A stretch of DNA of 52,971 nucleotides from Cochliopodium minus (lineage: Eukaryota; Discosea; Himatismenida; Cochliopodiidae), in the NCBI GenBank assembly GCA_024220525.1, contig JAMYWO010000007.1, positions 278,683-331,653 on the forward strand, in the 5' to 3' direction. Shown here piece by piece: positions 1-52,971 of this stretch. Within the stretch, counting starts at the first letter, position 1. The number at the start of each line of letters is the position of its first letter. Position numbers and translations under genes: made by a program. Under the pieces are notes generated by a model, which saw only the letters and a list, made by a program, of their open reading frames with translations, was not told where the DNA came from and searched no databases.

Positions 1-90
1 TTCTTCTCCGCATTTTGGGCAAATTTTACCATTCACTTTAAAGTTGTCGAACTTGAATTCCAAAAGTGGTGGATTGTGTTGTGTGATCAT
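1..90 (-). CDS. Partial protein with a CxxC zinc-ribbon-like motif, cut by the window edge
   Basis: Read on the minus strand, an ATG at 90 opens a frame that stays open to base 1. It begins MITQHNPPLLEF and ends with the motif CPKCGEE. A CPxC pair followed by glycine is the usual half of a zinc ribbon, but the partner pair would lie outside the window. The stretch is preceded on the minus strand by a TTAG that could be a splice acceptor, so this could instead be an internal exon of a gene starting elsewhere, or an alternative last exon of the NTPase gene that stops at 160. The function cannot be stated from 30 residues. That it is coding at all is an inference from its codon-like composition and higher GC than the flank. 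Confidence 0.3.
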   Translation of the reverse strand, partial: MITQHNPPLLEFKFDNFKVNGKICPKCGEE

Positions 91-159
91 GCAATAAATC
101 GTGTTTGTATGATCGAGAGTATCTAAGATTAATTTTGAATAAAATTAAATTTTGAAAGG

Positions 160-2911
160 TTAAAAGGAAATTAAGAAATTACATCCAATTGATTTTGAAT
201 ACTTTTCCAAATTGATGTTTCCCAAATGATTGAACAGTTCTTGATCTGGCATTCTGTTGAGTTCTTTTGTTTTATTTTCACGAGATTTGTATTGAAAGAA
301 GATGAAAATGTTTTTCCCCTCAATGGTTTTCAAACCAACCAAAGAATCAATAGCTGTTTCATTCTTTTTGGAAGGTTTGTAAATAGTATTGAAACGAAAT
401 CCATCTGAATCAAATTTTTCACAAAGAAATCTACCTTTATTTGAAAAATTATCTTCATCAACAAAGAATTGAAGTGGAACTAATTTGCCATCTTTGATTT
501 CAACAAGTGATATATTGATGTCTTCCAAAGATCCCTCGAAATCTGTTGATTCTTTCAGAGAATAATTGAACAAGCGTTTAAGAGAAACAGAACATGTTTT
601 AGAGAGAATTTTTGTTGTGAAATCAGATGGCATTTCATTTTCCCTGGATAATTCTTTAATTATTTCTTCGTATGTAGTTTTTTTCATCAATTCTTCAAAT
701 TCATCTTTTCTTTGAGTTTTCCAGGATTTTTCAATTTTTTGTCTTGCAATTTTCATCACATACTCCAGAATTTCATTTTCCTTTTTCAAGTTCCAAAAAT
801 TTCCTGCCTTCAATCCCAACTCTCGAAACAGATCACTCAATTTTTGAGAGTATCCATCCAATGTATCACTTTGAGGATCATACTTGGAAAATTTTTCGAG
901 TTTTTTTAGACTTTCCTCTTTGAAAAATGATAGTTTCTGAATCATTTCTTTTTCTTTTTCTGCATTCATCCAATCTAATTTTTTATTCTTCCAAATTGAT
1001 TCATACATTTTTTTTTCAAGATCTTTGTTTAGAATTGATAAATCTACTTCAATCTCATCATTTATATTGTCAATCAAATAGTCATCATTATTATTATTAT
1101 TATTGGAAGAGATGTTGTTAATGTCAAAAAGCAAAGAATTTTGATTTATCTTATTGTGGGAAATAAATTTATTTTTATTTGGAGAATTTGAAAGAAGATT
1201 GTTCAAATATTTAATATCAACAAGACTGGCTCTGCATTGACACAATAAAGCAAAGAAATTAACATTAAAAGTCTCCCATTTGTCGCCTTCATTTTTGTAA
1301 AAAGTGTTTGCAAGGGTATTACGCAAAAGTTGGCAAACATGTTGTTCATTATTCATATTGGAGAAATTGTATAGAATTGAAATTGAAGTTCTCAAAGGAG
1401 GAGTATAAAGATATTTTTTGAAAAGATGTTTGATGTCTATATCCTCTTTTTTGCGTTCGAACAAAACACCCTCTATCAAAAAATCGAAAAGTTCAATGTC
1501 TGCAAATTTTTTTTTATATTTTTCTTTGACCCCCAACAAAGGAATGCAGACCCATTCCCAAAATCCTTCTTTTTTGACACTCTTTCCAAAACTAAATTGA
1601 GTCCTGATTACTTCAGTAAAATGTGGAATGAGAGAATCTTCAGAATCAAAGTTATATTCTATTATTTTCTTATCTATCATTTCTACACTTCTGGGATGTC
1701 CTCCTGTCATCTTCAATATTTTCAAAACCAACTCACGAATTTGGAGAGGAAATTTGAGGGAGATTTCTATCAATTGTGTTTCATTGAATCTTTCTAAAAA
1801 TGACAAAAAGAAACCTCTCAAAGATAGAGTATTCTCCACATCCAAAATTGTTAGAAAAAGAGTGGGATTCAATGCAGTAATGATGGGAATCAAATTAAAA
1901 TCTTTAAAGTTATTCATTCCCTTCAATAATGCCACCAAGTTTAATTGATCATACCCCAAGTTTTTAATTTCATCAATGGTAATCACAAAAAAAGGGGTTA
2001 TATTTGTTTTTTTGTTCGTTTTTACTTTCACCATTTGGAACAATTCACTCATCACTTCTTCTGTTGTTATTTTTTTTACGAGAGGAAGAAAGAAATTTTT
2101 GAATGAAATGAAATTGAACACATTTGTGTTTTCCAAGTTGAAAAAAAAGCTTTTTTTTTTTTCAAAAATTTTTTTAAAAAATAAAAATAAAAATGACAAT
2201 ATATTTTGTAAAAAAAAAAAGAAAGTTTACCTGTAAAGTAATCTTATCTTAAAATCATCTTCAAGTCTAAAATCTTCTTCTTTTGCATCAAAAGACATTA
2301 CATCATTGTAAGTAATGTTCAAAGCAAATGAACCAGGTAAAGCCTTTTCGACACTTTCACTCATTTCAATTTTATGGGAAGAAAAGAAATCCTTCATTTG
2401 ATTATTTGATACCAAGCTACATATTGTATCCACTGTTCTTGTTTTTCCTTTTTTTTTTAAATTTTTGTTAAGACTTTTAGAAAAGTATTTTGAAAAAAAG
2501 TAGAATACCATTCCCTGGACAATCGTAAATGACAAAAAAGGGAGGAAGTCTGCTGATGTTAGTTTCATTGAAACTTTTTTGCAAAGTGGACTGAAAGTTG
2601 GCTAGAACATTCTGAGAAGGAATGAACTGAGGAAGGTTCTTTATTTTATTGCTAAATTTGTTCATTATTCTCAATTCTTTTTCTTTCTTTAGGATGGGTT
2701 TTAAATGGACTTTTTCTCTCATTTTATATCCTTGTTTTTTTTCAATTCTCTGTCCATTCCACTTTCGTATGAGTTCGCATAGAGATTGAAAATTTATAAT
2801 TTCTCCCCACTGTTTCAAAAAACCTATATCGATTGTATCTTCATTTATTTCACCCAGAGAAAGAACAAATTCAAGTTCTTCTTGAGATATCTCGCCCACC
2901 TTCATTTTTTT
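160..2911 (-). CDS. P-loop NTPase with C-terminal PD-(D/E)XK-like nuclease region (Crinkler/RHS-like)
   Basis: Three exons are seen: 2911-2509, 2447-2231 and 2149-160, giving about 867 residues from the ATG at 2905. The 61-nt first intron falls inside the Walker A loop; splicing restores a canonical loop (YDCPGNGKTRT). A Walker B follows early in exon 3 (FFVITIDEIKNLG). The C-terminal part holds an acidic residue plus a Q-x-K pair (AIDSLVG then IFIFFQYKSRE) spaced like the core of restriction-endonuclease-fold nucleases. An NTPase followed by such a nuclease is the known layout of Crinkler/RHS-type proteins of many eukaryotes. A low-complexity Asn run lies mid-protein. The gene looks whole. 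The exon has a good acceptor (TTTCTTTCTAG) just before 2911, so ATG 2905 may not be the true start; the PB1-like exon at 3866-4120 joins it in phase. Family placement rests on motifs only. Confidence 0.6.
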
Positions 2912-3865
2912 CTAGAAAGAAATTAAAACTGTTGATATATATAAATAATTTTGAGAAATAATTTTTCATATATCTTTCATCAAATATAATTGTTATTCAT
3001 TTTGGAATAGCTTTATTTTATAAAATATCCAATTCATCAAATGAGAATGTATCTTTTTAAAATTAATTTACCTTTGGGCTTTTGTTTGAATCATCCAATA
3101 TGAAATGTATATTCTATAGATTGTAAGAAAATTTAGACTGAATATATATTATAATATTTGCTTGATTAATAATGAATTAGGTGGATATTGGTGTTATTTT
3201 CTCCATTTGTGTTCTAATAAATTTAGGTAATTAATTATATAAAGTAAAATGAGTGTTGAGGATTCAATTCAAGATTTTTGAAACTTTAATAAAAATTATC
3301 ACATATTGAGTATAGGTGAAAGTTAATAAATGACCAAGGTATTATTGTGGTTTCAAATTATTGAATTGACAATATTGAATAATTTATAGATTATTTTGTT
3401 GAGGATAAATAATTATAAGATAATAATTATATGGTGATAAAACAAAATATCCCATCATAAAAGCAAATTTTTAATATTATGTGAGAATAGTTCTATCAAG
3501 ATAAAAATATAAATAAATAATGTAATGGATTGTTGAATTAGTTTGATGTACCTGTGATTGTTTGAGCGGTTGTATCTATTATTGTGAGGAAAAAATAGTT
3601 TTTCATATGAAGGGTAAGATATTATAGGATAAATATTTATTTATTTCTTAAAATTTTTCATTGAGTAAAAGTTGATGACTTTTATTAAAGGGATCAGTAA
3701 TATCATAAGTTAATATTTTTAATATGGGGATTTAGGATCTGTGCATGAATAAATAAAATTTAAAAAGATGATATTGTTAATTTTTGAGAAAATATCAATA
3801 TTATAATGGTAATATCAAATATTTTTTGGATAAAATAAATGTTTTAGGTATAAAGAATTTGATAC
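2912..3865 (-). other. Long non-coding stretch: probable intron of the NTPase gene, or intergenic
   Basis: This 954-base segment shows no open frame of note on either strand and no recognisable gene, RNA or repeat. On the minus strand it begins with GTATCA and ends with a pyrimidine-rich CTAG, as an intron would, and it joins two phase-0 exon ends. It is longer than the other introns in the window, so two separate genes remain possible. Confidence 0.45.
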
Positions 3866-4120
3866 CGTCAAATCTATTAAAATTTTTAAACGCTCCTCCA
3901 TTAATAATTTTTCCCACTCTTCCTGTTTCGATATCTCGACGTAAATATCAACATCAAAGTATTTGAGTAAGTATTGATCAGAATGAAGATCAAAGTTTTT
4001 CAAAATCTCTTCAAATAATTCACTAATATTATTTGTTCTCAGAGTTAACTTTTTAAAAGTGGGTGTTATTGAATTATTTTTGGGATCAATTGCCACAAAA
4101 ATATTTTTTTCTTGGTCCAT
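3866..4120 (-). CDS. PB1/ubiquitin-like domain exon, probable N-terminus of the NTPase-nuclease
   Basis: An ATG at 4120 preceded by a poly-A run opens an 85-codon exon ending at a GTATCA donor. If unspliced, the frame runs on to a stop at 3815 (101 residues). The order of elements resembles a PB1 or other beta-grasp fold: a basic first strand (KKLTLRTNN), a helix (ISELFEEILKNF), the acidic loop seen as KYFDVDIYVEI, a second helix (QEEWEKLLMEE) and a last strand (LKILIDLT). PB1 domains mediate pairing between signalling proteins. Crinkler-type proteins carry a ubiquitin-like header before the NTPase, which is the context here, and the exon ends in the same phase as the NTPase exon begins. The domain call is from the pattern of strands and acidic residues, not from a search. 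Confidence 0.5.
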
Positions 4121-5502
4121 TTTTTTTATTTTTTCTCAAAAATATAATGAATTTAAAATGTTTATTAGTGAACTTGTTTTCCCACAAAAAATGGAAGATA
4201 CGATGTGGAAGATTTTGGAGAAAAATCATATTTAAAGCTCATTAATCTTTTAAAAAGGAATGCGATTAAAATTTGGATATATTTGAATCAATTTACAAAG
4301 TATATAATTTATAATACAAACATAGAATCAAACCTAGGTTATTGATGGTTTAAAAAATATTATTTTTTTTTTTTTTTTTTGATGATTGAGGATATATAAT
4401 AGTTTTGAATATTTACTTGAAAATATTGAAAATTTATTGATTCTATGGATTGATGATAAACACAAAAAAGATAATGAGATGGATTGGAAGGAATCAGTGA
4501 TGGTTTCTTTATGATTATTTTTATTTCTATAAAAATTATGCCAATCCAATTTTGAAGAATCCCATCCAGGATAGAAACAAACATACTTGCTTTGTTATGT
4601 TGTTTGTTGTGATTCTTTTTTCAAAACATTTTTCATAATTTGAGTTTCATTCTTCTTTTCTTTCAAAATTTTACGAAGATTGGTTTACACTCTGAACAAT
4701 TTGGATTATACCTCCATTTTTTATTTATTTTTTTAAAGTGATAATTAAATAAAATATTCTTGAAAAGTAAAATATCTCGGTCGTGTACGCTGGGCTCAAA
4801 TCTTATCATTACACAATAAATATAAATGATCTCTCTGTAAAAAATATATATTTAACGATATTTTATTTGTATTTAAGAGCAAAACAAAAGAATCAAATTC
4901 CATTTTATTTCTGGATAACAAGAACATTGGAAATGAAGAAAAACATTGGGCAAATCTTATCATTTGATAAATAAAAATTATTTCAAATATTTGTTTCGAA
5001 TTTTCTTCTCTTAATTTATCTCAAAAGTGTACACTGTGGCGACATTCTTTTAATTACATATTGCCATAGTTACTATTTGTTGAAATAAGGAATAATCCTT
5101 GGTTTTTTTTATGATCAGAATTTTGAGAAAATTGCATTTTTTTTATTTTTTATTTGATCACAAATATATATTTAGTTCAAACCACCATTTGGATAGATTT
5201 TATACAATATCATTCTTTATTTGCTCTGAATTTTATTTAATTTTGAAAATATCTTTTGTTATTGTTTTCTAGCCATGTTTTTTGCCAAGGAACAACATTC
5301 ACAAACAAAAATGATTAAGTTATTTGTACTAAAAAAACAGTTCTGGTACAGGGTGTCTTTTTTTAAATGGCACCCTGTTGCTCCTGTTAACTATCTGTAT
5401 TTTGAGTGAAAACACGCTGTTTCCTATACGTTAGTGTTGATCTTTCTTTATTTTAAATATTCATAAAACTCTTTTTAATTTAATTTTATAAATAAAATTT
5501 AA
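4121..5502. other. Intergenic region without recognised genes
   Basis: About 1.4 kb with only short, low-complexity open frames. I see no conserved protein. Two short GC-richer islands stand out: around 4774-4800 and around 5336-5425; the latter forms the hairpin listed separately. Confidence 0.5.
5336..5388. other. Hairpin-forming GC-rich island
   Basis: ACAGGGTGTC at 5348-5357 pairs with GGCACCCTGT at 5369-5378 over 10 bp with one wobble, around an 11-base T-rich loop. AACAG at 5336-5340 and CTGTT at 5384-5388 can add an outer helix. It lies in an otherwise AT-rich intergenic region. It could be a small structured RNA or the end of a short inverted-repeat element; I do not recognise a family. 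Confidence 0.35.
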
Positions 5503-6463
5503 TTAATCTTCAATCAAGTTGATGATACTATTTTCTCTTTTTCTTTTCAGTACATTCTCATCTTTATCTTTGATGACATAGTCCATTAGTTTGGCAGAAG
5601 AAATGTGAGCACAAATCATCTGGGAAATAGGACGAGGAAATTTTATCCTCTTGGAAAGAATCAACCAACAAATGATTTCTATTTTTTAAAAAATAAACAA
5701 AAAAAAAAACGAAAAATAATAAAATTTGCATTTACCTGGACAAGATAAATCATGAGAAATGTATTTATGTTTGAATATTTTCATTTTAAAAGATTTTTGA
5801 TCTTCAAGAGTCTTGAGTTCTATTGGATGAAAAGAAGATGTATGTTGGCTTCCAGGGTTAGATATTCTGAACTTATCTACTATGGAAAGGTATTTTTCGT
5901 AATATCTATCAATGTTTACCAATCTCATTCTAAAAAATAAAATAAAAATAAAATAAAAATAGAAAAAAATAGAAAAAATTAATAAAATATAACCTGAAAA
6001 TAAGTTCTGCAATACATTTCACAGTTCTATATTTATTCATTTTCAACTCACTAAAAGTTTTTGCGTACTCTGACTTGGGAAAGATGTGGCTCCTTGGATA
6101 GAAATAATGTATCAACTCCCTCAAAGATAATCTCTGCTCAACTATTTTTAGTTCGTTTGCATATTCCACAAATTTTTCTTTTAAAGAAATAATTCCTGGA
6201 AAAAAAAAATTAAGAACAAATATTATTAATTATATTATTATTTTTATTGATTTAACCTTTTGCAATACAAAACCCATCAAACTCTTCCCTCATCATACTT
6301 GCAAAATTGAGCCTGAATATTTTGTTTTCAAAGTCAAAGTATTTGAATGTGGACAACTTGATGCTGTAGTCGTTGAAATAAACTTTCCTAGGCTTTTCAA
6401 AGTCTGTTGGCAAATAAGAATCGTTTGATTCCTGAGATTTATTAACATAAACAGGCAAAAATC
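5503..6463 (-). CDS. Unknown protein, 5' end missing
   Basis: Four minus-strand exons are joined by GT-AG introns with consistent phase: about 6463-6257, 6196-5994, 5937-5736 and 5676-5503, with the stop at 5503-5505. They give some 258 residues. The first visible exon starts at a splice acceptor (TAG at 6464-6466), not at a methionine, so at least one upstream exon is missing; the would-be intron runs straight into the TTTATTTTA microsatellite. Two of the donors are GTTAAA and GTTATA rather than GTAA. The protein is mixed alpha/beta-looking, with no signal peptide, membrane span or motif that I recognise, and ends in a basic KRKREN stretch. Function unknown. Confidence 0.55.
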
Positions 6464-6479
6464 CTATTTTTTATTTTTA

Positions 6480-6597
6480 TTTATTTTATTTATTTTATTT
6501 ATTTTATTTATTTTATTTATTTTATTCATTTTATTTATTTTATTTATTTTATTTATTTTTTTCATTTATTTCATTTATTTATTTTTATTTATTTTAG
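6480..6597. repeat. TTTATTTTA microsatellite
   Basis: A run of the 9-base unit TTTATTTTA with a few variant units, ending at the acceptor of the peptidase exon at 6598. The same unit fills 36100-36216. It lies between a minus-strand gene whose 5' end is missing and a plus-strand gene whose 5' end is missing, which is the expected place for an assembly join. Confidence 0.8.
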
Positions 6598-7836
6598 ATA
6601 TGGCCACATAGTCAGTGTTGTTAGAGTTGATTCTGATTTTCCTTCTAATGACACTTCATATCACGGTACAGACGTGATTTATTTCGATGACCATGGACTA
6701 TTCACAAAAGTAATACGATAAAATAATTTTTTGTTAACAAATTAATTTATTTTTTATTTTAAAATATTTTTTAATTTTTAAAATATTTTTTTACATTAAT
6801 TTTTTTAAAATGTTTTTAATTTTTTTACTCAATTTTTTTTACTTTAATTAAATTTATTGATTTTTTAATTTTTTCCGATTTTATTTATTTTAATTTTTTT
6901 TCAATTTTTTAAATATTTTTTCTTAATTTTTTAATATTAATTTTTTATGTTAATTTTAATTTAATTTTTTAATTTTAAAGATGAGTTCTAGTTTTGACAG
7001 TAAATACACTGACAACCCTGCAATACCTCCAGGAGCAGACGACTCTCGTTGTACGCCATACATCTACGGGTACATCTTTGACAACTTCTACACTTCCACC
7101 TCCAAGAAAAAACACTACAAGTTGGATTTACCTGGTTCATCTTCAAGCAAAAAAAATTATGCCAATGTAATCACTGGAATTCAAGATAGAGATGTAAAAG
7201 AAAAAAAGAAATAATTTGTTATTTTAATTATTTAATAAATTTAACAAATTTACTTTATTTTTAATTTTTAATTTTTAATTTTTTAATTTTTTTAATTATT
7301 TTTAATTTTTAATTTTTAATTTTTTAATTTTTTTAATTTTTTTAATTTATTATTTTTCAAAAAACATTTTTTTTTTTTGATAGGGAGTTACTTTACCTGT
7401 CAGTTTGAGCATTTTGAACAATTATAGTCCCCAAGATCCAATAGTGGGGTACAGATACGAAAATCCCATGATTGGAACCTCAAAGGAAGGTGACAGCGTC
7501 ACTAACGATGCTCCCAAAGCAATGAATCTCCAAATACAAGCATCAGTCTCAAACCTAAAAATTGGTATTTTAATTTTAAAGTATTTTAATGTATTTTAAT
7601 TTTTAATTTTTTTTTTAAAAAAAGGGATATCTTATAACTTGTATTTTTATCTTTTTAACGATAGACCTCTCAAATCGGAGCCTTTAAATGTTCCCTCTTT
7701 TAACTTCAATTCCAATTCAAAATTGGCTTACAAAGTTGTTTCTTTTGTGGCTTCTTCTATTTCTTATCAATCTATCTTTGATATTTCGTCGACTGATACT
7801 GTTGTCTTTAGATGTGTGCCTGCTTCTGCTCCTTAA
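6598..7836 (+). CDS. C-terminal part of a C39-like secreted cysteine peptidase family protein
   Basis: Four exons: 6598-6708, 6980-7192, 7384-7565 and 7624-7836, phase-consistent, with stop TAA at 7834-7836. The first exon opens with YGHIVSVVRVDSD, the form of the histidine-bearing strand in C39-like papain-fold peptidases. The remainder is a beta-rich domain ending FRCVPASAP. No start methionine precedes the first exon; it begins at an AG acceptor after a microsatellite intron. The N-terminal half of just such a protein, with signal peptide and the cysteine motif, sits at 34944-36074 and ends in the complementary phase (CC + A). I infer that the two are halves of one gene, or of very close paralogues, separated by assembly. 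Peptidase activity is inferred from motifs only. Confidence 0.6.
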
Positions 7837-8286
7837 AAATTAAAAATAGGATTTATTCTGAAATATAATTTTTTGTATTTTCAAATATTTTTGCTTAAAA
7901 GATATTTAAAATTAAATTAAAAATAAATTAAAATAAAATAAATTTGTTTATAAAAATTCTTCTACAAATCTTCCTTGTAAAATTCTCATTGTAAATTGAA
8001 CATCCAAATGATCAGTTGGAAAAGATAATCTTCAACTTCTGAAATACATTTCCAACATTAATGGAACTCAAAATGGATGAATATACACTGATACTTTATT
8101 TTACAGAACAAGAATTAGGATAGAGTTTGGAAAATGATGATGGAAGTAAAAATTAAATAAAAAACATTTTCCTCAATTATTCATCAAAACAGAAGATTCA
8201 TAAAATGGATAATAATTCTTTTTTTATTTACAAAATTTCTTTTTCTTTCAAATTATTAAACAGATCAACATGTTTTATAATCCTCT
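7837..8286. other. Intergenic, nothing recognised
   Basis: About 450 bases between convergent genes. No open frame, repeat or structured element that I can support, apart from a 3' untranslated stretch of the minus-strand gene (around 8222-8286) that is also present in the related copies at 36 and 38 kb. Confidence 0.5.
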
Positions 8287-8541
8287 CTACCAATTAATTT
8301 TGAATTTAGGAAACAATTCAAAGTTTCCTTCTTTGTTTTGTTTTGAGATCCAATGTTGATTCTTTCCTGTTTCTCCATAATATCCTCCTTTTTTGTAAAT
8401 TGATGAGTCTGGGTTTTGGAATAATTGATGGTAAGATGAGACTCCAACAAGCCCGAAAACACAAGAGATTGGAACTGCAAGAGGAGCCCAATATCCAACA
8501 TCTTTTTTCATTTGTTTTGAGATTAAAGAAATTGTATTCAT
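8287..8541 (-). CDS. Small single-span protein, NDUFA4/MLRQ-like
   Basis: An 84-residue single-exon gene with stop TAG at 8287-8289. Residues about 14-35 form one hydrophobic helix (APLAVPISCVFGLVGVSS) followed by QLFQNPDSSIYKK and a short polar tail ending in Trp. One N-terminal membrane helix followed by an NPD motif and a tail of about 40 residues is the layout of the MLRQ/NDUFA4 family associated with respiratory complexes of the inner mitochondrial membrane. The match is in layout and the NPD motif only, so a B12D-like or unrelated mitochondrial protein is possible. It is the only intact copy of three: a 3' half lies at 36218-36302 and a damaged copy at 38112-38360, with shared 3' flanks. 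Confidence 0.45.
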   Translation of the reverse strand: MNTISLISKQMKKDVGYWAPLAVPISCVFGLVGVSSYHQLFQNPDSSIYKKGGYYGETGKNQHWISKQNKEGNFELFPKFKINW

Positions 8542-9018
8542 TTTTTTTTTTGTTTAGGTTTTGTTTAGGTTTTGTTTGTTTTTTTTTTTATTTTGAAAAT
8601 TTCCGACAAAAAAAAAATTTTAAAAATAAAAAATAATCAAATTTAAATGGAATTTATAACAAATTTCAAACAAATTTCAAACAAATATCTGTGAATACTT
8701 TAAATTTGACAATTCATTCTTATTCAAATGCCTTCTAATCCAGATTCATCAATTTTATTGACCATTTCCAATCATCCAAAAGATTTTGTTTATATAACAA
8801 ATTTCAAACAAATTTCTGATAATAATTTAAATTTGACAATTCACATTCTAATAAGAATTAATCCTTTATTCTTCCAATAAATTAAAATACTTGATTTTAT
8901 AACAATTTAATAAATTGAAATTCCGAATAAAAAAAAACTTATTTGTGTGTAATGTGTTGTAATATTTTGTCTTTTGTGTTGAGGTTTTATGTGTATGTTT
9001 TTGTGTGGGTGTGAAAAA
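8542..9018. other. Intergenic region holding the direct repeat
   Basis: Besides the two repeat copies there is a GT-rich stretch at about 8943-9015 next to the 3' end of the zinc-cluster gene. No gene seen. Confidence 0.5.
8654..8850. repeat. Imperfect direct repeat, two copies about 139 bases apart
   Basis: The stretch TATAACAAATTTCAAACAAA followed further on by TTTAAATTTGACAATTCA occurs at about 8654-8717 and again at about 8793-8843. The two copies differ by small substitutions and one short insertion. The repeat lies upstream of two minus-strand genes. It could hold paired regulatory sites or be a local duplication. Confidence 0.55.
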
Positions 9019-9612
9019 TCAAAAGAAGTTATGAAAAGAATGATTTGTTTCGAAAAAATTCATGCTTTGTTTACTTCCTCCATGATTAAGAAAACTGTCG
9101 TCTCCAAAGAAGTTTTTGAGATAAAATGTTTCGTCGAAATCTTCAATTTGAAAGTTGACTTCGAAATTCATATCGATAGGAACATGTAGAAACTTGAAAT
9201 CCTCTGCATTGATCTGATTATTCATTGGGAGATCCACATCTTCCTTTTTGATTTTTTTATTATTGATTGGGATGGTTGATATTTCTTGGATGATATTGTG
9301 TTCATCCTCCATCTTTCTTTTATTCATCAATCTTCTTTGTTTCCTTTGTTCCTTTTTCTTTTTTGCCAATTCTAATTTTCTCTTCTCCAAATTTTCTTTG
9401 GTGGTATTGAATGGTCTTCCTCTTTTCTTTTCCGACAAATTCACTTCGCATTTCCATCCCTTTTCCAAGCAATGAGAACATGTTGGAAACATTTTATCGC
9501 ATTTGTGATGTATCCTTGAACAATTCTTGCAAGATATCTTGTGAATTGTATGCGGATAATTAATATTCCCTCCACAGTTATTATCTTTCAAATCATTTTT
9601 TATTATTTCCAT
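9019..9612 (-). CDS. Zn2Cys6 (fungal-type zinc cluster) transcription factor with AT-hook
   Basis: A 197-residue single-exon gene. Residues about 29-53 hold six cysteines (CKNCSRIHHKC, then CSHCLEKGWKC) spaced C-x2-C-x6-C-x6-C-x2-C-x6-C, the binuclear zinc cluster of the GAL4 type, which binds DNA. Directly after it comes KKRGRPFNTTKE, whose RGRP core is an AT-hook, and then a long basic helix rich in Lys/Arg that may be a nuclear signal or a coiled coil. The C-terminal half is acidic and contains VPIDMNFEVNF. The paralogue at 10736-11386 has the same three parts in the same order. No fungal middle-homology region is present, so this is a short, stripped form. It is likely nuclear; its targets are unknown. 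Zn2Cys6 proteins are dominated by fungi but are also known from some amoebae. Confidence 0.8.
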   Translation of the reverse strand: MEIIKNDLKDNNCGGNINYPHTIHKISCKNCSRIHHKCDKMFPTCSHCLEKGWKCEVNLSEKKRGRPFNTTKENLEKRKLELAKKKKEQRKQRRLMNKRKMEDEHNIIQEISTIPINNKKIKKEDVDLPMNNQINAEDFKFLHVPIDMNFEVNFQIEDFDETFYLKNFFGDDSFLNHGGSKQSMNFFETNHSFHNFF

Positions 9613-10735
9613 TTTTATATCTTGTTTATGTTTTATGGATTGGTGTGTATTGAAATATTTTGAAAGATTATGTCAATCTTTTGTATTTTGTGTGATTTCT
9701 TTTTTTTTTTTTTTTTTTTTTGATTTTAAATTATTATTTTTTTTTTTTATATATATAATTTTCCTTTTATATTTGAGAGAAATTCCAAGCGAATTAAAAT
9801 TTTCCACCCTCCACCTAAAAGAAAATTCAATAATATTCAAAAATTTAATAAAACTATCTTTTCTCAATTTCATTCCACCACAAAATCAGTGAAGAATCTT
9901 TACAAAGATATCAACTTCCTCCAACAATGAGAAACATGAAATCAATATAAACCTCCTCAAGTAATTGAAATATAAAACATATCAAACCAGTTTTTCTATC
10001 AAATTTACATTAAAGGTTCATCAAATAAATTAAAGAGTTAAAACATTTTTAATTCAAAAATGTTTATGTAAGGCTTCATAAAATTGATCATAGATTAAAC
10101 ATAGGAAAATTAAATAAATTTTATAAATTTTTGCTCAGTAAAAAATAAATGTGATTTAACAAAAATAAATAAAAGAAATTGAGGAATCCATTTCAAAATG
10201 TATTTGAGGAAATATGAGGAAATAAAATAAATTATTTTATTTTATCTCCTCTTTAACGCAGAATTAAATTTTGATTGAAAATTGTAATGAAATAAACTAT
10301 AATTCACAATTTTGTTTAAAAATTATTTATTTGAGATGAGACTCGGAGAATAGATTGAAACTTCAAGATCCCAAAAACTCACATCTTTTTTCTTTTGTTT
10401 TGAGTAAGTTTTTGTTGTTATTTGAGTGCCATCATTTAAATTTAAAGAAATTCAAAGATAAAAAATGAATGTCATTAAATAAAAACGAATTTTTTTGGTT
10501 GCAATTTCAATAAACGAAAATAAACAATATTAATCCTCTAATTTTGAATGATCATAGATAAATCTTTAATTTTTTTGCACTTTTTTTTTATCATTTATCT
10601 TAATTTTTAAATTTCACCTAAATTGAATTTTATAAAGTATTGATAAAGATTTTTATTGCAATGAATTCCGAACAAAATTGTTTTTTTTTTGAATAAAATA
10701 CACTTTTACCCCGAGATTCCAAGAATGGAAAAGTT
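9613..10735. other. Intergenic region between the two zinc-cluster genes
   Basis: About 1.1 kb, very AT-rich, with a T homopolymer near 9700-9722 and only short low-complexity frames. Both neighbouring genes are on the minus strand, so this holds the promoter of the 9.0 kb gene and the 3' end of the 10.7 kb gene. I see no shared operator-like motif. Confidence 0.5.
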
Positions 10736-11386
10736 TCAGAGAAAAGGATATTCATCTGGGAAAAAATTATGAAAATTTTCATTTTCAATCTTCTGTTGAT
10801 TGTTGGAATTTTTGTTCTCCAGTTCGTTATTCAAGAACTGAATATCATCACCAAAATTGAATTCATAATTCATATCAATTGGAACCTGGCCAAAAGAGTA
10901 ATTGTTGTTGATACTTTTGTAATCACTTCCAAAATTAGCATCAGAGATTGGAGTATTTTCAATGGTGCCAAACTCTTTGGAGTGGATCAAAGGATTATCT
11001 TCTAAATTCACCTTTTTTTTCTCGTTTAAAAATTTTTCTTTTCCAACTTCTTGTTTGATTATTTTCGTTTTCAACAGTCTCTTCTTTTGTGCTTTCTTTT
11101 TTTGCTCCTTCTTCTTTCTGGCCAACTCTATCCTCTTCTTCTCCAAGTTTTCTTTCGTGGTATTGAATGGTCTCCCTCTTTTCTTTGATGAGTAATTCTC
11201 TTCACATTTCAATCCTTTTTCTGCACAGTGAGTGCATGGAAACAATTTATCACATTTGTGATGTATTCTGGCGCAATTTCTACATGAAATCTTGTGAATT
11301 GTGGGTATGATCTCTTCATTCTTTGGGATTAGAGGTTTATTGTCTTTAATCTCATACTTTATGAGATCATTTATCCTATTAGTCAT
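10736..11386 (-). CDS. Zn2Cys6 zinc-cluster transcription factor with AT-hook, paralogue
   Basis: A 216-residue single-exon gene, the sister of the gene at 9019-9612. The cluster reads CRNCARIHHKC then CTHCAEKGLKC, with the middle gap one residue shorter (C-x2-C-x6-C-x5-C-x2-C-x6-C), which is still within the family range. The AT-hook block KKRGRPFNTTKE is identical to that of the sister gene. A Lys-rich helix follows, then a linker unlike the sister, then the shared motif VPIDMNYEFNF near the C-terminus. Same strand, about 1.1 kb apart: a tandem duplication of moderate age, since only the DNA-binding block and the C-terminal motif remain alike. The C-terminal motif being kept while the linker drifts suggests that it contacts a partner; that is an inference. 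Confidence 0.8.
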   Translation of the reverse strand: MTNRINDLIKYEIKDNKPLIPKNEEIIPTIHKISCRNCARIHHKCDKLFPCTHCAEKGLKCEENYSSKKRGRPFNTTKENLEKKRIELARKKKEQKKKAQKKRLLKTKIIKQEVGKEKFLNEKKKVNLEDNPLIHSKEFGTIENTPISDANFGSDYKSINNNYSFGQVPIDMNYEFNFGDDIQFLNNELENKNSNNQQKIENENFHNFFPDEYPFL

Positions 11387-11879
11387 TTTTATTGTAGGTT
11401 TTATACTTGAAATATAGTTTAAATTTTTTTTTTATCATTATATTTTATAATATTTTTTATTTGGCCAAAAAGAACTCGGCAAGGAATTTCGAATATTTTA
11501 CCAGAATGATCATTCTTTCCAATTGACAAATCAGCGAGGTTTCATTTAATTTTGGCCGATATGATTTTAAAAAAAATAAGACAAAAAAAAAAAAAAATGA
11601 GAAATTTAGCCAATAAATCAAATATTGATTGAGGATTCATTCAAATTTGGAGAGACTATCTTAATTTCACAAAAACATTTGTATATATTAATATTAAAAG
11701 AAAACTTTAAAAATTATCAAGGCTAATCAAAAAAATTCAATTAAATCAAATATACCTCATCATCATCTTTTTGTTCAAATAAAGAAGCCCAATTTTATTT
11801 ATTATTAATCATAAACCGCCAAAAAATTTGAAATAAAAAAAATTGAAAAAAATAACGAATTACTTTTAAAATAAAAAAA
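11387..11879. other. Intergenic, divergent promoter region
   Basis: About 490 bases between the start codons of two divergent genes. AT-rich with an A run at 11583-11596; a GC-richer patch at 11460-11565 (CTCGGCAAGG, TTTGGCCGATATG) could hold regulatory sites. No gene seen. Confidence 0.45.
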
Positions 11880-12516
11880 ATGAACTCACTTAATGAATTA
11901 ATAACTGAAACCACTAATGTCTTTCAAAACGATGATGATTATGAACAAATAGAAAGAGCCAATTCACAACAAAACATATTAATTGAAACAGTAAACAAAA
12001 AGAATGCAACAACCAAAGAATTGATCAAAATTCTCTCCAAAAATCTCACCATTAAAAAAAATGAACTTCAAGATATGCAACAAGGGTTCAGCAAATTGAA
12101 ATATTCACAAAAAATACAAGAAAAAGAAAATATAGAACTAAATTACAGCGAAATGGAAAAAAAGACAAAGTAAAAACAGATTTCATAATTCAGAGATCAA
12201 CAATATAATATTATTTGCTTTAACTTTCTCTTTATAAAGGAAAATGATCGAGAAACATCAATCTTTGAAGGGAGAAAAACAGAAAATTGAAAATACAATT
12301 ACCCAATTCGAAAAAGAGGGAATAGAAACAAATCCCATGATCAAAAACACAATCACATTATATTCATCCATCTCTTGTATTCGTTGGATGTACGATTCAC
12401 CAAACATCACAGGATATATAGCAACACCTTGTAGTGTAAAAAGTTTTGATTATGAAAGCAATACTGATCCATTCAAAGTAGCAAATAATATTTGGGACTT
12501 GATTGATCAAGAATAA
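11880..12516 (+). CDS. Spc24-like kinetochore protein (Ndc80 complex)
   Basis: Two exons, 11880-12169 and 12240-12516, joined in phase across a 70-nt intron, give about 188 residues. The first two thirds are a long charged coiled coil. The C-terminal 60 residues form a small globular part: CIRWMYDSPNITGYI, then VKSFDYESNTDPF and ANNIWDLIDQE. Spc24 proteins have exactly this arrangement: an N-terminal coiled coil that pairs with Spc25, then a compact C-terminal head with the strand pattern xITGxI, a KxFxYD strand and a closing WDLI helix. Spc24 anchors the Ndc80 complex at the inner kinetochore. Sequence conservation in this family is weak, so the call is tentative; another coiled-coil kinetochore subunit is the main alternative. 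The poly-A run before the ATG supports the start. Its stop lies 17 bases from that of ADAT1. Confidence 0.55.
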
Positions 12517-12533
12517 AAAAAGTTTAAAAAAAT

Positions 12534-14020
12534 TTATTTTTTATTTTCTTTTTGTTTCCATTCTATTTCTGTTGATAATGTAAATTTGTCATAGGTTTCA
12601 GAATTGAGCTTCCATCCAATCAATTTTTCATTTTTCAACTGACAATATAAAAAATAAAAAAATATATTTTGCTTTATTTTTTTACCCTTGTATTGATCAA
12701 CTGATATTCTTTTGAATTTTGTTTGATGTCATAATATTGGATTTTATTTGATTCAAAAGGATCAATTTTGAAGAATTCGCAATATAATTTAAGGAAAAAT
12801 CTTTTGGTGATGATCGGAAGAGTTTTCTCTGATATCCAAGCATTCTTTTTTTTGGGATTGGTACCTATTTTTCTTCCGAGAGTACCATTCAATGCATCAC
12901 TTTCATTGCAACCATAATACCAATAAATAGAGAAACCACATGGTTTTGAAGATTTATCGATATCAGACTCAATAATGTTAGATTTAAAGGAATGATCAGT
13001 ATATTTAATCAAAGGTATATTTAATTTGTATTTATCACTTTCTATTTTGAAGTCCTCCAATCTTTTCCAGATTGCTCTTTCCAATTGTCCTTCAACAAAA
13101 AGATTCTCAATGATAATCTGAGAAATATAAATTGGATACTCTAATATATTTGATAATATGCTTCCTTGTATACCCAACTATCAAAAATCAAAAAATAAAT
13201 TATAAAGGGGTTTATAATTGATATTTTTTTTTACAATATTCCATCTTGCTATTTTATCAGAACATGAAACACTAAGACATCTTTCGCCTCTTCCTGGTTT
13301 TCTTTGTACATTTCCATTCTCTATTTTGGTCTTTTTGGATGGTCTTTCTTCAACATTCGAATTGTTGAGATTAATTTCAGATTCTTCTCCCCTATCTTCC
13401 ATATTGTCATTATTTACAGAATCACCACAAGGAGCTTTTTTTTTGAATATAATAAAAATTTAAAATTCAATAATTTGATTTTTCATTGCATACCTCTTGA
13501 GATATACATTATTACCTCTATATCTTCATTCCAATATAATTTCTCATCTTTCTTCTTTATAATTTCCATATTTTCCAATTCTTTTAATTTAAAGTCTTCT
13601 TTGATCAACTTCTCCCATAAGAATCTATTCAAATGAAAAGCATTGATGAGTAAATCATTTTTTATAGTTTAATTATTTTGACCTTACAAAAGATCTTCTT
13701 GCTATGATTTCTGCATGTGAATCAAAAACAACATCACCTGATTTGGAACAACAACTATAAAATGTTATTTGTTAGTAAAATCCTAAAATTATTTGATAAT
13801 TTCTAGAATTATCATATTTGAACCTTTTGGGAAGACATTTGGTCCCTGTACCAATAGATGCAACCATTATTTTATTATTTGTTTTCGATTTCAAGCATAT
13901 TCCAGCTAGAATTGTCTTTTCTTGATTATTGGGCTTCCCTTTCTTTCCCAATCTATCATATTTCTCTATTATTATTTTGGCTATTTCATTTGCAAAAAGA
14001 GAAAGATTATTTTGGATCAT
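12534..14020 (-). CDS. ADAT1: tRNA-specific adenosine deaminase 1 (ADAT1/Tad1)
   Basis: About six exons on the minus strand give an adenosine-deaminase (editase) domain protein of roughly 380 residues. In order: LAGICLKSK and ASIGTGTKCLPK; the zinc/catalytic motif DSHAEIIARRSF; YISRAPCGDSV (the PCG zinc-ligand motif); and RKPGRGERCLSVSCSDKIAR, which carries the third zinc cysteine and the inositol-phosphate contacts of this family, followed by LGIQGSIL and PIYISQIII. These are the signatures of ADAT1, which converts adenosine 37 to inosine in tRNA-Ala. Splicing uses GTTCAA and GTCAAA donors as well as GTAA. The start at 14020 precedes NNLSLFANEIAKIII, the usual N-terminal helix. There is no double-stranded-RNA-binding domain, which separates it from ADARs. 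All catalytic residues appear intact. Confidence 0.9.
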
Positions 14021-14142
14021 TCAATTCAAAATTTACTCTTATTTTTTTTTCATTATAATTTTCACTTTTCTCAGATGTTTCAAATAAAATTTAAAAAAAA
14101 AAAATTGTAATCCCCTTTTGCAAAGAGAAAAAGACTGTATAA

Positions 14143-17100
14143 ATGAACATACAAGAAAATGAGGATGTAGATAATGTTCAAAATATCAATCGATGGGATA
14201 GAAAAAAATTTACTTTTAAAGAAAAAATGTAAGTATGAGAAAAATATTTACTTATTTTCACTTTAAAAATAGAAATAGATTGATTCAATATGATCAAAAT
14301 TAAAAGCACATAATATATTGGTTAATAAGAATACTTTATTTGTAATTAATGGAACTATAAGAAGATAAATAATCAATATATTAATTACCAAAAGCAAAAG
14401 CTAAAATATATTCTTTTATAAAAAGATCGAATGAACTGAAGATGTGTTCATTCTTCGCGAATACAACATTAAATGAAATAAAGAAAAAGAAATTGAATTA
14501 TGTATTGGGAGTCGGAGCAGTATTCGTAGTGGTAGTGAGTGTGGCATTGTTATTGTCTATCATAACGAGATCACCAATAATGATGCTGAGAATATCAGAG
14601 ATAGATCATGGAGAGATGGATCTGGTATTGAATCCATCAGCCACATCCAATAAAGATTTTCTCAATTTCACAATGATATCAGAATTACTCAAAGAAACAA
14701 ATCAAACGACAGCGATGGGCACGCCAAGGTTGACAAAATGGGTGCAGGCACATGCTCTAGAAGGATGTGTAATAACATCCAATCTTCCAAATTATACAGC
14801 ACAATTTGTAAGATAAAAGAAATTCCATTGAACAAGATAAAAACAAATATATTCTTTGAATGATATCCTTTTTTTTAAATAGGCGGGAACGAATAAATTT
14901 TGTTATGAATATAAATGGACAAGAATGTTTGTAATAGATTCTGCGAGAGAAAAGGCGATGGGATTGGGAAGAGCATGGAAACTCCCAAAGTTGGGCAAAG
15001 GAGAATGCTACATGTCTAATTTGCACGCACAGAGACTCAAACTCAAAAAGGGGGACAAGTTCGTAGTAAACTCTGCAGGGAATTATATCTTCGGGGGGTT
15101 GTGGAGAATAGGAGTGAGAGATTTTGGCCAGAAACTTGTCAATGGCTCCACCTTAAGACCTCAGTACGGCTCCGATTTGATCTTTGTGCTCACCATCAAA
15201 GACGTGTACAGCCAGCCTTATGGCAAACATCCTCAATGGATGAACGACGTAGTTTTTGTCGAGAGGGAGAGTTTCGGGGAGTATTTGATAGAAGCAATGA
15301 ATCCTAGGTATCTTTTTTTTTTATTTGAAACACCCACAAAACCATTAATTATAATTTATTTTAAAGTATTATTAAACAATGAAAAATTGTTTAATTATAT
15401 TCTCTCTTGCTTATTTTTATTTTAATTTATTTAAAAAATGTTAAACAATTAATCCCAGGTATCCTCCTCCCTTCTCCAACTATTTCCACCAATACTCCTC
15501 CTTCGAGCAAAACTCCAACGAAATCATCATTAACTTGGCTCCCTCTGTGAGGTTGGAGACTTATGTAGACACGGATACAGACGTCATCAAAAAGAAAATC
15601 GTCGCCTTTTCTTCGCAGGTCATTTATGCTATTGGTTTCAACCAGGTGAGCGATTCTTTGCCTGTCTTTGAGGGCATCAGCGAGTATCAGATCTTCTCCA
15701 TCTTTTTCGGCTTGGTTTTGAATCTCATCATCTTTTTCCTTTGTTACCTTGGTATCATGTTGATCTATTCTCTCATGATGATTTCTGTAGACAGCAGAAA
15801 ATTTGAAATGGGTGTGACTCGTATGGTAAAATTTTTTTTATTATTTTAATTGAATTTTCAATTATTTTTATTATATTTTATTTTAAATTTTTATTATTTT
15901 ATTTTTATTTTGAATTTTTATTTTTTAAAATTTATTTTTAATTTTATTTTAAATTTATTTTATTTTTTATAATTTTTTATTTTAAAATTTAAAGATTTAA
16001 ATTTTTTTTAAATGTCATTTACTTTTAGATTGGATTGACCAGATCTGAGCTTATCAAGCTTTTGTTGTGCCAAGGAGTTTCTTATGCAGTACCTGCTTGG
16101 GTGTTGGGTCTTCTCACTGCTCAAATTTTCATGGTGGCTGTCAATAGTTATTTCATTTCCAAAACAAGTGTAGGATTCAGCACAAGTCTTTCGTTAAGAG
16201 GAGTTTTAACTGCAACTGTCTTGGGTAAACGAAAATTTTATTTTATTTTATTTTGTTATTTTTATTATTCATTATTCATTTTTCATTTTTTATTTTTTAT
16301 TTTTTATTTATTTTTGATTTTTGATTTTTGATTTTTGATTTTTGATTTTTTATTTTTGTTTATTTTTGTTTATTTTTTTATTTTTTGATTTTTTTAAAAG
16401 GTATTGTTATGCCTCTTATTTCTTCCATTGTTCCTATCAGGGAGGCTTTGAGCGCCAACATTCACGATTCTATCGACACAAGGAGAACAAAGACCAAAGT
16501 GGTTACTTATCAACTTGAGAGGTCAAAGGACGAATCACTCCCTGCTTCCTTTTTAATTTTAGGTAAAATTATTTTTCAAAATTTTTTTTAATTTTATTTT
16601 TTTATGTTTTTTTTTTGTTCATTTCTTTTTCAAATTTTTTTTAATTTATTTTTTTATGTTTTTTTTTGTTCATCAATTTTTAATTTATTTTAATTTTTAT
16701 TTTTTTATGTGTTTTTTTTGTTCATCAATTTTTATTTTATAATTTTATTTTTTTCATTTTAAAAATTTCTTATTTTTTGTTTTATATTTACATTTTTTTA
16801 TTCTTTATGCATTTATTTATTTTTTAATTTTTTTTTTAATTTTTATTCCATTTTTAAAACTAAGTATTTATTAATTGATTTAAATTTGTCTTCATTTTTT
16901 TTTTGATTTTTTTAAAATTCTATTTCAATTTTTCATTCACTTTGTTTCGACACAGGATTGTCACTGGTGATATTCGGGTTCATGATCTACTACCTCCTGC
17001 CACTCTCCCTCATCTCGCTCAACCTAAGTCTCCTCCTCGAAGTGTTTGTCGGAATTCTGCTCGGCATGCTCTTCGGAATGGTCCTCCTCGCACTCAACGT

Positions 17101-18289
17101 CGAAAGACTCTTCCAAAACGGCCTCATCTTCGTCTTGTTCTTCTGGGAGAAAGCCGTCATCACCTCCATCGTCTCCAAGAACCTCGTCGCCCACATCATG
17201 CGTAACAGGAAGACCTCCATGATGTACGCCCTCTCTCTTTCTTTCTTGTTGTATATTTCTGTATCTTATAACACTCAGATTAACTCTGTAACTTTCAGGT
17301 TAGAAAAGAGAGGTAAAAATCTTTTTTTTTCTTTTGAGGGTATTTACTCTTAATTTTGGATTTTTTTTTTTTTACTAATTTTAGTAAATATTGAATTTTT
17401 TTGTTTAAATTTATTTTAAAAAATTATCTTTTATTCAAATATTTTTTCATTTTTTATTTCCAAATATTGATATTTATTTTTTATTTTTTGATATTTAATT
17501 CTTTTTTTTTTATTTGTTTCATTTCTTTAAATAATTTTAATTTGACATTACATTTTTTTTTCAAGATTTTTGTTTATTTAAGAATTAATTGTTTTATTTT
17601 TTTGTTAAATATTTTTTAAATATTTTTATTCATTTGAAGGTGGGGCTTATGTCAAGGTGGTCATTACTCCTTTTGACAAACAAACTACATTCCACAGCTT
17701 GAATGGAGTGAGATCAAGACTTGAGTCTTACGCCAAAAACAATCCTCTCATACAAGGTGATTTCTCAAATATTTTTTATTTTATTTTTTATTTATTTTTC
17801 ATTTTATTATTTTTATTTTTCATTTTATTACTATTATTTATTTTATTATTTATTTTTTCAATTAATTATATTTCAATTAGTTCATTTTTTTTTATCATTT
17901 ATTATTTTCAAAAATTTTTATTTTTTAATATTTTTAATATTTTTTATTTTTTTTATTTTTCAAATATTTTTTAATTTTTTTTTTTGAAAAGATGTTTCAT
18001 GGATGTCATTGAATATGTACGAGGCGAACAAAGAATTCAATAATTTTTATGTTTCGAACATTGGTCGAATAGCGCAGAGGAGTCAGCTTCTGTATGGGAC
18101 CAGCCCCAACACCTTCAAAATAAAGGGTTTTACCCAATATGCCATCATTGAATCTTCTGCAAACTACATTAAGGTATTTTTTTATTTTTGTTCTTTTCTA
18201 TTTTTATTTTTTTATCTTTTTATTTTTTATTTTTTATTTTTTATTTTTTATTTTTTATTTTTTATTTTTTATTTTTTATTTTTTATTTT
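14143..18289 (+). CDS. FtsX/ABC3-type large membrane permease, 3' end in gap
   Basis: Ten or more exons run into the N gap. A small first exon (14143-14228) ends at GTAAGT and joins 14426 in phase, so the true N-terminus is MNIQENEDVDNV, upstream of the methionine at 14442. Exon 2 carries the first membrane helix (VLGVGAVFVVVVSVALLL), then a large extracytoplasmic part (to about 15,650). After it come the paired helices IFSIFFGLVLNLIIFFLC, MISVDSRKFEMGVTRM and GLTRSELIKLLLCQG, the hallmark of the FtsX (ABC3) permease domain. A second extracellular segment starts near 17,640. Such proteins usually move or extract lipids, or couple an ABC ATPase to outside events; no ATPase is visible here. Exons between 15,000 and 17,240 use far more G/C-ending codons than neighbouring genes. 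The C-terminal permease domain is probably in the gap. Confidence 0.7.
18205..18289. repeat. ATTTTTT low-complexity repeat at gap edge
   Basis: Near-perfect repeats of a TTTTTTA-type unit in what should be an intron of the permease gene, ending at the N run. It explains the failure to assemble across. Confidence 0.85.
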
Positions 18290-19159
18290 NNNNNNNNNNN
18301 NNNNNNNNNNNNNNNNNNNNNNNNNNNNNNNNNNNNNNNNNNNNNNNNNNNNNNNNNNNNNNNNNNNNNNNNNNNNNNNNNNNNNNNNNNNNNNNNNNNN
18401 NNNNNNNNNNNNNNNNNNNNNNNNNNNNNNNNNNNNNNNNNNNNNNNNNNNNNNNNNNNNNNNNNNNNNNNNNNNNNNNNNNNNNNNNNNNNNNNNNNNN
18501 NNNNNNNNNNNNNNNNNNNNNNNNNNNNNNNNNNNNNNNNNNNNNNNNNNNNNNNNNNNNNNNNNNNNNNNNNNNNNNNNNNNNNNNNNNNNNNNNNNNN
18601 NNNNNNNNNNNNNNNNNNNNNNNNNNNNNNNNNNNNNNNNNNNNNNNNNNNNNNNNNNNNNNNNNNNNNNNNNNNNNNNNNNNNNNNNNNNNNNNNNNNN
18701 NNNNNNNNNNNNNNNNNNNNNNNNNNNNNNNNNNNNNNNNNNNNNNNNNNNNNNNNNNNNNNNNNNNNNNNNNNNNNNNNNNNNNNNNNNNNNNNNNNNN
18801 NNNNNNNNNNNNNNNNNNNNNNNNNNNNNNNNNNNNNNNNNNNNNNNNNNNNNNNNNNNNNNNNNNNNNNNNNNNNNNNNNNNNNNNNNNNNNNNNNNNN
18901 NNNNNNNNNNNNNNNNNNNNNNNNNNNNNNNNNNNNNNNNNNNNNNNNNNNNNNNNNNNNNNNNNNNNNNNNNNNNNNNNNNNNNNNNNNNNNNNNNNNN
19001 NNNNNNNNNNNNNNNNNNNNNNNNNNNNNNNNNNNNNNNNNNNNNNNNNNNNNNNNNNNNNNNNNNNNNNNNNNNNNNNNNNNNNNNNNNNNNNNNNNNN
19101 NNNNNNNNNNNNNNNNNNNNNNNNNNNNNNNNNNNNNNNNNNNNNNNNNNNNNNNNNNN
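18290..19159. other. Assembly gap (870 N)
   Basis: Unknown bases. The gap removes the 3' end of the permease gene and the 5' end of the helical-protein gene that resumes at 19347. Whether these are two genes or one cannot be seen. Confidence 0.99.
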
Positions 19160-19346
19160 CTTTATATATTCATATTAATAATCCAATTCTTATGAGCCTC
19201 TGGATCAAAAAATCCTTTACATATATACAAAATCACTTATACAGAATCTAAATATGAGGTTTGATCTCAATTTAAGAATTTTTCGGGTGCTGTGTTTTAT
19301 TAATATTTTTTTATTTTGTTTTGTTAACTTTTTATTGATTACTTAG

Positions 19347-22300
19347 AGAGAGGGTTTTTATAAGGGAAATGAAAAAGACATTTTTGAACTATTTTCTTTG
19401 TCCATTTACTACCAAAACGAGTTCTTTTTTGAGGAATTCGTGGAATTCGTAGTGGTTCGTATTAAAGATCTGAGCGAACTCCCTGAATTTGAGAAGATCA
19501 ACACATCAATCTTAGAACAATTCAAAACAAGCAAAAAGAAAGATGTTGTCATATTGAACTATATTTCCAACATAATATCTATTTCATATGAAACTTGTCC
19601 CAAATATTTTGAAAAGTTTTATGAAGTAAAATTTTTTTCAATTTATTTTTAAAACCTTCTTTGGAACAAAAACTTCTCCCAAAAATTATTTAAATATATA
19701 TTTTAAAGAGATTTTTTATTTTTTTTGATATTAAATCAAATTTTCTTTAGATTTCCACTTTCTACCTAAAAAATAAGACAGAAGACAATTCTTTGATTTT
19801 GAAATCAATAGAATTTTGGAACTCTCTAGCAGAAGCAGAGATAATTAAGGAAGAGGAGGAAATGATGAAAGAGGAGGAAATGGAGGATGAATCAAATGAA
19901 ATGAAGGAAGAATCAGAAGGAAAAGAAGTAAAAACAATCAAAGGAGGACTCGAAAGCAAAACTTCCTTCCAGTACACTATTCAATATCACCAAGAAATCC
20001 TCCGCTATATAACTCCATTTATTTTGAGAGATAAAAGTGATTTCAAAGCTTCTGGGGAAACAGAAAAAAACGATCTCTGTCAAGGTGTTTCTGGTTATTT
20101 ATTCATGCTTTCTGATTTATTGAGGGATAGTCTACTTGATGTTGCTGATTCTTACGTTTCTCAACATTTGTACTCCAATGAGGAAGAATTTGTTCAATCA
20201 GCAATCTTTTTTCTTGGATGTGTTTCCAAAGGTTAAAAATTTAATTTATGAAAATTTTTAAAAACTTTCAAAATTTTCTATTTTTTTGTTAAAATTAATA
20301 ATTAGAAATGATCTGCTCCCCTAATTTTTTTTTAATTTAAATTTTTGTTTATTTAAATTTTTTAATTTTATTTTAGGATTTTCTGAAGGAATTTGTGAAG
20401 AATTTTTAACTAAACACAGCGTCAGATTGTTTGAGTGTTCAACCAAATTTACAAGCAGTCTTTTTCAAGACACTTTACTTTTCACCCTTGCCAATACCAT
20501 TCATCAGTCTGTCTTCCTTTTTAGTAACATTCAATCTATTCTTGAATCTGCTCTTAGAAATTTAAAAAGAGAACAACATCTCGTTAATGGAAGGTTTATT
20601 TTTAATTTTTTGTTTTCTTTTCTAAATAATTTTTTTTTTTATTTTTTTTTTATTTTATTTCTTTTTTTCCTAACATTTTAATATTTTTTTTTTAATTTTA
20701 TGTTTCTTTTTTTTTTTTCACTTTTTTTTAAATTCTTTAAAAGTTGCACTTTGTTGGACCAAATTTCCAGAAACACTGAAGGCATTGACTTTGGGTTAGA
20801 TCATCCAACATTAATTAACGAAATAAACGAAACAGTGATTGCATGCTTAGACAGGTAAATTCCAAAAGTTTTTTTTTTTAATTCTATTTTGGTAAATTTG
20901 ATTTCTATTTTTAATGATATTGATCTATTAGACAAGAACTTGATAAAGAACATTTGAACTCATACATAGTAACTTTGATTGAAACCTCAAAGGCAGACCA
21001 ACAAGAAATTCTTCAAAGACTGATGGATTACTACCTCAACGTTTCCAAACAAATTTCCGAAAATAAAGAGGATTCTTCAAATAGCAAACAAGAAAAACAT
21101 CTCTTCCTCATTTTCCAATCTCTTGTTCACAAAGACTTTTTTGTAGAGAAAGTGTCTCAAAAGATAGAAGATTTGCTCCTTTTTTCTTTTGATAGATTGA
21201 ATCACAGCCTTCTTTTTTGTTCTCAAAAGAAGGAGAGCGTTGATGATTTTGAGTTCGTCATCAATGATGTTTATTTGTTTCTTTGTTATGTTGTGGACTT
21301 TCATCGAGGTAATTTGTTTTTTAATCTATTAACAAATTTAATCATTAATGGGGAAATTTGGAATTAATTTTATTTTTTCCACTCTTTTTCATGTCAATTT
21401 ATTTGTTTTTTTTGATTTAGATTCACTTTTGAAACACATGGGTCAATTATTGCAAATTACAACATCTCTTCTCAAGGAAAAAGAACTAATTAACAAAATT
21501 GTGGAATTGATATTGTGTTTTATTGAAAAAGTTGAAATTCAAAGTTTTGCAAAGGAGTTTTCAAAAGAATTTTCAGAGTTATTCCGCATTTTGTACGAAA
21601 ATTTCTCTTTATCCACTTTGACCAATAACAGCAAAGCAAACATCTTCAAGTTTTTATGTCTTGGGGTAATAAACGATGATTCTTTACTTGAGGATTACAT
21701 TGGTTTTGTTTTTGACTGCTTGAATTCTCTTTTTGAAAGTCTTTTGAATCCAAATGAAAATTACTTTGATGAAAATGACTTTGATTGTAATTTTTTATTA
21801 TTTCTAGTTTATTTTTAAAATCATAAAAATAATTTTATTTTTTAAAATCATTAAAATGATTATGTTTTAAAAATTTTTTTTTTTTTAGTGGCAATGTCGG
21901 GAATAGAAGATTTGACAACACAATACTTTGTAGAAAAACCACACAAAATGACCCCACATTATTTACTTTCTTTGATCAAAGTAATTCTCAGAATTTATGA
22001 AACTCATTCATTGCCAAAAACGGTTTCTAATTCCAAAATACCTGTCATATTGTCTGATCTTTTTCGTTTGGGTCCCAAGTTGACAAAAAACTGTCAATTT
22101 CTTTTGAAAATGGGTTATTTGAAGGAATTTTTTAGTTCTTTTAATTACAATGACCCCGAATTAGAAAATTTCGCAAAGAAAGCATATAATGTAAACCTTT
22201 TTATTTCCTTATTTTTATTTAAATAATTTTTATTTTTCAAAGATGATCACATTTCCTCTTACTTTAGAACAAGAATATCATTGGATTCCTGAAATTCACT

Positions 22301-22556
22301 TTTTGACTTCACAGTTAGTTTTTATTTATTGATTTTTTGTTTTTAATAACATTTTTTTATTGTTATTTTATTTTTATTTTTTAGATCATTCAAGATAATT
22401 TCAAAGAGTTTTGTGACTTGCTTGAAAGTTTTTTGTTCAAAAAAAAAAATAAATATTCCCAAAGTAATAAAAACATTGTTGGTGAAACATCTCTTGTTCG
22501 AGACTATTAAAAACGATAACTGGTCCTCAAAAAGAAAAACAGAAAAGAAAAAATAA
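19347..22556 (+). CDS. Helical-repeat (possibly HEAT/ARM-like) protein, 5' end in gap
   Basis: About nine exons, phase-consistent, from an acceptor at 19346 to TAA at 22554-22556, giving some 800 visible residues. The sequence is almost wholly alpha-helical with alternating amphipathic helices (for example VSGYLFMLSDLLRDSLL, ETVIACLDRQ, LIKVILRIYETHSL), as in HEAT/ARM solenoids of karyopherins and similar scaffolds. A strongly acidic stretch of Glu/Met (EEEEMMKEEEMEDESNEMKE) near 19,850-19,920 interrupts one helix pair. The C-terminus is basic (WSSKRKTEKKK). There is no membrane helix or catalytic motif. I cannot place it in a family; importin-beta-like transport receptors and chromatin or cytoskeletal scaffolds are possible. 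The first exon lacks a start, which should lie in the gap. Confidence 0.6.
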
Positions 22557-22605
22557 AAAATATTGGGAACAGATGTTTCAATTTCATTAAATAAAATTTT
22601 ATAAT

Positions 22606-23805
22606 TCAAATATTTGTTATTTTCGTTCCTTTTGAAACATTTTGGCACAATATTGCTTGTTTAGAATATTCAGTTCCAGCTTTAACAATATAAACATCAA
22701 TACCCATTTTGGCTATCAAAACTGAATTTTTAATTTTTGTTAGAATCCCTCCTTTTTGAAAAAAAAAAAAAAATTGATATTAATTCTCTGAAAATTCTGA
22801 TTTAAAGTTTCATTTATTAAAAAAATTATACCAGTTACATCTTTTTCAACTGTTTCAATTTCAATTTGATTTTCAATATTAAAATTTTGATTTGAAACAT
22901 TTATTTTATCCAGTAATATTTTATCTTTCATGTTTTTATAAACTCCTTCCACGTCACACAAAAATATCACTCTTTTAGGCCTGAACAGCGAAGCCAGATC
23001 CTTAATAATCACATCACCAGATATCACCGAAATGTTTTGAAGATCATTGAAAATTACATCTCCGTGCAAAACAGGGATAATATTCTGGTTTAACAATTTA
23101 TTTATTATAATCAATGCATGTGTATTGCTCCCTTTGATATAATGTCGTAAAAAATTTTTTTATATTTATTATTTGTTTATTTGTTAATTTTTTTTTTGTT
23201 TCATTCATTTTTATTTTAATTTTTTTTTACATCCATTTTTGTCTATGAACCCAGTTGTACATGGAGGAATTCCAACAACACTTATCCCATTTAACAAAAA
23301 TCTCTCCACAACCAAATTGTTGAGTTGCCTGAGTCCCAAATGGGTTTTTGAGAAACCCATCATCTTCCTTTCTATTTTTTCTTTCTCATCTTTTTCATTA
23401 TTGAATCCACTTGATACCTCATATTCCTTGGCAACAATGTGCCCATCTTTTTATTTTAAGTTTTAGTTTTTTTGCATAATTTTTTTATTTACATGATCCT
23501 GCTCCTATTTTTTTAAAACAAAAAAAAATTCAATTTCAAATTTCAAAGAAAAATTTTATATTTTAACCATGTACTAATATAACTCTTATTTTATTAGATA
23601 ATGCTTCTTTGATTTGGATTATGATTTTATCCAAAATTTCCATGTTTGGGCAATCTTTCTCTTCTTTATTTGTTATGCCTTTCATAAATTTTCAAATAAA
23701 AAGTATAGCAAAAATATAAACAAATTTACATGAACCACCCATTTTTATTATAATGATGGGAACTTTATGATCAAAATTTGAATTCTCAATCTTTTCTTCT
23801 TTCAT
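22606..23805 (-). CDS. IPK: Isopentenyl phosphate kinase
   Basis: Six minus-strand exons give a complete amino-acid-kinase-fold protein. In order: IIIIKMGGSCITNK (phosphate-binding first strand); VILVHGAGSYGHIVAKEY, the glycine-rich loop and the histidine typical of isopentenyl phosphate kinases; GFSKTHLGLRQLNNLVV; VVGIPPCTTGF; IIPVLHGDVIFND; VISGDVIIKDLASLFRP; VIFLCDVEGVY; EKDVTGGILTKIKNSV and MGIDVYIVKAGTEYSK. The enzyme phosphorylates isopentenyl phosphate to isopentenyl diphosphate with ATP, serving an alternative end of the mevalonate pathway. The HGAGS loop is made by a 12-nt micro-exon (23493-23504) between two introns. The start codon at 23805-23803 is only 24 bases from that of the divergent F-box gene at 23830. 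Acetylglutamate kinase and other fold members lack the catalytic histidine seen here. Confidence 0.9.
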
Positions 23806-23829
23806 TTTTTTTATTATATTCAAAAAAAA

Positions 23830-25222
23830 ATGAAAAATACAACACTTGATATACCTATTAAAGTATTCCCAAAACCATGTAAACTCAAAATTTGAATCTT
23901 AATTGCTTATCCCAAATAATACAGCGAATTTCAAAAATATAAAAGAAATATATTTATACTTTCTCTTGAATACGTCATATCATATATCCTATTCCAAAAT
24001 TAAAATATTTAATTTATGTTAGTGTGGATTCATCTTCTTTCCTATTTGGATGGAGAATCACTGAGAAAATCATTCTTGGTGAATAAAAGTTGGAGAGATT
24101 TGGGATGCGATCCAAAACTTGATGAAATCTCAAACAGAGGAATCATCAGCAAAATCAAAAAGATCGAAAACTTGAATATCTTTCAAAAAATAAACTCGAT
24201 TTTCACCTACAACTACGATCTCAAAATATATTTTGATAGAACAAAAGAAAAAAGAAAGATTATAAGATTGTTCGTTAATCTACATTTGTTTCTCAAAATA
24301 TTTCCTAATCTTTTTGTCTGTTTAGCTTTTCCAAATGGTTATTCTATTTTTGGGCTGACTCTTTCATTTCTTAATTCTTTTACTCAAACTTTCTCGGTGA
24401 ACAACTTTTCTTTTTTATATTATTACGAGATGTTGATGTATGCATATGCAGTTTACAAATTTGAATTTCATTTTCTGGTCCCTTTCTTGTTTTCTTTTTA
24501 CTTGTAAAAATAGAACGATTTCGTTTTTAAAATTTATCTTTTTTCAATTAGTGTAAATTTTGGAGCTAATTCATTTCACTCTTCTTTATTTTTGAGAAAA
24601 TTTTCAAGAAGTCAACTTTTGATAAGTAAGTACACTTTATTCACATTATCTTGTTTATACTTTTAACACTTTTATAATCAATAACAAAAGACGCAGGAGA
24701 GTATCCTACACAATCTTTCGTAAAAGCATCAGTCATTCCACCCATCATCTATTTGGTATTCTTCAAACAATTTTTTTTTTAAAAAAATTAAATAATTTTA
24801 TATTTATTTGATAGTGTCAAAGTCGAACCAACACAATCTACTCCTTCTTTATTTCAATAGTCATTTTACTGGTTGTTCGTGTTCTGGGGACAAATGTCAT
24901 TAAGATCGATTATTTGAAAGAAAATACTTTTATTTTTTTGATTCTTCAACTTTTTGTGAAATCGTTTCAAATCTCCAAATATTCTTCAGATATCTTTTTG
25001 ATGGGATTTCTTCAAATGTTTAATATTTATGCCCTTTTTGAAATGATCACCTATTCTCGTGCTATTTTCTTAAAGTTTGTCAATTTTGAAGAGAAAAATG
25101 GAAAGTTTGTTAGTGCACCAAGAGAAGTTGATCCTATTGTTAATTTGGTCAATTTCTACTGTCTTTTTGTTGTTCAGATTGTTTTAATCTTTTTGTATTC
25201 ACTCAATTATCTTTTCAATTAA
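23830..25222 (+). CDS. F-box protein with multi-span membrane region, tandem copy 1
   Basis: Exon 1 is 23830-23878 and encodes MKNTTLDIPIKVFPKP. It splices at a TTAG acceptor to 24023, giving FPKP-LWIHLLSYLDGESL, then RKSFLVNKSWRDLG: a textbook F-box of about 45 residues, the Skp1-binding element of SCF ubiquitin ligases. The ATG at 24016 is not conserved in copies 2 and 3 and falls inside the intron. After about 60 polar residues come roughly seven hydrophobic segments, including NLHLFLKIFPNLFVCLAFP and LVNFYCLFVVQIVLIFLYS. Two short middle exons each encode part of this region. The stop lies 21 bases before the ATG of copy 2. An F-box on a polytopic membrane protein suggests a membrane-anchored ubiquitin-ligase adaptor or receptor; this is inference. 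Confidence 0.75.
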
Positions 25223-25243
25223 AAATAATTAAAAAAAAAAAAA

Positions 25244-26774
25244 ATGAAGATCAGATCTCTTGATACACCAAATAAAGTATTCCCAAAGCAATGTAAAATT
25301 ACTTTTACTTTTTATGCTTATTATGATGAAATTATAAGGAAATAAATTATATTCACATTGAAATTTGCTTAATACCATCATATCCATTCATATATCCTCT
25401 AAAATAAACAATAATATCTATCAAAATATTTAATTTGTGTTAGTGTGGATTCATCTTCTTTCCTATTTGGATGGAGAATCACTGAGAAAATCATTTTTGG
25501 TGAATAAAAGTTGGAGAGATTTGGGATGCGATCCAAAACTTGATGAAATCTCAAACAGAGGAATCGTCACTAAAATCAAAAAGATCGAAAACTTGAATAT
25601 CTTTCAAAAAATCAATTCTATTCTCACCTACGACTACGATCTCAAAATATATTTTGATACAACAAAAGAAAAAAAAAAGATAGTGAACATGTGGGTGAAT
25701 ATCCTCTTGTTCCTCAAATTATTTCCCCACTTTTTTTTATTTCTCATCTTTCCAAATTGGTTTGTAGGAGCAGGGCTCATTCTTTCAATCATAGAATGTA
25801 TTTTTACCAAATATTATTATGTTTATATCACCCATGTATCGTAAGTAGTTACCAATCTTTTTTCATCATTGATGTGTTTTTTAAATATTTTTTTTTTGAT
25901 TCTCCTTTAATAAAAAAAAAAAAATAGATCTGGTTTGTTATTTGTTTACGACATGATCATTTATGGTTACGCAATTTACAAATTTGAATTCCACTTTCTT
26001 TTTCCATTCTTGTTTTGGTTTTATTGGTAATATAAATTAAATTCAATTATTTTTTAATTCAATTTATTTTCATCAACATTTTTCATTTTATTTCTTCCTT
26101 GAAGGATCAATTTAGGTGTTAATGCAGTTTACTCTGGAAAATTTTTAAAAATGGTTTCTAACAGTTCCCTTTCGAGTTGTAATAATTTGTTTCCCACCAA
26201 TTTAATCTTGAATACAATAATTTAATTCTTACAAGATATTGGAGAAGCTTCGATGGAAATCATCACAAAAGGATTTTTTATACCTATTTTGATCTATTTG
26301 GTAAAAAAAAACTTTAAATTTTTAATGATTTTTTTAATTCCTTATTTCAATAAAAAGTTTCAAAACCGTATCAACACAATCTACTCTTTCTTTGTTTCTT
26401 TAATTTTGTTGGTGGTTGTTCAAGTTTTAAAGAAAAAAGTGGTGTCCCAAACACTCAATGGTTACTTGATCATCATTGTGTTCTTTCAACTCTTTTTAAA
26501 GATCATTCAAATTTCTAAAACATACATGGACTTCTCTTCATCTACCTTTTTAACAAGTTTATTACAAGTGTTTAACATTTACGTTCATATTGAAGTGATC
26601 ACTTATTCTCTTGGTAGTCTCTTTCGTGTAGCTTGCTTCGAAGAGAAAGATGGAAAGATTGTAAATTATACACAAGTATTTGATCCAATTGTTAATTTGG
26701 TCTGTATCTACCTTCTATTTCTTGTTCAGATTGTTTTGATCCTATTGTATTTTCTCAATTATCTTTTCTATTAA
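25244..26774 (+). CDS. F-box protein with multi-span membrane region, tandem copy 2
   Basis: Exon 1 at 25244-25292 encodes MKIRSLDTPNKVFPKQ and splices to 25444 to rebuild the same F-box (LWIHLLSYLDGESL). No ATG exists in the F-box exon, which proves that the upstream exon is needed. The membrane region runs from about residue 100 with segments such as NILLFLKLFPHFFLFLIF; an FEEKDGK loop precedes the last span (LVCIYLLFLVQIVLILLYF). Around 26,041-26,330 the exon edges are less clear than in copies 1 and 3, so I cannot exclude that the middle part is damaged. The F-box exon and its preceding intron are virtually identical to copy 3, while the membrane part has diverged. The ATG follows the copy-1 stop by 21 bases. 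Confidence 0.7.
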
Positions 26775-27298
26775 AAATAATTAAAAAAAAAAAAAAAATG
26801 AAGATCAGATCACTCGATATACCAAATAAAGTATTCCCAAAGCAATGTAAAATTACCTTACTGTTTAAGCTTATTTTGATGAATAATTCAAAGTATATTT
26901 TGAAATTATAAAGGAAATAAATTATATTCACATTGAAATTTGCTTAATACCATCATATCCATTCATATATCCTCTAAAATAAACAATAATATCTATCAAA
27001 ATATTTAATTTGTGTTAGTGTGGATTCATCTTCTTTCCTATTTGGATGGAGAATCACTGAGAAAATCATTTTTGGTGAATAAAAGTTGGAGAGATTTGGG
27101 ATGCGATCCAAAACTTGATGAAATCTCAAACAGAGGAATCGTCACTAAAATCAAAAAGATCGAAAACTTGAATATCTTTCAAAAAATCAATTCTATTCTC
27201 ACCTACGACTACGATCTCAAAATATATTTTGATACAACAAAAGAAAAAAAAAAGATAGTGAACATGTGGGTGAATATCCTCTTGTTCCTCAAATTATT
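25329..27298 (+). repeat. Near-identical 395-base block shared by F-box copies 2 and 3
   Basis: The block at about 25329-25723 recurs at about 26902-27298. It covers most of intron 1 and the F-box exon and differs by a single base indel in the intron near its 5' edge; the flanks on both sides are clearly diverged. Copy 1 shares about 240 bases of the exon part (24023-24262) with some substitutions, but not the intron. Identical non-coding sequence within diverged genes points to recent gene conversion or unequal exchange. Confidence 0.85.
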
Positions 27299-28361
27299 CC
27301 CGAACCTTTTTTTCTTTATGACTTTTTTCAACATTTTCACTGCAATAAGGCTCTCAATCTCCATACTTGAATGCATTTTTACGAAATTTTTCTCCAAAAA
27401 TTTTACTTTTCCAATGTAAATCTTTTTTCAAATTTTTTTTTAATTTGATCATTCCAATCATTTTCTTTAAGTACTGTTTTGGCTTTTTTTTACGACATTC
27501 TGCTTTATGGATACGGAATATATATGTTTGAATTCCACTTTCTCACACCCTTCTTGTTTTGGTTTTATTGGTATTTGGAATTAACAAATTTATTTTTAAA
27601 AATTTTTTTGTTCATTTGTTTTTAAAACTAGGATCAATCTGGGAATTAGTGTCGTTTATTCGAGTTTATTTTTAAAAATGATAGCGAATAGTCCTCTTTT
27701 AAATTGTAAATTTTCTTTAAACATTTTTTTTAATGAATGACTTTCTTAATTTTAGACGCAGAACATTCTTCTTCTTTCATGGAACTCTTTCTAATTACAA
27801 AAGCATTTATTATTCCTCCCATTATCTATTTAGTAATTTTAAAATTTTTCTTTAATTTATCGTTTTAATTTTTTATTTTATTTTTTTTTTGTTTTCTTTT
27901 TTATAGTTTTAATTTATTATAACAAAAATTTTTTTAAAAATAAGTTTCAAAATGGTACCAACACAATCTGTTCTTTCTTCTTGTCTTGTTTTTTTTTGTT
28001 GATTATGACTGCTATTAAGAAAAAGATAAGGTATTATGGGCCAAATCGATCTCACTACATCATTCTGGGTGTTCAACTTGTTGTAAAATCAGCTCTGATT
28101 ATAACCAATTTCTTGGATTTTTCTTTTCTTACCGTCTTAATTAGTTTTCTTCAAGTGTTTAACATTTATGTAATTGTTGAAATGAACTCTTATTATTTGA
28201 GTTGTCTCTTTAAAGTTTCAGTTTTTGAAGAGAAAGATGGAAAGATCAGAAACACATCTCAAACTGTTCATCCGTTTGTTAATCTCGTCATTTTTTACTT
28301 TCTTTTTGTTGTTCAGATCGTTTTGATCCTTTTGTATTTTCAAAAATATCTTTTCAATTAA
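26798..28361 (+). CDS. F-box protein with multi-span membrane region, tandem copy 3
   Basis: Exon 1 at 26798-26846 encodes MKIRSLDIPNKVFPKQ and splices to 27019 to form the F-box. The F-box exon matches copy 2 base for base up to about 27298, then the sequence changes abruptly at the first membrane segment. Further exons carry LAFFYDILLYGYGIYMFEFH, INLGISVVYSSLFLKM, ELFLITKAFIIPPIIYLV and a final exon with CSFFLSCFFLLIMTA, VLISFLQVFNIYVIVEM, the loop FEEKDGKIRN and LVIFYFLFVVQIVLILLYF. About 400 residues, seven or eight spans. The FEEKDGK loop and the Phe/Val-Gln-Ile-Val-Leu last span are shared by all three copies. Same strand and 23 bases after copy 2. Confidence 0.75.
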
Positions 28362-28469
28362 AAAAAAATGAAGGATGCTTCTATTAAATATAAACAGAGA
28401 ACAAGATGATTGGTCATTTTCTTTTTCATAAAGCCACCTTATTTTATAATCAAAATATAAAATAAAAAA

Positions 28470-30676
28470 ATGAACGATAGTTCAATTGATTTATCTTCTA
28501 CATTGAATCTGATAGATGAGGAAGAGAGTATAAATGAAAGAACGAACAAATTGAAAGAGAAATATAGCTATTATAGAGAAGATAAAGATGAGTTGGATGA
28601 AAACAGCCAAATATATGAGAAGAGAATATCGCAATTGGAAGGAAAGATAGAAACAAGTAGGAAAATATCTCATCAAGAACAGAAATTGTTGGAAATTGTA
28701 AAAATAAAAATATATAAAACTAATATAATATTATATTGAATGCATGTTTGTAAATTCCAATCTAAATAAAGTGGAAGGCTTTTATTATTCTTAGCGTTTC
28801 ATTTTGAACAATAAAATTATTATTTAAATAACAAGGGAATATAGACATGTCCAAATATTACAACTTTGTTAGCGGATATAAAATGTTTACTAACCAATTT
28901 TAAACTGTTGTAATATTTTTGGACATCTCTAAAGGGAATAAATAAAATTGAATTTTATTTTTTAAATAATAAAAAGATAAATGAGAAAATGATCTCCAAA
29001 AACATAGAACTAACCAGCAAATCCAAATTCAAAGCAGTTACCTATTTATCAGAACTTTTGGACATACTGGTGGACAAAAGTGTGGAGATATCCAAACAAG
29101 AAAGCAAAGCAGACTATCAAAAGAATGATTTTTTGAATAGCGGAGATTTTAACAGTGGAGAAAGTAAGGAGGAAAGGATATCTGAAGATGAAAAAAAGAT
29201 TGTAGTCAACAGCATACACATATCAAAATCTATATCCTCAATAATGTCAGACAAAGGTTTTTTTTTTTTCAGTGAATTCTCCTTTAATTTTAATTTATTT
29301 TATTTCAATTTTTTTTTTAGTTTTATTTTTTTTAATGTTTAATTATTTTTACAAAAAAATTTTAATCATCAAATGTTAAATTTTTATTTTTTCTAGAATA
29401 ATAAACAAATTTTTTTTCATGAATTTGATTTTTTCATTTTCTTTTTATTATTTTTATTGTTTAATTATTTTTAAAAATTTTTACAAAATTAGTATTTTAT
29501 TTTACCTTTTTTTGTTTTTTATTTTTTATTTTGATTTTTCGATCATTTTAGAGGAAAGAGAAAAAGAGAAACCAATTTTGGACAATCTAGATTATTTCCA
29601 GTTTTTGGACACCAATTTGAAAGTTTTTTATGGGCTTCAGTCAATAGAAGGTTGGGAAGAAGGACCAAGAAACAAAAACGCAAAGTCTTACTTCAAAGTA
29701 ATAAAGGAGAACCTAACGTTATCTTGTTGTAAAGTTCATGGTAAAAAAACTTTTCAAACATTATTTGTTTAATTTTGTTTGAATTTTTTTTGTTTTTTTT
29801 TTTTTTTCAACTTTTAAAATTATTTTCTAATAATTTTTTTTAAAAAATAGGTGAAATTCCGACTAGTTGTGAGAGAATATATGACCAAACTGCATCTTTA
29901 AAATTGGGAGAACATGTAAAAAAAAAAAAAAAAATTTAAAATTTATTTGATACTAAAATTATCAATTTTGTTTAAAATTTAAAACTTATTTTCAACTTAA
30001 ATTATCAATTTTTGTTTAATTTATTGTTTTTTTTTCACTTTTTTAATTTTTTAATAAATGTTTTTTATTAAAGGATAAATTGTTCCATTCACATAACGTT
30101 TTGAAAACTTTAGACAAATCAACTCAGATAGTTAGTCTTGTTTTCCAGGCGAAAGTGTGTTTGGTGACCAAGAAAAGGGAGTTTCTCGTTTTGAGACATA
30201 CCTTCTATTCTGAATCTAAATGTGTTGTTTTCGTAAAATCTGTTGACTACGAAGATGGTCCGCCATTACCAGAAGGTATACGAAAAAAAATTTTTAAAAA
30301 TTTAATAAATAAATTATTTTGTTTTAAATGATTAAATTTAATTCATTAAATTAATTATTTTTTATTGAATTTAATTTTTTAAATTAGTTATTTTTTCAAT
30401 TAATTATTTAATTAATTTGATTTATAAAACAACTTTATTTTTTTTTTTCATTTTTTAGATACAATCAGAGGACAAATTTATTATGGAGGATTTATTATTG
30501 AACCTCATCCCGAAAAAAAGAACACCAGTCTCGTTACTTATATCTCCTACGCAGACCTAAAGATGCTCCCCAATTTCGATTCCGAATTCACTTTGCGTCT
30601 CGTTTTGAAGAAAATTTTGGAGAACACTTTGAGTATTTTTGATCGCATTTATTATCTTACCACAATCAAGAAATAA
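28470..30676 (+). CDS. START-domain (lipid-transfer) protein with coiled-coil N-terminus
   Basis: About six exons. The first (28470 to about 28697) encodes an acidic coiled coil and joins the next (from about 28976) in phase 0; if that join is wrong there are two genes. The C-terminal 220 residues form a START domain: an N-terminal helix and strand (FYGLQSIEGWEEG, SYFKVIKENLTL), the middle strands VCLVTKKREFLVLRHTFY and CVVFVKSVDYEDGPPLPEG, the loop GQIYYGGFIIEPHP, SLVTYISYADLKMLP, and the long last helix LRLVLKKILENTLSIF. START domains bind a single sterol, phospholipid or sphingolipid and carry it between membranes. There is no signal peptide or membrane span, so it is likely cytosolic. The lipid bound cannot be told from sequence. 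Confidence 0.7.
28844..28927. repeat. Inverted repeat (about 20-bp arms) in intron
   Basis: The left arm 28844-28864 (GACATGTCCAAATATTACAAC) is the reverse complement, with about two mismatches, of the right arm 28907-28927 (GTTGTAATATTTTTGGACATC). Inside it, TTGTTAG and CTAACCAA add a further pairing. AGGGAATA flanks both sides a few bases out. The inner string TTTGTTAGCGGATAT recurs inverted in another intron at about 35202-35218. It could be a miniature inverted-repeat element or a hairpin RNA. Confidence 0.6.
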
Positions 30677-30749
30677 TAAAAAAGTTTTTTTTTTGTAAAA
30701 ATAAAAAAAAAAAAAAAAATTAAAAAAATAAAAAAAAATATAAAAAAAA

Positions 30750-31571
30750 ATGATTTGTTGTTCTATCCCATTCAAGAATTTTAAAAGCAACAACAATATT
30801 TTCAAATATAAATCTAAATATAACGAATTATTTCGAATTTATAAAAGGAACTTTGTCGATTCCAAAGATGATGTGAGGAAATATTACTATTTTATCAATT
30901 CGAATGGAAATCTATACAACATAGAAGGTAAGGGTTATATTTGATTTTAATAAAGATGCATTTCAAAGAAGAAAAAAATATTCAATAATCATTTTTAGCT
31001 GAAAAAAAATTAAAATTAAAATTTATAAATTTAGAAAATGAGAAAAAGATGCCTTATGTAAGTTTTAAAATTAATTCTAAAAAATTTTTTCAAATTTTTT
31101 TTTTTTAAGGGACCATTTTTCTTGAAAGACAAAAGAGCATTAGATTTTTTCTTTAAAAGAATTAAAATTAATGAAGATAATAATAGAGTGGAGTGGCCAT
31201 ATGTTTCTCCTTGTGGTGTTGAAAAAAACTATGTGAAATGTTTCGACAAACCTATTGTCTTTCAACACTTGGAAAAAATAGAAAATGAATATTATTTAAT
31301 TTATGGAGGAAATTTGAAAGTCAACTTCCTCCCAGAAAAATTAAAAGTAAAAAAAAAAAAAAAATTAAATAAAAAAAAAAATTATTATGAATTTTTCAAA
31401 AAGGTTGATCAACTACAAGGCAGAATTTATTATCCTTTGAATTCCACTTTGGGTTATGGTTTGGTTAAACCTTCTATTGCTTTAGAGCTTTCGAAATTTA
31501 TTTCTGTTGAAGGAGATGATGTTTGTTTGGAATTTGAAAACAAATTGTACAAAATTGAAAAGATGGAATAA
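30750..31571 (+). CDS. UPF0598 (C8orf82-like) family protein
   Basis: Four exons: 30750 to about 30927, about 31000-31059, and 31110 to stop at 31569-31571 with a likely fourth-exon split near 31348-31402. Family signatures in order: KYYYFINSNGNLYN; FFKRIKIN; VEWPYVSPCGVEKNYVKC; KPIVFQHLEK; YYLIYGGNLKVNF; GRIYYPLN; GYGLVKPSIALELSKF. These match the conserved blocks of the UPF0598 family known from animals and protists, a small, probably mitochondrial protein of unknown function. The Lys/Asn run in the straight translation lies between GTAAAAAAA and TTTTTCAAAAAG and is almost certainly an intron whose length keeps frame; removing it brings LPEKLK next to VDQLQGRIYY as in relatives. The start follows a poly-A run. 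Confidence 0.8.
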
Positions 31572-31678
31572 AAAAAAATTTTAATTTTTTATTTTTTATA
31601 TTTTAATAAAATTAAATAAAAAAAATTGATTTGAAAAAGATTCTTTGGAATCTTTTTAACATTTCATTTATTTTCTTA

Positions 31679-32495
31679 ATGGATATTATTGGAGATAGTT
31701 TAATCCATTCCATGTTCTATTCTATCTTCTTTTGTTTGTTCAGTAAGAAAATTCGAATATAAATTATATTTCCTCCCTTTAATTTGAAATATAAAATAGC
31801 CACAATCGAAAATCTTCTTGGGATGAACACTATATTCATCGAATATGGTAAGGAACAATTTTTATTTAATATATATTTTGGTGATTGTTAGACAATATAA
31901 AGAATATCAAATAGTTATCTTCTGAGATGATCAAACGCAATCATTTGAAGAAGATCATCGGATATAATTCGATCGCTATAAATTAATATTCAAAATCATA
32001 TAAATCAATTGAATTAATAAAAGTTTTTTTAATTTTTAATTAGGAATGTTATCCAAATTCGTTAAAACATTTACTATGGGATATTTTTTGTTGGGTTTGT
32101 TCAAAGACAGGTTAAACTTGAAAGGAAAACCAACAACACAACAAGTATTTTCCATTGCACTCCTCTTCTCATTTTTCTCTTCACTCGTTATACTTCCATT
32201 TTATTTTTTATCAACTCAATTTGTTGAACCTGATCAATCAAAGTAAAACCAATTTAATTAAAAATAATATTTTAAAAAAAAAAAAAAACTTTAAAAATAT
32301 TTATTAAGATACATGAAAGATTTTCTTCAACAAATTGGATTTTTTGAAGGGTTGAGCCGTGTTGACACGGAAGAGTTCAAGTTTATTGTAGATCACTTTC
32401 ATTCTTTGGAGGGAATCATCACTTCCCTGTTCGCGTTTCACATAGGAGGATGTATGATGTTGGCTTCATTTTTTATTGTTTGTAGATTAGTTTGA
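31679..32495 (+). CDS. Small multi-span membrane protein, unknown
   Basis: Four exons (31679-31741, 31800-31848, about 32044-32243, about 32310-32495) join in phase to about 166 residues. The N-terminus is hydrophobic (IHSMFYSIFFCLF). A central pair of spans is FVKTFTMGYFLLGLF and SIALLFSFFSSLVILPFYFL, and a last one is IGGCMMLASFFIVCRLV. A polar loop (VDTEEFKFIVDHFHSLEGI) precedes the last span. I do not recognise the family. The many short exons that all keep frame make it a real gene. It has no targeting or catalytic motif. It sits between UPF0598 and the dioxygenase-like gene on the same strand with short spacers. Confidence 0.6.
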
Positions 32496-32690
32496 GTATT
32501 AATAAAGGGAATATTAAATTTAATAATAAATTTAAAATAAATATATTTTTAAAAACTCATCACTTATTTTTAAGAGAATAGATGAAATTGCATCTTTTCT
32601 TTTAATTTTCTCAAATAAAAATTTTTAATCTAACTCTTTTTTTTATTAAATAATAAATCAAAAATAAAATAAAAAAAAAAATATAAAAAA

Positions 32691-34851
32691 ATGATTGATG
32701 ATGAATTCAAGATAACAGAGGAACAAATGAAATTTATGGAGGAGAATGGATATATTGTTTTCAAAAATCTCATCTCAAACGAATTATGCGAGAAAATAGA
32801 AAATGAAATGTTCGAAAAGGCAGCACAACATTTCAAGATATTCAAAAACAAGAAGGAAACATGGAAAGAAGGTAAAAAAAAAATTTTAATTCTGATTTCG
32901 ACCAAATTTCGGCTTTATAATATTTCATTCACCATAAATTTCTTTGATGAACAATATTAAAGTCCCATTTCATGGATTATTGAATCTATGGCATCTCAAA
33001 AGGTATATTAATATAATCATATCTTCATTCAGAACCCATATTTTTAATTTTTATTCTTCATAAGTCTTTATGAATTGAGACAAGATAAAAAGATATACAA
33101 TATCTTCTGCCAATTATTAGAAACAAAAAAGTTGATATGTTCATTGGATAGAGTATGCATGAAGCGTAAGAAAAAAAATGAAAAAAAAAATATATATTTT
33201 TTTGTATTCATTAAATGACATATTCCTCTAAAAAATCAGCTCCTTGCAGAGACAAAATGAGCTCAAGCGAAACTAACGAAAATAAAAAATTACATACAGA
33301 TCTTAACTACTGGTTTAGTACTCCAGAAAAAGCAGGTTACCAAGGTAAAAAAATAAAAAAAAAATTTAGTTTTTTTCTTTTACAAGAATACAAGTTCCTG
33401 AAAAGGAACGTGTGTTTCTACTGAAAATCTGAGAATACAAAAAAAAAAAAAAAATTCTTTATATTCTTTTGATATCCTTTAATTTCAATTTGAAAACAAC
33501 ATTAACATCTACATCAACTGTTCCTTTCTTTTTGGATTTCCCTGGAGTTTAAAATTCTTTATAGGATATTCTATGTTAATTTCTATGTTTTCTTTGTATA
33601 ATCAGAAGAATTAATACATAAAGGATTTATATTCATGTTGGTGTTGTTTTTATATGATGATTTTCAAATAAGTTGAAATTTTATTGGGAAATTATTTTAT
33701 TGAAAAAAAATTTTCTTGAGAAATTTTATTTAAACATTTAATTATTTGGATGATTTATTCTATATTGAATAATTGTTCTTTAACTTGAAACTTATTTATT
33801 TGCTCATTCTGTTTTCCAATTTATTTTTGTTAAATATTACTATTAATTATAAATAAATTTAATTTTTGATATCAAACTTTGCGATTAAAAAAAAAATGAA
33901 AATAAAAATTCGTTATTAAAAATGATCGATAAAGGATCAATATTAATCAACATATCTAAAAATTGATCCAAATTATATGCTGAAGAATAAATTCTCACAA
34001 AAAAATTTTCAATAGAAGAAAAAATGAAAAAACAAATTTAAATTTTATATGTTAGGTGGACTTTGTTTGAGTGATTGCCCAGAAGGAGGGGGAGGATTCT
34101 ACTGCATTCCAGGGTTCAACAAAAGAGAAAAAATAGAGAAATACAAGAAAGACTTTGAAAACAAAAAGTTTGGAAAACACACTCCTCCTAAACAAAAGAA
34201 TAAGTTCAACATGTTTGAGGACATGGAAGTCACCAAGAACGAAAAAATCGAGATTGTAATGAATAAAGGTGATTTCGTTGTTTGGAGTTCTAATTTGCCT
34301 CATGCCGGTGGTGTCAATACTCTTCATGAACATTGGAGGTAAAAATAATTCATTTTTTTGGAAATAAACAAATAAATTCAAAAATGTCATTAAAATCTTT
34401 ACAAAATCAAAAAAAAATGAAAAAGAAATTTTAAATAAAATAAATATTTTAAAAAAATCAATAAAAATACAAAATTATTAAAACAAAAAATAAAAAAATA
34501 AAATGGAAATTAAATTTTTTTTTAATTTTTTTTAGGCTTCATACTTATGTGAGATTTGTTCCTTTAGAAGGCAACAGAGTCGACAAAATTTTGCTCGCAG
34601 AACACAAAGACTACAAAAATGTTGTCAAAAAGAGCGTTACTACAGGAATCAGACCTGAAAAATTTTCAACAGGAAATGTTGGTATGTTTTTTAAATATAC
34701 TTATTAATTTTTTATTTTTTATTTTTACATTCTCTTTCATTAAGTTTCTCATGGAGGAGGTTCAACTGAAGTTGAGAAACAAGAATTTTTGAACGATCCT
34801 CCTATTTTTACAGAACTTGGAAAGAAGATTTTCGGAATAGAGGAATATTGA
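32691..34851 (+). CDS. Phytanoyl-CoA dioxygenase (PhyH) family protein
   Basis: Seven exons give about 340 residues. N-terminal helix and strand: ITEEQMKFMEENGYIVFKNL, the usual opening of PhyH proteins. Exon 4 supplies KLHTDLNYWF, with the H-x-D iron ligands; after a 712-nt intron comes GGLCLSDCPEGGGGFYCIPG, and FVVWSSNLPHAGGVN supplies the distal histidine. WRLHTYVRFVPLEG holds an arginine placed to bind 2-oxoglutarate. The family uses Fe(II), oxygen and 2-oxoglutarate to hydroxylate diverse substrates; phytanoyl-CoA itself is only one. There is no clear peroxisomal signal at the C-terminus (IEEY), so the substrate is open. Start at 32691 after an AAAAAA run; stop TGA at 34849-34851. All iron ligands are present. 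Confidence 0.8.
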
Positions 34852-34943
34852 ATTAAAAAAAAAAATTTTTTTTGTTGAACTTTGATTTATAATATTTTAT
34901 TATTAATAATATATAATAATAAATTATAAAAATAAAAAAAAAA

Positions 34944-36074
34944 ATGAAAGGAGAAAATTGTTTTTTCTTCAAATTTAATCTCTTTTCTTTCATTTTTTTG
35001 ATAAATTTCTTTCATTCTGCTTGCTCCGCTTGTACCCAAGTTGCTGTTGATGGATCTTTGCCTCCAAGCAGGAAATATACGTAATATATCAACTATATAA
35101 AGAGATAAAATTCTTTTTGAGGATAAATTAATATTCATTCAATAAGCATTAAAGTTTAAAGATATGTCTAACCCCAATAGTTTTTATTTTGTGGTTATAA
35201 ATTAATATCCGCTAACAAAAAAAGATTTCTCGAAAAATTAATTAATATGATAATTTTTTTCTTGTAACATTTCTTTGATCAAATTATAGTTATACACCAA
35301 AAACACCTGTAATAGGATATTATCAATGTAAATCGAAAAAAAAAAAAAAAAAAAATTAATAGTTATTAGGGGAGAACAATAATGGATATTGCGGAGAAAT
35401 CTCCCTCATACAATCTGCGATGGCTTATGGACAATGGACTTCCCAGTTCAACATGAGAAGTATTGCAACTCCCTTTGGATTCTCGATAACCCAAACTGGG
35501 TCAAGCCAAAAAGGTATTAAAGAGAAAAAAAAAATCCTTTAAAAATCAAAAATAAAAATAAAAATATAATATAAAATAAAAACAAATAAAGAAAATAAAA
35601 ATGAATAAATAAAAATGAATAAAAAAAATAATAAAAAAAAAATTTAATTTTATTATAATAAAATCAAAATAAAATAATAATAAAATAAAAAAAATAGTAA
35701 AAAAAAAATAAAAAAAAAATGAAATTAATAAAAATGATAAAATAAAAATATTAAGAAATAAAATAAATAAAATAAATAAATAAATAAAAAATAAAATAAA
35801 ATAAAAAATAAAAAAATAATTAATTTTTTTTAAAAGGAAAAATCGAATTTCTCTCACAATTGCTTTTGGATGATTACGCACCTCTTAATACAACAAAGGG
35901 AAATAGTTACGCCAAAGCAGCGGAACATTTCAAACTCCAAACCTTCTCTTTCAACAGCTCCAATCAGAAAACAGGTCTTCAAGGATACCAAGACTTCTTG
36001 TCTTTCATTAAAGAACAAATTGTGAAAGGATATCAAGTCACTTTAGGTGTGATTGAAGACGGAGCAACGCCTCC
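34944..36074 (+). CDS. N-terminal part of a C39-like secreted cysteine peptidase family protein
   Basis: Exon 1 (34944-35080) starts after a poly-A run and encodes a signal peptide: MKGENCFFFKFN, a hydrophobic core FSFIFLINFFHSA, then CSACTQV. Later exons give TPVIGYYQW, then NNGYCGEISLIQSAMAYGQW, the cysteine-bearing helix of C39-like and related papain-fold peptidases, and an exon ending VTLGVIEDGATPP. The matching histidine part is absent: the last exon ends at a GTAATT donor in phase 2 and the intron runs through the TTTATTTTA microsatellite to a single N. The exon at 6598 begins with exactly the needed phase and with YGHIVSVVRV. The protein is likely secreted or lysosomal. The gene as assembled here is cut by a probable misjoin, not by mutation. 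Confidence 0.65.
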
Positions 36075-36099
36075 GTAATTTTTATTTTTATTTTTATTT

Positions 36100-36217
36100 A
36101 ATTTTAATTTTTATTTAAATTTATTTTTATTTATTTTTATTTATATTTTATTTATTTTATTTATTTTATTTATTTTATTTATTTTATTTATTTTATTTAT
36201 TTTATTTATTTTATTTN
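36100..36217. repeat. TTTATTTTA microsatellite ending in a single N
   Basis: The same 9-base unit as at 6480-6597. It ends at 36216 with an undetermined base at 36217, after which the sequence is the inside of an MLRQ-like coding region. This is a scaffold join of unknown size. Confidence 0.85.
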
Positions 36218-36302
36218 AACAGGAAAGAATCAACATTGGATCTCAAAACAAAACAAAGAAGGAAACTTTGAATTGTTTCCTAAATTCAAAATTAGTTGGT
36301 AG
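36218..36302 (+). pseudogene. 3' half of an MLRQ-like gene at an assembly join
   Basis: The sequence after the N matches the last third of the coding region at 8287-8541 in frame (GKNQHWISKQNKEGNFELF and on to a TAG at 36300-36302), with only a few substitutions, and continues into the same 3' flank (TTTGAAAGAAAAAGAAATTTTG). The 5' half is missing because the preceding sequence is microsatellite. It is more likely cut by the assembly than a true relic. Confidence 0.7.
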
Positions 36303-36394
36303 AGTGGCACATGAATTAAGTTAAATCTGTTTTATAATTTGAAAGAAAAAGAAATTTTGTAAATAAAAAAATGAATTTAAAAAAGTTTTATCTT

Positions 36395-37870
36395 TCATTT
36401 CTTCAACAAAAATACAAAAATATTGAAAGAAATAAAAAAGAAGGTATATTGAATAAAAACATGGTGAGAGAGTTTAAAGCGTTCAATCAAATTAACCCAA
36501 ATTTTGTGCTGAGGAAATAGCATGTAACGATGAATGTTGTCAGAAACAAGAAAAATGGTGACAGCATTGAGAAACAAGCAAAATAAATGAAGAAGAATTC
36601 TCCATATATCTAAAAAGTAAATGATTGTCACAAATACGAGAAAGGAGCACAATAAATTGGACTGATCAAAGGAGATTAGTTAATAATAAATTGAATTAAA
36701 ATAAAATTTAAAATATATTTTAAATAATATTTAAAATAAATTAAAATTTACGGATGTTAATTTAAAAAAGGAAATAATTTTTATGAGGATTTGCTTGATT
36801 GTATTTGAGTAAGAAACCGTAAGAATGAATATGACAAGGAGAAGGATTTTGAAAGAATACCAAAAGGAACCTCCTGAAAGAAGATCTCCCAAAAAAGAGA
36901 CAGAAACGAAGTAAATGATGATTGAAAAGGCAAAGCGCGAAAATGGAAACAAGTTGGAGTTTTCTAGCATTGGTAAAAGATAGAAAAAAGGAGTGAGGAT
37001 GAGCATTTCAAACAAAAAAATCAAAATTATGCTCCATTCCCTGTTTTTATCGTAATTTCTAGTGAAGAATGAGACAGAGGTTTCCAAACATCCCATTCTT
37101 GAATAAATGAATGCAATCATGAAAGGTATGGAAGTGAGGAAGATGATCAAAGGTATCATGAAAACAAAAATCCTCCTTCTGATAACAACATCTTTTTCAA
37201 GAATATTATCACTGCTCAAACTAAATAAAAAAAAGAATAGATTTCTTTAGATTATTCAAGAACTTTTAATAGATTTTTTTTTTTACTCCCAATGATTTAT
37301 CATTGCACTATGATTTCTTGTGAAATAAAATTTAAACCACATTGGATTGAAATAGATGGAGGGATAATTCCAATAATAGTTTTTGAGGTTTTTGAAATCG
37401 AAATATTCTGATTTCATGCCATTCCTTGAATATTCCACCAAAGGATCGAATGATGGTTTGTCATATTTGTATGGTGCTTTATATGCATTTTGCAGGGACG
37501 AATATATCACCAATTCTTCTTTCAATAAGAAAATCTTTTTATATTTTTGTTTGAATGAAGCTTCTTTTTGATAGATTATGTTCATAAACTGATCCAAATG
37601 TTTATTTTCTTCTTCTATTTTGTTGAATTCTCTTTCCCATTTGGGTGCTTCTATTGAAAATCTATTCCATCTTTTATTTACAAGTGAACAATTACATATT
37701 TCTTTTAATTCTGTATTATAATTTGGGATTAAAGAGTTATTGGGTATACATCCAATCAATGATTGAGTCAAAGATTATTATTTCCTTCATTTACCTAGAT
37801 AATCAAAAATGTTTAACAAAACTCCTTTGAAAGAACTTTTCAATAAAATTCTTTTCCATTTTTTTAACAT
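36395..37870 (-). CDS. F-box protein with multi-span membrane region, distant paralogue
   Basis: Four minus-strand exons: 37870-37795, 37710 to about 37287, about 37219-36752 and about 36676-36395. Exon 1 plus the start of exon 2 give a complete F-box: LLNIFDYLELKEIC then NCSLVNKRWNRFS. A polar region of about 110 residues follows, ending near FYFTRNHSAMINHW. The last two exons hold six or seven hydrophobic segments (RIFVFMIPLIIFLTSIPFMI, IILIFLFEMLILTPFFYLL, FSIIIYFVSVSFL, ILLLVIFILTV, VFVTIIYFL, VTIFLVSDNI, FFFISFNIFVFLL). The order, exon phases and F-box position match the tandem trio at 23.8-28.4 kb, but sequence identity is low, so the family is old in this genome. Probable membrane-anchored SCF adaptor; the role is inference. 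Confidence 0.65.
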
Positions 37871-38111
37871 TTTAAATGAATTCAATTAAAAGAGAAAAAG
37901 AAATGTTTTTAAGCAAAGGATGAAGAGAAATTGAATTTAAAAAAATATTCAAATGAATTTTGTTTGAAATTTATTTAAAATTTGATTGAAATTTGATTGA
38001 AATTTTGTTTAAATAATTTTTATTTTTATTTTATAAAAATTTTTTTGTTTAAAGATTTTTAAAATAAAAAAAAAACCAAAACAAAACAAAAACAAAAACA
38101 AATAAATAAAA

Positions 38112-38360
38112 ATGAACACAGTTTCTTTAATCTCAAAACAAATGAAAAAGATGTTGGATATTGGGTTCCTCTTGCAGTTCCAATCTCTTGTGTTTTCGGG
38201 CTTGTTGAGTCTCATCTTACCATCAATTATTCCAAACCCAGACTCATCAATTTACAAAAAGGAGGATATTATGGAGAAACAGGAAAGAATCAACATTGGA
38301 TCTCAAACAAAACAAAGAAGGAAACTTTGAATTGTTTCTAAATTTAAAATTAGTTGGTAG
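38112..38360 (+). pseudogene. MLRQ-like copy with six single-base deletions
   Basis: Aligned to the intact gene at 8287-8541, this copy has only about five substitutions but six one-base deletions: in the A run after ATGAAA, in GTTGG, in CCAAAAC, in ACAAAAAAGG, in CTCAAAAC and in TTTCC. Each shortens a homopolymer and shifts the frame. Excess single-base losses in homopolymers with few substitutions is the mark of uncorrected long-read error more than of natural decay, so the gene may be intact in the cell. The 5' and 3' flanks resemble those of the intact copy (AAAACAAAACAAAAAC before the ATG; TTTGAAAGAAAAAGAAATTTTG after the stop). Confidence 0.7.
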
Positions 38361-38453
38361 AATGTCAAAAGAATTTACTTAAAATCTGTTTTATATTTTG
38401 AAAGAAAAAGAAATTTTGTCAATAAAAATATATTTTATCAAAAAGTTTTTGGG

Positions 38454-41400
38454 TCAAATTAATTTAATTTTGTAATCAAAATTATTCAGAATTCTTGTTA
38501 ACTTTCTTTTAGATCTGTCAACCTTCAAAGTCATAGTACCTTGTTGAGAAGGATGTTCCTCATTTTGCTTCTTGGATCTAAAGAGATCGATTCTCTTGTG
38601 GTAAATATGCAAAAGTCTATCAATAGAACCAGGCTCGACAAACTTGACAAAAGCAACCCAACCAGTTGTTTCAACCACTCGAGAAACGACTCTTCTTCCA
38701 AATTTCTTTACAGGTTTAGGCTTTGCAGTTTTATGGAAGATTTGGATGTTCTCTACAACTCCGCACTTCTCTTCTTCTATTCTGGACTTTAAGAAAAATG
38801 GAGTGATGTGAGAAGGAACGTCAGGGACAACTGCAGTTCTTTCTTGGCTTGTTACGTCCAAAACATCCAGGTAACCGTCCAAATCTGTGATTAATTTCTT
38901 CTTCTTACTTTCAGAAACCAAGACTTTTCTCTTTGGATCAATGCTTTGAGACTTGTTCTTTCTCTTTTTGCTGTTTTGATTTCCATCGTCTTTAGGGGTG
39001 GAAATCTCCATGTCAGAAATGTTTTCAGAGATCTCGTTGGTAGGATTCTTTTGTTGAAAAGGAGAATCAATGAGCTTGATTATTTGCATGATGTGAGTAT
39101 CAGCCAAGATGTTTCTGGAAACAGAAATCTTCTCAATGGTAGGATGGATGATGCAAGATGCAGTGAAATTCAAGCATGTAGGTCCAGTAACTCTGTTGTA
39201 TCTGATGGAAATCTCTTTCAAATTTTTGTTTGTGGAAAGAGCAGAAGAAATGAAACCGATACCCTTGTTTTTTATCTTGTTGGATCCAATGTCCAAATTC
39301 TCAAGAGGGGGATTCTCTTTCAATGCTTCTGCTAGATATCTGCATCCATTGACTTCCACTTTGTTGTTGAAAAGGCTCAATACTTTGAGTTTAGGATGAA
39401 CCTTCAAAAAGTTGGAAATGAAGGAGCAAGAGTTTGCTGTAATTTGATTTTTGGAGAGATCCAAAGAAACGAGCGATTTGTTTTTTTCAAAATGGGAGCA
39501 CAACTCTCTGAAATCAGCAGAAGAGAAAAAGGTTTTTCTCAAGTTCAAGATTTCAAGAGCGCAATTTTCATCGGAAATGGCTTTGTTGAAACTGTTTTTT
39601 CTGTTTAGCTCCAAAAAAAAAGAAGAATTTCCTTTAAAATCAATTTCCTTGGCAACTGCAAAAATTTTAGAAATGTACTTTTGTACAAAGTCAATGAGAT
39701 GTGGACTCAAAGATGGCAAAATCAAGGTGATTCCTTTAGGGAGATTGAATGGAAGAGGGACATGGAAATATTGATCAATCTTGGTTTGATTGAGTGACAA
39801 GGTTTGAAGGGAAGGGTAATTCGCCAAAAGGCCAATGAAATCTTCAGTATAGAGCGTGCTGCCATCAAGATTGACATATTTGAGAGAATTACTCTTTCCA
39901 GCGAACAAATGTTTGAAGTTGTCTTCGTTGACTTCTATTTCAACGTTGTTTTCTTGGTTTACTTTACGTTTTGTGTTATGGAAGGAGGGAACAAGGTTCA
40001 CATTGGACTTTGTAAAGTAGAGGTGAGTCAAAGACTTGCTGGTGGAAATAAACTTGGAGAAGGATTCTCTGACCTTGTTTTCATATCTCAACAAAATGTC
40101 GTTTCTCTCGTTAGGTGTCAAATTGTGTTCAGTCTTGTATTCAATGTGAGAAGAAATATTGAAAAACTTTAAAGAGAGAGTGTCCAAGCTTTTAAAGGTA
40201 GAAAGGTGACCAAACAAAGAAGAAAATGCATCTGCAGTGATTGTTAAGTTGTTGAGAGTGAGGGATTGGAGATTGGTCAAAGGAAAAGAAGGGATGCTAT
40301 TTTCGATCGTTTGGGTAAAATTGGACAAGCTCAATTCGGTGAGATTTTTGTTTAACTTTTCAAGAAACTGAGAAAACTTGAGAGTGTACAAGTTATCGTG
40401 GTTAAGAGTAAACCCGTCAATGTTGAGACTCCTCAAGTTTGAGCATTTGTTAGAAGAAAGCGTATCCATAAATTGTTTGGTAATTCTAATATTATAACCC
40501 AAGATTTGCAACTTTTCGAGTTTTCCTGAGGACTTTGAAATTCTATTAAATAGAAAAGATTGGTTAATATTTTAATCACAAAAAAAAAAATTTGTTTTTT
40601 TTTTTTTTACCCTTTGCAGATTGCAATTAAAGTTCTCTTTTTCATTTGTTCACTGTATGAACCATCATACTTGTCAACTGCACCAAAGTAAGAAGGCTTT
40701 GCAATGATGAGAGTTTTCAAGTTCACCAAGTTTTGAAGCAAGAGGTTCAAGTAAAAAGATTTGGAAGTAAAGATATTATCGTTGATCAAATTGATTTCCA
40801 ACTCGGTGATATCATTTTTGACTAATTGAAGAGTTTGAACAAATCCCTTAAAGTCTTTGTGGGTGGGCAAGAGTTTGATGTACTGCTGGAGATACAAGTG
40901 GAGGTATTGTTGCTTTGGGCTGTATCCCTTCTCGACCAACATCTTTTTGTGGTAAGCAGATGGAGGGTAATGCCAGATCTTGGACTTCAAAAGTTTTGAC
41001 CAAACCTCGTTTTCTTCTCCAACAAGTTCTCCCTTTTCATTTATCAACTTGTCGAGAGAAGGAGAGTTAAGATTCATGATGTCTTCGTAGTCAGATAAAA
41101 TATTGACGTCAGCATCATCAAAATATCCTTTTTCTTTTGCCATTTTTTGAGAAGCAATCAACCACGCATTTGTTTGTGTGTCGGTCAATTCATATCCCAA
41201 CTCTACGTACTTGAAGTAAGTCTTGTAATCGACGATAGAGCTGAACAAGTTGCCAATTTCTTTTTTGATGGTTCCAATGGTATTCTCCTCCGGAAAAGAA
41301 TATCTGGTATCATAGAGTTGAGCGATATCCTTGAGTGAAGTGACATGCTCTCCTCTCAACAACTTGGTTTGCAAAAATTTTTGGAAGCAAATGAATCTTA

Positions 41401-43241
41401 CACCAACTAATAAAATTGAAGATTAAAAAAAATTAAATGAATAATTCAAAAAAAAATTACTGCTGCTTGAAGAGTAACATTTGGAAAGTCTTGAGTTAAT
41501 TTCTTCTTCAGTAAAATCCAATTTTTCGACTTCTTCTCCCAATGAAGGGTAGTTGTTGACAATCCAAAATGCATTTCTTGTCAAAGATTCTTCAATCAAA
41601 GGTTTTACCAAGTCAGCCCATTTAGCATCAGGAACTACCAAAAGCAAGCACATAAATTCTCCCAAAGAAGCAACTGTAAAAAAAAGTCAATTATTTGATA
41701 TAATAAAAAATAAAAAAAGCTAAAGTTCTGATTTACCACTATCCTTGTGTCTTTCTTTTGGATCTTTTATAAAGTTTTGTAATTTATACCTCGCAATTTC
41801 AGTGATTTCAGGATACTTTATAGCAAACTCGATGAACATTCTCTCCATTTGGTACAAAAATTCTATTGCCTTGGAGGAAGCAAAGATGTTTTGTTTCATG
41901 ATTTGTACTATGCATGAAGAAATCACAGCGCCTAAACAATCAACAATAAATAAATCACAAATAAAACAAACAAAGAACAAAATTTACAATAAAGATTCAA
42001 AGCCTGAACTGGTTGAAAGTCTTCAACATTTCCAGTTGAAATAAAGGCGATAGATCTCTTTGCAAGGTGGAATGCCTTTTCTGCATGCTTGGCATTGATG
42101 TAGATAGGGAGCCAGTGAGTAAAAGAGATGTTGTTGGAGCTTTTTCTAACGTTGTATCTCATGAAAGCCTTGTTACAAACCCAATCAAAGGTTGGAAGAA
42201 CAGACAAGATACCTCCAGTACGTCTGTTTGCTAATAATAATAAATTAAATTATTTTGTTTTTAAAATTTTTTTAAAAATTACTTACTTCTTACTTTTACT
42301 CCAACTCCTAATACTTCTTCTTCGAAAGTTCTTCTTGTGTAGAAACAGATCAATGAATTTTTGACAATCTCCAACGGTTTGAGGCTTTCCTTATCAACAA
42401 CTAAAGATTCTGGCTTGTTGAATGGAGGATATGGACGCAAAGGTCTGTGTTCACAAGATGAGCATTTGTGTTCATTTGCAGAATAGATTGAATTTTTGAG
42501 ATCACGACTATTGAATAAAGAAATTAAGAATTATGATATGAAATATATTATTGATTATATGTTTTATATTTCTTACAAATCAATGTATTCATCTGGCTTT
42601 ACAAACAAAAATGCTTGAAGTTGTAACAAAATACTCAATACAGAGTATGAGCTGCTCCATCCTGAAAATTCTTTCTTTTCTGAAGATAATATATCCAAAC
42701 AAAGAGTATTTCCAAATACATTTGGATGTAATATGGTTTCAGTGAGAGTAATCTCTGGTGGATTATTTGGATATTCTTTTGGAAATTTTATGATCAAGTG
42801 GAAAATTGCATTTTCATAAGCTGTATCTGGCATTCCTTTTATATTTGCATGCCAAATGAAAATATCATTATCCAAAGGTGCTTTTTATTTGGATAAAAAT
42901 TTGAGAATTAAATTTGAATTTGAGAAAATAATAAAATGATGGTAAGTATTTTACCAGCTGATACTGTATAGATATCTTTTGCATTCAATACTTCTTGGTA
43001 ATCATGCCTATTTTTTTTTTATATTGAATGGTAAATGATAAATTTATCCAATTAAAATTTTATTGGTGATGAATAAATGTGATTACATCAATCTTGCTTT
43101 TGAAGACTTGAATTTTCTTTCAATCTCCAATTTTTCCTTTAAATCTTTTGCTTCTTTTGGATCTTTCCTTTTTTGAGGTACAGGTCTCCTTTCTATTTCT
43201 CTTTCCCATGGACTTGATTGAATTGGTCTTCTTTCTCTCAT
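38454..43241 (-). CDS. E2 ubiquitin-conjugating domain fused to LRRs and a basic nuclear-type tail
   Basis: Nine or so exons on the minus strand join in phase to about 1,450 residues. Residues about 70-170 form a UBC fold: FHLIIKFPKEYPNNPPEI, ILHPNVFGNTLCLDIL with the HPN motif and catalytic cysteine, then FSGWSSSYSVLSILLQLQAF. Next come KCSSCEHRPLRPYP (a CxxC motif), RRTGGILSVLPTFDWVCNKA and FTHWLPIYINAKHAEKAF, a conserved helical region I associate with other uncharacterised protist E2-domain proteins. Exons from 40511 carry RI-type leucine-rich repeats (LVSLDLSKNQITANS, LENLDIGSNKIKNKG). A basic segment (SKKRKNKSQS, SKKKKLIT) and a possible RRM-like end (GWVAFVKFVEPGSIDRLL) follow. The cysteine and HPN suggest an active conjugating enzyme whose LRRs choose the target; that is inference. 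Confidence 0.75.
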
Positions 43242-43481
43242 TTTTTTTTTTATTTTCAGATAAATTGAAAGATGTTTTTTTTTATTTATATTTATTATAT
43301 TTTGTTTTTTTTATTTATATTTTGAACAATTCTTAAATTCAAAATATAGGGTAAATATGTGAAGAAAAATGTTTTTTTTTTTGAAAACTTGTTTCATTCA
43401 AATAGTATATTTAAGAAATTAAACAAGAGTCAAGAAAGAATTCAAAAATAAAAGAAATAAGGAGGAATATTGGAAAAGTAT

Positions 43482-45538
43482 TTAATTTTTCCAACAATTG
43501 TTTCCATCAAAGGGGAGATTGATGTTGATGTGATAAACGTAAGAAGGGAAATTAGGAGGATTCTTGTTTTTGTTGTTCTTTTGAAAAACATTTCCAATGT
43601 TGATGTTTGGATTTGTGTTTTCGTTGGTTGTGATGGTAAAGTTGTTAATTGGATGATTGGAATCATTATTTTTTCTGTTAGTTAAAGGAGAAATGAAAGT
43701 ACTTTCACAGTTTTTGGGAATAGGAGAAAGAAAAAGCTCTTTGTTTAACTTTTTAGGTGAAGGACTTTTGAACTTTTTTTCTTCTTTGTAAGAAGGAAAC
43801 AATTTATTTACAGCAGAAGTAAAAGGAGATCCATCAACAGAACTGTCAACAGTATGAAGATGTTTCATTATTAAGTTTTTAAGTTTGGGAGTGGAAAAAG
43901 AATCATTTGTTGTTTTGTCTTGCAACTTTTCATTATCAGTCTTTGGGTTGCTTTTGTTCAAAGATTTGTTGGGAAAAGGAGATTGAAACTGAGAAGAGAA
44001 AGTTTGGTCCATTCTGGTGATATTTTGGGATTCTTTTGATTGAGAAAGAGGAAAAGGAGAGCTCTTGATTTTAAAACAAGGAGATTCATTGTTTTCAACG
44101 CAAGAAGATACTTGTGTGATCCCTTGATATTCTTCATCTTCAAATACCATCTTTTTAGGTGTTTCATTGTTAAAAGAATCAACGAGAAGAGAATGTTTTG
44201 ATTCAGGAGAAGATGGAACAATGATTTTTACAGAATTTTGTTGCTTGTATGTTGTGTTGGTCAAATTTGAAAGGTTTGGTCTCTTTTGTGAGCACCTACC
44301 AAAAGAATAATCTTGAGAAAAATCTTGAGTTATTTGAAAAAAATTAGATCTTGAGATATCAGTTCTATCTTTGTTTTCTTTTTGGGATATCTCTGAATTT
44401 GTGCTCTCGTTAAATTTAATGCTTTGAGGAGAAAAACAAGTACTTTTATTGTTGCATTCATTTTGGATATCATCTCCCATGTTATCTTCTTCATCCTTAT
44501 TTTCTTCTATATCACATAAATCATTAAATTCTTCTGAAATATTTCTGTTATTGGTTGTATTGATCGGGAAGATGGTGCTAAGATTAGTTATATCTTCATA
44601 GCTATTCTCATCTTCATCTTCATTCAAATCTATTTTCACAGGATTCTTTATTGGAGAAGTATTATCTATTTCATCAAATGTTTGATTGACCAATACTTCA
44701 CTTACATTGATTTCATCCACCTCATCATCTATATCTTCATTAATATTTAGACTGCTCTTGAAGCTCCTTTCCATTTCTTCTATATCGATATCTTGATTAA
44801 GATTGGGTGTATTTTTATCGATGAAAGAATTGGAATCTTTTATAGTGGTATCATTTTCATAATATCCTTGTTGATAATGATCAATTGATCCAAATAAATC
44901 TTGAGAATGAATATTATCTTGATTTATTTTGGTATTGCATCCTTTATCTTCTTTCTGTAGATCTATATCCTCATCCAGAGAAGATAAAGTTTGTTGAGAA
45001 TCAAAAAACAATTCATTTTTTTTATTATTTTTGTTGAATTGTTTGTTATTCGAAATGATGAAAGGAAATTCTAAAATTTTTGTTGAATATAATTTAAAAA
45101 TGATTCAATTATTTCAAATTAAAATTTACTTGATTGAGATATTGTCTTATTGATTTCCACTTTTTGCTTCTTTTCTTTATTTTCGTTCTTTTTTTCAGGA
45201 GTAAAATCTATATCGTCGAAAACAAAAGATTTATCCTTCTTTGGTTGTTCTTTTTGTTTTGGTTTCATGAATATATTTTGAGAATTTTCCTTTTCATTTT
45301 GTTTATTATTGACAAGAAATTTATCCAGTGTACCAACCCCTTTTGAAGATGGTTTACTTTTTTGATGATAAGGACAGGTTCCTTTTCTTTGGCATATTCC
45401 TCCTTTCTTCTTTTGAAATCCACAAATATTTGAAGATGAAGTCATATTGATGGTCTTATCTACTTTCTTTGTTGAATTATCTCCAAAAAAATTTGGTAAT
45501 TTTCTGGTTTTCCTTTTCTTTGTTTCTTTATCATTCAT
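43482..45538 (-). CDS. Disordered protein with a Cys3His-like motif, unknown
   Basis: Two exons: 45538 to about 45130 and about 45071-43482, joined in phase, giving about 665 residues. The N-terminus is basic (KKRKTRKLPNFFGDN) and carries one compact motif: ICGFQKKKGGICQRKGTC then PYHQK, spaced C-x9-C-x5-C-x2-H, close to but not the same as a CCCH zinc finger (C-x8-C-x5-C-x3-H). GTLDKFLV and KLPNFFG resemble short linear docking motifs. The rest is low-complexity Asn/Ser/Glu/Asp sequence with many SP/TP sites, so probably intrinsically disordered and phosphorylated. The C-terminus ends VYHININLPFDGNNCWKN. A nuclear role in DNA or RNA binding is plausible, but I recognise no family. Confidence 0.55.
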
Positions 45539-45872
45539 TATATGTTTTAAATTGTTGAAAATTTTCTATATTTAACGTTTTTTTTTTTATATTTATTTAT
45601 TCAAAAAAAATGAGGCAAAAAAAAAAACAATTTTATTTATTTCTATTTCAAAATTCATTTATCCTTCAAATAATGCAATCAAAATTTTTCTAAATAATCA
45701 TGCATTGTTTTTTTCTTAATATTTTGAAATGAAACAATGAAAAGATTATTAAATATAAAATATAAAAAAAAATTCAATAGAAATTAATTTTTTCAAGATA
45801 TCTACAATCAACTTTCAAAAATTTTTTGATTATTCATACAATCATATAAAGCATATATTTTAATATCAAGAA
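45539..45872. other. Intergenic, divergent promoter region
   Basis: 334 bases between divergent starts; AT-rich with a poly-T/poly-A patch and no recognised element. Confidence 0.5.
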
Positions 45873-47196
45873 ATGAATATAGATGAAGATGAAGGAGAAG
45901 AAGTACCAACCCAAGTGAAAGTAGTTATACTTGGAGAACAATTTGTTGGAAAAACATCACTTTGTAGACAATTTGTGAGTCAAACATTTGAACAAAATAG
46001 TGAACCTACTGTCAGGTAAAAAAAAAAATTCCAATTTTCAACGAAATTGCTCATAATCATCAATAAAAAGAATTGCATTTCAAAGCAAAAACATCAATTT
46101 AAATGGAGAAAAAGTTACATTAAGAATTTGGGATACTGTAAGGAATATTTTTCATAAAATTAATAAATATTGCACAAAATCTCATATTATTCTCACATAC
46201 CAAAAATTAATATACCAATTACAAAATGATATTATCAAATAAACCAATACTAATCTATCCAATCTTTATCATTACCTTTTATCAACGATTAAAACTGATA
46301 TATTCTTTATTCAAAAAATATGATAATCACCCAGGCAGGACAAGAAAAAGTAAATATATCCCAATTTCTTAATTTCATTTTTTAACTTCTATTTCACCTT
46401 TTCATACAGTACAGATCATTAGCACCCATTTATTATAAAGGAGCGGATGTAGCCATAATCGTATATGATGTGACAAATGAGGTAAGAATGAATATATTTT
46501 TCGATTTATATGAATTAATGAGACGTGTATTCTATAATTATCATGATAATGAATTTAATATTTGAATTATTTGAATGTATATTGATTTTCTTTGGAATAT
46601 CTGTTTTATAATAAAATGTTGAAAAAAAATAAAAATCATATTTCGGTTAAATTCACTTCTTAGAGGATCAATTTATTTTATATATTGTTTTTAAATCTCC
46701 TAATTAAGAACTTGAACTACATCCAAAAGTTATTTTTGTTGATAACTAGAAATTAAATTTAAAATTAACACCTTAGGATTCATTTGAAACATTAAAATAT
46801 TGGATAGATCAATTAAGAGTCAATATTGGCGTCGATGAAAAATTATGTATTGCGATTGCTGGAAACAAATCTGATTCTTCTGAAAAAGACAGAAAGGTTC
46901 CTACCCAAATGGGTGAAGAAATTGCAAATATCAATGGAGCTTTATTTTCTGAAACTTCTGCTCGTACAGGAGATAATGTGAATTCTTTATTTATCAAAGC
47001 GAGTAAATAATTTTTATTTTATTTCTTTTATTTTTAATTTTTTTTTTCATTTTATTTTTTTAATTTTTTATTTAAATTTATTTTTAAAGCCAAAATTGGA
47101 ATAAATTACCGTAAAGAAAAAGATAGAGAAAAATCACAAAGATTATCTATCACTCAAGAAGAAAATGTCCAACCTGAAAAAAATTGTAATTGTTAA
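45873..47196 (+). CDS. Rab-family small GTPase (Rab5/Rab21-like)
   Basis: Six exons give about 200 residues with every G-motif: VVILGEQFVGKTSLC (P loop), IWDTAGQEK (switch II, split by an intron after WDT), YYKGADVAIIVYDVTNE, IAGNKSDSSEKD (guanine recognition) and FSETSARTGDNV. The C-terminus NCNC is a C-x-C double prenylation motif, so the protein is membrane-attached. The wording around APIYYKGADVAIIVYD and SFETLKYWIDQL is closest to endosomal Rab5/21/22 types. The switch I region reads SEPTVRIAFQ rather than the usual TIGxxF, a modest departure. Several introns of 180-300 bases separate small exons. The start at 45873 gives a short acidic N-terminal extension. Convergent with NSA2, whose stop is at 47411. 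Confidence 0.85.
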
Positions 47197-47410
47197 AAAG
47201 AAGGAAGGAAAAGTGATGATAGTAAATAAAATTATTATTCTGTTTAAAAAAAGGATTTAATCAAATAAAAAGTTATTTTGTTTTAAAAAAATTTCGAGGT
47301 TTTAAATTTTAATTATTTTAATTATATCTTCACAATTATTTAAATAAAAGGATGTATCATCAAAAAACAAATAAATAAATCTTTTTCTTTTTCTTCTTCT
47401 TTTCTCATAT

Positions 47411-48513
47411 TTAAACAAGCAAAACAGCATTAATACAACCATCATTCTCAGGGTTATTGGTGACCTGAGCATATTTTCCCCAAACAACCTTACCAGACTG
47501 AGTAACAAGACCTAACTCACTGACATTAACTTCAATAATGGTACCCTTAGTAATGACACCCAAATTGGTATACATAGAAGATTGAGGGTTTTTTTTGACA
47601 CCAATGATATCCAATTGGAAGGTGACTTTGAGTTCAGGATGGGTGACGTGGGCCTTTTTCATTCTCAAACCGGTAGGTCTGATGAATCTTTCGAATTTTG
47701 GAGGTTTTCTTGTAAAGTTTTCTCCGACGAAGGTCACTTTTGTCACCATTCTTTTCCATTGCTTTTTCTTTCTTTTACCTATCAAAAAGATTAAAATCAA
47801 AAATATATTTTAAATTATATTTTTAAGATATAATTTAATTCCCGTTGATTAAAAAAAAATGATAATATAATTTATAAAATGTGATTGATTCAATCATTAA
47901 ATTATCATTTTTGAAAAAATAACAAAAATTTTTTATTTATACCTGATTTTACAACTTGGAACATTTCATCTTCAGAAATAGGTCTCACTTTAGGCAATGG
48001 AACATCCCATTTTCCAGCCTTTTCCTTTCTCTTTTGTTTCAAAGTATTTGATAATACTTTTGCTCTAGATACTTCCTCTCTATCAAGCAAATAGGTTGGC
48101 AATGCTTCTCCTTCCTTTCCATCTTTAACTACATGTTTATTATCTCTTTGTTGATGCAATGCAATCTTTTTCTTCATTTGTGCTTTTTCAGCGAATCTTT
48201 TTTTATTATACAATTTTGCTCTTAGACCATGCACTCTTTTTGCATGTTTTGAAAGACGATGCGGTTCTCTTGCTCTCTTTTTACGACTATTTTATAAAAT
48301 AAATTTTTTTTTTTAATCATTGCAAAGAGGATAATTTTTTTTTTTTTGATTCATTTTCAATGGCAAACTTACAGTCTTTCTTCAGTATCTAATCTTTTAC
48401 CAAATCTTTTTTGCCATAATTCAATATATTCATTTTGTGGCTATGTTCAAAATTTTTTGTTTTTGATTAGATTATATATCTCCATTGATATTAAAAGTTG
48501 ATATTCTTACCAT
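47411..48513 (-). CDS. NSA2: Ribosome biogenesis protein NSA2
   Basis: Five exons on the minus strand give about 260 residues, the family's normal length. Signatures: [120 protein letters not shown]; and [23 protein letters not shown]2 is a nucleolar/nuclear assembly factor of the 60S subunit. The first coding exon appears to be the ATG alone (48511-48513): it is followed at once by GTAAGAATAT, and after a 70-nt intron the next exon opens at 48440 with CCACAAAATG, giving M-PQNEY as in relatives. The protein is complete and ordinary otherwise. Confidence 0.93.
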
Positions 48514-48936
48514 TTTTCAAAAATTTGATAATTATAAAGGAATTCTAAAACAATTTTTTTTTTTTTTAATTTAATTATTTTCCCATTTATTTTCTCAATT
48601 AATTCCAAACTTTCTATTTCCTTCTTCATTGTATATATAGAATGGAAAGAAGAATGGAAATAATTCACAACCAATAATATCGAATGTAATTGGATGATCG
48701 ATTGAATTTCTGAATGATTATTTGAAACCAAAATATTATAATGGAATGATGAAGATATTCAATAATGATTGAATTAAAGATCATTTGTTTGCCATTATTT
48801 CCAAATTGAAATCATTTTCAAGTAAGATTTTTTTTTAATTTATGCATCTTACTTTAATATATGATTTAATTTTTTATTGTTAATTAAATTATTAATTTAT
48901 TTAAAATATAAAAAAAAATTTAATTGTGAGTCTCCA
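48514..48936. other. Intergenic, divergent promoter of NSA2 and uS11
   Basis: 423 bases between two divergent ribosome-related genes. Only low-complexity frames are present. A GGAATGGAAAGAAGAATGG-like purine stretch at about 48640-48660 is the only island of note. The shared promoter would allow joint control; no motif is proven. Confidence 0.45.
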
Positions 48937-49687
48937 ATGGTAAATTTTATATAAATATGAACCATATATCAAATATATTTCAAAATTAAAACTATATAAC
49001 TATTTATTTTACTTAAAATAACAAAATCAAATCAAATAAATACAAAGGGAATATAATCATTTTAAAGATTCAATTATAATTGTTTAATATTTCTAAAATA
49101 AATCCTAATAATAAGTATATGAAAGATAAATACTTGTCGTTTGATTTTTTTATAAATATGAATATCCCCAAATTCCAAAAACAAATTTGAAAGGAAAAAA
49201 GTAATAATAAATATATTATCAAAAATTATAGTCTAAGAGAAGAACAGCAACACGTAAAGCAAACGAAAATGTAATTAAACTCGGTCCTACCGTATCTGAA
49301 GGAACCAAAGTTTGGGCTGTAGTACATATTTTTGCATCCCCTAACGATACCTTTATTCATGCAACAGATATTTCAGGACGTGAAACTATTTCTAGAGTAA
49401 CTGGAGGTATGAAAGTTAAAGCTCATCGTGATGAACCTTCTCCATATGCAGCTATGCTTGCTTCTGCTGATGTTGCAGAAAGATTAATGAAAATTGGAGT
49501 TGATTGCATTCATATTAAATTAAGAGGAACTGGAGGTAACAGAACCAGAGTCCCAGGACCAGGGGCTCAATCTGCTATCAGAGCTCTTGCTCGTTCTGGA
49601 CTCCACATTGGACGTATTGAAGATGTAACACCTATTCCTACTGATTGTACAAGAAAGAAAGGAGGTAGAAGAGGAAGAAGACTTTGA
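48937..49687 (+). CDS. RPS14: 40S ribosomal protein uS11 (RPS14)
   Basis: The main exon (49232-49687) encodes [19 protein letters not shown], then [88 protein letters not shown] and the basic tail [10 protein letters not shown]: a complete uS11 of about 152 residues. uS11 sits on the 40S platform near the mRNA exit. The exon starts at an AG acceptor and lacks a methionine. The best source of the start is an isolated ATG at 48937-48939 followed directly by GTAAAT, giving M-SKRRT, the same arrangement as in the neighbouring NSA2; that exon is inferred. Codon choice is richer in G/C than the intergenic background, as expected for high expression. A decayed copy of its 3' end lies at 51419-51575. 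Confidence 0.95.
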
Positions 49688-49899
49688 GCAAATTAAAAAG
49701 ATTTTCTTGAAAATTTGGATCATATTTTTTAATCAAGAAAAGTGTTCAAAAACATGAATTAAATATTTAATTTTAAAATAAAATAAAACAAAGTATATTT
49801 CGTTTATCAGTTGGAAAATAGGTTTATCATCTTATTTCATTTCTATCAAAACAAATTCATATCAAAAAAAAAAAAAAAAATTTGGATATAAAATCAAAA

Positions 49900-51365
49900 A
49901 TGGGAAAAAGTTTGAATGCTCTCATAGCATCAATTATTTTCTTTTTGGTTGAAATTGTTATTATCTACATTTGTTATGGATTTCTCAAAGATTTACCATT
50001 TCCTTCCTTTTTATTGAACCTACATCCAACTTTACAATTGGCAATATGGGAAAACCTAATTATCTGTTTATTGTTTTGGTTAATTTGTAAGATAATATCG
50101 AACAATTTGATATAAAAGCTAATAAAAATAATAGGCAATATCTTTTATCAAGGAAGAATGTGGTTATTTGATCCTCATTGTACTCATTTTTGAAGAAATT
50201 AAAAATTGCAAAAATATAATTTCAGATTTCTTTTAAAATTTCAAATTAGGGTAAATTCTGTTGAAAAAAATTCAGAAAAAAGATTTACAATAAATTTAAA
50301 AACAGGCCCTTAACACCACTTTTTGCATGGATGTATTATAATAAATATCCAGGAGGAGGAAATTCTACATTAAATGCATTTACTTTAATTTTATCTCTGC
50401 TCTATGCTACAAGGTTTCATTCAATTTAATTATTTTTTCATTTTCCTTATTTTTTTATTTTTTTTTAAAGATTGAATTGGAACTACTTTAGAACATTTGG
50501 TTGGCATTGTATTGGAGAAGAAGATTGGAGATACAATGAAATGCACTTGGATTTAGAAAAAAAGGGAATTCCTTGGTTTTGGTAATTTTACTATTTTTAA
50601 TTAAAAAAAATAAATAAAAATTTAAATTAAAAATATGAATAAAGAATATTGTAATATTTTTTGTTTGTTTTAGGATTTCTCTTCCTTTAGTTTTTACGAG
50701 CCAATGGATCATCATTTGGTTAGGAAGTTTTCCTATGTACGCGGTAAGAAGTTATAGTGTGGATTCTGTTCCATTGTTAAGTGTTCTTGGGTAAAAAGAC
50801 TATTTATTTTTAAAATTTTATTATCTAATTAAGTTTATTAAATATTTTTTGATAAAGTTTTTCAATTTCTTTGGTTGGTATGGTTATCGAGTATTTTGCT
50901 GATGATCAACTTCAAAATTTCATTGAAGCCAAAAAAGACAAGAAAACAACTGAGCCAATTCTTAAAGATGGCTTGTTTAAATATTCTAGACGTAACAAAA
51001 AATAAATAATGAATCAATGATTTATTGAATATTTATTAAAATTTTTTAAAATAGATCCCAATTACTTTGGACAGATGTTGTTTTGGGTTGGATTGGGTAA
51101 TTCTTTTTTTTTTTATTTCTTTTTTTTCAAGATCAAAATTTACTTTTTATTCTCTTTTTTTTTTTTTTGTAAAGGGTTGATCAGTTTTGGTGTGGGAGCA
51201 ATTTATTGGAGCTTGGGAGTTGTTTGTGTTCCTCTTTTGTTGATTTTTTACTCTGTTGATGCGATGGATAAGAGAATGTTGGAAAATAAAAGCAGGGAAA
51301 AGGCTTTCAGAGAATACATGCAAACTACTTCTGGTTTTTTGCTTCTCCCTCCAAAACAAAAATAA
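49900..51365 (+). CDS. DUF1295 / steroid 5-alpha-reductase-like membrane enzyme, copy 1
   Basis: About seven exons, stop at 51363-51365, some 295 residues. Exon 1 (49900-50086) has one or two membrane helices (LIASIIFFLVEIVIIYICYG; LIICLLFWLIC). A 28-nt exon (50135-50162) follows, then FAWMYYNKYPGGG, NWNYFRTFGWHCIGEEDWRY, IEYFADDQLQNF, KYSRHPNYFGQMLFWVG and a C-terminal FSVDAMDKRML-like helix. The W-Y-F-R...EDWRY block, the AD-x-Q motif and the S-R-H-P-N-Y-F-G motif are the marks of the DUF1295 family, relatives of steroid 5-alpha reductases and isoprenylcysteine methyltransferases that act on membrane lipids in the ER with NAD(P)H. The substrate is unknown. A second copy starts at 51871. The ATG at 49900 is favoured because copy 2 starts with the same MGKSFNAL. 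Confidence 0.8.
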
Positions 51366-51418
51366 AATTTCTTTTAAAAAATTTAAAAATATAATAAAAG
51401 AAATTTTGTTTTTATACA

Positions 51419-51575
51419 GCAATGTTTGATTCTTCTTATGTTGCAGAGAGAATGAATTTCCCTCATTTTTGTGAGATAGTAACTAATTCCAATTGGTAAT
51501 ACAAGATAGAAGGGAGGTAGAAAGTGTTGAGAAAATTAAAAAGATTTTATTGAAAATTGGGGAATATTTTTTGTT
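51419..51575 (+). pseudogene. Decayed 3' fragment of uS11 (RPS14)
   Basis: The stretch ATGTTTGATTCTTCTTATGT TGCAGAGAGAATGAA is alignable to the uS11 coding segment around ATGCTTGCTTCTGCTGATGT (49454 onward), and GGGAGGTAGAAAGTGTTGAG followed by AAAATTAAAAAGATTTTATT matches the uS11 C-terminal codons and its 3' flank (from about 49660). The middle is deleted. It sits directly before the second DUF1295-like gene just as the live uS11 sits before the first, so the duplicated unit included both genes and the uS11 copy has since been lost. Confidence 0.7.
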
Positions 51576-51870
51576 AAACTTGGTAAATTCTGAAAAAATA
51601 TTGACTGTATCCATTTTGATTATATAATTTTTTTTTATTATTTTTAAAGATTTATTTTTACTTTTTTTTTCTTCTTAAGATCAAAATGAGTATTCTTAGG
51701 ATAGGAATCTTCAACAACTATGATTGATTAATTAAAATGAGTTCAAGAATGATTCGATTCTATCCCAAAATACATCAATAATATAACAATTAATTATCGA
51801 TTTGAGGAGTCTTTATTTTATAAATTATAAAAAATAAAAAAAAAAAAATTTTTTAAAAAAAAATATTTGA
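51576..51870. other. Intergenic, upstream of the second DUF1295 gene
   Basis: About 295 bases, AT-rich, with a T-rich patch at 51623-51672 and a poly-A run before the ATG. No gene seen. Confidence 0.5.
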
Positions 51871-52971
51871 ATGGGAAAAAGTTTCAACGCTCTTGTAGCT
51901 TCAGTTATTTTCTATGTGGTTGAAGTTGTGATCATATACATTTGTTATGGATTTCTCAAAGATTTTTCTTATCCTTCTTTTTTCTTGGATCTGCATCCTA
52001 CTTTACAATTGGCATTGTGGGAGAACCTCATACTTTGTGTATTGTTTTGGATGATTTGTAAAAAAAAATTTTTTTATCAATCAAAAATAAAAAAAAAGCT
52101 AACAAATAATAAAATAATAGGCAACATATTTTATCAAGGGAGAATGTGGTTATTTGATCCTCATTGTACCAATTTTTAATTGAGAATTTAAAAAAAATTG
52201 CAAAAATATAATTTCAGATTTCTTTTAAAATTTCAAATTAGGGTAAAATTCCATATTCTATTCAAAATAAATTTGAAAAAAAATAAATAATTATGAAAAT
52301 ATTAAATTTTTTTACATCTTATCAAATGAGATCTATTTTTAATAGGTCTTTGACACCACTTTTTGCATGGATGTATTATAATAAATATCCAGGAGGAGGA
52401 AATTCCACATTAAATGCATTCACTTTAATTTTATCTCTATTGTATGCAACAAGGTATAATATATAATTTATATATAAATTTTTAAATTTCAAAATTTTTT
52501 TTTTTTTATCAGATTGAACTGGAACTATTTTAGGACATTTGGTTGGGGTGTTATTGGTGAGGAAGATTGGAGATACAGACTAATGCAAAAAGAATTAAAA
52601 AAGATGGGGATTCCTTGGTTTTGGTATATAATTTTGGAAGCTATTCTTTAATTTAAATAAGTAAAATATAAATTAGGATCTCTCTTCCTTTGGTTTTTAC
52701 AATACAATGGGTGTTCGTTTGGTTGGGAACTTTTCCTTTGTACTCTGTAAGAAGTTATAATGTGGATTCTGTTCCATTGTTCAGTTTTCTTGGGTAAAAA
52801 GACTATTCATTTTTAAAATTATTATTGAATCTAATAAAGTTTATTAAATATTTTTTAATAAAGTTTTTCAATTTCTTTGGTTGGTTTGATGATAGAGTAT
52901 TTTGCTGATGATCAACTTCAAAATTTCATTGAAGCCAAAAAAGACAAGAAAACAACTGAGCCAATTCTTAA
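51871..52971 (+). CDS. DUF1295 / steroid 5-alpha-reductase-like membrane enzyme, copy 2, cut by window end
   Basis: A tandem duplicate of 49900-51365, same exon order: MGKSFNALVASVIF, the short exon (C)NIFYQGRMW, then SLTPLFAWMYYNKYPGGG, NWNYFRTFGWGVIGEEDWRY, IPWFWISLPLVFTIQWVFVW and IEYFADDQLQNFIEAKKD at the window edge. Coding sequence is highly similar to copy 1; some intron sequence is also conserved, for example the run TTTCAGATTTCTTTTAAAAT after the short exon. Replacements such as HC to GV and M-H-L to M-Q-K show independent drift, so both copies seem to be maintained. The SRHPNYFG motif would lie beyond the window. Confidence 0.8.

Follow-up and report, generated by a model that had tools for sequence, protein, structure and literature searches.

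The known ubiquitin ligases residing in membranes are mostly RING proteins, among them HRD1 and Doa10/MARCH6, which bind E2 enzymes directly via their RING domains. Cullin-based ligases mostly act at membranes through soluble or lipid-anchored receptors, and the F-box proteins FBXL2 and FBXL20 are CAAX proteins. TgFBXO1 is reported to bear a consensus myristoylation site (PMC6685633) and the Legionella F-box protein AnkB to be farnesylated (PMC5506055). The cytokinin-induced F-box protein CFB and two relatives from Arabidopsis reportedly bind the SKP1 homologue ASK1 via the F-box and are partly located at the plasma membrane (PMC5853388).

A 52,971-nucleotide stretch of the Cochliopodium minus genome (the window) contains three genes in tandem on the forward strand, each with an F-box at the N-terminus followed by hydrophobic spans. 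Gene A (23830..25222, 358 aa) consists of exons 23830-23878, 24023-24503, 24552-24625, 24691-24755 and 24815-25222, gene B (25244..26774, 366 aa) of exons 25244-25292, 25444-25840, 25928-26026, 26105-26178, 26236-26300 and 26358-26774, and gene C (26798..28361, 370 aa) of exons 26798-26846, 27019-27415, 27472-27570, 27632-27705, 27756-27832 and 27945-28361. Gene D on the reverse strand (37870-36395, 411 aa; exons 37870-37795, 37710-37287, 37220-36752 and 36661-36395) has an F-box, then ~130 mostly soluble residues and then seven hydrophobic segments. Splicing by hand gave GT..AG borders for each of the 17 introns and a closed frame for each of A-D. The models rest on this manual splicing, since the gene finder fused A, B and C to a single gene and started D beyond most of its F-box; its training set included A-D, and its recovery of them is no independent evidence.

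The initial annotation held that a full F-box is assembled across exons 1 and 2 in all three tandem genes. The closed spliced frames agree with this, but the motif reads FPKP in gene A instead of FPKQ. The splicing of exon 1 to the F-box exon is predicted, supported though not proven by paralogues: the corresponding stretch is unspliced and in one frame in C126 and C59, and in the C105 copies the codon that intron 1 interrupts has changed from TTG to TTA, with Leu kept. The F-box and the first spans are joined by one exon in A-C. A single open frame in gene A (24013..24507, forward strand, the first codons and the last codon being intronic) runs from the F-box interior into the first hydrophobic spans, so that separate transcripts for the F-box and membrane exons are unlikely in A-C.

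Judged by the ~40-residue motif, A-D all carry an F-box. In the search against Pfam F-box-like (cut-off 24.3 bits), D scored 34.4 bits (E 1.8e-8) and A, B and C ~20 bits each (E 6.6e-4, 6.1e-4 and 6.5e-4, respectively). Among the paralogues, C7x, C7y, C105a, C155 and C53 also lie above this cut-off and C107 above that of F-box, C105b and C126 (~20-21 bits) and the F-box exon of C59 (14.0) lie below it, and C49, with its first exon left out, gave no Pfam F-box match. A profile built from paralogue F-boxes, excluding the window genes, gave 49.8-64.0 bits for A-D, compared with 9.8 bits for the best control in a set of 2000 shuffles plus 458 further ORFs of the window. When the profile was restricted to the second family, B, C and A scored 12.2, 11.8 and 10.1 bits, little more than the best shuffle (9.5); a profile of the other first-family copies gave D 13.2 bits, just above a window ORF at 11.7. 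The family F-box profile matched 34 distinct PDB sequences at E ≤1, of which 32 are F-boxes or F-box-bearing proteins, a few of them presumably so from what we take the named protein to contain. The best match was FBXL2 (E 5.9e-10), and the two non-F-box matches were BAG5 and eL14.

Half or more of each protein is membrane domain, and the loops between predicted spans are mostly short. Averaged hydropathy gave seven segments for D and eight or nine for A-C, depending on the alignment rows chosen, a correction of the seven or eight spans originally proposed. In the nine-segment reading, Lys and Arg account for 127/725 residues in even loops versus 12/136 in odd loops, an excess that favours an N-in orientation. 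With the A-C rows alone, which give eight segments, the charge signal is weaker (25/149 versus 31/248), and it is absent in the D family (79/513 versus 35/218), both of which count against the explanation preferred below. T-rich non-coding DNA translates into Phe/Leu/Ile-rich peptides and can thus give spurious spans. An origin of the hydrophobic spans as an artefact of AT-rich DNA is ruled out by the membrane-half dN/dS of 0.33-0.44 in all six pairs compared (dS 0.93-1.51; Nei-Gojobori with Jukes-Cantor), rough values with dS near saturation and hand-made gene models, three of the pairs, those among A, B and C, not being independent. What follows the F-box is a membrane domain subject to purifying selection.

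In three tandem pairs the F-box half is near-identical and the membrane halves are strongly diverged. The dS of the F-box half versus the membrane half is 0.04 versus 0.96 in B/C, a 24-fold difference, 0.05 versus 1.51 in C105b/c, a 30-fold difference, and 0.13 versus 1.51 in C7y/z, while the contrast is weaker in A/B (0.23 versus 0.93) and absent in C7x/C7y (1.18 versus 1.42). A tract of 388 bases is identical between B (25336..25723) and C (26911..27298), both on the forward strand, and comprises the 3' part of intron 1, the F-box part of exon 2, the linker and the start of span 1; over 25701-25840 the identity of B with C is 62%. Of intron 1, 108 of 151 bases in B fall within the identical tract, and in C105b the entire intron does. 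The intron identity together with the 24- and 30-fold dS gaps argues against purifying selection as the only source of the near-identical F-box halves in B/C and C105b/c, and this reading was rejected. Gene conversion may be the cause, and a neutral one, with conversion setting in preferentially near promoters, is conceivable.

Counting F-box plus multi-span loci across this genome, as had been suggested, yielded at least 15 and probably 16, falling into three membrane types (9, 6 and 1). Gene D, initially taken as a fourth, divergent member at 36395-37870, is an F-box and membrane gene but not a member of the A-C family: hhalign detected no relation between the membrane parts, and D belongs to a second membrane family, with the F-box as the sole part detectably in common. 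The B membrane query gave 10 matches, all within A, B and C, and the D query gave six, in D, three further C7 copies and C155. No free-standing copy of the membrane domain was seen with either query, a weak test in that the B query missed the C105 copies. Several paralogue models involved manual choices: the F-box stretch of C105b and C105c was taken from an open genomic frame that the gene finder called intron, the C126 protein in A1, which leaves out C59 and C49, was joined by eye and is ~5 residues short of the supported splice, and the end of C155 in A2 was set by eye from a merged model. A cytochrome P450-like gene, recognized by eye near the C105 copies, speaks for an aerobic organism.

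That all F-box genes of the genome are membrane-bound was rejected, as only one (L060, on C53) of the 30 best-scoring loci, which are no random sample, had at least three hydrophobic windows apart from the F-box; L046 had two. Within this set (L042-L071), L059 lacked a usable model, L049 had a partial F-box and six models reached the locus end. Genes for the SCF partners are present, with six Skp1 matches above cut-off and above-cut-off cullin matches on several contigs (best E 4.8e-90).

The central claim of the initial annotation, a tandem set of F-box plus multi-span membrane proteins, is supported by the gene models and paralogues as well as by profile scores and constraint at the codon level. 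As to function, we put at about even chances the reading that A-D are SCF substrate receptors resident in the membrane, alike in their coupling module and different in their membrane parts. It draws on the closed frames, the PDB F-box matches, the joint exon, the membrane dN/dS, the Skp1 and cullin matches, the dS contrast and the N-in charge signal; on the other side stand the sub-threshold Pfam F-box scores of A-C, the pairs with absent or weaker dS contrast, and the membrane domain, for which no known fold or client-binding site was found in Pfam or by profile in the PDB, where A2 matched a formate-nitrite transporter without significance (E 0.12). The genes are real and encode F-box proteins whose remainder is a polytopic domain in the membrane. 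The F-box at the N-terminus, most likely cytosolic, would dock Skp1 and bring the cullin and E2 to the membrane, and the membrane domain would stand where WD40 or LRR substrate receptors usually do, binding either a ligand or a client at or within the bilayer, with copies differing in what is bound. In some tandem copies, one coupling module might be kept alike by gene conversion as the membrane modules diverge. We would extend this only tentatively, as a somewhat doubtful proposal, to a modular set of three membrane types with an F-box module held by gene conversion and a separate recognition module per copy, a constant/variable design for membrane clients or ligands.

The shared F-box and differing membrane cores would also suit a common degradation handle, by which an ordinary transporter or channel recruits SCF to itself or its own complex for turnover or endocytosis and has no other clients, and a membrane domain under purifying selection that fills most or half of the protein fits such self-directed turnover. 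We regard it as unlikely: no Pfam transporter or channel family exceeded the cut-off in 14 proteins scanned (C59 as the F-box exon alone, C49 minus its first exon, C7z and C105c left out), although a transporter of no known family is conceivable. Similarly low in probability is a receptor-coupled ligase, in which the membrane domain acts as sensor for an outside ligand, whose binding turns Skp1 docking or access to clients on or off; many spans, tandem copies and diverging membrane halves around a shared, presumably cytosolic module speak for it, but the short loops speak against it, as does the result that no receptor family, 7TM receptors included, passed the Pfam cut-off in the window genes and paralogues scanned, the match of C7y to TM7S3_TM198 (E 0.0067, 16.6 bits) lying below the cut-off of 29.2. 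Still less probable is an F-box used for dimerisation or tethering with no Cul1-type ligase involved, or one that has lost Skp1 binding. In general, F-box proteins are also known from outside SCF, and the Pfam scores of A-C would be compatible with decay, but the F-box half shows conservation (dN/dS 0.34 in A/B) besides being near-identical in the three tandem pairs, and the PDB profile matches are almost all F-boxes.

Compared with described systems, the favoured reading of A-D as membrane-resident SCF receptors would be an unusual way to site protein tagging in the membrane, with the F-box fused to a multi-span domain. The earlier designation as an undescribed system is too strong for what amounts to a known adaptor principle in a new arrangement; that it lacks a description is judged from one open-access library, in which no F-box protein with several spans was found among the matches listed, and in PMC8296547 the term F-box turned up in a single reference-list entry. 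Search patterns derived from the F-box and linker, not the spans, revealed no viral or prokaryotic relatives, either in viral_contigs for both families or in genome_contigs for A2. New here are the tandem copies with a near-identical F-box half and strongly diverged membrane halves, and this split, together with three unrelated-looking membrane types, leads to a testable hypothesis of modular client choice.

CFB resembles A-D in combining an F-box with a membrane segment and no further known domain (PMC5853388). Its single transmembrane helix is predicted close to the C-terminus, and the passages on CFB describe no tandem F-box/membrane mosaic, in contrast to the mosaic present here and to the 8-9 segments of A-C and 7 of D by hydropathy alone. 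TgFBXO1, AnkB and FBXL2/FBXL20 likewise place an F-box at the membrane, but by a lipid tail rather than a polytopic domain. As to TMEM185-like proteins (Pfam PF10269), the paralogue C53 carries an F-box (E 7.8e-14) together with a region resembling Tmemb_185A, which at 20.2 bits (E 5.2e-4) falls short of the cut-off of 23.1, whereas A-D have no such match. With HRD1 and Doa10/MARCH6, polytopic RING-type E3s (PMC10776854), A-D would share a ubiquitin ligase function on a multi-span membrane protein. No RING family was found in the four window genes at E ≤10 or in the paralogues scanned; here the F-box would instead bring a cullin ligase via Skp1, and a multi-span F-box protein of this kind would, if true, enable the large cullin system to sense the bilayer directly.

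Four spliced genes were reconstructed manually in the window, which is part of contig C7 (278683-331653) in a genome of 44.65 Mb and 598 contigs, with A, B and C arranged in tandem on the plus strand and D located on the minus strand at 37870-36395. An F-box opens each of the four and is interrupted by intron 1, and all of their introns are GT..AG, with lengths of 48-172 bases. The initial annotation had assembled an F-box over exons 1 and 2 of A-C followed by a multi-span region, with which the manual splice models, as predictions, agree. Frame 24013-24507 of A is open from the F-box interior into the first spans, and the matching frames 25434-25844 of B and 27009-27419 of C likewise run through both; D has its F-box and its spans in separate exons. 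The F-box start corresponding to exon 1 of A-C is uninterrupted and in a single frame in the paralogues on contigs C126 and C59, and the position of intron 1 is the same in the copies on contig C105, the split codon being TTA versus TTG, Leu in both. The gene finder placed the start of D differently and omitted most of the F-box; since this same F-box recurs in the D-family copies, preference was given to the manual model.

The window is AT-rich (15-34% GC per 2 kb), with the minimum falling in the stretch holding unknown bases, and masked or unknown bases run at ~18283-19161. Gene structure and gene content mark the source as a eukaryote. Minus-strand ORFs include one matching the fungal-type Zn(2)-Cys(6) cluster at 9019-9672 (E 4.1e-9), one similar to it by eye at 10736-11431, and one with an amino acid kinase family match at 22740-23159 (E 2.3e-11), which may resemble isopentenyl phosphate kinase. 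A 74-base repeat with 81% identity is found at 36316-36389, just downstream of the D stop, and at 38375-38448, just past the stop-side end of an LRR frame, on the same strand.

Against the Pfam F-box-like model, D scored over the cut-off (E 1.8e-8), and A-C reached E about 6e-4 and about 20 bits, under the curated cut-off of 24.3. A profile built from 11 family F-boxes matched 34 different sequences in the PDB with E values no higher than 1, headed by FBXL2 (E 5.9e-10), and 32 of them are F-box or F-box-bearing, a few judged so by the known domain content of the named protein; the exceptions are BAG5 and eL14. Against a profile made with no window genes, B, C, A and D scored 64.0, 63.6, 59.9 and 49.8 bits, versus at most 9.8 for any of 458 other ORFs in the window or of 2000 sequences obtained by shuffling the four N-termini. 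The F-box signal between the families is thin, as a second-family-only profile gave B 12.2, C 11.8 and A 10.1 versus 9.5 for the top shuffle, and a profile of the other first-family copies gave D 13.2 versus 11.7 for a window ORF.

D had been regarded as a divergent fourth member of the A-C family, a view not upheld by hhalign, which aligned the A-C family (7 rows) and the D family (6 rows) over 38 columns of the F-box only; D is therefore the window's representative of a second family. That family has three other copies on contig C7, past the limits of the window, and additional ones on C155 and C107. The first family extends beyond A-C to C105 (three copies), C126 and C59, the last with a roughly modelled membrane part, and probably to C49, which was included on homology alone, its modelled part carrying no Pfam match. 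A third type on C53 combines an F-box (E 7.8e-14) with a TMEM185-like region (E 5.2e-4, under the cut-off). F-box plus multi-span genes, first described as a new-looking family, recur in this genome at 15 loci at least, or 16 including C49: nine of the first family, six of the second and one of the third. Scoring covered 150 of the 469 F-box candidates in the genome, all 150 above the cut-off, and among the 30 best-scoring loci one (C53) has at least three spans in addition to the F-box. Membrane-only queries revealed no free-standing membrane domain, the B query reaching just A, B and C.

Other F-box loci, judged by eye on rough models, seemingly join the domain to RING and WD40 repeats (L043), a Rho/Ras-like GTPase (L058, L070), kinesin and U-box-like parts (L065) or a protein kinase (L051). 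L020 contains, at 6667-8360, a gene that starts with an F-box-like stretch and, by eye, carries RCC1-like repeats; it lies immediately upstream of the membrane F-box gene C105b, with which the gene finder fused it.

Averaged hydropathy gives nine hydrophobic segments for the A-C family (seven rows), of which eight remain with the A, B and C rows alone, and seven for the D family (six rows). In the nine-segment reading, basic residues number 127/725 in even loops and 12/136 in odd ones, and a cytosolic N-terminus is the favoured prediction; with the A-C rows alone the charge signal is weaker (25/149 versus 31/248), and in the D family no bias between loop sets is present (79/513 versus 35/218). 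None of A-D matched a Pfam membrane family over its cut-off, and profile searches of solved structures gave convincing matches at the F-box end only. Across six pairwise comparisons the membrane halves show dN/dS of 0.33-0.44 at dS of 0.93-1.51: the membrane exons are constrained as protein.

The two halves of some tandem copies have diverged unequally. B 25336-25723 and C 26911-27298 are identical over 388 bases, a tract that takes in the 3' portion of intron 1, the F-box section of exon 2, the linker and the beginning of span 1, and identity drops to 62% over 25701-25840; C105b and C105c likewise share 388 identical bases, and the second-family copies C7y and C7z share identical tracts of up to 138 bases within the F-box half. 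The dS values of the F-box versus membrane half are 0.04 versus 0.96 for B/C, 0.05 versus 1.51 for C105b/c and 0.13 versus 1.51 for C7y/z, with a weaker contrast for A/B (0.23 versus 0.93) and none for C7x/C7y (1.18 versus 1.42). A near-identical F-box half with a strongly diverged membrane half occurs in three tandem pairs (B/C; L039; L020 with L021) from two families whose membrane parts have no detectable relationship. Gene conversion of the 5' half is the simplest cause, and it fits a common coupling module joined to diverging membrane modules, although functionless 5'-biased conversion would look the same.

Six Skp1 matches exceed the cut-off and several contigs carry cullin matches, so that an SCF ligase is probably available. 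In the region 34118-37684 of contig C245, a Skp1 match lies ~1.3 kb from the closest of three tandem F-box matches, for which the listed ORFs show no sign of a membrane part. Proteins of the A-D type are most likely membrane-resident SCF substrate receptors, in which the F-box would sit in the cytosol and bind Skp1 and the membrane domain would select a client or ligand. The rival explanations are self-directed turnover of a transporter-like protein, ligase activity gated by a ligand at a receptor, and an F-box that lacks SCF function.

Polytopic ligases such as Doa10 and MARCH6 carry a RING domain, which differs from the F-box of the proteins here. These ligases place ligase activity in the membrane (PMC10776854). 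Among the matches listed from the open-access literature, no description of a multi-span F-box protein was found, which is weak evidence of absence. The nearest described case found is Arabidopsis CFB, which is an F-box protein that binds ASK1 and has a single transmembrane helix near its C-terminus (PMC5853388), compared with the several spans predicted here.
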